NCBI GenBank assembly: GCA_002224055.1
Contig: AZLU01000259.1
Coordinates: 1-55,783, forward strand
DNA from: Pezizomycotina sp. ARF18
Taxonomy: Eukaryota > Ascomycota
Reading direction: 5' to 3'
Length of the DNA: 55,783 bases
Program-made: the position numbers and the translations under genes
Notes under the pieces: generated by a model
Told to the model about the DNA's origin: nothing
Seen by the model: only the letters and a program-made list of their open reading frames with translations
The model's database searches: none
Part shown: positions 1 to 55,783 of the stretch, piece after piece
How the letters are laid out: each line of letters opens with the position of its first letter
Position numbering within the stretch: the stretch's first letter is position 1

Positions 1-1596
1 CGATCGACCGGGTGATTGACAAAGCCTGCTCCATCCTTAACCGCTTGTTTCCTCAAGAAGTGTAACTAAACAAACATCTAACTGCGAAGACGCTCAATTA
101 ATACACAACAGATACTGAATACAGACTCGTCAGGTCGGATCAGCCGTGACTATAACGGTAGCAATGTCATCTCGTATATTCTTGATGATTGCCTGATAGA
201 CTTTCCTGCCTACTACGCGTATACTAGTAGCTCATCTAGTCCAATTCTCCACCTCGAAAGAAGTCTAGCAATGCTTCAGTTAGAAGCCCCACATGACCGT
301 GATCGTCAGGTGCTAATTGTGACTATCTGTGGGCTTGCGAATCGTAGATCGATGTTCGGCTACTTCATTATACTCGTAATGTGCTTTTAAGTATCACATG
401 ATAAGACTTGTTGGAATCATACTTTATAGTCTCAACGCTTGTCGTCACTCTTGTGGCAATATGGTTCCTAGGTACTATCTTAAACACAGTTCATATCTTA
501 CCACCACGCGACTCCCTTGATCCACCAAGAATGACTACAGCAGATGTATCTCTAAGTAGATGTGTTCATATCGCATGGCCGATCTTGCAATCTAGAATAT
601 AATGATTTCGAGCTAGTTTTATTAGACGTAAGTCCTTGCTAACAAGTAAATGTGAGTCCTTATTAGAAGTAAAGACGTACTGGTCCCTCGATATTAAGTA
701 TGTAAATCTGCGTGATTCTACTTTGACCCGAGATTATCTGTCTACTGCTTCTATCCTCTTGTATTTAGGAGAGAGGTCAGTAGTTCACTTATGATTCGCC
801 ATCTTCCACATAGGCAGTATACGGGGTGAGTTTTGAATGTATTTGATTCCTTCAATTTCTGCGTCTGCTTGAAAATACACGCGTATAAGCAGGTCCTATT
901 GTTCTCAAGTTAGGAGTTATGCTGCTTAGATCGTAATACTCGGTTTTGCTCGTCTTCACTGCTGCTCAGTCGTCATCTCTACGATACTGTGCTTCGGTAT
1001 TAACCTTTGTCGTATTGGCAGGCGTATCACCGAGAACTTTCTACTTCTGGTATTTGCTCGTCCAGTCGCATGTCTTTTGCTCGTACAAAGACCTACGCAA
1101 CGTTATCGTACCTATATTGTTTATTCCGATAAAAAGTTATATATTATTAATGTGATATATTGATCAAGTCCTTTATGCAACTATAGCAGATCTCCGACTT
1201 GGTAAATTTATATTATTTAAAATAGATAGTAATATATAGTAGTTACGATATATATAATCTACGTATATAAAATGTTTTATTTATAAATAACGCGTTTAAT
1301 ATATCTATTAAAGTCTTTAGTTAATTATAAATATCGTCTTATTATATAATTGCCCAAGTATATATATATTAAATAAAGTTTACTATATTATTTAAATAAC
1401 GTTTATTAGAAGGAGGTTAAATAAATAAAAAAATATAATAAACTTATTTAATTTTTTAAAGCTAATCTTAAAGCCGAGCGAGATTTCGAGGCGCTTAGAT
1501 ACGTAGTCTTAGACCCTCGGAACATCCGATATTACAAATACAGGGTATTTTCTTTTCTATTATAGCTTAGTTTTAGTTGATGAGGAACAAAGCCAT
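1..1596. other. Intergenic, with AT-rich island at about 1180-1460
   Basis: No reading frame here looks like a real protein. The block from about 1180 to 1460 is almost pure A/T with many TA steps, unlike the mixed composition before it and the GC-richer kinase gene after it. Such islands are typical of RIP-mutated repeats in ascomycetes, but no element can be recognised in it. Confidence 0.6.
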
Positions 1597-2922
1597 TTAG
1601 TCAACTACTTTACTTGAGAATCCACCTTCTATAACATTGTCTAGATGGGCTTCCCACTCTTCCAAAAAGACCTTATACCTCTTTATATCCTCGTTGCTAG
1701 AGAATCCCTCTAGCGCAAACCTTGCTAACCGTCTGACGAACCGACCGTACGGTTCAAAGGCGTCTTTGCAATATCCAGGTAAGGCCGTTTCTATCTGATC
1801 CTCGAACGCGGTTTTGATGATTTGATCATCGGGTCCAAGTTTCCCGTGGTGTATTTGTCTCGGGGAAGGAGGTCAACGTCCCCGTCGTAGCCTTTGCGCC
1901 AGCATCGCGCTGTCATCGTCGTTGTCCGAAAAGTCCCATAGCCAGACGGAGGCTTGCGCGCCAGCACGGAGGGGACAGAGCGCACGTCGTCCCAGTCGAT
2001 CGTGCCAGAGACCTTCACATTCTGGTCCTGCCCGAGCTCCACGATGATGTTCCGCGGCTCCAGGTCCCAGTGGTGAAGGACGATCGGCGAAGATTCGGGA
2101 AGGTAACCTAGGGATTCCCATCTTCTTCGAGATCTCTATCAGCCGCGGAAGTAGCCCACCACAAAGTTGGCGTTCCCTTCGTTGCGCGCCTCTTCCCATT
2201 TGAGCCGCAGTGACAGGAGCTTGTTGAACATTCTGGCAGCGAGGTAGCGGTCCGTTCCGATGATGGTGCTCCGAGAGGTGGGTTGAAAACCCATGATCTC
2301 GACCTTGCCAATGCCTTCATCCCCGTCTGTGAGGTAATTCATCGAATCCGGAATGCTGCCGCCCCCGTGGACGTCCAACCTCCCTGCCGTATCGAACGTG
2401 ACAGATTCAATTTTGGTTATCATCCCGACGACCGCGGTCAACCACCTGCTTCTTCTGCTCCAGGGAAAAGTCGTCGTACACCATGTCCAGCGAATTACCC
2501 GCAGCCTCTCCTGCACGATGTATGCCGCCCCTATCGCGTTCCCGACGCCGGAATCGTACGCGAGCACGCGGGGCACTGGCAGCTTTTGCCGGCGGAGGAA
2601 CGAGAGCACCGCCGCCTGGCGCTTTATAGACCCCGCAGCGTGCGCAACCTCCTCCGGGTCCTCCGCGTCCTGGTGGCGCGGGATCCGGAACACCGCTCGA
2701 CCACCTTCTCACCTCATCCGCTAGAGAGACCTTCGCGGCGACGATGCGGTTATAGCTGCCGCCGCGGTGATGCTCGATGGACCGGATGGAGAGGTTTGGA
2801 TTCGAGAGGGCCAGGACTTTGTGCTGGAACGTCTCCCAGGATTCGTGGCCCTCGTACTGGTATGTCGAGCTGGAGTTCGGAGTGGTGGACTTGGAGCTAT
2901 GCTTGGAACCGGAGCCTAACAT
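1597..2922 (-). CDS. Fungal APH-like phosphotransferase (aminoglycoside phosphotransferase/choline kinase fold), frame-broken
   Basis: A kinase-fold protein of the large fungal APH family (Pfam APH type), of about 440 codons; the natural substrate in fungi is generally unknown. In order on the minus strand I read: start MLGSGSKHSS near 2922; an N-lobe segment GGSYNRIV; VFRIPRHQDAEDPEEVAHA; the inter-lobe stretch LPVPRVLAYDSGVGNAIG; MNYLTDGDEG; then the catalytic (Brenner) motif LHHWDLEPRNIIVE near 2030-2070 and the metal-binding motif TIDWDD near 2000. The C-terminal helices (FALEGFSSNEDIKRY) run to a stop at 1597-1599. The pieces lie in three frames. Several breaks read as a missing base. 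About three (near 2440, 2117 and 1890) read better as one extra base, or two missing. All signature residues survive, so this may be an intact gene with consensus errors. A young pseudogene remains possible. Confidence 0.82.
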
Positions 2923-3098
2923 ATTTTTCACGTTGCTTGTAGCTAGCGTTTAGAAATTTCAGATTTGTGGTTACGGATTCGAGAGGGCTCCTATGTCAGA
3001 GATTCATCTTGCCTTGGGACGAAGCGTAGAGTAAGCTACGTAAGAGGTAGGTGTATCTTTGCTTTTCAATTATTGTATTGCGAATGTGGGGGGGAGTG

Positions 3099-3133
<35 letters not shown>

Positions 3134-4110
3134 CCCCGATTGATTGATTGATTGATGATTAATTTCTCTATCTGGACCTATCAGGGGAACCCTTGGCAAA
3201 CTGTAAAACAGCCGATAGATGGTCAAAGATGTAATAAGGACCGCACGCGTCCCCAACCATCAGCAATACCAAAATATACAGCCTAAATGTCCAATACTCT
3301 CCCCTCCATCATCATGGTACTATTTTTATTTTTGAGTCCGAGCGGGAATAAATAATCGGTCTAATACAGCACAGTCCGTGTCGGCCGCGCGGATCCTTCC
3401 TGAATCCTTCGTTCGCAGAGGTTGTTTGCGATTGATGTGTTGTCTTTGCATGAAAAACAACAATATGTATGCCGAAAAATGTCTTCAGAATGAATCCATG
3501 CAGAAGAAATACGTTTCGGCCTATACCAATGACCAATGAACCCTTTCGAACGACCGATTGACGGTTACCCCGCACTAGTTGGAAATACCAGTCTTGTGTG
3601 TAAACATCTATTCTGTCTAGGTGAAGATAAAAAAATGATGATTTCGTGGACATTGGGAGAAAGCGCAAAATTATCCTGTATAAATAAGGGGCTGATACCT
3701 CCAAATATATACTACTGCCTATGAATGAGAAAAGTTCTCAATATACAGCCTGTAACGTTGGTTTAAAAACACTCGCTCTCAGTATACTCACATTCAAGAA
3801 CATATTATTTCCACTTCCTCTATCGGTTTTTTTGTTAAGACGATAGCATATATAGTTACTTAAAAGATACTTAAGATATCTATACTTATTTTATTCTACT
3901 TAACATTAATTCTACTAGAGATACCCTACCCACAGCCAGGTACGTGTTTTAAAGTATTCCATATTTCTATCTACATATGATATCCTTATAGGAATTTAAG
4001 TATTATATATAAATAAATAGCTTTTTTCCCTTCTATATTTTCTTATATTAATCTTTCCCGAAAGCGGAACCAAGTAAGAATACCTCCGACACAATTATGC
4101 CAGGCAAAGG
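2923..4110. other. Intergenic with T33 tract and short tetranucleotide repeat
   Basis: There is no supported gene. The stretch holds a 33-nt T homopolymer (3101-3133), directly followed by a GATT tetranucleotide run (about 3138-3156), and an AT-rich block near 3840-4040. Overlapping open frames at 3312-3724 lie on opposite strands and show no protein-like features. Confidence 0.55.
3101..3156. repeat. T33 homopolymer plus (GATT)n microsatellite
   Basis: Thirty-three consecutive T, a CCCC spacer, then about four GATT units. It is a simple repeat with no coding function. Confidence 0.9.
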
Positions 4111-4260
4111 AAGCACGACCACCACTGCCCTAAGAGGAGCAAGGGGAATTGTAGGAAAGGGAAGACACCGTTCAACAAACCGTACTGCACCAAGCACCAG
4201 ACGTATTGTACCACGCACGAATGGACGTACCTCCAGGACGAGAAGTGCCCGAAGTGCTGA
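4111..4260 (+). CDS. Short Cys/His-rich ORF, possible zinc-binding fragment
   Basis: Forty-nine codons ending in TGA, rich in Cys and His, with a pattern reminiscent of short fungal zinc-ribbon-like peptides: CPK near the start, then CTKHQTYCTTHEW and a terminal EKCPKC. The spacing C-x3-H-x2-YC-x2-H and then CxxC is hard to get from random DNA, but I cannot name a family. No clear ATG begins this frame; it may be the second exon of a small gene, since a candidate acceptor CAG lies just upstream near 4103. After the stop, another frame reads KMRRDEFITHAHHRIEAFF, which could be its continuation after a missing base. A longer open frame on the opposite strand is Val/Leu-rich and looks like a shadow. 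Confidence 0.3.
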   Translation, partial: KHDHHCPKRSKGNCRKGKTPFNKPYCTKHQTYCTTHEWTYLQDEKCPKC

Positions 4261-6363
4261 ACGATAATATTGATCGCGCCTCCCCAAGCCAAGATAGTTC
4301 TGCTTCGAAGATGAGGAGGGATGAGTTCATCACGCATGCGCATCACCGAATCGAAGCATTCTTCAAGCTCTTATGATAGAGGTCTGCACGGGTGAGATCT
4401 TGAGCTAACATTCTGCTTTCACACGTGCCTCCTTTAGTAATAATTAACTATCACGTATCTCACTGTTCTCGCTTCTGGGATAACTTTTGGCACGAATACC
4501 GTTCAATTTATCGTGTATATATATTCTATCTATTTCTATAGTTTCATAGTGCCAAAGGTTTGATTGATACACAATTCCACACTTACGATGATATTATATA
4601 TATTTATGTTGAAGAATCAGCATGTATATAGTAGTGAAGGTTATAAAAGCTTTCAAATATGTGATCCTGTTGCTGGTAACTTCTTCCTTGTACTATGCTT
4701 GGGTGGTTTCAGATACTGGCTATACTGCTTTCAAATTAGGGTGACCAAATTTATATTTTATTAAGACTGCTTAAAATTGTGGATTATGATTTAGAGGTTT
4801 ACTGAATGCGTATGAAGGAATACGTTAAGATGTAATGGAGTTCTTGATGAGGTAAATTACTAGTTATAGTATTCCACTTACAGCTAATATGAAGCCTATA
4901 ATCTCTACTTTACTCCTAGTCCAGATTCACAATAACCAATCTAAACTGCCCATATCACTTGCGTAAGGCAACTGAATGAGGAAACCAACACTTTATATTT
5001 ATACTCAGAAATCGAAAAACAAAGTTACGGTACAGTACTATCTAGTATAGAGTATTATTACAATAACAGCCGGTAATTTACGCGCATGCGCACGTCTGGA
5101 GTGCATCGTCCCTTGACAAAAAAGCCGCGCGCTATGTGCGACATCTGACACAAGCGACAGATTCCAACTAACTCCATGCCCTCTCTCGGCCTGACCGTAA
5201 TGCCTAGGTGGATTTAGTGCTTAGGATAAATCCGATATTACATATCGTTTTAATTCCAAGCGAAGTATATCCAAAGTAGCCTGGGTAAGTAGCTGGCTAA
5301 GGTCCTAGTACGTTAAATGAAATGGTGGAAAACTCGTACAAAATGGAAACATCATGGAGAACAATCCATTAGATAATATAGCATAGATCCAAAAAAAATA
5401 TATGTTCTCGTTTCGATCGCGATAACATTAACCCGGGATACACTTAGCTGTTAGCTACAAAAGATAAAATACGAATATTTAATTGGCGCTCTTGAGCTGG
5501 AAGTACGGAATACGGAGGCTTTCTAGCGGCGACGTCGGTCATATACTCGAAATATTTTATTCGACGGTGCAATTTTTGCTCACTCAGTTCAAAGAAAATC
5601 CCCCCACCTTTTTTAGTCCATTCCGAAAACGCTACTTATTGATTTTCCTAACAGCTAAAACCTAGAAAAAATAAATAGTTTGGACGGTGTTTGTCTTGTA
5701 TAATTTTACTGTTTCGGAACAAAAGTCTCTTCACACATACGCGAATTTTACGCATCATCCTAAAATAAATTAAATACTCCCTTAGAATTTTTCAGCATCA
5801 TAATTACAATAAAAATAAAAAATTTAATAAAATAACAGATATAAAAGAGCTAAATATAAAATTTATAAGCTTTTAGCGCGCCTATATTATTAATATATAT
5901 AACTTTATATAATTTATATTATTTTATATATATATTATTATATTACATCTTGAAAAATTATCTAGTCCTAAGACACTATAGAGTCTTAGGAGTCTTAGAA
6001 GTCTTAGAAATAATTTGATTCTGTTAGACTTAAGCGTGTTGATTAATCTTATAAAATAAAGTTAAGTGAGAGTTATTTTATAAAATAAATAAATCTTTAA
6101 GAGTTTTTTTTAAAAAAAATAATATTTTATAAAATAAGTTCCTCCACGTTCCGTGAACACAAATCCTGCGACTGAAAATAGTGGGATACCACGGGTTGGG
6201 TACGTTAATTAGATCCACGGACCGACATAGCCAAAGATATTAATATACCATTCATGAATCTTAAGGCACAGCTGAAGTCTAAGCAGCTATAGCGCTCTAT
6301 TCTCTCAGAGATATCTCAATACTCTATCGATATCATGGAAAAGACATCGCTTTCCTTGAAGCT
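4261..6363. other. Intergenic, AT-rich in two blocks
   Basis: No gene is supported. AT-rich blocks lie near 4500-4640 and 5760-6140, the latter almost pure A/T. A small hairpin and a triplicated 9-mer at 5966-6008 are listed separately. Confidence 0.55.
5966..6008. repeat. Inverted repeat and triplicated 9-mer
   Basis: TCCTAAGAC (5966-5974) is the exact reverse complement of GTCTTAGGA (5983-5991), giving a 9-bp stem with an 8-nt loop. The right arm starts three tandem near-identical 9-mers: AGTCTTAGG, AGTCTTAGA, AGTCTTAGA (5982-6008). It sits inside an AT-rich island. It could be a remnant of a transposon end, but no partner end was found. Confidence 0.7.
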
Positions 6364-7526
6364 ATGGGACAGCCGGTGCTGAGCGATGAAGCGCTCCTGG
6401 TTAGTATCACAGCCCAAAACCCCCAAAGCTACCTTGACTTCGACTAACCGAAACGGATCAGATCACCCACTGGGTCCTCACCATCGTCGGTCTAATACTT
6501 CTCTGCGCGCGGCTATACGTCCGCGTCTACCTCCGATTCTGGGAATGGCACTGGGCCGATATCCTCGGCGTACTAGGCTTCATATTCGCATGCGCATGGA
6601 CGGCAGGCGAAACGGGTCTTTACGTCCTGAGCCCGCATTCAACGCCTCCGGCCGGCTTAACACAGGAACAGCATCTAAGTTGGCTGTATAATCATGAAGA
6701 GTTCGTTATTTTCTCCGCATCACTTCCTCCCGTATTTCCTCTTCGTCTTACTTACTGAGAATTCTCCCATCCCAGAGCGTCCTCATGGCCACCAAGGTCG
6801 ACTTCTTCGCGTATCTCATCGGTATATGGCTTATAAATATTCGATGCTGTGTTTATACTCCGAAATGATTACGAAGGACGCGTACTACCGTTTGTGGATC
6901 GCGCTGAATATGATATGGTGGTTGACGACGCTATTTTGCATTTTGTTCCTCGCGGAAGTGATATTCTGGTGTCCCAACGTGGCCGACGAGTATACGTTCC
7001 AAATCGATCTGAAAAGCGAACAAGCGGTGTATAAATGCTCCGCAGCCGTTAACGATTCGGGCTTTTACAAAGCCCTGAGCGGATCCCAGCTGAGCATCGA
7101 TTTCATCATTTGGGTGTACCCTGCGCTCATAGTGTACTACCTACACCTAAGTAGAAGACAGAAATTCGGCGTCGCCTTATTATTCTTCCTAGGGTTTTGT
7201 TCCTGGGCGTGGGGTGCGCGAGCGTAGCGCTGTACGAATACGAAAGCTTCGACAACAGCTGGAGTAAATTCGGCCTGAGCTGGACGCAGTTCCTCGCCGT
7301 CGTTATCAGCAACGGCATCGCGTGCAAGAGGTTCACGGGGGATCGTCATCCCCGGTATACGGAATATGTGGCAGAGCTCTTCGGCAAAGAAGTGCTAACT
7401 CAAGCTGCAGCGACGGCAGCAGCGCAAGATGAGGAAGAGGAGAGGGCGAGTTTCGAGGCAAGGAGACCTTCAACGATATCAGGGAGAAGTCTAGCATTTT
7501 TGGAACGAGAGCTTCGACGGATGTAG
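6364..7526 (+). CDS. SAT4/rhodopsin-type (PTH11-like) seven-helix membrane protein, frame-broken
   Basis: A fungal integral membrane protein of the rhodopsin-domain (SAT4, DUF3433/PTH11-like) group; members are plasma-membrane proteins, a few with receptor-like roles. Start ATG at 6364 (MGQPVLSDEALL). The helices run THWVLTIVGLILLCARLYV, HWADILGVLGFIFACAWTA, VDFFAYLIGIWLI, KYSMLCLYSEM, LNMIWWLTTLFCILFLAEV, then the family-typical stretch IDFIIWVYPALIVYYLHLSR followed by RRQKFGVALLFFLG, and a last helix around SWTQFLAVVISNGIACKRF. The C-terminus is cytosolic and Ala/Glu/Arg-rich. Four frame changes (near 6440, about 6720-6800, 6832 and 7195) are each consistent with one missing base; the second could instead hide a short intron. 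The order and spacing of helices and the PRRQK-like loop make the family call firm. Confidence 0.8.
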
Positions 7527-10500
7527 GACGGAGGAAAGTAGGAGGTATAGCACGTGGGCTCCGAAGTATGCGCCACTTCTGCCTGATATTTAGACTTGGC
7601 TTAAATGGATTTTCCCATTGGGGGTTTGATTTTGTAGCTATTAAAGAAGCTGAGCTATCTAGCTTTCAATCATCTAGATCCTTTTTAGTGTAATGTATCG
7701 GTACATGGGGTACAAAGAGATGTAATTCAGAAGTATTTAAATGTTCCTCTGGGCATAGTAGAAGGCCTATCAGATGTCAACGATGTCTTTCGGGTCGCAC
7801 AAGGCCAAGAGCACTAAACCGCTTGGTTTCTAGCGTTGTTAAAAGATCATTCGGGGGTGCCGCCGCCAGCTCCGCACCAAGCAATGCAACGCAAACGTTT
7901 TTTTTCCTAAGCGATACGCAAGCAGGTCTTACGAACGTCTTCGGCTGATCGTCGTCATTTGGATAATGTTTCGTCGTTTATTTTATTTTTAGAAAATATT
8001 AGTTCAGTAGGTAGAGATATATATAAAGCCTATCCTTTCGCTAAATAAGCAGTCATCTAGAACTTTTGTAAAGTTGTCGTAATTCACATCTATATCTCGT
8101 GGGAAGGCATTCCGGAAGGCCGAAGAACGTGATCTCGTCAGATCTCTGGGCGTTTCACATGCGATCTTGATATCGTGGCTTTACAGCGAATCGTCGAAAG
8201 AACATAGTGTGCCTTGCATTTTCGCCCTGCGCCACGATCGTGAAGTGTTAGTTTTCACGTGCGACATTAGCGTTTGACGAAGGTAGTACGCAGAGCTTTG
8301 CAAAGTTTGTTTCTTTGTTTGCATGTAGTGGTTTTTAGTAGAGCCAAGTCACCCAGAAGCAAAAAACCTGGGAATACGATATCTGATTAGATGCCATAAT
8401 TTTCCTCGGCCCATCGTCGTTCTTGGTATTTCGCCGAGCGGAACGAAACGAGAAAACTTATTATACGAACATGTTTCAAACTCAACTTTTGATCGTTCCT
8501 GTTAGGCAGTTGACATGCGCAAAGAGAACGCCGATAAGCAGGTCCATCCCAGAAGTCTTCGAAGCTAGCTGTTCAAAGGAACTTAATATGTTATTTATTG
8601 AGAAACGAATCGTGACGGAGAATTAGAACCTTTGTTTGGGTTCAGCGACTTCCACATGTAGAAGAGCAAACGTTTGAGTCTCTAGAACTCACGATGAAGC
8701 AACCGAGGGCTTTCAAAGGGCCGTGGCCACGTTGCTTACGTATTCTCAGGGAAGAAGCAGATCCTACGACAAGCATTCAAAACCCTTCAGAATCAAGGTT
8801 CTAAGATCCAAGCTTCGGAGATCGTCAATTTCCATCCGGTTCCTGATGAAACGTGTCGAGGACGGAATGGAGAGGTTTTCTCCTCCACACGCATAGAGAT
8901 ATCATTCCGCAGGTCGTGATAGTCCAGATTAAACAGGAAGTTTAGCTTTCGCACGAACTTCCATTCCTTGAAAAGAAAGTAGCCATCTAGACAAAATTCC
9001 GGGATAGTGGTGGAGAAACAAAAAAAATCCCATGTCTTTGGGAACGAGGCCGTATCGAAGACGTTTCGAGTACGGCCAATTTCCCATTAAGCTTTTTCAA
9101 AAACAAGGAAACGGTGCTTGAGGTTGCTCTAGACCCTCCGCGACACTAGAAACGTTACCGATGGCAAACCGGGACATGAGCTGCCAATCTAGGCAAATCT
9201 AGCAAGCCGAGATCCCGTATTCTAGCAGTCCACGCTCCTAAACAATCGAAGAAACCACGAGGAATGGTCAGTAATGCCAATTTAGGAGTAAATACCTGAC
9301 ATGACAGACCGGAATCTTGGAATCTCAACCCAAAGAGAAATCTAAAAGGCAGACAGGATAGCGACGGCAAGTCTGTTCGTCGACGAGGGCCGCTAAGGCT
9401 CGCAGGGGTGATAACTTGGCCGGAGAATCGATCATCCTAAAATAATCCTTGGTAGAGAAAAACGAGACATTAATTCTGAATGACTGCGGGGAACTTTTAT
9501 CTCTTGTAAGATAAGCAGTGGAGGGAAGAATCTTAAGGTATTATAGCGAAAACACTAGACGAGGTTCAGGGACTTCAAGAAAGCAGGGGTAAAGGTTTAT
9601 AAATATCCTCGAGGCATATAGCATGATCCCTGAACTGGAGAAACCAACAGGAAAAAATTTTTTTTTCTCCGCCACTTTATTATCTGCTAGCCTCGCTAGC
9701 TATAGACTCACTCGAGATAGCTTGTCAACTTGCTGGGTGTTGTCATAACCATGTCATGGCCATGGAACAGCTCTGCGGTAAGACCGATCAACACCTAGCT
9801 ATCGGTATCTGGGTCGGTTTTGCAGGCGAAAAATTGCTTGAATCAGCTTCCTATTTCTTGCATGATATGATAATTTCTCAGCCCTGAGTTCGGGATTATT
9901 TCGACTAGGGGATATTCGTAAGTCTAGCCGCAGACAAGGCCTCGGCCGTGTGAGCTAAAATATAGCTATTTTGACGCATCTTCATCACTCTTCAACCTAA
10001 AATAGGAAGCTTCGAAACAGCGTCGAAGCGAGATAAGATGCGCTAGACATGATGCCTGTATGTGCTGCACGAGAACGGTCAATTAGCCTATGTGCTGTCG
10101 CTGATAGAAGCAGAGAAAAAAAAATCCAGTATTGTATGATAGATCCTCGAGAAACGAGCTTCTCAAGAGATATTAGAATAGAGGAACGCGAAAAATTAAT
10201 TTCCGCGCATGGCTTCAAACCTTGATAAAGGGAGATACCAGGAGCCCCCGGAGCTAGAAGCACGCACAGCACCATCCTCGAGGGAGAAGATAAGGATATC
10301 TGCTGGTAAAAGCGAGGACGGAACCCTGAAGTGTCGATTATTCCAGGAAGTTTAGCGTACGTAGCTTTGAGATCCAGGTTTGCCTGCTAGAAATGTCCCC
10401 ATATCGTGAACAGTGGTGATTGTCCTCGGATGGAATGGTTTCGACAATTGAGATTAGTGAGCTGGTGAAGTCATAGGAAAGCGAGTTTGATTGTGTACCC

Positions 10501-12094
10501 ATTTTAATTATCAAAAAAAAAAAAAAAATTTAAATTTTTTTTAGCCAGTATCGTAAAATAAAATCAAATAAAATAACAATAATAATTTCTTTGCCATGTT
10601 AATTCCCCCCTCCCCCTGGAAGCATCATCAAATCATCATCACCAACATACGAAGTACCTGCAACAGCATCGACAAACAAAAGTTTGACAACGCAGAATTG
10701 CCACCACCCGCCGCGAATCAACATGCACTGCAGGAGCGGGAAGGCAAGGAGTCCTTCATTCAACATCGACGCACGTTTCTCGTTCACCACTCCCCGGACG
10801 CTGCTGGACGATGCGTTGCTGCCTAGTGGGCAATTCCAGGATCGAAGATGAAAGCTTTCCAAGTTCTCGGCTCTTCACCATCCTTGCTCAAAGTAAGACG
10901 CTTTGTCCATTTCTCGAATCCCATACCCAAAGCCTCCTCTAACAGTGATTTCAAAGGCTGCGAAAACTGGATTCGAAAGGGGACTGACGCAAATATCTCT
11001 TCCCGCTTCCCATCGAGGACGCAGGTGAGAAGAAGCGTTTTGATTGATTCGGATCTCGGCTCTTCTTGCACTTTTATTTCGCTCATTGGCTGGCAATAGG
11101 ATATACTCCGCGGATGATTTTCGTTTATCGCATTAATGGGCTGACTGTTTACATTTTCCTAAAAGCTTGAGGGCCGCTTTTCCGATCAATGACCTATCTT
11201 GACGGGCGCGCAGAATCCTTTCCTGCAATCAAAAGGAGTCTGGAAAAATTATCCGGCAACCTCCACGGTTACCTCCACGGCCTATCCAGGGGTGCTCCCT
11301 ACCCCTTTCTATAATACTTGTTAGTCCGCTTTCAACGATTTCGTTTATTCTTCCGAGAGTACGTTCAATTTGCTTGGAGGCTTTTAGCCTTTTTTTGTGT
11401 AATTGAACTTGGGATGTAGGTGGACAAGGCTTTGGTTGTTTTGCTCACAAGAGAAGCCTCGAGTGATAGCGAACGCCGGCCGATATGACTGCATTTATCT
11501 CGTGCTACTCTTCCAAGGTGAGATTTGTTCGCATTGCTTCGCCTATTACTTCACTAACTCTTGAATAAGGGGTCTTGGAAAGGGCTGATTCGAAATCACT
11601 ACGCGACTTTCAAAACAGTTCTCGAGTCTTACATCTGGTGTTACCTTCAAGTTTTATTGCAAGCATCGCGAAGGGACAAGGAAGCGACGCATCCGTGTTC
11701 AGTCCTCGTTCTATTCGGTACAGCAGCTGCTTTTTGCCTTAAAAACACGTGCATAATTCTTGGAAAGTCAGCATGCCGTGTAATTTCTTCAGAAATGGCG
11801 ATTGGACGTCGGTGGCTTTTCCATTTGGAGAACACGAAGTGCAACCGTCGCTTAAGCTGGGGAAAAAAAATAACGAACTGTATATCGAAAGAGGCACCAA
11901 AAAGGGTCTCGAAAGAGAAAGGACTCGACATAAACGTGCTGCAGGGTTGGTTCTGGACTTTTTTGCTGCACGTTTAACCTACATCCAGCTGAAAAAGAAT
12001 AACCAAATGAAAATGGCCTGTCTATCGAATGAATCCTTTGGAACCTACAGAAAACGGAAGTCATATCGACGAAAGCCAAGGAATACTTCGCAAC

Positions 12095-12170
12095 CATGGA
12101 AGGTTCAATGTGGAGTTCAAAGCATTTCACGGCATGGAAGGTTCAATATGGAGCTCAAAGCATTTCACAG
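12095..12170. repeat. 38-bp tandem duplication
   Basis: Two adjacent 38-bp units start at 12095 and 12133 with CATGGAAGGTTCAAT and differ at only three positions, all transitions. A third unit begins at 12171 with CATGGA and stops. The period is not a multiple of three, so it is unlikely to be a coding repeat. Confidence 0.9.
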
Positions 12171-15100
12171 CATGGATACACCTTCTGGGTCCCTTCCTTT
12201 GATTTAAGTTGCTTGTACCCTAGCTAACTTTTCCCTTGATATACAGACTTTTCCAATACAGGGAAATTTTGTCGAGGATTCCTTCGAAGATCGAGGGAAA
12301 AACCCTGGGCAAAATGTCGCTGAACTGCCCTGGTAACTATTTTTAAAGTCAGTGTGTGGAGCCAGATTTTATTCTCCTGTGGGTGAAAAGAGAGATTTCT
12401 CTTCCGTCGACCGGGTGTTATTTCCACCGTCACCGTTTGTTTATCAACAAAACCGACACGAGATCGATTTCTTTAGGAAGGACCCCAAAAAAAGGTCTCC
12501 CAAAGATGTCAAGTGAGATAAATACCTAGCTCATTTTTTCCGGTTTCTAGGCAAAGGATCAACGGACCCGGAAAAAGAGAGAAAATAAAGCTTCAATAGG
12601 AAACTGAAGATGAATAATTTATTCAGGCAGTTCCAAAATAGACGCTGTCGTGATCGTCGAAACAAACAAACAACCAAAAAAGGGCTTATTATTGAAATTT
12701 GAAACTCGTCAATCATACTAACGACAAGGCTTGCCGCTTACCCCTCTTCCATTGTGGAGACAAAAAAAGCCGGCTAATTCTTCTGTTATATTTGATACTT
12801 TTTTGTTTCAATTTAGGGGTATTACAAAAACAGAACGGTGCAGGTAACGGTATAAACCGATTTTGCTGGATATCAATTAACTTGATACAGCGATTATCAA
12901 CAGCAGCAATTCTAGCGGCAAGAAACAAAAATCCCGCAAATGTGGCTTCAAGAAGAAAATAAAAAAAAATAAAAAAAAAAAATAAAAATTCAGGGTTTCT
13001 TACTGCCGGACAATCCACAATGGATCATGAACCTCTGTTCCGGCCCATTAACGAATATATTTTTTTGAGGTTCGATATTAGTACGAGAGTATTGATATCA
13101 AGGTCTCCACCGAGATCCAGACGTGGCGTGCGGAAGAGTCCACTCATGAAATACCTTTCAAGCCACAGCAAAAATACCGCAGAAAAGAACGGAATAAGGT
13201 CGGTACTATAGAAAGATTGATAAACTACTAATCAGCAACAAGGTATCTATCTATCTTATCCCAGCTCTGACCCTCGCCTAAAATTTGCGATTTTTTGCCT
13301 CAATTATAATTTGCTAGCCAAAGATACCTTTTAAAAAAGATAGGGAATGCTTCTCGATTTATTTCCCCCGAAAAAAAAAAAAAAACCTCTGTTCACTTTT
13401 GCTTTTTAAGTGAGACAAACGTTACTTGCTAATAAAAATTTATTCGTGGGTTGTCTGTCAGCGTTGTGCCCAGCTGTGAGACGGAAGGGGAGGCTTGAAA
13501 TTCATTTCTATTTCTGGAACCTTTCTTTTTCAATTTATCAACAACGTCGATAGGAGCACAAGTGTGGGGCTTAACCTCATCACGTTAGCCGATCTCTGGA
13601 GTCTTTTGACTGACCGTGCGGGAGGCTGCACAGCAAAAAGAAGGTTACGGTACCCACGCAACCACGCCGCCGGTGATCCCTAGAGAGAGCTTCTTGGCAT
13701 TTACATTCAAGCTTCTCACTAGCGATGTCTCTCCAGAGACAATTTCTTGAAGCAAGCAAGTATACACTTGCAGCCTGCAGCGGAGTAGTATTCGGCGGAG
13801 GAAGGGGACGCGGATAACAATAATTCTCCTCCTGCACATTGGACAGCTACACACCGCCATACCTTTTTTTTTTTCAAGAGGCTGCTCGCTGCATATGAAG
13901 GACTTATGTAAGAATACCGATTTGCTGGGATGATATTCTTTACAAAATCAGACTAAAGGTGATGTACTGTTATACTATGCACCGCTTCGTTCCGAGTTGA
14001 TTGTTTTGTTATTTTTTGTGCTCTTCTAGTTTCCCTACGCAGCCTTCCAGACCGCCCAATCAGATGTTACACGCCCACAAACAAAATAAACCGAGCTCTT
14101 TTTGTTTTTTTCAGCTCCCAGGGCTGTTCTTATTTACTGACCGCTGACCGCTGACCCACACCTAGCTAAAAAAACAAACTCATTTAGGACAAACAGGAAT
14201 ACAACACGACCTTGAACTTTTAGCACGAGGTTTTTACTTCTTTTTGTTTAAGGTACGGTACAGGAACGTGGTTTTTCTTCTTTGTTTATTCTTATTTCGG
14301 TTGAACTCCTACTGATAAGAGAAAAAAGTTGTACCTGTTTGATCCGTGCCTCGTTTGCCTGAGCCTCGCTTCAATCGCGCTCTAATTCATTGTCTGTTTC
14401 CTTCGCTCTTTTAGCGTTTTTCTTCTCGCATGTGGTCCACGATGCAGCTCAAAATAGAGCCCAAAAGAGGCTGAGGTTCTGACGTCTAATTGGGTATTTG
14501 CTCCTCACGGTCAAATCAACGATCGAGAAAAACCTGCGGGTGACAGACAAAAGTTATGAAAAGGGAACAGGGCAAGGCAAGCACAGAAGTTTTTTTTCTC
14601 GATCTGATAAGAAAGAAAACTCTTGTCAATGGGCGAAGTCGCCCGAGAGAAAAAAATACTGCAGAGAAAATATTTTGCTTTTCTTTTCGCGATTTACTCT
14701 TTGGAAAAGCATTGCCCAAAAGGTTTGTACAACACGCGGGCGACTATCACTTACTGCTACGAATAAAACCTGAAAAGAAAAAAAGGATTGAATTTTACTA
14801 TTACGATTACTGCAGATGTCAGTCATCTATTCTTCCACCCATTTGCTTAGCAACTACCAAGCTGGTAATAATAGATGGCTCGCGAAAGTAGACCGTCACA
14901 TCGCTAAACGAACAGACTCGCCAAGGAAATCTTTTTTTATATGGCTGATACGACATCAGTCACCGTGCTCGGATGATTGAGGCTAAACTCCTCCGTGTGG
15001 TAATTATAGCTACAAGGGCAGAAAATCAGAAAGAAAGAAAACCGACCGGAGTATACGGTTAAAAAAAAAAAAAAAACTAACAAAAGATCACTGAAAAAGA

Positions 15101-15301
15101 TTTAAAATAAAACCTTCCTTTTGATCAATTCTTACTACTTGAAATGAATGAGCAATAATTATCATCCGTTTAACTTTCCATAAATAATCTTTACTCTCTA
15201 GTGAGCAACGATAGCGGAACTCCCGAGAAATAGAGATAAATGAAAAATAAAATAAAATAAAATAAAAAAACTTAGATGCAGAGACAACAAAATCGTCTGT
15301 G

Positions 15302-15325
15302 TTTTTTTTTTTTTTTTTTTTTTTT
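15302..15325. repeat. T24 homopolymer
   Basis: Twenty-four consecutive T. It is one of several A/T runs longer than 20 nt between 15 and 25 kb. Confidence 0.9.
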
Positions 15326-16312
15326 CATTAAGAATCCCAAGAAGGTTATGGGTGTATCTGCTGCCCTCTATCCAGCAATACCGCGAGATCCTTGACCATG
15401 CACGGTCGCCGTACCCAACGAGCAATATACTGAAAAGAGAGAGTAGAAAAGAATGATCTTTCTTTGAGGTTCTTTTCTTTTTGTCTCTCGGCACTACTGT
15501 ATGTTCATACGCAAACACGCAGAGGAGCAGAGTAAAAACATGTTCGACTCTAAGGTACATTACATACATCACTTTTGTATGGTTACAAGGTGCCAACTAG
15601 TACTGCTAGTACTGGACGGTCAATGATGTTTGTTAATCTTGGAAATATACTAACACAGGCAAAGCTGCCGAAAGAACAGGAAGAAGGAAAAACGAAAAGG
15701 AAAAATAGAAGAAAAGCAAATCGCAACTATTGTCAATGGAAAAAAGCAAAGGCGATAGCAAGAGCTCGAGCGGGCGGGAAAAAAAAAAAGCAAAGCCACA
15801 GAAGGGGACCCACAACAGACATCGTCCAGGGAAGAGAAAAGAAAAAGAAAATATAACTATTATTATTTCTATCCCAAAAATACACTGGACTGCTTTTATC
15901 GGAGTGAGAAGTTGTGATAGAGATACATCTCACCTCCTCCTAAACACTCAACGGGCCAGGTAGCCGGAGTCACGTCGCATGCATACGACGGATTAAATAT
16001 ATTTTATTTATTCTATTTTATTTCATATTTATTTATTTATATTTTTATATTTTTTATTTGTCTTTTTTTTTCTCTCTCTCTCTAAGAGGCTGGGTTTATG
16101 ATGCGAGAGAGTACACATACATTTTCTTCCCAAAAAAAAAAAAAAAAAAAAAGCTCGACCGGTGCCTACGACAGAACAGGGAATTGTGGATATACAGCAG
16201 ATGTTTGTCGTTCTTTTTCTGATCACCATCATGTGCTAATGCATGGGGGACTTCAGGGCACATAGAAAATGGGTATCGTCTAGTATATCTGCTTTACACT
16301 ACTCAATTAAGA

Positions 16313-16370
16313 TATATAAATCGAGGCACCCCGACTCTCCTTTCCTTCCCTTCCTTCTCTATCCTCATCA
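16313..16370 (+). promoter_or_regulatory. TATA box and pyrimidine-rich leader of the repeat-protein gene
   Basis: TATATAAA at 16313-16320 is followed by a CT-rich tract (16331-16370). TATA plus a CT-rich stretch before the start codon is typical of strongly expressed genes in filamentous ascomycetes. The ATG at 16529 lies about 210 bp downstream, leaving room for a long 5' leader. Confidence 0.6.
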
Positions 16371-16528
16371 ACCATCCATTCGCTCCTCCTCCAATCTAGC
16401 CAAACTTCAATCGTTTGCAGCTTGCTAGTTTTTTCTCATTCTTCTCTCTTTCGATTAACTACACTCGCTGTTAGATTAAAAAAAAGAGTTTCTTTCTCTA
16501 GTCTCTCTACCACATATATCAATTCAAG

Positions 16529-17349
16529 ATGAAGACCTTCGCTACCGTCGCTACCGCCGCCATCCTCTTCTCCGACGCTCTCGCCTCGCCTTGGTACGGT
16601 AAGGACTACGGGAAGCCGGTGACCGTCACTGAGACTTGCACCGAATGGAAGACCAAGACGGAGACCTGCACTGAGTGGAAGACCAAGACTGAGACCTGCA
16701 CCGAGACCAAGTGGAAGTCGTACACCACGACCGAGACCAAGTACGTCCCGACCTACTACACTCGCACTGCGACCGAGACCTGCACGGTCACCTCCAAGGT
16801 CCCGTACCCCGTCCCTACGACCAAGACCGAAACTTGCACGGTCACCTCGAAGGTTCCTTACCCGGTCACCAAGACCGAGACCTGCACGGTCACTTCCAAG
16901 GTCCTTACCCAACCACTTTGACCCAGACCAAGACGGAGACTTGCACTGTTACCTCGAAGGTTCCTTACCCGGTCACCAAGACCGAAACCTGCACGGTCAC
17001 CTCGAAGGTTCCTTACCCGGTCACCAAGACCGAGACCTGCACGGTCACTTCCAAGGTCCCTTACCCAACCACTTTGACTCAGACCAAGACGGAGACTTGC
17101 ACTGTTACCTCGAAGGTTCCTTACCCCACGACCAAGACCGAGACCTGCACCGTCACTGCTCCAGGACGCGTTACCACCGAGACTTGCACTGTCACCTCCA
17201 AGGTCCCCGTCCCTACCACCAAGACGGAGACCTGCACCGTCACCGCCCCGCCCGTCTACAAGACCACCACCTGCACCGAGTGGAAGACTACCACCCAGAC
17301 CACTTGCCCTTACGGCGGATACGGAAAGAGCTACCGCTTCCGCGCTTAA
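16529..17349 (+). CDS. Secreted Thr/Cys tandem-repeat protein (probable cell-wall or surface protein)
   Basis: Begins with a clear signal peptide, MKTFATVATAAILFSDALAS, followed by PWYGKDYGKPV. The rest is built of about thirteen degenerate repeats starting TETCT. Early units read TETCTEWKTK; the middle ones read TETCTVTSKVPYP with linkers VTK, TTK or TTLTQTK; the last is TTTCTEWKTTTQTTCPYGG. Each unit brings one Cys, many Thr and alternating charge, which suggests a disulfide-linked or O-mannosylated extracellular fibre. No GPI signal is visible; the protein ends GKSYRFRA. The frame breaks once near 16903: a GGTCCTTACC where the duplicated copy near 17056 has GGTCCCTTACC, so one C is missing. 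Healed, it is about 273 residues. Codon choice is strongly C-ending, unlike the surroundings, which suggests high expression. No named family is recognised. Confidence 0.85.
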
Positions 17350-19772
17350 GCTACTTAATTCTAATATTCATTTCGAAAAGATATGGTTTTAACAATCCTG
17401 CAGCGGTTGTGAAGAATTAATATTCAATTCGGCTTGTTTTGTTCTGAATTATTAGCTTTTGTCTTTTCATTCCCTTGTTACGAAAAAGTTCTTAATAGCA
17501 GCTACTGAAAAAAGGATGGGAGGAGCATAAATTTTGGAGGTTGTCATCCCAGCTTCGAGCAATTTTTTCTGCTTGCTTTAACGATTTTGATATCACGAAT
17601 ATTTTCGCGTTTGCATATTTTCATTTTAGCTTTGTTCCGTTTTTCCTTTCTCAAAAAATAACGACACGCATACGACAGCATCGGCATAAAAGGGAAGTAT
17701 TTCTTTTTTCTGCATTACACTCCTTGGGATATAGATACGACAAAAACACTCCTTACATTTTAATACTTCATAATCACTATCCTTAATCACTTCTACGATA
17801 CTTCTTTGTAAATAGCTTTTCACTTTTCGCTTCTTGGTTGCTTGTTTTAATCAGCATTGTTGGTGTTTTTCGGTTTTTGTTTATCGAGCATTATACCTTC
17901 TATAGACGCTCCTTCATCAAAACCACGATCCTTATATAGTGCGCATACTTGCGCGAAAAACACTCCTTATTTCGTAATATAAATACTTTTTATACTAATT
18001 AATCTTTCTAAAGCTCTCTAAGCCATTCTGAAATTGTGATTTAATGGGAATTTTAGTATGTAATTGCAATCATAACGATCCATGGCAGCAGTATACAATA
18101 CCAAATAACTTTGCCTTCATAACTTATAATTATTCTGAGGCTTTGCTATATGAATGGTGTTTTAATTTTCTATGCTCTCCTCTCTATCAGCTTACAGCGT
18201 TGCATTGCTGTTTGAAATATAGCTCACCCCTTCGCTAAGGATGAAGCATTTTAAACATGTCGGGTTTTAACAATTGAAACGGATACTACCCTCAATCTCC
18301 TATCAAAAAAAAATTTTTTTTCGCGATCTTCGGATATGCCGTTCACCAATTCTTATGCGAGCATGCTTTCAAACGAAACGAAACGGATATTGTTCCGTTA
18401 GCTAAAGATAATATATGCGTATTATTTTTTAGGTTATCAAGCTTTCTTTGGGGTAATTGATTGACTTTCTTTACATATACGGGGTAGAATTTTCTCAACT
18501 CTGGATAAAGAAGGAATATCAGAGATCTCGAAATTCATGCATGAATACAAATTCCCAAAGGAAAAGAGAAAATTATAAAAAGGTTCCGACGACAGTTACT
18601 CACTACGAGTCTCAGATCCTTGGACGGAATATTCCTTTCTTTTTTGACGTCGGATTTAATTCATCAACATGACATGTATATGTACCGGTGAACCGTCTAT
18701 CTTCCGTTTGGTTTTTTATTTTTAAAAAATGGAAGGAGGTCTTCGGGGGAAATAATACTACTTCTAGACTTGCTACGATCGATTATAAGGCAAGACTTGA
18801 CTTGTATCAGTCGGACACGTCCGATATATAATTATAATTATAATAGTTCTTGACACTCTGTTTAACGCATAATGACTCGCCATCACGGAAGGAAGGAGTA
18901 TATGTTATATACCGAAACTCCCCTGTTCGGAATTCTTTTTGTTCGCTTGGAAGATTTTTTTTTTACTTCTCGGGAACCGAGTCCCCTCCGCGCCCGTGAA
19001 ACGATGAGCTCCACTTCCAAGATACGGAGAGATAACTTTTCTATATATTTATTTTTATTTTTCAATATATTTAATACAAACACGGATATGATAATGACTT
19101 TTTCTTTATCCGAGTCGAGAAGGAGCAATAACTCCTATCTCGAAAAAAAAAAAATTGTGATCCCTATCGTCTAACAGACCCCGACGTCTCGGTTCTTATT
19201 CTTCCATGCCTCGGTCGAGGGCTCAAAAAAAAAAAAAAAAAAAAGCCCTTCGTTGTATCGGCATAAAAAATACATAAAAACCCTCAAACGTTTTTTGATA
19301 TTTCTCTTTTTTTTTTTTTTTTTTTTTTTTCGCTTGTATTTTCCATAATCGAGCCTCCTTGCCGAAGATCGCTTGGCCCGGGATAAGCTTCTTAGCTTCT
19401 TCGAAAGAACTACTTTAAAACAATGAAGAAGAAATAGATGGAAGCTCCCGGTAGAATGCTAAAAAACTGACGTCGTATCGTACGCTTCGAAACGGTCATG
19501 TCATTTCGTCAACTGATAAACTGATCCTTACGTCGCTGAGCGTATCTCAAAAACCTTGAAATCCTTTTGTCCAAGTTTTTATTTTGGGTCAATCAAATTT
19601 CCGCGTGGCCCCGTCGATATCGACAACGTGCTCGAGGCTCTGGATTGAGGCGAGTGCGTTCTTTTGTGCCACTTCTTCGGCAAGCGTCTTCCGAACTCAT
19701 GGGATCCTGCGCTAAAAAAAGATATCGAGACAACGATAGAAGCCCTAATGTGTGCGGATCCTTTTGCAGAGC

Positions 19773-19803
<31 letters not shown>

Positions 19804-22800
19804 AGCACAAGGGTAAAGGATGTAAATCCACGGAGGCTCAATTGCACCTAGCTGTTCGAGTAACAGAAAGCAGAAGGGAAAAAAAAAAAAAAGCACGCAA
19901 GAGCGCCGTAAAAGAAGCGCAGAAAAGCAGCCGGTGAACTGCTCTGCACATGCAGCATCATTCTTTCCAGCTTCTTATTTCTTTGTTTTCATTAGTGTCG
20001 GTTATGTGCGTCTTTTGTTGACTTGTTCCTTGCTACCTTCCTTAATACTTACAATTACCGTTTCCCCCATCGCGTTAAAATAAATACTTAGAATAGGGTA
20101 AAAAGGACGTCGTAGTGAGGTAGTGCGTTGGCACACGCCTAAAAATGTTTAACAGTTCGATGGATCGGAGAACGGTGGAGTGGGAAACGAGCCACCAACA
20201 GCCAAGAAAATGTTTACAACATCCATCGGGACATCGGTTTCAATCGCGGTGGATATTTAAAAAAAAAGGGCTCGTTATTTTCCGTAATAAGATTTAACTT
20301 AAATTTCCCCGTCGATCTCTTAGCTTAGTTGCTTGTGATAAGGGTAAAATAGCTTTGTGTATGGAAATCTTTTGCCTTGAAAGATACCTTACGGTGGAAT
20401 ATCCTTTTTATTTCGAATCCTTCGACGTGTGGCGAATGTTGCAAGAAAAGTGGGTCCTTTAAAAGGGTAGAAGAAAAAAAAAAGCCTAGCTTTGATACTA
20501 TTTTTAAAAGCGATGTGTTCTTTTTTTTTTTGCTCACTAGCGGTAAAAAAGTAACGACCCACAAGCTCGCGTTAATTGTTAATTGTTAGATATTTAATAG
20601 GGAAGAGATCAAAGGGTAAATATGTAAATCTTGTACAGAAAAACAGGGAAATAGTAAATAGAAAAAAATATCAAATAGTTATCCATTGCGAAGGTGGGTG
20701 TGTTGTTCATTCTTTACCGGGTAGATTGGAAGGCCATCTCGCTAGTTCTATTGAATTTTTTCTATTTGACGGCAAGAATAATTGTAATTGTAAAGCAAGT
20801 CAGAGAAAGCTTGTACTTACGTAAAAAACAATAATGAATAATATTATTTTATGGATATTATACTATAGCTCCATTGCGGAAAAGATTTCCACTGGATCGA
20901 TTTTGTTTTCTCGAGTCGAAACAATTGCGATAGACGAATCGATGAGGAAGATTGAAAAAAAAAAAAAAAAAAAAAAAAAAAAGGTTTATGTGGAGAAAGC
21001 CGCATCATTTTATCCCGTGATCTGACGTGGCAGCTCCAATTAGAGCTTCCTTGGAAATCGCGTCTATAAGATAGGCAGCACAAAAACGAGCAAGCATCAC
21101 ACCACTTCTAGCAATTGCTAAAAAAATTTCCTTCGGCGGTTTTCCGTTTCTCAATCCTCAATCCATGCGGCAGTCCGGGACATGGGTCCGGGGATTCGCG
21201 AAAGAGCCGTAAGGTAAACAAAAACACAAAAACACTATCGACGAGTTTCCCTTCGTTGCTGCGGATGCGCACGGTAGCAGAAAAACAGGTTTAAGTCAGG
21301 CCAATGCCGCCAAGAAACCAATTCGACGCGTAGGTAGCCAGAATCCAAATGAGCAATGCAATGCCTTAAGGTATTGTTTGTGGCTTTCTTGTGTCCAATG
21401 TCGTTGCTATGAGAAGGCGTGATGCGATACAATGTCATTGAATCAAGCGTCCTACTCGTGCTTCCACCAGAACACCTCCAGACCTTGTATAGACAAAGTA
21501 AACAAAACTATCTTCCGAGCGTGGCGAATTGTCAACAAAGAGATTCACGAAGTCGAAGGGCCCCCCACTTTCAAGTTCAGCTGGACACAAAGGGCTTCGG
21601 GAATTGGGATCAATAACTTCCGGCGGGTTTATATACGATATTCTAATGATAGACTGATTGCATATAAAATGATGAATTGGCTTTCGAGCGCAATCTCGCT
21701 CATGAAATCAAATTCAAGACAGCGGGGAAACTGAGACAGCAATAAGTTTATAAAATCTCTTCCTACCAGGAACAGGCCTGCCACGTTGCTCTTTCGTATT
21801 TGATAAGCGAGGTCTGACTGCATTTCACCGGAATAGGGTATTTGTTGGATGCCATTCTTTGTTGACCTTAGTAGGTAGTTTTTGCAGATGTTGATATTAG
21901 TGGAGGACGCGTTTTGGCGTTTGGATTGGACGAGCGTTTTGTTCATCAGCATTACCAAGAACCGGTAAAGAATCGCGGGGGAGGCGTAAATAGCGCAATG
22001 GAAAGCTTGTGCACTCCAGCTTTGGCTTGTTTGGTATCGAACGTGTTCGTATCTTTAAAAATTATGAAAATGAATAGATCTAGAGATCTTTTAGTTTACC
22101 CCTAATTCTAGTCAATAACAACGATCGTCGAAAAAATCACGATCTCTTGAAGGGTCCTCAATGAAATGACAAAGGGTTCAAGGAGAAGCCTTGGAAGCAG
22201 TCAGCAATGAAGCCAAGAGTGGCGAAGCTTTTCACGAGCCACGGGAAGGTAGCTGCAGAGCCGCTTACTTGCTCCTATTATTGGTCGTAACTTGTAAGGC
22301 TCGTTCGTGATAGCAAAGCGTTTCATTGGTTCGGATGTTTCCTGCCCAATAGAGTTAAAAATAGCCTTTTTTCGTGTGGGAATGTCGGTAAGCGGAAAAC
22401 AGATCTTCCAAGAGATCTTTATCTTCCCCGCATCTCACCCGGCAATCTTATCTGATCCAACCTAAATTTCGCCCTGTAGAGCCCCAAAAACTGCGGTCGA
22501 AAACTTTATACCTCGGCTCGTGTCGGCGACTATTAGTTACGGTGAAGGTGAGGATGGATATCCACCACCTCCCGGATTCATTATACGAACGGCGAAATCA
22601 GTTGCACGGGATATTCGTTCGTAAGGCCTATGATCGTTCGTCGGTGCTTCGAGCGACTCCGGACCCGCGATTTCTCTGCTCGTAGGGTCGTGGGGGTTCG
22701 CGTATATCTACCTACGTTGGTCCGGGTTCCTGGTAAGGCTAGAGGTTTCAGTTGCATTCCAGCATTGAACTACCTGTTCGCGCTCCCTGCTCCTAATCGA

Positions 22801-22843
22801 AGACGCTGAGATTTTGAATTGTGTTGTCGTAGGAAACGCCGCG
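17350..22843. other. Gene-free stretch with many A/T homopolymers
   Basis: Nothing here is supportable as a gene. Open frames at 21230-21960 overlap on both strands without recognisable domains. There are long runs of A or T at 19225-19244 (A20), 19307-19330 (T24), about 19777-19804 (A-rich) and 20955-20982 (A28). Confidence 0.5.
20955..20982. repeat. A28 homopolymer
   Basis: Twenty-eight consecutive A. No target-site duplication or coding remnant next to it marks it as a retroposon tail. Confidence 0.9.
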
Positions 22844-23782
22844 ATGTCGTCCGCTAGCGCATCCTCTCTTTCAATATTGTCGGAAGCGGGCTTCTCCCGC
22901 CTGTCAGATACCGTCTTTCTCCTTGACCCTTCTTCGACATCTCCGACAACTTCCGCTGTAACAACTGCTACTGACGTCTCGGCATCCGCTACGTTCGAGA
23001 AAGTGTCGAATCCAAACCATCCCGCTACCGTCCTATATTCTCCTGGATGGGCGCCGCGCCGCGCCACATCATCAAGTACTCAGCCTCCACCGGCAGCTCT
23101 TTCCATCCGCAAAGATCCTACTTATTCGTACGGATCCGGAGGACTTCTTCAAAAAGAAAGGAGAACTACAAGAGGGTCTCAAACCCGCCGCCGAATTTCT
23201 ACACACCGCATCAACATCCGACTCCGAGCGTGGTAGTGCATTCATCCACACCTTCTCCAACGGCGGTTGCTACGGCCTCTCCCAGCTGCGCGACGTCTAC
23301 CGTGCATCCTTCCCTTCCTCCCACCTCCCGTATAAGTCAATAGTAATAGACTCCGCGCCTGGTGCGGGCACCTTCTTCAGCGACTTCTTCGGTGCCATTC
23401 GTGCGTTCTCCGCTGGGCTTCCTAAGGGTCCCTTCGTGAGGCGGCCTATGCAGTTCCTGCTGTCGATATACGTGTTGTTGTACTACTTCTCCAACTTTAT
23501 ACTGAGGAGGGAGACGGCTATCGCGTGGGCGCGACGGAGGATGAACGACGTTGATTTTTGAAGCAGGCGGAGAGAAGGACGTATGTGTATAGTAAGAAGG
23601 ATGAGGTTATACGGTGGAACGAGGTCGAGAAGCATGCTGATGAGGCGGTTGAGATTGCGACGAGGGAAGGAGCAGGGACGAAGGTCGAGAAGGTAATTTT
23701 CGAAGCTAGTGACCATGTAGGGCACTACAGAAAGCATCCGGTAGAGTACGTTGAGGCCGTGAAAAGATGCGTTGGTATATGA
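22844..23782 (+). CDS. DUF829 (TMEM53/PaxU-like) alpha/beta-hydrolase, frame-broken
   Basis: Member of the DUF829 family, which includes mammalian TMEM53 and fungal PaxU-like proteins; the reaction is not firmly known. The ATG at 22844 gives MSSASASSLSILSEAGFSRL. Then follow a central strand and turn ATVLYSP-WMGAAPRHIIKY, typical of the family; ILLIRTDPEDFFKKK; the nucleophile-elbow-like FIHTFSNGGCYGL (Ser in SNGG) near residue 145; IVIDSAPGAGTFFSDFF; and, near the C-terminus, TYVYSKKDEVIRW with the charge-relay Asp and ASDHVGHYRKHP with the His. Breaks near 23045, 23111 and 23560 each heal with one added base, the last by lengthening a T run (GATTTTTGAAG). The stop is at 23780-23782. PaxU occurs in indole-diterpene clusters, but no other cluster gene is here, so a secondary-metabolite role is not supported. 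Confidence 0.85.
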
Positions 23783-26700
23783 GTGAAGATTTGTATGAAC
23801 AGCATTTTGGCGATGAAGAAAATTTCGGAAGCTGGAAGAAATTACTAAGTAGAGGGAGTTAGAAGCCTTTAATATAGATTTCTTTTCTTTTTTTTCTTTT
23901 TTTTTGGTGAAGGGAAGCTAAAATTTTTTTATTTTGGCGATAATTTTTCCCTACCAAGCATTTTTCTTTTTGCTATATTTATTTCTTTGCATTCCAACCA
24001 ACCTCCCTTGCATATAAGCTGCATAAAACAACACGACAAACTTCGCCTCGTACATATAGACTCGGGTTAATCATACAACGAGACAAACACTAACGATAGG
24101 GTAGATAGCATTAATAGATGCATTAGACGCTCTGTCCTCATACTCCTTTCTTGAATCTTGCATTAATTATCGTTATTCTGTTTCGCCATTTACGCATTAG
24201 AAGTTCTACCATTTCGGGGTGTTTCTACCCGTTGAGAGAAGTCTTCATACTTAGAGTGCAAACACTTCTATACTGGAAATAAACCCTCTACCGTCTTTTA
24301 GGCAGAGGAGAGCAACCTCCACTTTTTACTGTATATAAAGCATAGTGCGGCTTCTATTTAAGCGCAGCGCGGCGATGTAGATGAATCTGTTGCAACCTTG
24401 AACGGTTCGTATTGAGCCCGTTGGTTGAGACGCGGATCCCTCGGAGCCGGGATACGACACATATGTAAACAGTTAGTACTCGAACTACTTCAGATATATG
24501 AAGAAGTGACGATTATGAAAGATATTAGCTCTTCGTCACACGAGACCTTGTGCTCTTCAAGACGAAGAGAGAGGATAACCGCCATAGAAGCATCAAAAAA
24601 AAAAAAAAAAAAAAAAAAAAAGTCAATCGGTTCCAGGGATAGATCTACGAGTATGATATGTCAGAATATACACGCCAGATAATGCTCTTACATATTACTC
24701 TCAGCCCCAGCAAACTCGCCTATATACCACATCTACCGGAGGAGACAATTTATATGCCTTGGCTGCATCTAAAAAATCTTCACGTTTTCTCGTGAGAGCA
24801 TACGACGAGACATGTTCTAAAAATTTTAACGGTCGCGAAAAACGGCCAGGAGACGATCTATGTGAGCAATCAGCAATGTGCGATTCATATTGCTTGTGAA
24901 CATCTCGAAGTTAAAGACATGGGCCAAACAAACCGTCATATTGGTTCACGGAAACTTTTGAACCTGTTATTATAGATTGTTCCTAAGGAGTACGTAGCTG
25001 TGCCGCCGGAGGATCAAGATACGTAAATACGTTCAATGGGCTGCGAGCTCATCTATTTCAATCGTCTCTGATACTACTTTCACTTACCAACGAAGCCAGA
25101 ATACCTAACGTATTGGGAGCATACAATGTGTAAAGCCCCACAACTTATAACGTGATTTACTTGGCTAAATCCATACCTTGCAGACATTTAATTGTATGAA
25201 TATAGAGGCCCGCCGTATCAAAAAAGATTCTGTACTGGTGCGATTTTTCTCGCCAAGGTTATATACGTTGAGGTTATCTTGGATGGCAGCTACGTCCGTC
25301 CGGTATAAAACTGGTAACAGCCCAATGGGACTAATCTCATTATCACACAGGCAGAAAGATATATCGGTGCGAGATCAGGCCTCATATCTTTTTGGGTAAA
25401 GATGCGCGGTGTGAAACGAATGGAACCTATTGGATAGATGCCTCGACTGGTCGGGGCTATGGATAAAAGTTTACGTGGAGGCTCTAGGCTACAAGATACT
25501 AAGTACCAACGAACAACAGGGAGGTGGTTGTTTGGAACGCCTCTTTTCTGGAAGCCTACTGCTCTCGCATCATAGCAAAGAAGGCGTCAAGATCTTTACA
25601 TCTTGAAGAAATTTAAAGAATATTTCCGGAAAGGTATATTAGAGAGCAAGTGAAACGAAGCAATGCGAGGTTCCCGTTCTCGCCACAAGAGACACCCTCG
25701 TCGATTTCTAGCGCTATTTTTCTCCGATTGCTTGATATTCTTCTCAAAGTGGTTCGAAGCTCGTTTTGGCAACGTCGCGTTCTTAGATGGAGGTATCCAC
25801 CTACAGATTCTCTTTTTTTCATAGGACTAAATGTAGAAATCGGGTTGCTCGGATGTCGTACGGAGGATAGGTAAACAATCAACAATTCCAGGACCGTAAC
25901 TACTCAGCTCATAGACTTCGCATATTAACTCAACTTGAGCTTTAATATAGCGCAATCCAACTGATAAGTGAAAAGCTGATTAACGGTCCTCGACTCCTAG
26001 TATAGATTGAGTCGACTAACATGTTTCGTTCTGCGTAAGGTAAATATTTTCGACAGAGTTTGGAGGTATTCATATTCCTAGAATCTACAACTCTGTTTTC
26101 GGACTGGTTTATACACCTTTCATGCTAGAGAAAGACTTCCATAAACAGCAGTGAGACAAATTGCTTGGTACCTAAGTGTATCATTTCGAAGTTTTTACTG
26201 GTAGTAAAGAATATGACGAAACTACATTACCGGTGAGGAGTGATAGAGCTAATGTAGCAGAATGTTCATTGCGGAGGAAGCATAAATGTTATTAAGTTGT
26301 AGACCGAGATCTCCCGAACCGTCACGTAGCTTCCATAAAGACCTTCTCGGGGTCGTTCCTGTTTAGTTGTTCGAGATCATTACCTTAACAAAATATCTAG
26401 AAGCGACTTGAATGCGGAGTCTCTATTAAACAACAGCGAACCTGCCATAGCCACGGATTGATTCACGAATCCCTTGAACCGGCATAAGCAGGTTCACGAT
26501 AAAATTTCTCTTTGCAAGTCACCGTTGACCAATAATAAATTTTTAAAATGAAAATGATGCTGAAGCCTGGCTAGTACACACATCGGCGATAGAGCGTCTA
26601 GGCTGAATGGGACTGGAATCATAGTCGTTTGGACGAGTTTCGAATTTCGCGAAATTGAGTCTGTGTCTCGGAGATCAAATACCTTCGATAATGACTGAGT

Positions 26701-29229
26701 TCGGGGAAGGAGGGTGCAGATATACTGCCTGGCTTGCGAGGACATTCTGGAAGACCGAGAATATTTTCTATTTTTCAGTTATTATCAGACTACGCGGCAA
26801 AGAATAACTTAGCATGGAGCCGCCCGGCGCGTATGATCACGATGGGCTGTGTCGAGGAACATTGCCGTGCCATATATCCCAAGGAAGTTCGCCTTATGGT
26901 ATCCCTGAGCCCATCCGATAAGTAGATGAAAATAGTGGAGGGAAAGTCTATGGTATATTGGACAGTAAATAAATTGCAGTTCTCTAAGAGTACACACGCC
27001 TAGCTTATAGAAAGTTAACACTTTGTTTAGGGCTCCGTAATGAGCGAGCTTGCGCCATAGATCGCCGAATTTCAGCCCCGTATCACGAAAAAAATGTAAA
27101 TATTCTTAAGTCCCTCTTTACCTGGCGCAAGATACCAACGAGATGTTATCTAGTCACGACGGCCATAATCTATAAGCGAGTATGATGTAGATCTGTGCAA
27201 ACTCTGGATGCGATAGGTGCTTACCTTTTTGAGATGATGCGGTAAAGTGAGGAATGAAAATTAGCTTTACGGATTACGGCTGGAACTGCAGGCAGCATAT
27301 GGTGTCATGAATGGATTATACCCACGAGGAGGGATAGAACGATCTCGTGAGTCTTTGAATACCATTGGTATTCATAACGATAATAGGCACGACAGTTCAC
27401 GTACTCTCGATTGAAGAAATCCTCAACCAAGATAAAGTGCTTCAATTTATGAAAGTCATCGAGTAACTAAAAGTGGCCTGATGGCTTTACATACTAGATG
27501 CAAGAGCGAGGGGCGTTGGAATTGTAGCAGATTTGGAATCCTCTTGAGGAGAAACCGAGATACTATTCAAACGAACTCGGCGGTCGTTATGAAGAAAGGA
27601 CAGGAGTTTATGGCTTTCTTACGCGTATACGTTCGGGAATTTTAAACAGCTTCGCTTGTATACTCTAATTCTCTTGAACTTCGCTTAAGAGTATTCTTCT
27701 AGTGCATACTAGCTCGATTAAAACCGCGCACGTACATAGCACAATAGCAAAAGTAAGGCTCTGGTAGTTTCAAGACCTCGCCTGCGTAACTCTCATCGAT
27801 GCATCATATCGTCTCACCTTCAGAGACTAAGGTAGAAAGATGACATAATGAGTTGTATCACCAGCAATGTGGCTTCCGCCATATATGAAATCAATATAAA
27901 TCCTGCAGGGGTCAAGTTCGATAACGCCGGGTTGAATACTAAGAAGAATCATCTAGCTGTCCAACCATTGCGGATAATCAACAAGCAACGCCTGGTAATT
28001 TTCTGGAGGGTCATCGAAGATAACGATACTGGACTTAATTTACAATATCCTACTCAGGAAACCTTATGACCTATTAATCTAAATTGAAATTTGATGAAGA
28101 AACTGTTTAGAGATAGCGAAGTGTTTCTGGCAAATAATAGCCATCGAGGTTCCTCCTGTAAACCATTCAATTGTGAGATTCCGACGCTAAAACAAAATTT
28201 AAAGCACGTGATTTGATAAACGTTACGGTATTGTTCTTCTGTATATGTATATAGTACTAAAGCTTCAAGCAAGATGTATCTGAGACAATGTAGCAGCTGC
28301 GAAACTGCTTTCTCGTAAGGTTGCGATACCTCACCTCACCACGACAACGGGTATACTTTCTTCGCTATCAGGCAAGCATTGAACACCTAACACGTGTGCC
28401 TGGAGGGTCCGGAGGCGGTCGACTATTGAACTTCTGAAGTGCAAAAAACTAGAGACTATGGATACGAAAGCCGTCAAGCAACGGACACGATAACTACGTT
28501 GCGTAGCAACGCCGTTCGACGCGGATTTGTTTCTTCCTCACATAGCTAGATCCTCGACAGAAATCGGTTTAGTTACCCTCAGAGAGGACTGTCGAGATTA
28601 TATTCGGCAATTCAAGGTGTCTGAATGGATATTTGAAATCCCGGGATGATGCTCGACGAGCGAAAAACTTATAGATTCTGAACAACAAACGACGAAGACC
28701 AGATACTCTTCTTATTCAGTTGCTGTACTGATGCGCATACGCATATGTATAGAAATGCCACCTGCAACTCTCTGGCGCTATGTATTAGTAAAACTAATCC
28801 TCAAAATTCTCGTATTTCTCTAGATGTACGCGAAGTCCAGAACCCATTACATAGAACGTATCTACGTATTTACCAATTTCAAATCTGCGCAAACTTTGAT
28901 CATTTTATAATGCGGTTTAAGCATGAGAAGGGATTTGAGGGAGTAAGGACGAGCGCAGGGATAATCTTTGCGCTTGGATTAGAGGCAAATGTGTACCTAA
29001 GAAAATAATTTAGATACCATTTAGATAAAGAATAAGATGAATGAACTATACTGAAGCTGATTCAATCTTGATTAATTCCGTGTGCCTTTTTCTGCTGTGT
29101 TGTATTTGAATCGCTAACATTCCAGTTTCCTAAGAGTATAGACGGAGTCTTGGGAGTGCTCACGATAAAATTATGAATGATTCTGATGTATTATTTGGAA
29201 ACTTGGAGTAAGGTTGGCGCACTCCGCTG
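23783..29229. other. Left half of a 10-kb gene desert
   Basis: No coding signal was found on either strand. Composition is moderate, not the extreme A/T of the islands at the left end, and stop codons are dense in all frames. An A27 run lies at 24595-24621. Around 29050-29110 a segment (GCCTTTTTCTG..TTTGAATC) resembles one part of the 183-bp repeat further right, so degraded copies may extend into this stretch. I could not follow the period with confidence before about 29.2 kb. Confidence 0.5.
24595..24621. repeat. A27 homopolymer
   Basis: Twenty-seven consecutive A at the left end of the gene desert. Confidence 0.9.
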
Positions 29230-32200
29230 GTCACCCAATTTCCACTCGGGCGCGAGTGGTAAAAAAACTTCACTAGTTTGAATGAAATAAACTGAATGAA
29301 CGCTCTTGAGGGATAGGAGCAGGTTTAAGCGTTGGTGAGGTAATTCGTGATAATTGATCTGGGGTTTGAATTTGTGCCATACCATACTAAGGAACAAAAA
29401 TAAGACCAACTCTGGACCCCTCAAAACATATAGCTACAGTGCAGCGTGCATATGGTTGAATGCGCGTACCTATGGAGGTTCCAAGTATATTCGTCTCTTC
29501 TTGTAGGGCTATACTTAAATCCGCTCTGAAACTTAAGTTATCAGGCCTCGTGGCCGACGTTAACGAACTGTGACCCGACGGGTTCATGACGTGAATAGGA
29601 TGCCCCAAGCTACGCAATCGGAATATATTAACCTCAATTCCAATATTAGGAAGCAGCATGACTTTACATAATAACATTGGAATGTTATGGTGTTGACTTT
29701 TAATCCACCTCAAGTACAGTATCGTGATACGCTAAGCACCGAACTAATTCTCAAGGAAATCTGGATTACCCTCACAATAGATCACCTCAACCTAGAACAC
29801 AGGAAGTCAAAGACTGTACAATTCGAATCAGCGTCTCAAGGGGCTTTCAATGAATGTTCAATTCTCTCGTACCATTGGTGTTAGATCCCTCCTCAAGCTA
29901 GGTTGATGCTTTTTCAAAACCGTTGATTGACGCATTTAACGGACAAGACCTCTTTACTTGAGTAGCACCTTAAGAGCAGCCCCAATCTATGCACCAATAA
30001 AAAAGAATAGCATTTTTCCAAGCAGCTGATCGATAGCTTTTGAGGTATATAAGATTTTATTCTGGTTTGAATTTATGATCCTCCCTAACTTAGAGGAAAA
30101 TGTTTCCAATCGGATGCTGTAGTATTGACGAAGATAATCTATTCAAGCTTGTACGGGTTATCCCAACCCATACTCCAATGAAAAAGAATGATATCACTCA
30201 AAGCCAGGATTCAAGGCCTTTTGAAAGGTGTATTCTAGACGTTCCCGCAGTAGGTCTTGATCTACCGTTAGCGCTGCCTATCGGGAGATTCATAAGAAAC
30301 TCGGCAAACAAATCGAGTAGCATTTGATCATACACCCTCGATACCTCAACCCCATTACCGCAGGAGAAAAACAATAATAGATAAACCAGCGTACACGGCG
30401 CTTTTTAGCGGTACTATTTTCTTGCGTTGGTGATGAGGCTTGATCTACCGCTGACGCTGATATTGAACGTTATTGTTGTTGCTCGGCAGACTCGGCTCTG
30501 AAAATTCAAAACTTCTGAAATACGGGTTTCCCTATCCACGCAACGAAGCTAAAAGCTCAATAACATTTAAACGGCCTATTGTAGTTTTATCTATTTAGAC
30601 GTTTTTTACTCTAGTAACAGTACTTAAAGCCACCCGAAATTTCGTCATTTCGAATTTTAAGACCTGACGCCGTCAACGAAATTTAATTTTTGAACACTGC
30701 ATTTGAGTTACTCTTAAGTCCCCTCACCAACGTAAACTATTGATGAAATTCGACACCCCTGGGTTTAGTGTTTTGAGCTATGTAGCTAGTTTGCTGTGGT
30801 GAAGAGTTTTGATCTGCCGCATTGAGCTGGTGAACGGCTTTTCTCAGAACTCGGTATGATCGGTGCAAAATGTCACCACCTTCAAATATGACTCTTCCCA
30901 ACTCCCTTCTACTGGGATAAGCAATATGCTGCTCAGTGCGCTTTAGCAAGGAGAATGGAAGACTTGTTTCTTGAGCTTCAGCGTTGGCTTTAATCCATCC
31001 AATATTTCAAGATTTCGAGTTTAAAAATCGCGAACTAATATGAACGAGGAGAATTCACAAGGAACAGTACCAAGTTGTCCCAACCTATCTCTTAGAGCGC
31101 TGGAGAAACAAAACTCGACGTAGCTCGATGAGGCGATTAAGACTACGTAGCTTTTTCCCCGTTACACTCAGTTTTAATCCACTCGTAATCCTAGTGTTTC
31201 ATTTCAAGTTCGTCAATTTACTGTGCGAGATCAGATCTATAATTCCATAACAGAAGGCATCCCATAGTACTTTCTCGGGTAAAAGAGCTTATAGGCTCTG
31301 AAGTTGCATAGCTAGGCGAGAAGAATATGCGGTTTTTATTCTCTAATGCTAATATTCGATCCACGTTAAGAAGTAGCTGCAGTGTTTCAAGATTTGTCCA
31401 CACCGAAAACATCAGGAAATGATAAGGTGATGGATTATCTGCATCCCAACCTACCTCTCTAGAAGAAAGCAAATAGACTACTTGAAGCAGCCATATAAGG
31501 GGAATAGAATTTTATAGTTCTTATATTACAGAGCTGGGTATAGGTCCACTCCAAATACTCGATTTTCAAGTTGAGAATTTGCCAATAAATACAAAAAAGT
31601 TTCAACAGCAGCTGATGGGTTATTGGCACCCCAACCTACCTCTTTGGAAGACATGGACATGTTATCTAAAACAGGGCTATGTGGAGAATAGAAATTTATA
31701 GTTTTATATCTCAGAATGGGGTATAGATCCAGCCCAAATACTCTATCTCACTTGAGAAATTGTCAGTAGTTCACAACCAGCTTTCAATAAGAGCTGGTGG
31801 GTCACTGTCATCTCAACCTAACTCTTCTTGTGATGGGGAGCACGCCACTGAATGCAGTCTGATAAGGGGAATTGAATGATGTAGCTCTAATACTACGGAG
31901 GTAAATTTAGATCCACTTGAAATCGCGTGTTTTAGGTTTTAAAAATCGTCGACGGCGATGAGAATATCAAAGAGAAGTTGAAGAATATAGCATCCGAAAG
32001 TAGCTCCCCAGAAGACTAGAACGATAATTTTCAGAGCAGGGCTAGTGAGGGTTTGGGGAAATATACTTTTAGCTAGTCATGGGGGACTTGATCTACTTCC
32101 AAATAGCCATTTTCAAATTTACTAGATCGCGGACATTGGTTGACGAAGTTCGCTTCTACAGTCAAGGAACAAGGGTCTCAATTCACCTCTGTAAAGCTTA

Positions 32201-34080
32201 AAAAGCATACCATTGATAACAGCTAGCCCTAATACATTGCCTAGTATTTAATTTTAATTGATACTTCGTAGTGTTAGTCTCCTTCAAACTTGTCATGTGC
32301 CAGGATTCAAGTTCGTCCATCGGAAGTAGGACCTCGGCCTGAGACCTTGAAAAACGAAGCAGGCAAACCCACATCTACCGAAGCCAACCTCTACACGATT
32401 CAATCCAGGACCATTCCCGAGTAGGATTCTGTTGTTTTCATTTCACTGTATTCACATGTAATCCATCTTATATTTCCTAGGCCAGTCTTTTAAAAACGTG
32501 GTTTAATAGAACATTAAGAATCTTACAACCTCGAGTACATGATAGCCCAACTATACCCCTCCAGCATAAGAAACCAATTTTCCAATCCGGCTCACTGGCC
32601 CGATTTCGGTTTTATGGCTCTTTTCCCGTGGGTTTGAGATACAATCCTCTTCAAATCAAGAGGTTTGAAATCCAAACTGGTCAGTGAGAAGCGTGACCTT
32701 GATTTGTATCACTTCCTAAAAATGATGCTTAACCCCATCTACAGAGCATGAAAAGATTAAATTCCTACCCAAGTCGGAGCCCTGATTGAGATTCTGCGAT
32801 GTTTAGATCGTGATTATGGTTTATGATCCACGCTAAACTCATAATAATCGTGAAACTGTTGAAACAACTTGGCGCGAATAATCCCCAAACATGTTAACTC
32901 AACCCCGTATTAAAAGACATAAACTTATACCATTCGATCCAGCTCTGAGAGCTACGTACGATTTTGTGAATGGTATTTACTGGTATTAGTTACCCCTCCA
33001 CCGCAAATCCTTATCTGCTCGTTTAAGGGTAAAAGAGATTTGTTATTGGAAGTAATTTGAAGTCCTGGGTGAGATTATACTGCTTTTAGTGTATGACTAA
33101 GGTAGTTGGTCCACCATCAGCTCCCGTCTTCTCAAATTGAAAATCGTACATTGGCGAACAATCTCGTCCTGAGATCTCAGGAAAAGTGGCTGCCCAGCCA
33201 ACGAATGGAAAACGCAATAGCTACATAACCCAATCCAGCTAGTTGCTCTGAGCTAGAATTTATGAATTTTATCGCGTGATGTCTATATTTCATCCACCTC
33301 GAACCACCTGGTCGTCCAATTTAAACCTTTCCCATAAACCGAAACATAAAACTACAATCTGAAGAAATGGAGTAGCTCAACATATAACCGCAAGGGATGA
33401 GCTTCGTATCATTCAATTCAGATTGCAAAGCTGGATAAGATTTTGTGGACCTTTTTCTGTGGTTTGGGTACTTAATCTACACCAGAGTGCTTGTGTATGG
33501 TTTTGGACTCGTCAACGACGGAGACTATCTGAATTTGCGATTATACAAATATGAGGAAACCCATTACACCTCCCCAGAACACGAGATGCGTGCCATTTGA
33601 ACCGCCTCCATATTGGGAACAACATTATAGGATTTTTACGTTGTGCTTTTGATTTTGAATCCACCGTGAAGTCTTAATCTTAGTTTTTGAACTCGTTCGC
33701 GGTTTCGTCCCTGGATATGTGTTCTCTAGTGGGTTGAGATAGCCCAACATACCTCTACCGAGCCCAAAACGCGTACTAATTAAATCAGCACTCTAGTGAG
33801 AGTCGGAATCCGATCTTTTTTTTCTTTCAGCTCTGACTTTCGATCCACAGTAATGCTATAGTCATCGTTTTCCAGACTCGGTAGGTATGGGAATCTAACC
33901 CAAAAATGAACAGCGAGAAACATGGTGTCCTAACATATCCCCCTTTCCGGAACAACCAGGCCATTTTAAAAGTCACGAGCAGGTCGTCTAATGCTCTGAG
34001 GGTACTAAATGCATCCAATTCATAGATTACATGGATAAAGGTGAAGAAGAAATTTCCAATGTTGCTTTTGATTTTTGTTA
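29230..34080 (+). repeat. Diverged tandem satellite array, period about 183 bp, some 26 units
   Basis: Two anchor blocks recur in fixed order. Block A resembles CCCAACCTACCTCT; block B, 95-99 bp later, resembles GATCCACYTCAAAT and is followed by a run like ATTTTCAAATTTGAAA then GTCAACGG. Block B occurs near 29518, 29702, 29884, 30077, 30259, 30442, 30627, 30811, 30992, 31176, 31358, 31543, 31726, 31910, 32090, 32276, 32460, 32643, 32825, 33109, 33291, 33474, 33658 and 33842. Spacings are 180-193, mostly 182-185, with one 284-bp step that contains a partial extra unit. Block A is clear at 29981, 30162, 30345, 30897, 31079, 31445, 31630, 31812, 32546, 33743 and 33929. Units differ by many substitutions and small indels and no frame stays open, so this is not a coding repeat. 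The array stops abruptly near 34076 inside a unit, about 150 bp past the end of the reductase gene. Confidence 0.82.
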
Positions 34081-34229
34081 ACGCCGCGCATACGCGCCTC
34101 CGTGCTGGTTACACACGCATGTAGCGACGGCCTGTTTGCTCTTGAGCGCCGGTTGTAACAAAACCGCAAATCGCTAATATAATCTATCTTACAAGAGTTT
34201 TCTTTCTTTCTTTTTTTTTTTCTCTCTAT

Positions 34230-35588
34230 TTACGCAACCCTCCTAATCTCCCTCGGCCTATTATAAATAGGATAAGCATCCGGCGTATTATCCAAAATAC
34301 CCTCAATCTCCTCCATAACCTCCTTCGTCAGCTTCGGCAGAACCTCCAGCGCCTTGACATTAGCACGGACCTGCTCCGGCTTCGTCGCACCCAGAATTAC
34401 CGTGCTAACATTCTCATTCTTCACGCACCACGCCAGCGCTAAAGTCGCCATCGTAGTATCCAGCTTCTTCGCGATGTCGGTGAGCTTCCTGATCTTCTCG
34501 ATCTTGGCTTTACCCTCCGGCGATTCTAGCTCCTTGATGGTATCGGAGAACATCGCCTTGTTTGTTTGCAGGCGGGAGTTCTCGGGGATGCCGTCGTTGT
34601 ATTTACCAGTCAGGATACCACCGGCGAGCGGTGACCAGATTGTCGTGCCGTAGCCGAATTGCTTGAAGAGGGGAGGTATTCGACCTCGAAGCGTCGCGGT
34701 GGAGCATGTTGTACTGCGGTTGGTCTGCGATCGGTGCGATCCTATAAAGTAAAAAATCTACTGTCAGTATGAAAGAAACCTATAAAACGATGTCAACTGG
34801 ACACCTTACAAGTTGTACTTCTCCGCAATAAGCGTAGCCTCCGTAATCTGCGCCGCGCTCACTCCGACGTTCCCCAGTAGTACGCTAGATTGAGATCGCG
34901 GATGACCTGCGTGAAACCCTCGACGATCTCCCTCATCGGCGTGGCGTTGTCGTGACGGTGTGCCATGACTATGTCGACGTAGTCCAGCCGCAGCCTCTTC
35001 AAGCTGGCCTTCAGCCCCTCGACGACGTGCTTGCGCGATAGTCCCCGCCCGTTGGGTTCCTTCGAGCCGGTACCAAAGAAGATTTTCGTGGAGATGACGT
35101 ATTCCTCGCGCGGCCAGTCGAGCTCTTTTAGGGCGTTGCCCATTTCGATTTCGATTGGCCGTTGGCGTAGATTTCGGCGGTGTCGAAGTAGTTGATACTA
35201 CATGATTGTAAGAAAGTTTGTTAGCCAGTGTTGTCCACAAGAAGGTTTAGGATCGATTGGAGATTAAGAGGTGCGATTACCCATTTTCCCAAGCCGTCTT
35301 CATGCATTCGACGACGGGGTTACCCTTAACCGTACCGCCGTACGTGAGCCAGCCACCCAAACTGAAGACCGAAACCTTAAGACCAGAGGGCCCCAGGTGG
35401 CGGTAGATCATGTTCCCGGGGTTGAAAGTGTGGCGGGGTGAGAGTTCGGACGACATCTTGCGAGATTGAAAGTAGTTTAAACTCAATGGAAGCCTTCCGG
35501 ATGATGTCAACGTATCCTGCGATAGTCTGAGACGTGAGTGTAGTAGCTGCCGTGTAATTGTGGGAATAAGTTTGTTGTAGCTTGCCAT
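34230..35588 (-). CDS. Aldo-keto reductase, K+ channel beta-subunit-like (AKR6 type), three exons, frame-broken
   Basis: NADPH-dependent aldo-keto reductase of the voltage-gated K+ channel beta-subunit-like group; fungal members reduce aldehydes or ketones in the cytosol. The body begins [19 protein letters not shown]; catalytic residues are seen as [12 protein letters not shown] (Asp, Tyr), [12 protein letters not shown] (Lys) and [11 protein letters not shown] (His). Then come [46 protein letters not shown] and the cofactor-binding [15 protein letters not shown]. Introns with GT..AG ends lie at 35198-35280 and 34742-34809; the stop is at 34230. One base is missing in each of GQS/EIEMG (near 35150), SE/WSAA (near 34856), and two near 34690. 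The open frame begins at ATG 35588 with [20 protein letters not shown], a basic Ser-rich stretch that could be a mitochondrial presequence; MSSELSPRH at 35456 would give the cytosolic form. Confidence 0.9.
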
Positions 35589-35625
35589 TTGGAAGGAGGA
35601 GAAATAGTGAGGGGTAAATTGTTGC

Positions 35626-35652
35626 TTTTATATAGAGAAGCTTCCTTCCTTC

Positions 35653-35683
<31 letters not shown>

Positions 35684-35693
35684 TTTTTTTTTT
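35626..35693 (-). promoter_or_regulatory. TATA box and CT/GA microsatellite upstream of the reductase
   Basis: On the minus strand TATATAAAA lies at 35634-35626, about 40 bp before ATG 35588. Directly upstream, 35641-35693 is a TTCC then TTTC microsatellite ending in a T run. The short distance to ATG 35588 means that transcripts starting downstream of this ATG could use the inner start at 35456. Confidence 0.55.
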
Positions 35694-37740
35694 CGTTTGA
35701 CGCGCATGCTCTTTACTCGTACCATGTCCAATTGAACTCTAACTAACTACGCAATTAAATTGGGCTACATTTCCGCCCAGAGACGGGAACGCCGGACGTA
35801 ACACACATACTACAGACACGATTAATAATTCATCTCTAGAAAAACGGATATAAGGACCCCGCTCTAATATGGGTTTGACGATTAACTCCTCTTGCTTAAA
35901 AATGCTTAATTCAATTACGATTTGTTGAGAGATTTTTCCGGCATGCGGGAAATTTGAGGTAGCCAAAACAGGGTCGGATCTCATCCGAGCTTTCTGCCGA
36001 GGGGAAAAGGGAAAATTTTTGCTTGGAAAAGTGGGCTCTGGGAGCTCTTTGCCTCAAAGCTTCTCTGCGGTGCTTTCGGGAGTTCATTCGAGGAAGATCT
36101 CCCCCGAGAGAGATCTTTAAAGGAGTGTTTGCGCCAAAAGGTAAAGGATGGATCGAAGGCAAGCCATGCCGTCATTGGCAGGAATTTAATGGTCTTCTCT
36201 TGCTCATAAGTTCCGAGGTATGTTATAGAAGTGTTTAAGTGTAACTGGTCTAGCGATGGTGTAGAGTATCAATAGAGCCTTAGCAGACCTCCATGCGAAA
36301 TGTTCCTGGAAGAGTGGCTGTAAACCTTGAAGTGAGTATATCGCGACTTGTTTCTTGGAGCCTATCTATGACTGTAATAGCTCTTTCCAGGTTTTCGGAT
36401 ATATATTCCTAAAGAAAACTCTGGATAATAGTTCACAGTTTTGTTGATTGACTCACGGCATACTCGCCGCCCTATAGACGATCGTATGTTTTAAGCAGCC
36501 ACACGGGCAGCACCCAATGAACGCCTCTAAAACTTCGGACGATCGCGATTACCTGCTCATAAATATCTTTGAGTCCTGCTCGATATTGGATATTGTTATC
36601 CAGAATATACACAATCCAATTGCGTTACAACTCGATAACTTAAGCCGAGTTTATGATCATTGACGGGAAGGATTGTAAATAGGAACATTATAGTATCTTT
36701 GGCATTTATTGAGCCCTTATAACGATGTTACAAAAATTCAATCACTAAGCAAGTTACAGGAAAACCATAAGCTGCATGGATTAGAAACCTTAGATAATCT
36801 AGGACATTGATCTAGCCCGAGGTGGAACTGAAAGAGTGCTGAGTAAATATCAATGTCCTATAGATCTAATGCAGCAATTGCATATAAGGTCTTAAATACC
36901 TGGTTTCATGAAATACGACAGTAAAGTCATCCTCAAAAGAAGATCGAAAGGATCGATTCCATCAAATAAGTGAGTGTATGCAGTCTCCTTGTCAGAACCT
37001 CCGAAAGAGCGCATGTCCAGTTTCATGACTTGGCGCCGACACAATGACTCAGGAATATAAACTTGCCACATTGTATTTCTAGGATCACCACGTCTTGACA
37101 GATCTTAAGTGGATTAGAACACGTCTCAAGTTTCAACCCTTCCACTGAAGAATTCGCTGTTTGGTTGAGATGGTGGGTGGCGCCTCTATCCGAGACGGGT
37201 AACCATTTGCGAGCAATCACCCTCGCTTAATTAATGAGATTCCCGTTCAAGAATCGAAAATCGAACTTTACCTCGAGCTTGGAAACTTGATATCAGTTGA
37301 TAGATACGAGACTATCGGGTCGAGACAAGAAGGTACGTATTCTTGAATGTTGACACGCTTCAGGTAAATTTCTAATATTCTGTCTATGTGGAATGCGGGC
37401 TTCGACATCTTCTAGGCTTAGTTCATTATTCTTGCCGTTAGAATGAAGTTCATTATCACGCTTTGAATTTCCAGAGCAGGCATGCGCCAATTCGCACATC
37501 CCGAGCTTCTTAGCCACTTTCATGTATTTTGAAATCGAGTATCATAATAGCAAAGGTGTCATCTTGATCCCGCCATGTCGTTTAGATATCAAGAATGTTT
37601 AAATATGGACGTTACGAAGTGTTGAAGGGAATGACCTCCTTATCCAGCCTCGATCTCCAGCTACAAACCCCAGCACCGCCTAGAAAAACATACCTATATA
37701 ACATCTACGAAACGTCTTATCTTTTTCCCCCTCCAGGACA
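35694..37740. other. Intergenic, no gene seen
   Basis: The short frames near 35740-36240 overlap on both strands with no recognisable feature. Immediately before the small ORF at 37741 is a TATA-like CTATATAA (37694-37701). Confidence 0.5.
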
Positions 37741-37914
37741 ATGAACTTCCGGCAAGCTGCCCTCCTCTTCCTGATACACTTCATCCTAGAAGTCATCGCA
37801 ATCTACTACATCGTCGCCATCGTCGGTGACAATATCGCTCGCAACTTCGTCGGAGGCGTTCTCGATTACCAAGATAACAGAACTTATCGAGTCCAACTTA
37901 AACCGGAGCTTTAA
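37741..37914 (+). CDS. Small membrane protein ORF, 57 residues
   Basis: ATG at 37741 starts a 57-residue frame: MNFRQAALLFLIHFILEVIA, continuing through IYYIVAIVGDN to a polar tail ending QLKPEL. One hydrophobic segment of about 25 residues (6-30) should span a membrane; the tail is mixed charge. A TATA-like element 40-47 bp upstream, a CCTCCAGGACA-type start context and the C-ending codons favour a real gene over chance. No family is recognised. The next small membrane ORF starts 25 bp after its stop in another frame, so the two could also be exons or frame-broken parts of one protein. Confidence 0.45.
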   Translation: MNFRQAALLFLIHFILEVIAIYYIVAIVGDNIARNFVGGVLDYQDNRTYRVQLKPEL

Positions 37915-37939
37915 ATTACAAAGCTCCTAGCATACCGCC

Positions 37940-38215
37940 ATGACAAGTGCTACCTCGGTTCAAGCCTCGCCAAAGCGCGCAGAGAAAATCCTCCGGCGAG
38001 CTCTCCTGCCGTCACATCGTGCTTTCCTATATTACTTCTTTAATTTCTTCGTCATACCGCTCGGACTCGTTGCTATCGCCCTGTTCCTCCTCGTCGCGAT
38101 CTTCGTCTTGGCTATTATGCTTCGCTTCGCGTTCGCGTATTGCTTACACGTTTACAAACTTTTCGGTAGGTCTCACCGGACTACCGCTCTTTCGTACAGG
38201 GGGCGAGAATTCTAG
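37940..38215 (+). CDS. Small membrane protein ORF, 91 residues
   Basis: ATG at 37940 (MTSATSVQASPKRAEKILRR) with a basic N-terminal region, then one long hydrophobic stretch at about residues 29-67 (FVIPLGLVAIALFLLVAIF), enough for one or two membrane passes, and a short basic tail. An overlapping frame starting at 37947 is Ser/Arg-rich and looks like a shadow. It follows the 57-residue membrane ORF by 25 bp on the same strand. No family is recognised. Confidence 0.42.
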   Translation: MTSATSVQASPKRAEKILRRALLPSHRAFLYYFFNFFVIPLGLVAIALFLLVAIFVLAIMLRFAFAYCLHVYKLFGRSHRTTALSYRGREF

Positions 38216-38912
38216 AGCGAGTTTTTTATATTCCGTTTCGGGGAAATTGTGTTGATTGTGTAGTATTCTATTGTTACCTCGTTTACTTTACGATTCGGAT
38301 TATCCTTTCGGAGCTGGGACGGTAGCGTTGTTGTCAAATTCGAGTAGAGCGACACAGCGACCATGGTAGCTGTTAACATGAGGAGCATAGATGTTATACA
38401 TTCAATGTAATTAGTCTGATATATACCAATTGATTTTTCTCTTGTAATCGAATTATAACCCTGAAACGCCTTCCAAGCACCAGGATATCACATTGATAAG
38501 ATTTATTCTTGTGAAGCCTTTTTTTTTTTGGTTCATGTTTCGTGTAATTTATGACTCCAGCGTGATCGCAGTGTCAATTCCAGTAAGTCTTGCGACAGGA
38601 TTATGCCTCGCTTAACCAGGGCCTTGAAAAGAAAATCTCCGTACAAGCGTTTACGAGCTTAGGGGAGCCTAGTCCAATACTTATAGATATGACTACCATT
38701 ATTTCTTCGCGCGATTCTTCCGAGGGCCAAGTATAAGCATGACCGCGCGTCTGTAGAAGTGCCGTGCGGAAAATCGAAACCGCGCCATAATTTTAACTGA
38801 AACAATCAACGAAAATTTAGGAACATCGAGCACGCGACTACTGCTACGCGTAAACATCTCTACTATATATTCTCACGACATCCTTTTTCAGATCAGATAG
38901 AACCTATCAATC
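38216..38912. other. Intergenic, no gene seen
   Basis: Nothing recognisable. A TATA-like CTATATATTC near 38870 precedes the next ORF. Confidence 0.5.
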
Positions 38913-39387
38913 ATGTACAACGTCCCTCTCATCTCTCTACTCTCCGAAAACATTGCAAACGGAACAATCACTGCCGAACAAGTTCACGAAGCTCTTCGCG
39001 CCTCCTCTCAGTCTCTGATCTTTCCTTCCCAGCGTTCGGAGCAGTCCACTTCAATGCCTGTACCAATACTCAACAGTATACGTGCGAAATTACGCAAGCG
39101 TACCACACGATGATATTCATCGTGTTTTTACTCATAGTTCTCATGTTTATCAGCCTCATCGTCCAACCGTCGCCGTTTATACCGAATCCGATCGATATAT
39201 TCAAGGCGCAAATGATGTTACTCGTCGCCATACGGGCCAGTATGTGAACGACACGATGCCGGAAACTCGACGGAGCTCCGATATAAGGTTTATAGAGAGG
39301 TTGCGGATATGGAGAGTGGAAAATGAAGCGTGGAAATGCTACGGGGAAGGGCTAAGAGCACATAAGCAGTATCGGAACGAGATATAA
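38913..39387 (+). CDS. Small hypothetical gene; two overlapping ORFs or one frame-broken ORF
   Basis: ATG at 38913 opens a 66-residue soluble frame (MYNVPLISLLSENIANGTIT, then EQVHEALRASSQ) ending at 39113. Two continuations are possible. In one, a missing base near 39085 joins it to a frame with VPHDDIHRVFTHSSHVYQP and the helical, charged RFIERLRIWRVENEAWKCYG, ending at 39387, for about 158 residues in all. In the other, an independent 45-residue membrane ORF (39110-39247, MIFIVFLLIVLMFISLIVQ) begins at an ATG overlapping the stop of the first as ATGA. Given the frame breaks in every other gene here, the single longer protein is at least as likely. No family is recognised. Confidence 0.38.
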
Positions 39388-39575
39388 TAAATAAGCGAAT
39401 TTTTGTCCGAGAATTTGTAGTTTATTAGGTCTTTTGGTTCTCATATTCTTTCACAGATGTATACACCTGTCCTCATAGAAGATATTTCGTCCATGCCTTT
39501 TGCATAGAATCTTTTGAGATATGTTCATCTGTTTCAGACAAGTACTACCATAATTACAAGATTAAACTACCATCT

Positions 39576-41305
39576 TTAATTCCGTGGTCGGTTATCCCAC
39601 TCCGCCTTCAGGGTATTAAAGAAATCACCGAACGTCATATCGCTGTTCGGATTAAACGCCTGCTTCTCACTGTTATCATCCATCCAGTAAAAGTGCTCGT
39701 CGTGCTTGTATCATCGTTGCCGAACTGGTAGCACTGCAGGTGCAGCATACTTCGTCACGAGTGTTCTCGAGCTTATGCACCTGTAGTGCTGCGAGCCGAG
39801 CCAGGTAACCTGCCCGGCGTTGAGGATCGCGGTACCGCGGGGGTTCTTCTTGGTGAGTGAATCGTAGAAGTTTACGTTTATGGTGCCATGGAGGACCTTT
39901 ATGACTGCGTAGGAGTCGCCGTGGTCGTGGACGGGGAGTGGTGGCCGGGTGGCCAGATTTCGAGGACGTAGGGATACCCGGGGAGTTTCCCTACAAACAG
40001 TTGTTAACAATACTCCAACTTCCTCATTGTGTTATTGAACTTCTCTCTTCAGGTTACTTACGATGCTCTTTCGAGCGTAATTCTCAGATATGTGCCTTGA
40101 TGTCATGCCTAACTCGCCGGCCGCCGCCTTCTTCTGGCACATGTTCCATCCAGCACCCCTCGTCGTGACGCTTTTTGAAGAGCCTTGGCGAAGTCTTTAA
40201 ACGGCTCCCTGTCAATAGCGATATTTGGTCGGCGACATTTCCATATAGTCTCTGGCATTCCTGCGTAGTTCTGGGAGACGTGACGGTTCCGTTTTCGAGT
40301 CCGGAGCGTGATGATGTTGTCTCCGACGACATTAGTGGAGGTCGAGGACTATCGGGAGAGGTTGGAGGACGGTGGAGAAGCCCTGGTGTCGAAAAAGATT
40401 TAGTATGGGGTATATAGGCGATATATCTGGATGGTTTATATACCTTCCTTTGTTATCAACCGAGACGTCATACTGCTTGACGCTCTCGAGCCAGGAGTAT
40501 TTCTGATCAACCCAAACCATAACACCTTCTTTATCATTTCGCTTCTTCAAGACAGCCTATTGCAACAATTAGTATAATTTTATCGCTCGAACCCATCTTA
40601 ATACGGGAACTTTTAGCTTACCTGGAAGATAGCATTAGCCTTGCTCAGGTAATACTTTCCATAGCTGATGATGCCGTTGTCCCTATCGAGACTGAGCCAG
40701 TAAATCTCCTCCGTATCCTTTTCAAGATACAACCCCTCATCCGTATCCTTTACTTTGGTCAAAGGAATCTGAGCTCCAGCGCACCGATCAAGTTCCTCTC
40801 ACGGTCACCGTAGAAGAGGTTAATGCTGTTCACTCCAGCTCGAAGTAAAGAGTCGCTCCACCTAAGTCCTCAGGTTTAAACGACATGTGCAGCCACTCCT
40901 TAACGTTAGCCTTTACGGCGAGGACACCTTGTCCATGATGGGGAGCGAGCCATCTGATTTTTTGAGCGTGAAAGTGCCGTCATCCGTCGACGAGAGAACG
41001 TGGCGGAGTTCATAGACCGGTGTTGGTTCATGGCCGTCCCGAGCCCGCCATCGAATCCAGAACGCTCTTTACCTGCGGCGCGGCGTAGACGGGTTCACCA
41101 AGCTTGGTTGACCTTTTTGGGGGGCGTCGACGACGTCCCAAGCTCCGTCGCGGCGGCCTGGAAGGGGTCAAAATAGGAGTTATATGGTTCGGGCGCCATT
41201 TTCAACTGGTTTCTGAGATTAGGGCATACCCAGAGATCGATGATTCTGGCTGGTGCTGCTTTCTACTAGACGGCGAAGTTGTAGCTGAGGGCCTTGGTGG
41301 TCTGT
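39576..41305 (-). CDS. Cysteine-dioxygenase-like cupin with long N-terminal extension, frame-broken
   Basis: The C-terminal domain is a thiol dioxygenase of the cysteine dioxygenase type, a non-haem Fe(II) cupin oxidising a thiol to a sulfinate. Visible: YPYVLEIWPPGHHSPVHDHG (first two His ligands in HDH), VIKVLHG, ILNAGQVTWLGS and HKLEN (third His), then CYQFGNDD with a Tyr where the family's active-site Tyr lies, EHFYWMDDNSEKQAFNP, and the stop at 39576-39578. The cross-linking Cys of animal enzymes is replaced by Ala. Upstream is an unrecognised, probably beta-rich region of some 350 residues: YNSYFDPFQAAATELGT, YELRHVLSSTDDGTFTLKK, EWLHMSFKPEDLGGATLYFE, EIYWLSLDRDNGIISYGKYY, MVWVDQKYSWLESVKQYDV. 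Introns lie at 40557-40621, 40383-40443 and 39991-40061. Several single-base breaks are present. ATG at 41199 is possible, but open sequence continues upstream to an acceptor near 41305, so the true start is uncertain. Confidence 0.78.
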
Positions 41306-42434
41306 AGAACTAGCTGTCAGCATCCACTCAGGAGACAAATCCGTATTTTATAGCTATCTCATTGAATCTAAATCATTCATGCCCGGAATAACGAGGCTGT
41401 GTGTTCTCGTATCATGAACCGTCCCACATAGCAACGTTCAAACCCGAGCGCATGTGAGAAACTTAAACTTCGAAGCATTTTCCTCGACGGCAGCTGAACG
41501 GATACACCGCACGCAGATCGGTGCGCGAAACTAGCAGGTATCAGATTACCGCGCAGCGTTCCCCGCAAACATCGATGCTGCATCGCTATTGAAATTCAAC
41601 AAAAACAGATCAACACCAATCAGAGCCTCTATATTATATATCCACGGGGGAATTTAGCTTTGATGGCCTGTCATCGTTCCCGAACGCGCAGGGTTGAGCG
41701 AATATCAGATCTAAAATGCCTTCCGGATCTAGTTAAGCTTTTTTTATATAACTGCCGTGAGTGGCGGGGGAGGGAGGGGCAAACGGGAACGGACCGAAGA
41801 AACCTCTATTGCCGCAATCTTTTTATACTATAATTTTCTGGTATGAGATTCTCCGCGAATGTTAGCATTTCTCGTTCCATCTGATTTCGGTTTATTGTTT
41901 TACTCCTTATGGCAGTCGACGAAGTTGAGTTCGAGGAGGTTAGTCCACGACCGTCGCCTCTTCCGAGTACATTGATATTGCTGCTATATACTATGTTTGC
42001 CGTCGTGGCATCCGCTGGAAATACATATATCGCTAGATCAATGTCAATAATAGATTATAAAGTAACTTTTTATTACTAGCGTTTCTCTCTTTAGCAGAAT
42101 TATAAAGTGATGTGTATAGATTTCGAGTTGGATCATCGTTGTTCGCAACGAAGCGGACGAAGCAAGTCTTGATAGTTCATCTGGGTAGAAATATAGTGCG
42201 GAGCTGTCTAAAACCCCCGAACGTGCCCTTCGAGCCACGAATGCTCAGCCAGACCAGATATCTCAGTCTTCGATCGTGATACAGTGCACTATTTGAATGC
42301 AAATTTTATGAAATATTTTTTACAATATTGTTATAGAATTAGAGAAACATTTCTTAGAAATATAGACGGCGAGAGTTCAGAATATTCACAATATATGTCC
42401 AAGAATCGAACTGATCCGGCCCCGGCTTATATAA
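41306..42434. other. Probable 5' part of the cupin gene, then intergenic
   Basis: Minus-strand sequence at 41377-41583 (containing LPSRKMLRSLSFSHALGFER) might be an upstream exon of the dioxygenase-like gene, but no convincing start or donor site was found. The rest, to 42434, shows no gene. Confidence 0.35.
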
Positions 42435-44209
42435 TTAGACACACTGGGGAGATTTAGCTTCCACTGCAGGAAAGACCCCGCCCCTCCAGAACTTCTTGAT
42501 ATCACTGCCCCGGCCACGTCCCGTAATCTTCCCCTAAAGCCAACATACCCAATACAGATTAAAGCACATATCATACAAATCGTAAAATATCCTCCCCGTA
42601 TTCGCGAAGCTTCCGTACGTTGCCCACGCACCTGGGTACGCGTCGGAATGCATATTCGTAGCTGACACACCAGTCTTGCCTGCCGGTACGGCGGCGTTGT
42701 TATACGCGTAAAAAGACAGTAAAGAGTTTGCGTCCGGTAGCCCATACTAATTCTTATGGATGCGCCGTCTAGTAAATCCCCGCTGGATGTGCTAATGGGG
42801 AAGTTCACGGGGTAAGGTGTGCCGTATTGTATGTTGAAGATGCTGGCGCCGGTGTCGGGGAGGATTTGACCTTGTTGACACCCGCCCGAGAGTACTTTTT
42901 TGAGGAAAGGCATATTGGCTCAATAAATACCGAACAAGATTGGAGAACGTGAAAAGGATCAAAATTTAGAAATATTATGAGTAAACTTACGTGTCCCCGC
43001 GAGATTATAAAACTGAATACATCCCTCCGGCCTCGTCCAGTCCGCCGCATTAAATACGCTGTGCTTCAGCGGGTAGTAAATACACTGATCGTTCGCGACC
43101 AAACCGAACTGTATCCCCTTCCTACCAATCGTATAACCCTGTATCCAACTGGACTACTCAGCGCGCCGCTGGTACTAGTATACGTATTACCGCTGTTGTC
43201 GGTAATACTATTAATACCGCGCACGAACTGGGACTTTACGGGTATTTGGGAGTTAAAGTTGCCCAGCCTATGCCAAAGTACGGCGCGGCCCAAGGACGCC
43301 CAGATTCCCGTGTCGCTACGAACGCGTTGGATGGGTCGACGAAGCCGGACTGGGGGCACCTAGTTGGTCCTGCGTTTCTATCGAAGCCGGAGACGTGGGA
43401 TCGGGCCAGGTTTGCGCTTCGCCATTGAAGCCGCTACAGCCTGTGACGACGTAGGTAGCGACGAGGACAGTGGGGGTTGCGACGACTTTTGCGGACGCGC
43501 CAGAGCTTGACTTCAAGGTGATTTGGAGTTTAGTCCACCTTCCGAGACTATTTGCGCGGTGATCGGTTATATATATTAGCGATCAAATATTCCTTCTAAA
43601 GGGCAATATTGCGTCCAACTCCTTTCATACTGCACAAGTTACATAGAATAATGAAGTTATTACTTACTATAGTGCCCCCTCCAAGGGAAAATATTGATAC
43701 CATTATAATTATTGGGATCAAGCGTATCCAAATTTCCCTTCCCGCCCACAACAGCCGGCCAGACTATGATAGGCGCGGATCCTGTATCAACCCACGCGGA
43801 GTAAACTGATGCGGTCGGGACGGGGGCGGCGCAGGTAGAACAGCTCGTGCCGTCAGATTTCGCGACGCTGAAGACTAAACGCGGGTACGTCATAGAGGTG
43901 CTGAAATCACCCGCGCTGTTCCATGACAGAAATACATTCTTGGTAGAGGTACGGCCGAGGGTGCCAATGTAAGTTGGCGTATAGGGCGTGTCGTATTTCG
44001 TTGGGTTGGGGATAGCGGAGCGTTTGAGGTACTGGTGAACGGATGTTGGTTTGTGTGTTGGCTGTGCGTGAAGTTGGGTTTTTGGAATGCCGGGTGGAAG
44101 GGCGCGACGACGGGGGCTACGGGTGAGGACGGTGGACGTCGACGGCACGCGCATCGGCGGTGAGCGGAAGGGCTGCTAGAGCAGTAAGAATTGGAACTAA
44201 GAGAAACAT
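42435..44209 (-). CDS. Secreted protein of unknown function, multi-exon, frame-broken
   Basis: The start at 44209 gives a clear signal peptide, MFLLVPILTALAALPLTADA, followed by RAVDVHRPHP and a basic pro-like region. The mature part reads YDTPYTPTYIGTLGRTST, FLSWNSAGDFSTSMTYPRLV, CSTCAAPVPTASVYSAWVD, WPAVVGGKGNLDTLDPNN; then VVTGCSGFNGEAQTWPDP, GFVDPSNAFVATRESG, SQFVRGINSITDNSGNTYTS, FNAADWTRPEGCIQFYNLAG, PDTGASIFNIQYGTPYPVNF, TGVSATNMHSDAYPGAWATY and a final FPAVEAKSPQCV. It is Cys-poor, aromatic and rich in Gly, Thr and Ser, as in fungal extracellular proteins. GTAAGT donors near 43666 and 42990 suggest at least two introns; several bases appear to be missing. TATAAAAA at 44300-44293 lies about 85 bp upstream. 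I do not recognise the family. Confidence 0.55.
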
Positions 44210-45665
44210 TTGTTCGGAAAGAAATACTGCCTGGCAGACGACTTGAAGGTTATCTTACCGTTGATATGCTGAATCAATGGCCGACTGGATGGTTTTTATA
44301 TCGTATTTTACAGCAGCTATCGGATAGGATCCACCCGCGATATTTTTAAGTCCAAAACCCCCCAAACGAAAGTTTCCTCAACCCTCGTCAAATTTCTATT
44401 TATTGACTGCATTCACGAATACGCTGGTGGCTGTTTTGAGTTTGAGGCTTTCGATAAAGGCCGGATGACATGATATTCTTAGATGCAAGGGCACGTATAG
44501 GAATAAGTACTAGCATCTGAACTCAGGTTAGTGAAGCAACAGTGGATACTGCGCATTTGCTTACGGTGGCGTTCTAGAGGCGCCCTAAAGGTTCGTGGAT
44601 AGTGGCGAAAAGCCTTTGCCTTTTAATCTAGAAACCACACTAATAGTCCAATAGCTGATGAGGGCTTGCAAGAAACGGCGCCCACCTTACTATTCTCAAA
44701 GCAATGATAATAGCAACTAAGTTCTAAGAGCGGTCAATGTTACCTCCGGAGGGATCACCGAAACCAGTTGACCGGATATTGACCAGTAGAAAGGATACAT
44801 ATCGGCAACATATATAATATCAAAGCCCGGGTAGATAATTATAAAATTAAAGAAAATTGACGAAATTTCCAACTTAGCATCCTCTAAGACATACCGAAGT
44901 CTTCGTGAACTGAGCCTGTCAGATTGCTGATGGAACATGAAACTGTCTAGCTAGATCCTTAAAGGGGCAAAGTTTCTACATGTGGGGCAATATTGGGTTC
45001 TCTTCCGATTCGCTGGACGGTTAGCGGGAATCAAAAAGTTCGGACGAAAAATAATATTGTAACCAATCAGAAGATCCGACGAAAGCTGTCCGTTCAGAAA
45101 TGTGTAAAACGGCAAATAGACACGGAAACTGAGACAATAACGCTATTTTTGAATGCCTCGATTCCGAACAGAGTGCACAGCCAGTTGAAAAGTTCAGACG
45201 AAAAGACGAATCAGAAGATCCAGAGATGAGTGTGCTTCGCTCACGGCGAATTCAAGCCCCCACTTCTGCTGTTGCTTGCCCCACCCAGTCACCCAGTGGT
45301 CGATCTGCAGAAGGCGTTCTCAAAGTTTCAAGAACGAGTGGCGTCTAGGTATTTGGGTAGCCTAAAGATTATCCTGCAGATATATAATGGTACCTCCGAA
45401 TTCTCTTGATATTACACAGATTCGTTATAGTCCGCGTTTTATACCAGGAGTTGACCAGCGATTTCACAAGCTAAGAGCTGGTGAGTGGAAGAGAGGTACC
45501 GGTCACCCAGTGTAACATTTAGAAAACGAACAGCCAGCAACCCGAGCGAAAAAGAATCGGCAGCAGAGAAAAGTTTCAATCCTCCGCTGCCACATCTCAC
45601 GTCAAGAACCCTCACGATGCACCTTGGTGGCTTTTCCGGCTGCATTTTCGGCTTTTCGTCTCGGT
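44210..45665. other. Intergenic; short imperfect direct repeat
   Basis: No gene is seen. AAAAGTTCGGACGAAAA...AATCAGAAGATCC near 45033-45076 recurs near 45189-45221 as a shorter, diverged copy. Nothing else marks a mobile element. Confidence 0.45.
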
Positions 45666-47171
45666 CTATAATAACCAGCAAACATCTCTAGCCTCAAGTT
45701 GTCCACATACACCGGTCCCAATCGACTCCGTCTTTCCATGCCTGGCCGTCGTCTTCATTCCTTCTGCTGGAGCTCTCATTACTCGCCGCCATCTTCCGCC
45801 TAGGACCGTAGAGCACGTGACGCCCTCTTTCGACGAGAGACCGTCTTGTCGTAACGGCAGACTGTCACGGTCAAGATATAGATCTGACGGATAGAAGGTC
45901 TCGATGTCGTCCCATTCTCGCAGGTTCGCCGGTGCCGGGGGCCTCACGATCATCTGCCAGAAGAAAGGCTTGGTATTGACAAAGCTAGAAGTACAGTTTC
46001 TGACCAGTTCCAGCTCCGCACGGCTCTGAACGGAGCACATGCCAACTGCTTCACCAGCTTCGAATCCTCAGGGCCTCGCCGCCTTCCACCGCTCGAAGCC
46101 CGTGCTAGACTTCATTAACAATCTAGATCCGTCTTGAACGAGTCGATCAGAGAAGAATACCGAAGAGCTCCGGGAGGACTCAGTGCTGACATTACCCTGC
46201 TGCTAAATTCTTCGCAGTCGTTGTGCGGCAGCGACTCTGCCGAGAAATTCTCCCACATGCGATCGCTCAGTGTCGGCTCCTCAGCTCAGTAAGCTGCGCG
46301 TCGAGGTGCCACAGGTTAATGATTATGTACTCTTGGATACTTAAGGCCGAACGCCAATCCCACTCGTAAATGCGGATATTATCTCCCCGCGAAGTTCCCG
46401 CTGTCCCTTCGCCATTTCCACCCGCGTGTCACCCACCTTCTCTAGGAAATCTGACCGGTGGATCAAGCTTGCGACGTTAGTCTTGATCTATGAGGCGTAG
46501 ACTCCGCGCTCGAAACGGCGGTGCTCGGACTCGGTCGGCGCAGGCTGCCGCGCAAATTCCGCCTCGCAGTACGGCGCGAAATCGTCAGTGTATTTTCTAG
46601 AGCTATGCCGCAGTCGCGCGCTACAGCAATGGTTTGCGAGCGCGCGGACGAGCCTGTAATCAGCTTTCCAGTGGTTCATCACCGGGGGTGTTGGAACCGT
46701 CCTGTTACAGCTTCCGGGCAATCTCGGTGGGAGAGTGTGCAGAGCAATAATTTGGCGAAAGGATGCAGTGGGACTCGTCCCGGTTGTAGTAGCAGAGCGA
46801 CGTATCGCTGTAGAAGCCCCCAGGACCCACTCTTTCCAATGGCGTGGTTTCTCCGGGATAGATTCGAGAAAAATTGACCAACGATTATTACCTCTCGCGG
46901 CGGCATGGAAGGAAGCTGCCCAGGCTCGCACATGCTCCACCCCGACGTCGGGCTCCATGAGCCTGAGGGAGTACATCAGCGCGTCCGCGTAAATCGCACA
47001 TCCGTCTCTGTGAACCTTATATTTTCGAACACCGTTTCCAAGTGCCCATCGGGAGAAACACGCTGTGTAACTGTTTGCATGATAGCATGGTCGCGAGGAG
47101 GGCACGTCTACTCGAACGGATCTTAATATTTCAAGATGAAGATCCGCAGGGAGCGATAAAATTGACGCCAT
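45666..47171 (-). CDS. Probable F-box protein, frame-broken
   Basis: The start at 47171 gives MASILSLPADLHLEILRSV and, after one frame change, SRRALLATMLSCKQLHSVFL, which together match a degenerate F-box, the module that binds Skp1 in SCF ubiquitin ligases. The remainder is fungal-type and unrecognised: LMEPDVGVEHVRAWAASFH, WKADYRLVRALANHCCSARL, YEWDWRSALSIQEYIIINLW, NFSAESLPHNDCEEFSSRVM, LRYSSLIDSFKTDLDC, then FWQMIVRPPAPANLREWDDI and a stop at 45666-45668. The pieces lie in three frames over about 500 codons. It is divergent to a second F-box gene that starts 1.16 kb to the right. The substrate-recognition part cannot be typed. Confidence 0.5.
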
Positions 47172-48333
47172 TTCCGCTATGAATGTCCTTGATTGTGCTC
47201 CGCCGGCGCACCCATATAACACCGCAGATTATAAAATTGTTAGCCTTTTATGCAATGAAGACTTATAGAGTACCCTCAGCAGGATTGAATTAAAGCGAGG
47301 ACTGGCGCAGCACAAGAACCCGAGGGCGAGATATAATATATTATTTGAGGCATATTTTGTAATTCTATTGATCTTGGAGAGTGTTTTGACTTTTTGAAAG
47401 GTTACTGAGGTTTTGCGAAATTTGCGAGGTTTGAACTCGTAATAATAATAATATCTTGCAGCTAGGCATAATCTTCACTTAGCACTATGAATCCTGTAAC
47501 GCCCCCATTTGGCGATAGCCCGCAGCCTCTTTTATAGTTAATGTTCACCATTCGTCACGTATCGAATAGATATAAACCTCTCGATGTCGTCCTGCCGTTA
47601 CTAAGTTCGTGCATGGCTTCAAGAAATGGTGCGGAATTAGCTAAAAATATTAAAGTAGATACAATTTCTGATTTAATCCCAGCTCCGCACAGCTTTCGAA
47701 AAATTCCCGAATTCAACTGTTATATCTGGATGATTTAGCAATAAAAAACGGGCCCCATTACCCTTATTAGAGCTAAATGGGATGTTGCATCTTTCAAGTC
47801 ACTTCAGAGACAAGGGCCACTTCAATGTATTCGATTATGCAGACGAAAAGGAGGTTACAGCGACCGTTTAGCGATCGCCTAGTTACTTCCCAGGAAGAAC
47901 AATACTAATTTCCAAGATATTTAGATGTCTTGTTATGCGCGAGATCCTCAGAAGCAGAGCTTCCTGCACGGTATTAACGCGAAAACGATGAATATTGTTA
48001 TAACGTTACTTGCCAAGTTAGGTATGTGCTAGCAGAGCCGCCTGGGGACCGCGGTAATTGTTTGCTGAGAGATTCGTCTGTGCGTGCACGTATGAGTCAG
48101 GCATGCATGGGAGCTGAAAGATGCGGAAATGGTTGGCCATTAAAACAGCCTTGTAACAATCTCCGCCTTGACGTGCCACTAAGAAAGAATAAAAACGAGA
48201 AGGATGAAAGTCTCGACTGACAGACGGGTAGTTGAGTTAATAACGGTTTACAACACGAATTTAACAAGAATTTAGCAAGACCTAAGCATTGAACGAGAGG
48301 TCCAAATCTGTCTATAGGTACGAAGGATTAAGT
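47172..48333. other. Divergent intergenic region between two F-box genes
   Basis: It holds the 5' flanks of both genes. No other gene is supported. It contains an AT-rich patch near 47330-47350 and nothing else recognisable. Confidence 0.5.
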
Positions 48334-50034
48334 ATGGGGCAACAGACCGAGACGCTGTTGGGCGGTTTCCCTCCGGAGATTTGGATTGAAGTCGCGAAAA
48401 ACGTAAGCTTAAGCCTTATACCTCCCATGTTCTGTTGGCTTGAGGATAGCTGACGGGTAGCTCTAATCTGTGAGCAGGTCGAGCACAATTCCGGCAGGGA
48501 CCTGCGAAACCTGCGGCTGGTGAACAGCCAATTCCGACATCTCGTCAGCCCCATCGTGTTCCGAGAGTTCACTTTACATTTAAATTATTACAGCGATGAT
48601 ATACCTCGGATCCAGGAAGAACTGGTACCGAAATACACCCTGAGGCAGGGTAAACTCCAACCGCTCGGGGGCAACTTCAAGTTCACCCAAAAGCTCACGC
48701 TGACCAACTGGACTTCGGACGACGCCGACGGTAATACACATCGCGGCATCTTCAAGTTCTCTTTTAATACCCTCCCGAAACTACTCCACGAGATGCCGAA
48801 TCTTAAGAAGCTGCACGTTTACTTTAATATGTATGGCCTCAGCGGCGAGGAAATCGTGGAATTTTTCTCCGCGGCATGCGCGAAGCATACCTCTGTGTCC
48901 GTTTCACTAGATCTAAATTACTTCAACAGCGAGTCGCGGCAGGCGCTAGGATTTGAGAGCGTTGTCGGTCTCCGCCGCCTAACGCTTTCCGATCGATATG
49001 GATCGCTGGGAGCGAAGGGTTCTTGAAGGCGATAGCCGGCGCGATCGTGAGGTCTCCGTTGCTTGAACACCTCGACCTAGGGGACTACAACACTGATCTC
49101 GACACTTTACTATCGTTTCTTCCTAAAGATTTCATGTTCAAAAAGCTTAAACCCTGATTCTTGTCAACGTGAAGCCGCCGAGCGTTCCGGAAAACATCGC
49201 GAAGATCGCTACGAAATCTTTGAGGCAGATTGACACCAGGTGCGGCGGTAGGATGGAGGACGGCATGAACGAACTGACGGAGCTCATGACACCGGACGCT
49301 GCTGAGGACATGTGGTGCGGGTTACGGGAGCGTGATATACCACTTGAAGAAATCAACGTGTTCGACATGGTGGACTCGGAACTGTTTAGATACCTCTCTT
49401 CGAGGAAAGTGTTTAACCCTAGTAACGGCTTGAAGGCGTTAACCATCCGGCTCTGTAAAGCTCACCATCTCGCGAAAGAGACTTTGCAATCCCTCGCTGA
49501 GACGTTCTGGGAGGACGTTTTGCCGTTCATTATTCCCGAATTGGAGTCGCTGACGGTGGCTTTCCGTCATTTTACGTCGGAGCGGTACGGATCCGGACCT
49601 GGCATCGTAACGGAGTGGGAGTCCAACGAGATTAAGAGCTGGAGTCTGGAGATGATGACCCGCAACTTGACAAGCTACACCCGAGGAAGCTAAAGTATAT
49701 CGAAATGATGACCGGTGCGGGGAACGAAGACTCCATATCGGCTGAATCTCTGGTAACCTTGTTCACGCAATTGGCGAATGAGAATAAGAGACCGTTCGAG
49801 GCATCTGTTCACGTTATCCATTTCAATGCCTCAAGCTTCCATGAGGACTCGTTACGCTCCGAGGAGGATATGGCGACCGCGGTCAGCCAGCATAATTGCC
49901 GCCAGGGAAGCAGCCGTCAGACTCTCGAGCTTACGACGAAGCCTAAGTGCACATGCTCGGATAGGGATGAGAGTGATGAAGTGAATGAACTTTCTAAAGA
50001 AACCTTTCATAACAGAACGTACACGCTGTATTGA
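48334..50034 (+). CDS. F-box protein with leucine-rich-like C-terminal part, two exons, frame-broken
   Basis: Exon 1 (48334-48402) gives MGQQTETLLGGFPPEIWIEV AKN. After a 75-bp phase-0 intron (GTAAGC..GAGCAG, 48403-48477), exon 2 continues VEHNSGRDLRNLRLVNSQFR HLVSPIVFREF. Together this is a canonical fungal F-box (FPPEIW..LRLVNSQFR..V.P.VFRE) that should recruit the protein to an SCF ubiquitin ligase. Downstream are leucine-rich helices and strands resembling degenerate LRRs: LPKLLHEMPNLKKLHVYF, SVVGLRRLTLSDR, RSPLLEHLDLGDYN, FKKLKTLILVNVKPP, GLKALTIRLCKAHHL, IPELESLTVAFRHF. Breaks near 49015, 49155 (AAACCC, where AAAACCC is expected) and 49675 are each one missing base. The last frame ends at 50034 with a Cys/Ser-rich tail that may be in the wrong frame. 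Confidence 0.75.
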
Positions 50035-50697
50035 CGGACATGCGGTTTTACGTTCACTTTGCAGAGTCGGAGGTCCTTTACCTACTATCGATATATCCCT
50101 AGGGATCTTTCCACTTTACTAGTCTCATTTTGCGAGTTACCCGAGTTTGCATCCCTAGCTACTTGGCTATTTCCCCGATTTAGTCCCGAATATTTGATTT
50201 TAAGCATGGTAATGTGCATCGTCGCATCGCGATAGCAAGCTCGGAATTGCGTGCTGACTTATCTACCGAGTAACTACGTTTCAAAAAGTGATTTTTGCTG
50301 GTTCAAAATGAACTCTCCTTTTATGGTAGAGAAAAACTAAAAAGCGTTATATTGCGGATATGATGAACTAGGACTCCTGTATTGAAGCTCCAGCAGCGAA
50401 CTCTCGGGACATTGACGAAGAAATTGGTATCATGACATTTCCGAACTTGCCGCCGGAGTGATATAATTTAGCTAAATAAAGTCCTCTTCTAACAAAACCC
50501 GCTATTCGCGGTCGATTTGAGTCTTCGTAGGAAATTTATAAATTTAACTTGAACAATTTTATTAAGGGTAGCTGGAATCCATCGTGGGTTAATTGAGACT
50601 ACTTTTTTTAATTCATGGATCTTCCGTCACTCTAAGACCAGGCGATGGGTATTATTGTCCCAACCCCCCCCCCTTTGCTAAGTTGGAAAAGAAGTAT
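50035..50697. other. Intergenic, convergent gene ends
   Basis: No gene is seen. It lies between the 3' ends of the F-box gene and of the minus-strand gene. Confidence 0.5.
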
Positions 50698-50852
50698 TTA
50701 TCCTTCGGATGTTGAACCGAGGCCTACGGCAGCGGCCACATTTGGCATTAGATATAACGGATTCTGTTCATAATCCGGGGCGAGCTTCCTGCTTGTGCAA
50801 TCGTAGAAAACTGTAAAGATAGCGATGAGTTTGAGTGACCCTGATGATCAAA

Positions 50853-50887
<35 letters not shown>

Positions 50888-52212
50888 TAAAAAAAAATAG
50901 GAAGGGGCCGTCGAGACTTACCGACGATGGATTGCCCCAGCGGTTTCCCGTCCGCGCCGGTGATCGGCTTCATCCCGCACTGATCCTTGTAAGTAACCGG
51001 TGGCTCCGACCTGTAAGGTACGCACCCCGGCCCGTCCCCGTAGTTGTTCTTTTCCTGCCGCCTGTAGATAGACACCGTCCCGCAACTCCACGTGACCATC
51101 GGTATAAACGTCCAGTAACCGCACCAGTCCTCCTTTCCTGCCATCGAGTGTGAGCCCGTCTGCGAGACACCTTCTGTCTTCGTCTCAAGCTCTGCGTATG
51201 CGAAGTTCATGATATTCCCGAGGTTAGCGAGCTTGGTCCACACCCCAGCCGCTCCTATCGGAAGCTCCGGAACGGTCGAAGCTGGAGGCCGATCTGGGAA
51301 AGCCAACCCTTCGCAAGGGAGACGAGAGGCCATCGCTCCAGGTGCACGCCGTCGCTCCAGGAGGGCAGGCGGATAAACCCGTCTGCGGGTACGGTTGCTC
51401 AGGCCCCCACATGTAGCGGCGGGTCTCCTCGCAATAGCTCATGCACGGGTGATCCTCTTTGCTCGGCAGCGGGCAGTCGCCGCGGTCGTCGAGTTCGTGG
51501 TGCTGCGGCTTCTTACAATCCCTGTGGAGGGAGCCATCGAGGGGCATCCGCAGCGGGTCACAGTAGCGCCTCTGCTCGTTCTTTACGCGCCAATTAGTGT
51601 AGAAGCTGGCGTCGAGACTGTTCCGCTTTTCTAAGCTTCTCTCGTCTAGACCTTCCGGCTCAACGACCTCGGCTGAAACGCCCAGCTGTTTAGTTCGAGG
51701 CCGTCCTCATGGCGTAGACCACCAAACGGAATGGGTTTGATGGTCCCGTCTCGAGCCCGATTCTCCTTGTTGCCACAGTCGCGCATGAGGTGCTGGTGAA
51801 GAGAGGCAGCGTCCTCGTAAGTAACGAGCTTGCCATTCTTGGATGTGTTGCAAAGGAAGAGGACTGTTGTATTTCCGTCTCCATGCATACAAGCACCAGG
51901 GCTAGCCACTGGCCTTTCTTGAAGTCGAGCTCCTGAAACAATAGATCCGCGGCATTGTTCGCATCTGCCTGCGTTGCCCTAATTCAAACAATCACACTTT
52001 TAGACTAGGTTTTGATATAAGTAGGAAACGTAGAACATCTTACCCTCTATGATGATGACACCTTGAATACAACCCTTCACCTCGGGGTCCTTCAGAACCG
52101 GCTCCCAGCTTGGTACCTCCGCCAATGTGTGGCGGGTGAAGCTCGACCATAGGGCAAACATTCGTACCAATTCGAGTCTCCCATTGAAGCGGTAAGTTAT
52201 TTTTGAATCCAT
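50698..52212 (-). CDS. Unrecognised multi-exon protein
   Basis: The start at 52212 gives MDSKITYRFNGRLELVRMFA, then TRHTLAEVPSWEPVLKDPEV and CIQGVIIIEG before a GTAAGA donor near 52043 (acceptor near 51979). Exon 2 reads ADLLFQELDFKKGQWLALVL, DGNTTVLFLCNTSKNGKLVT, DAASLHQHLMRDCGNKENRA, SWAFQPRSL; a Cys-rich segment (CKKPQHHELDDRGDCPLPSK, CMSYCEETRRYMWGPEQPY); WTKLANLGNIMNFAYAELET; SMAGKEDWCGYWTFIPMVTW; and KPLGQSIV. A 111-bp intron (50811-50921) contains a T24A11 tract. The last exon reads VFYDCTSRKLAPDYEQNPLY followed by LMPNVAAAVGLGSTSEG and the stop at 50698-50700. The first intron's frame and one junction near 51640 need a missing base. There is no signal peptide or membrane segment. No family is recognised. 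Confidence 0.62.
50811..50921 (-). other. Intron with T24/A11 inverted tract
   Basis: Donor GTAAGT at 50921 and acceptor TTTACAG at 50811 join a codon split 1/2 (G + TT) and restore an uninterrupted C-terminal exon. Inside, 24 T are followed directly by 11 A, which could fold as a U/A hairpin in the transcript. Confidence 0.65.
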
Positions 52213-53022
52213 CCTGATAGCAAATCTAATTATCTTCTCTGAACGAATATTATCTATGACACTGTCCCCCTATTAAGGGACCCAACGATTGCAAAAATAG
52301 GAAAATGTACGATGACACCTGGTAGTACGATGTTACTCTTTGAGTAGAAACAGTGATTTAACATCGGATGAAAAAGGAGGTTACCCCTTTGTCCCCCCTG
52401 GATATAGGCAAACAGGTACGGTGTTCGCTAGGGACCCTCTAGGTAACGCCACGAATCTAAGCAGCATTTAGAGTTTCGAGACAGGCATAAGTGGAAAGTT
52501 TCCGATATTGTCACCGCGTGTCAGGCGATGGTTAGCATCAGAGAACTGACTACGAGACTTCTAAGCTTTATTATTAAGGTTAGCCCTCTCTCATTAAGAC
52601 GAGCACTGCTTGAATCTCGAGGTTCACATGCTTTGTAGTCTTGAATTTTCCTCTCCGCTATTTTATCGCGATCATTTGGCGTCGAAACGCATAACATTGC
52701 AACGATAATGGACTTAGAAAAAGTGATAATCTCGACCGGAGCGCTTCTCCTCTAAATTATCGCTACTTAACCCGAAAGATTGGCCATAGAGCATCAAGTA
52801 TACATAGGACCTATTTAAAATCATTGCTAAGAGGTCCTTGCTCCTGAAGTTCACCAACAGCTGCTAGAATTAAGGTTTAATCCTATAATGATAAGCCTGT
52901 CGTATGGTTAAATGACATTTATCGTTTTGAAAAATAAGCTCATGCTTTATGACTAAATCGCAATAAAGTCTCTATAAGGGACTACGTTGGCCTTAATGAC
53001 CTTATGTAGACACCAAGTAATT
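52213..53022. other. Divergent intergenic region
   Basis: No gene or recognisable site. It separates the minus-strand unknown gene from the plus-strand unknown gene. Confidence 0.5.
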
Positions 53023-54207
53023 ATGTCTTCTCAGTTTGAGATTTTTGTTTGCATCATCCTCATTCCGTATTTCATATTTCGAGATTTAGAACTGGCCCGA
53101 TACCACAGACCTACGGCAGCGATGAATACCATTAGTAGATCATCGTCCAAGTCTGGACTTCAAGAGAGTCACAAATTGAATTGTTTCTACTGCCAGAGCC
53201 ATCCCGACGAGTACCGTTCGCTTCCGAAGCTCATGGATAAGCTTTCGATCAAGTACGACGGGTGGCTAATGAACGATACCTCTTTGCATTACCGGAGGAC
53301 TGCAGCGACATCGGCGAGAAAGACCAGATTCTAGCGGACCAGAGACTCAGTAATTGGACCAGGAAAGCGGCAAGTACGGTATTCAACGAGGTCCCGTATT
53401 ATCCGAGCGAGAACGCTGGCATTTCCGGGCGTATCCAAATAAGCCCACTCATCATTATGGATATCAGGAGACACGTCCGTTACCGGCGGAGGAGCGAAAG
53501 ACCGGTCTAACGCTCGTTGGCTGGCAAAGCAAGAGCGAAAAAGGGAAGCTCAGCTGGAGGAGTTCAGGGCGAGCACGCGAACTACCAGAAACTGCGCGAG
53601 GGCCCTCGGTTGAGGAAGGTCTACGATTATTTGGATTGCACCAGGAGAGGTACTTCCCACCACACCCTGAGGCTGGTAAATGGAGAACAACAAGGGCGTG
53701 GAAATCGGAGGACGTGAAAATAACGACGGAGGAACTTGCGCGGCATTTCACTATGAATCCTCACAAGCTCAGGGCGTCTCGCCTCGATCAAGCCACGTAC
53801 GACTCTATCCTCGCTAGTATTAAGAATGTTAATGACAAGAACCTAAAGGTGAAGGTGGTAACTGGCGCTGGAATCTCCTCGGTATCAGCGTCGACGAAAG
53901 CAAATTCATAGACGACGACGAAGATGAAAGTGGCAGATACGATATCGACGACTTATGCGAAGACGTAGATATCAGGGACCTGATCTACAGTGCACCGGAG
54001 GCTTTGCTAACGAGGAGGGTTACCGCGGCCCTCGAGAGGGTTCCGTTGGGTGAGCAAATGCCCGATATCACCACGCGCAGCAAAAGCATGCGGGTACCAG
54101 AAAGTGCGGTGAAACACTCAGTTCGAGCGGCCGAGGGAAGAGTAAGTAGGAGCCGAAGTCACCCCAATCAGCGAACGGAGCGGCCGTCGACGCCGTATCC
54201 TCAATAG
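53023..54207 (+). CDS. Unrecognised gene, several frame breaks
   Basis: ATG at 53023 (MSSQFEIFVCIILIPYFIFR, a possible signal anchor) or 53123 (MNTISRSSSKSGLQESHKLN). Protein-like segments follow in shifting frames: CFYCQSHPDEYRSLPKLMDK; YDGWLMNERYLFALPEDC; ILADQRLSNWTRKAASTVFN; NARWLAKQERKREAQLEEFR; NYQKLREGPRLRKVYDYLDC; TTEELARHFTMNPHKLRAS, then LDQATYDSILASIKNVNDKN; and an acidic stretch VDESKFIDDDEDESGRYDID before LIYSAPEALLTRRVTAALER. The last frame ends at 54207; another remains open to 54411. Charged helices and the acidic patch suggest a soluble intracellular protein. I see no catalytic motif and do not recognise a family; at least four bases seem to be missing. Confidence 0.45.
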
Positions 54208-55625
54208 CGAAGACGTACTATGAGCGTAATCTCGGGCGCTCGCACCCATGGCTCTACGGTATTACGAGTCAACCTGTCTCCCAACGCATCCGGAGGCCAG
54301 GCGGAATACAGCACCAGCCACGAATGCGACGCACGAGCGGGATATAGAAGAAAGCGCCAGCGTTCCGAAAGGAGCGACCGCGTCTTAGCCTGGAGAAGAT
54401 CAGGACGATAGAATCGTGACTCAAAAGTTGTTGAAACCTACAGATTACCCCTACCCCCCGAAGACAGTAGGGTCATTAATGTAATTTACCGGAATTATAG
54501 CGAGGCACAGCGCCCGCCGTCGCAATTTCATTCATGCTTAATGAAAGTTCTATTGCGACAATACCTTGAATATTGCGATTTTTCTCTTACCTGCTTGTTA
54601 GTACTCGTGCCGCAGAATTTCAGCAGTAGTGAATCTTGGGCATTGAGAACAAAAATTCAAGAATTAAAAATAACAACTTTTACGTTCACAGTATTATAGA
54701 GTTCGGCTTGGATGATCTCTAAATTTTTCACTACAATTCCTCATAGGAATAAAAGGCACATTCCGTATTTGCATCACTATCGAAACGGCCAGTAGTACTT
54801 TTTAACTTTAATTACACATTTCTACGGAAAGACTTCCTGCGCATTCAACGCCGTTACTGCTTTCCGGCAACGAGCAATGCTCGTCCTTACGCAAGTGAGC
54901 TAGATGCGCCTAAAGGTTTGTATTCTTGCTCTGTCCTGTCGAGAGATAGGATGTGTTCCGCCTGTTTTGTCAATTCTCTCACCGTTAAAAGTCATCTAAG
55001 TAGTTTTGCTAAGCTCAAGTATTGACTTAATTTTTAGATTTCTTCCGCCGGTGGTGCCAATCGAACTTCGCTATATTCGATCTTACGAGACGAAATGATC
55101 TTTGGGCAAAACCGTAACGTATCAGACCTTGAAGGAGGCTTCCCGCTTCGAGTGATTATCAGAAGCCGAGGAGTCTAAGTTTGCTTGAATTAATGGTGCA
55201 ATATTCCGAGCAAATTTAAATTATGTATAACCTGAATACTAGAAACTAGCGTAAATCAGGATAGTATATGTTCGCATATAACAAAGTTTAATATCATTTC
55301 ATTACGTTCTGGATTTAATATGCCAATATTTACCGGCCTTTAATAGACATTCCATCATTACCGCCATCATCATATGATATCTATCAACTGCTCACTCGTT
55401 CTTTCGATCTATTGATAGTCAATGAGAATTACCGTTGGTGTTGTATGCTGTGGTAACAAATTTATAACCTTCGGAACCCCATGACTTCATCGTTCATAAA
55501 AGACCCAACGAAGGAAAAAAGTGGGAAAAGAACAGCAGGAACGTCTGTGGCAATAACTGCGATTCTAAGATGAAGATAGACCCTCCAGCTGTATAAACGC
55601 CAACCCTCCTTCCGTAGTCCTGTAT
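54208..55625. other. Intergenic, no gene seen
   Basis: There are no protein-like frames apart from an Arg/Ser-rich frame to 54411 that may be the tail of the previous gene. Confidence 0.5.
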
Positions 55626-55757
55626 TCACCCCGGCCACACTAGCTCCGCCGTAACCACTGCGGCGACGATCATAATCGCGGCGACGATGAAGATGGCTTG
55701 GAGGATGCGAAGGCGGGTGAAGATATGCTGAGGATTCTCTAGATTTTGCTTCAGAAA
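55626..55757 (-). CDS. Last exon of a membrane protein running off the right edge
   Basis: On the minus strand, a CTAG acceptor-like site at about 55758 leads into LKQNLENPQHIFTRLRIL, then the strongly hydrophobic QAIFIVAAIMIVAAVVTAEL, ending VWPG and a TGA at 55626-55628. This looks like the C-terminal membrane anchor of a longer protein whose upstream exons lie outside the window. The length and family cannot be told. Confidence 0.35.
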   Translation of the reverse strand, partial: FLKQNLENPQHIFTRLRILQAIFIVAAIMIVAAVVTAELVWPG

Positions 55758-55783
55758 CTAGATAAGGAGGAGAACGACAATGC

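Follow-up and report, generated by a model that had tools for sequence, protein, structure and literature searches.

Satellite arrays and palindromic mobile elements are both already known. The nucleosome-length satellites, among them alpha-satellite and the plant 180-bp repeats, are noncoding tandem monomers of ~180 bp with short conserved blocks. Palindromic or foldback MITEs and their tandem multimers are short, dispersed and built of inverted half-units, and occur both as single and as tandem copies. At the inverted-repeat boundaries of fission yeast, TFIIIC-bound clusters of B boxes hold multiple copies of a GGTTCGA-like core. A further point of comparison is provided by nematode satellites with conserved CENP-B-box-like motifs, in which short conserved motifs are reported to lie within fast-changing monomers (PMC3694981, PMC9673304).

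The array described here comes from a filamentous ascomycete, Pezizomycotina sp. ARF18, and lies in a window of 55,783 nucleotides that is one entire contig (C259) of a genome of 46.36 Mb in 408 contigs. Like alpha-satellite and the plant repeats, it consists of ~180-bp noncoding tandem monomers with short conserved blocks; unlike them, its units are only ~41% identical and little homogenised, occur in groups of 1-25 at 17 scattered loci, and are palindromic as a whole. With foldback MITEs the family shares inverted half-units, short length, dispersal and the presence of both single and tandem copies, but it is deeply diverged, and its blocks and spacing show signs of constraint. The arrays carry multiple GGTTCGA-like cores, as the TFIIIC clusters do, yet they have GG in place of the B box's 3' CC, and no tRNA genes were detected in the window or at 14 loci (ARAGORN, bacterial settings). 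With the nematode satellites the likeness lies in fast-changing monomers with short conserved motifs; the motifs of the present units appear to be other sequences, and are arranged dyad-symmetrically across the unit. Among the matches listed from open-licence PubMed Central (e.g. the best 10 of 163 and 12 of 876), there was no family of nucleosome-length, fully palindromic arrays with deeply diverged and little homogenised units in a filamentous ascomycete. Arrays of this kind would escape ordinary annotation, because TRF (on the window) and BLAST (with two arrays) see only the query or nothing.

A tandem array of diverged palindromic units

A first-pass annotation had proposed an array with a period of 183 bp between positions 29,230 and 34,080. 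Autocorrelation, a model-free test of periodicity, bears this out: over that interval the top peak among lags 20-999 is at 183 (0.324, z 7.2; mean 0.258), and harmonics follow at 367, 550, 734 and 917. A cyclic profile model likewise gains 1,024 nats at period 183 and 1,045 at 184, compared with 325-684 nats at the wrong periods 120, 150, 167 and 200. By autocorrelation, profile and dyad detector together, the array occupies 29420..33990 on the forward strand (29,422-33,967 by profile score) and comprises 25 dyad-symmetric units of ~183 bp. The array itself thus stands, as does the earlier estimate of some 24-26 recurring units, while by profile score the ends first proposed were ~190 and ~110 bp too wide.

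The detector, which seeks paired inverted half-units, places all 25 dyads within the array and none in the remainder of the window. They are centred at 29469, 29653, 29835, 30029, 30211, 30393, 30579, 30762, 30946, 31128, 31310, 31494, 31679, 31861, 32043, 32226, 32412, 32595, 32776, 32947, 33059, 33242, 33425, 33609 and 33792. Spacings of 182-185 bp had been claimed, and 19 of the 24 dyad-to-dyad distances indeed differ by no more than 2 bp from their median, 183. Two of the remaining five are 186 and one is 194; the other two, 171 and 112, belong to a broken stretch near 32,776-33,059. At 32947..33059 neighbouring dyads are 112 bp apart and part of a unit is missing, with the array resuming on both sides.

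The units themselves are strongly diverged. Over 25 profile-aligned rows, pairs of units are on average 41.5% identical (range 0.29-0.71), and TRF did not report the array in the window because its units are only ~41% identical; tandem-repeat finding, which had been suggested as a check, was empty with TRF and positive with autocorrelation. The array shows the head-to-tail repetition of a noncoding unit that is typical of satellite DNA, but at this level of identity its units are not kept alike by concerted evolution. In all, the description of a strongly diverged, satellite-like tandem array with a nucleosome-length period is accurate.

What had not been recognised is the symmetry of the unit, the mirror relation of its two blocks and the existence of a genome-wide family. 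The unit consensus is mirror-symmetric under reverse complement, with column j pairing with column 100-j, and each unit therefore consists of two inverted half-units of ~92 bp, as in MITEs and foldback elements. The z values for dyad symmetry, calculated from printed scores, are 5.9 for the window, 6.9 for the window plus two further arrays and 7.7 for eight arrays, and three separately trained sets give an identical dyad centre (z 5.9, 5.9 and 7.4). The A block (CCCAAC.TACCTC) and the B block (TTTGATCCACC), which start at profile columns 0 and 96-101, much as the A-to-B distance of 95-99 bp in the first pass implied, form the outer portions of the half-units and are mirror counterparts of one another; at the B position, the C333 consensus shows, by eye, the reverse complement of A. 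The middle of the unit is a palindrome near ATACCATTCGAACCgCCTCG/CGAGgCGGTTCGAATGGTAT, and in C138, C144, C149, C157, C97, C31 and C267 matches to this middle block overlap on both strands, 6 bases apart.

The best-scoring complete unit, 31445..31629 on the forward strand, illustrates this anatomy. It has the A block CCCAACCTACCTCT at its left end, the B block GGTCCACT from 31543 and a central palindrome region at about 31474-31516. Its left half-unit (31445..31493, forward) points to the dyad at 31494, and its right half-unit (31495..31553, reverse) is inverted with respect to the left one; a reverse-strand model match covers 31444-31530 with 18.4 bits. This unit and the one that follows (31630-31811) are 71% identical.

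The symmetry reaches the unit edges, where it is weaker, and takes in weakly conserved spacer columns as well, which points to a palindromic ancestor. The outer blocks differ between left and right in a way that is, by eye, common to most arrays and therefore indicates common descent. The ancestral unit would have been a ~184-bp palindrome in which two inverted ~92-bp half-units met at a dyad of approximately ATACCATTCGAACCgCCTCG-n-CGAGgCGGTTCGAATGGTAT; ~50 bp to either side of this dyad would have lain the outer blocks, CCCAACcTACCTC to the left and TTTGATCCACCTCAAA to the right. A single such element may have multiplied in tandem and then spread.

Since the unit is palindromic, each copy might encode a hairpin RNA, making the array a source of dsRNA or small RNAs. 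Folding energy of the A-to-B stretch is indeed below that of mononucleotide shuffles (p 2e-6), and on one strand slightly below that of arm-swapped chimeras (p 0.03), but the reverse strand does not differ from such chimeras (p 0.27), nor does the central palindrome (p 0.41 and 0.70). Pairing within units over columns 0-49 reaches z 2.0 when G-U pairs are admitted (89 units, eight arrays), against 1.5 for Watson-Crick pairs alone and -0.7 to 1.8 in other pairing tests. Apart from the two marginal results, the search for compensatory changes within units, a hallmark of structured RNA, was negative, and Rfam matches, in the array region as well as at six further loci, all fall below gathering scores. 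In the window, pairing within units (0.331) is hardly to be told from that between units (0.333), so the symmetry resides mainly in the DNA consensus, and we consider an array of RNA genes improbable.

The array is not A/T-saturated, as had been noted: its GC content is 0.411, and its RIP composite is -0.21 vs -0.14 for the whole window. RIP indices, whose calculation had been proposed, give a negative composite in each of eight arrays; in the window array TpA/ApT is 0.90 and (CpA+TpG)/(ApC+GpT) is 1.11. Because these indices resemble those of the surroundings and transversions make up 48-54% of the differences between units, RIP is rejected as the source of divergence, and the array does not qualify as a RIP-damaged repeat. 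Matches to C5-methyltransferases, one of which may be the RIP enzyme RID, occur on three contigs. A coding origin was also discarded, as unit lengths are not multiples of three and long frames are missing from the array, where the longest stop-to-stop frame has 104 aa. The units show no peak of 10-bp periodicity in WW dinucleotides, which argues against direct rotational positioning of nucleosomes.

Related arrays across the genome

A search of the assembly for the monomer had also been suggested. When the window array and the C333 array are compared with their own genome by BLAST, each matches only itself, whereas block patterns together with the dyad detector reveal 16 further loci. The A-block pattern (<=2 mismatches) is not enriched genome-wide, with 322 places vs 457 for the reversed control; the other three of the four block patterns are in small excess (middle block 111 vs 54, half-palindrome 198 vs 142, B block 19 vs 12), and a 23-base consensus pattern has no matches in the genome, its control also having none. 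The signal lies in clustering. Among the matches listed, 215 merged places yield 20 clusters within 600 bp, where uniform placement would be expected to give 0.56 and gave no more than 3 in any of 500 simulations. Three of the 20 clusters belong to the window array and two to C267, and the number of loci is therefore 17, to be read as at least 17 in that the search patterns were derived from the first arrays found.

The 16 loci outside the window, all picked for pattern matches, have 1-18 units each, so that with the 25 of the window array the family numbers 127 dyads. Over the 17 loci the median dyad spacing is 184 (interquartile range 182-187). Eight control stretches, 72,846 bases in total, gave no dyads with the detector; five of these stretches had a pattern match too. 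Nine loci with a pattern match were rejected as array loci: L015-L019, in which no unit was found, and L001, L005, L006 and L008, which had no unit by the first profile. Unit length is common within arrays and differs between them, with medians from 183 to 192; array-specific lengths of this kind fit descent as well as constraint.

Could the family be a product of chance or of profile fitting? EM gains likelihood on any sequence, as the 325-684 nats at wrong periods illustrate. The peak at lag 183 is model-free, however, and scoring of held-out arrays is clean. A profile from six other arrays, with its own seed and the window excluded, scores the window at +551 nats and its reverse complement at +163, while shuffles of the window average -285 (best of 8, -264); the same profile scores C333 at +232. 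Conversely, a profile from the window alone is positive on all seven other arrays on the forward strand and on six of the seven on the reverse, shuffles being negative throughout. A C333-only profile places only one of the seven other arrays above zero, though all seven above their 8 shuffles, and with such low scores C333 looks like a more divergent branch. Finally, the profile was trained on eight arrays, and 30 of the 127 dyads are at nine loci outside that training (C138, C149, C157, C71, C97, C42, C156, C61 and C10). An artefact can thus be discounted almost entirely.

Low-stringency BLAST between array loci gave no shared flank common to them. It did give 41-53-bp matches joining the central palindromes of C138, C149 and C157, besides in-array repeats, short chance-like matches and one gene duplication. 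By eye, target-site duplications or termini were not evident at one single-unit locus.

Constraint or decay

Palindromic units, tandem arrays, dispersal, deep divergence and regular spacing are thus established, and across the 17 loci spacing has been kept among units that are only about 41% identical and little homogenised. What might account for this combination? The reading we prefer, with a probability of roughly 0.45, is that the arrays descend from one palindromic element and are maintained as regularly spaced, two-fold symmetric sites for a putative protein. Each unit would be, or would once have been, read by a two-fold symmetric DNA-binding complex, and the rigid spacing would set up a regular nucleoprotein array, making the whole a chromatin-organising element. 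The main rival is neutral decay: an old palindromic foldback (MITE-like) element or inverted-dimer satellite may have multiplied in tandem, dispersed and decayed, in which case the conserved blocks would be slow-mutating parts and the spacing a leftover of tandem duplication where indels were rare. We regard this as a serious possibility, if one to which we give somewhat less than even odds. It accounts at least as well for symmetry over the full unit, spacer columns included, and for the outer-block asymmetry shared by most arrays; loci with one detected unit only (L025 and L034) are in keeping with it, as is the slightly greater likeness of neighbouring units in the window array (identity 0.437 for next neighbours vs 0.400 for units >=6 apart). 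Against it, no transposase was detected among 40 frames scanned by Pfam (window and neighbouring loci), and the 48-54% transversions mean that RIP did not drive the decay. Confidence in the protein-site reading is limited because neutral decay differs from it only in tests of constraint.

These tests concern columns and spacing. When conserved columns are defined as the top quartile scored from other arrays, the three closest independent unit pairs are 0.752 identical in these columns vs 0.614 elsewhere, and none of 175 shifted controls gives as large a gap; the contrast persists in 14 pairs (0.690 vs 0.512) and in 24 pairs (0.655 vs 0.478), though conserved columns may gain matches from the profile alignment itself. 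For column conservation along the unit, the correlation of the window array with six other arrays has a rho of 0.557, the highest among 184 shifts. For C333 it is only weak, with a rho of 0.118 against the window (rank 17 of 184) and of 0.176 against the remaining arrays (rank 5). Conservation also correlates with its mirror image, at rank 1 in two sets and rank 12 in C333 without smoothing, and at ranks 9, 9 and 5 with it. Judged from comparison within this genome, some columns of the unit therefore appear to change less than others, in step with the other arrays, which supports constraint and is at odds with purely neutral decay.

With regard to spacing, we simulated neutral indels at 0.78 substitutions per site per lineage, a value estimated from mean identity, with 500 runs per rate; indel counts from global pairwise alignment were dropped, as that method over-aligned. 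With 0.005 indels per substitution, 274 runs kept the observed tightness; with 0.01 the number was 26, with 0.02 it was 1, and with 0.05 or 0.1 none did. At 0.3 substitutions per site, the corresponding figures over rates 0.005-0.1 are 491, 385, 98, 0 and 0. Spacing needs no selection at about <=0.005 indels per substitution and speaks against decay at higher rates; the result supports, rather than proves, a spacing tighter than neutral indels would leave, provided that these are not rarer than about 1% of substitutions. The dead minisatellite of the first pass retains some plausibility, and is disfavoured by the column-specific constraint and the spacing.

If constraint holds, the family is a rare one in which homogenisation can be told apart from selection on spacing and symmetry, and the array unit offers a concrete DNA bait for the putative protein that reads it. 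A further reading, which we consider rather unlikely, is that of a satellite maintained without copying: only dissimilar units would survive a genome defence that may mutate similar repeats, and selection would keep no more than a two-fold symmetric set of motifs and the nucleosome-scale spacing, leaving all else to drift. Such arrays would be repeat-proof chromatin platforms, one site per 2.7 Mb or denser.

Surroundings of the arrays

A centromeric or pericentromeric satellite had been put forward for the window array, where a nucleosome-length monomer in tandem and a lack of long ORFs are what one would look for; stop-to-stop frames of >=150 aa are absent between 23,558 and 34,233 of the window. 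The arrays are dispersed over 17 loci, however, and run from 25 units down to one, GC content and RIP indices are normal, and at four loci (the window, L011, L030 and L033) a recognisable gene frame lies ~0.2-1 kb from the units, the L011 match being sub-cut-off. A centromeric role is accordingly very unlikely.

Six of the 40 frames scanned have a Pfam family match, one sub-cut-off match included. No family is common to the frames beside the arrays, and the matched genes are unrelated. A thioesterase frame (PF03061) at L033 and a DUF6604 frame at L030 are within about 1 kb of units, and an amine-oxidase-like frame adjoins the C333 array (E 7.7e-4, just under the Pfam cut-off). Other matched frames are a fungal rhodopsin and DUF829 in the window and an S28 peptidase at C333. 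To the right of the window array, an aldo/keto reductase frame (PF00248) occupies 34,233-34,757 on the reverse strand.

Surroundings of the C3 array

On contig C3, a few kilobases from the array of dyad-symmetric units that it holds, lies a diverged duplicate, the two copies of which (3594-4242 and 7501-8155 of the fetched stretch L013, or about 287.6 and 291.5 kb along the contig) were aligned by BLAST over 681 bases at 66% identity. Among the matches listed in the genome-wide search for the short block sequences of the unit are also two isolated ones on this contig, at 417102 and 419404 with 2.3 kb between them, which perhaps mark a second array.

Reading frames in the window

Two frames matched by Pfam, one with a fungal rhodopsin domain (PF20684; 6679-7224) and one with DUF829 (22962-23558), are in keeping with a filamentous ascomycete. 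A long frame at 16623-17417, without any Pfam match, contains degenerate internal repeats, for which TRF reports periods of 24, 30, 48, 107 and 156; by appearance, its product looks like a repetitive protein.

Methyltransferases and rDNA

C5 cytosine methyltransferase matches are found on contigs C51, C13 and C16 (stretches L037, L039 and L041 respectively), and that on C16, by resemblance, may be a RID/Masc1-type enzyme. Contig C189 holds several assembled rDNA units, with 5.8S rRNA copies at 18969 and 29836, 10.9 kb apart.
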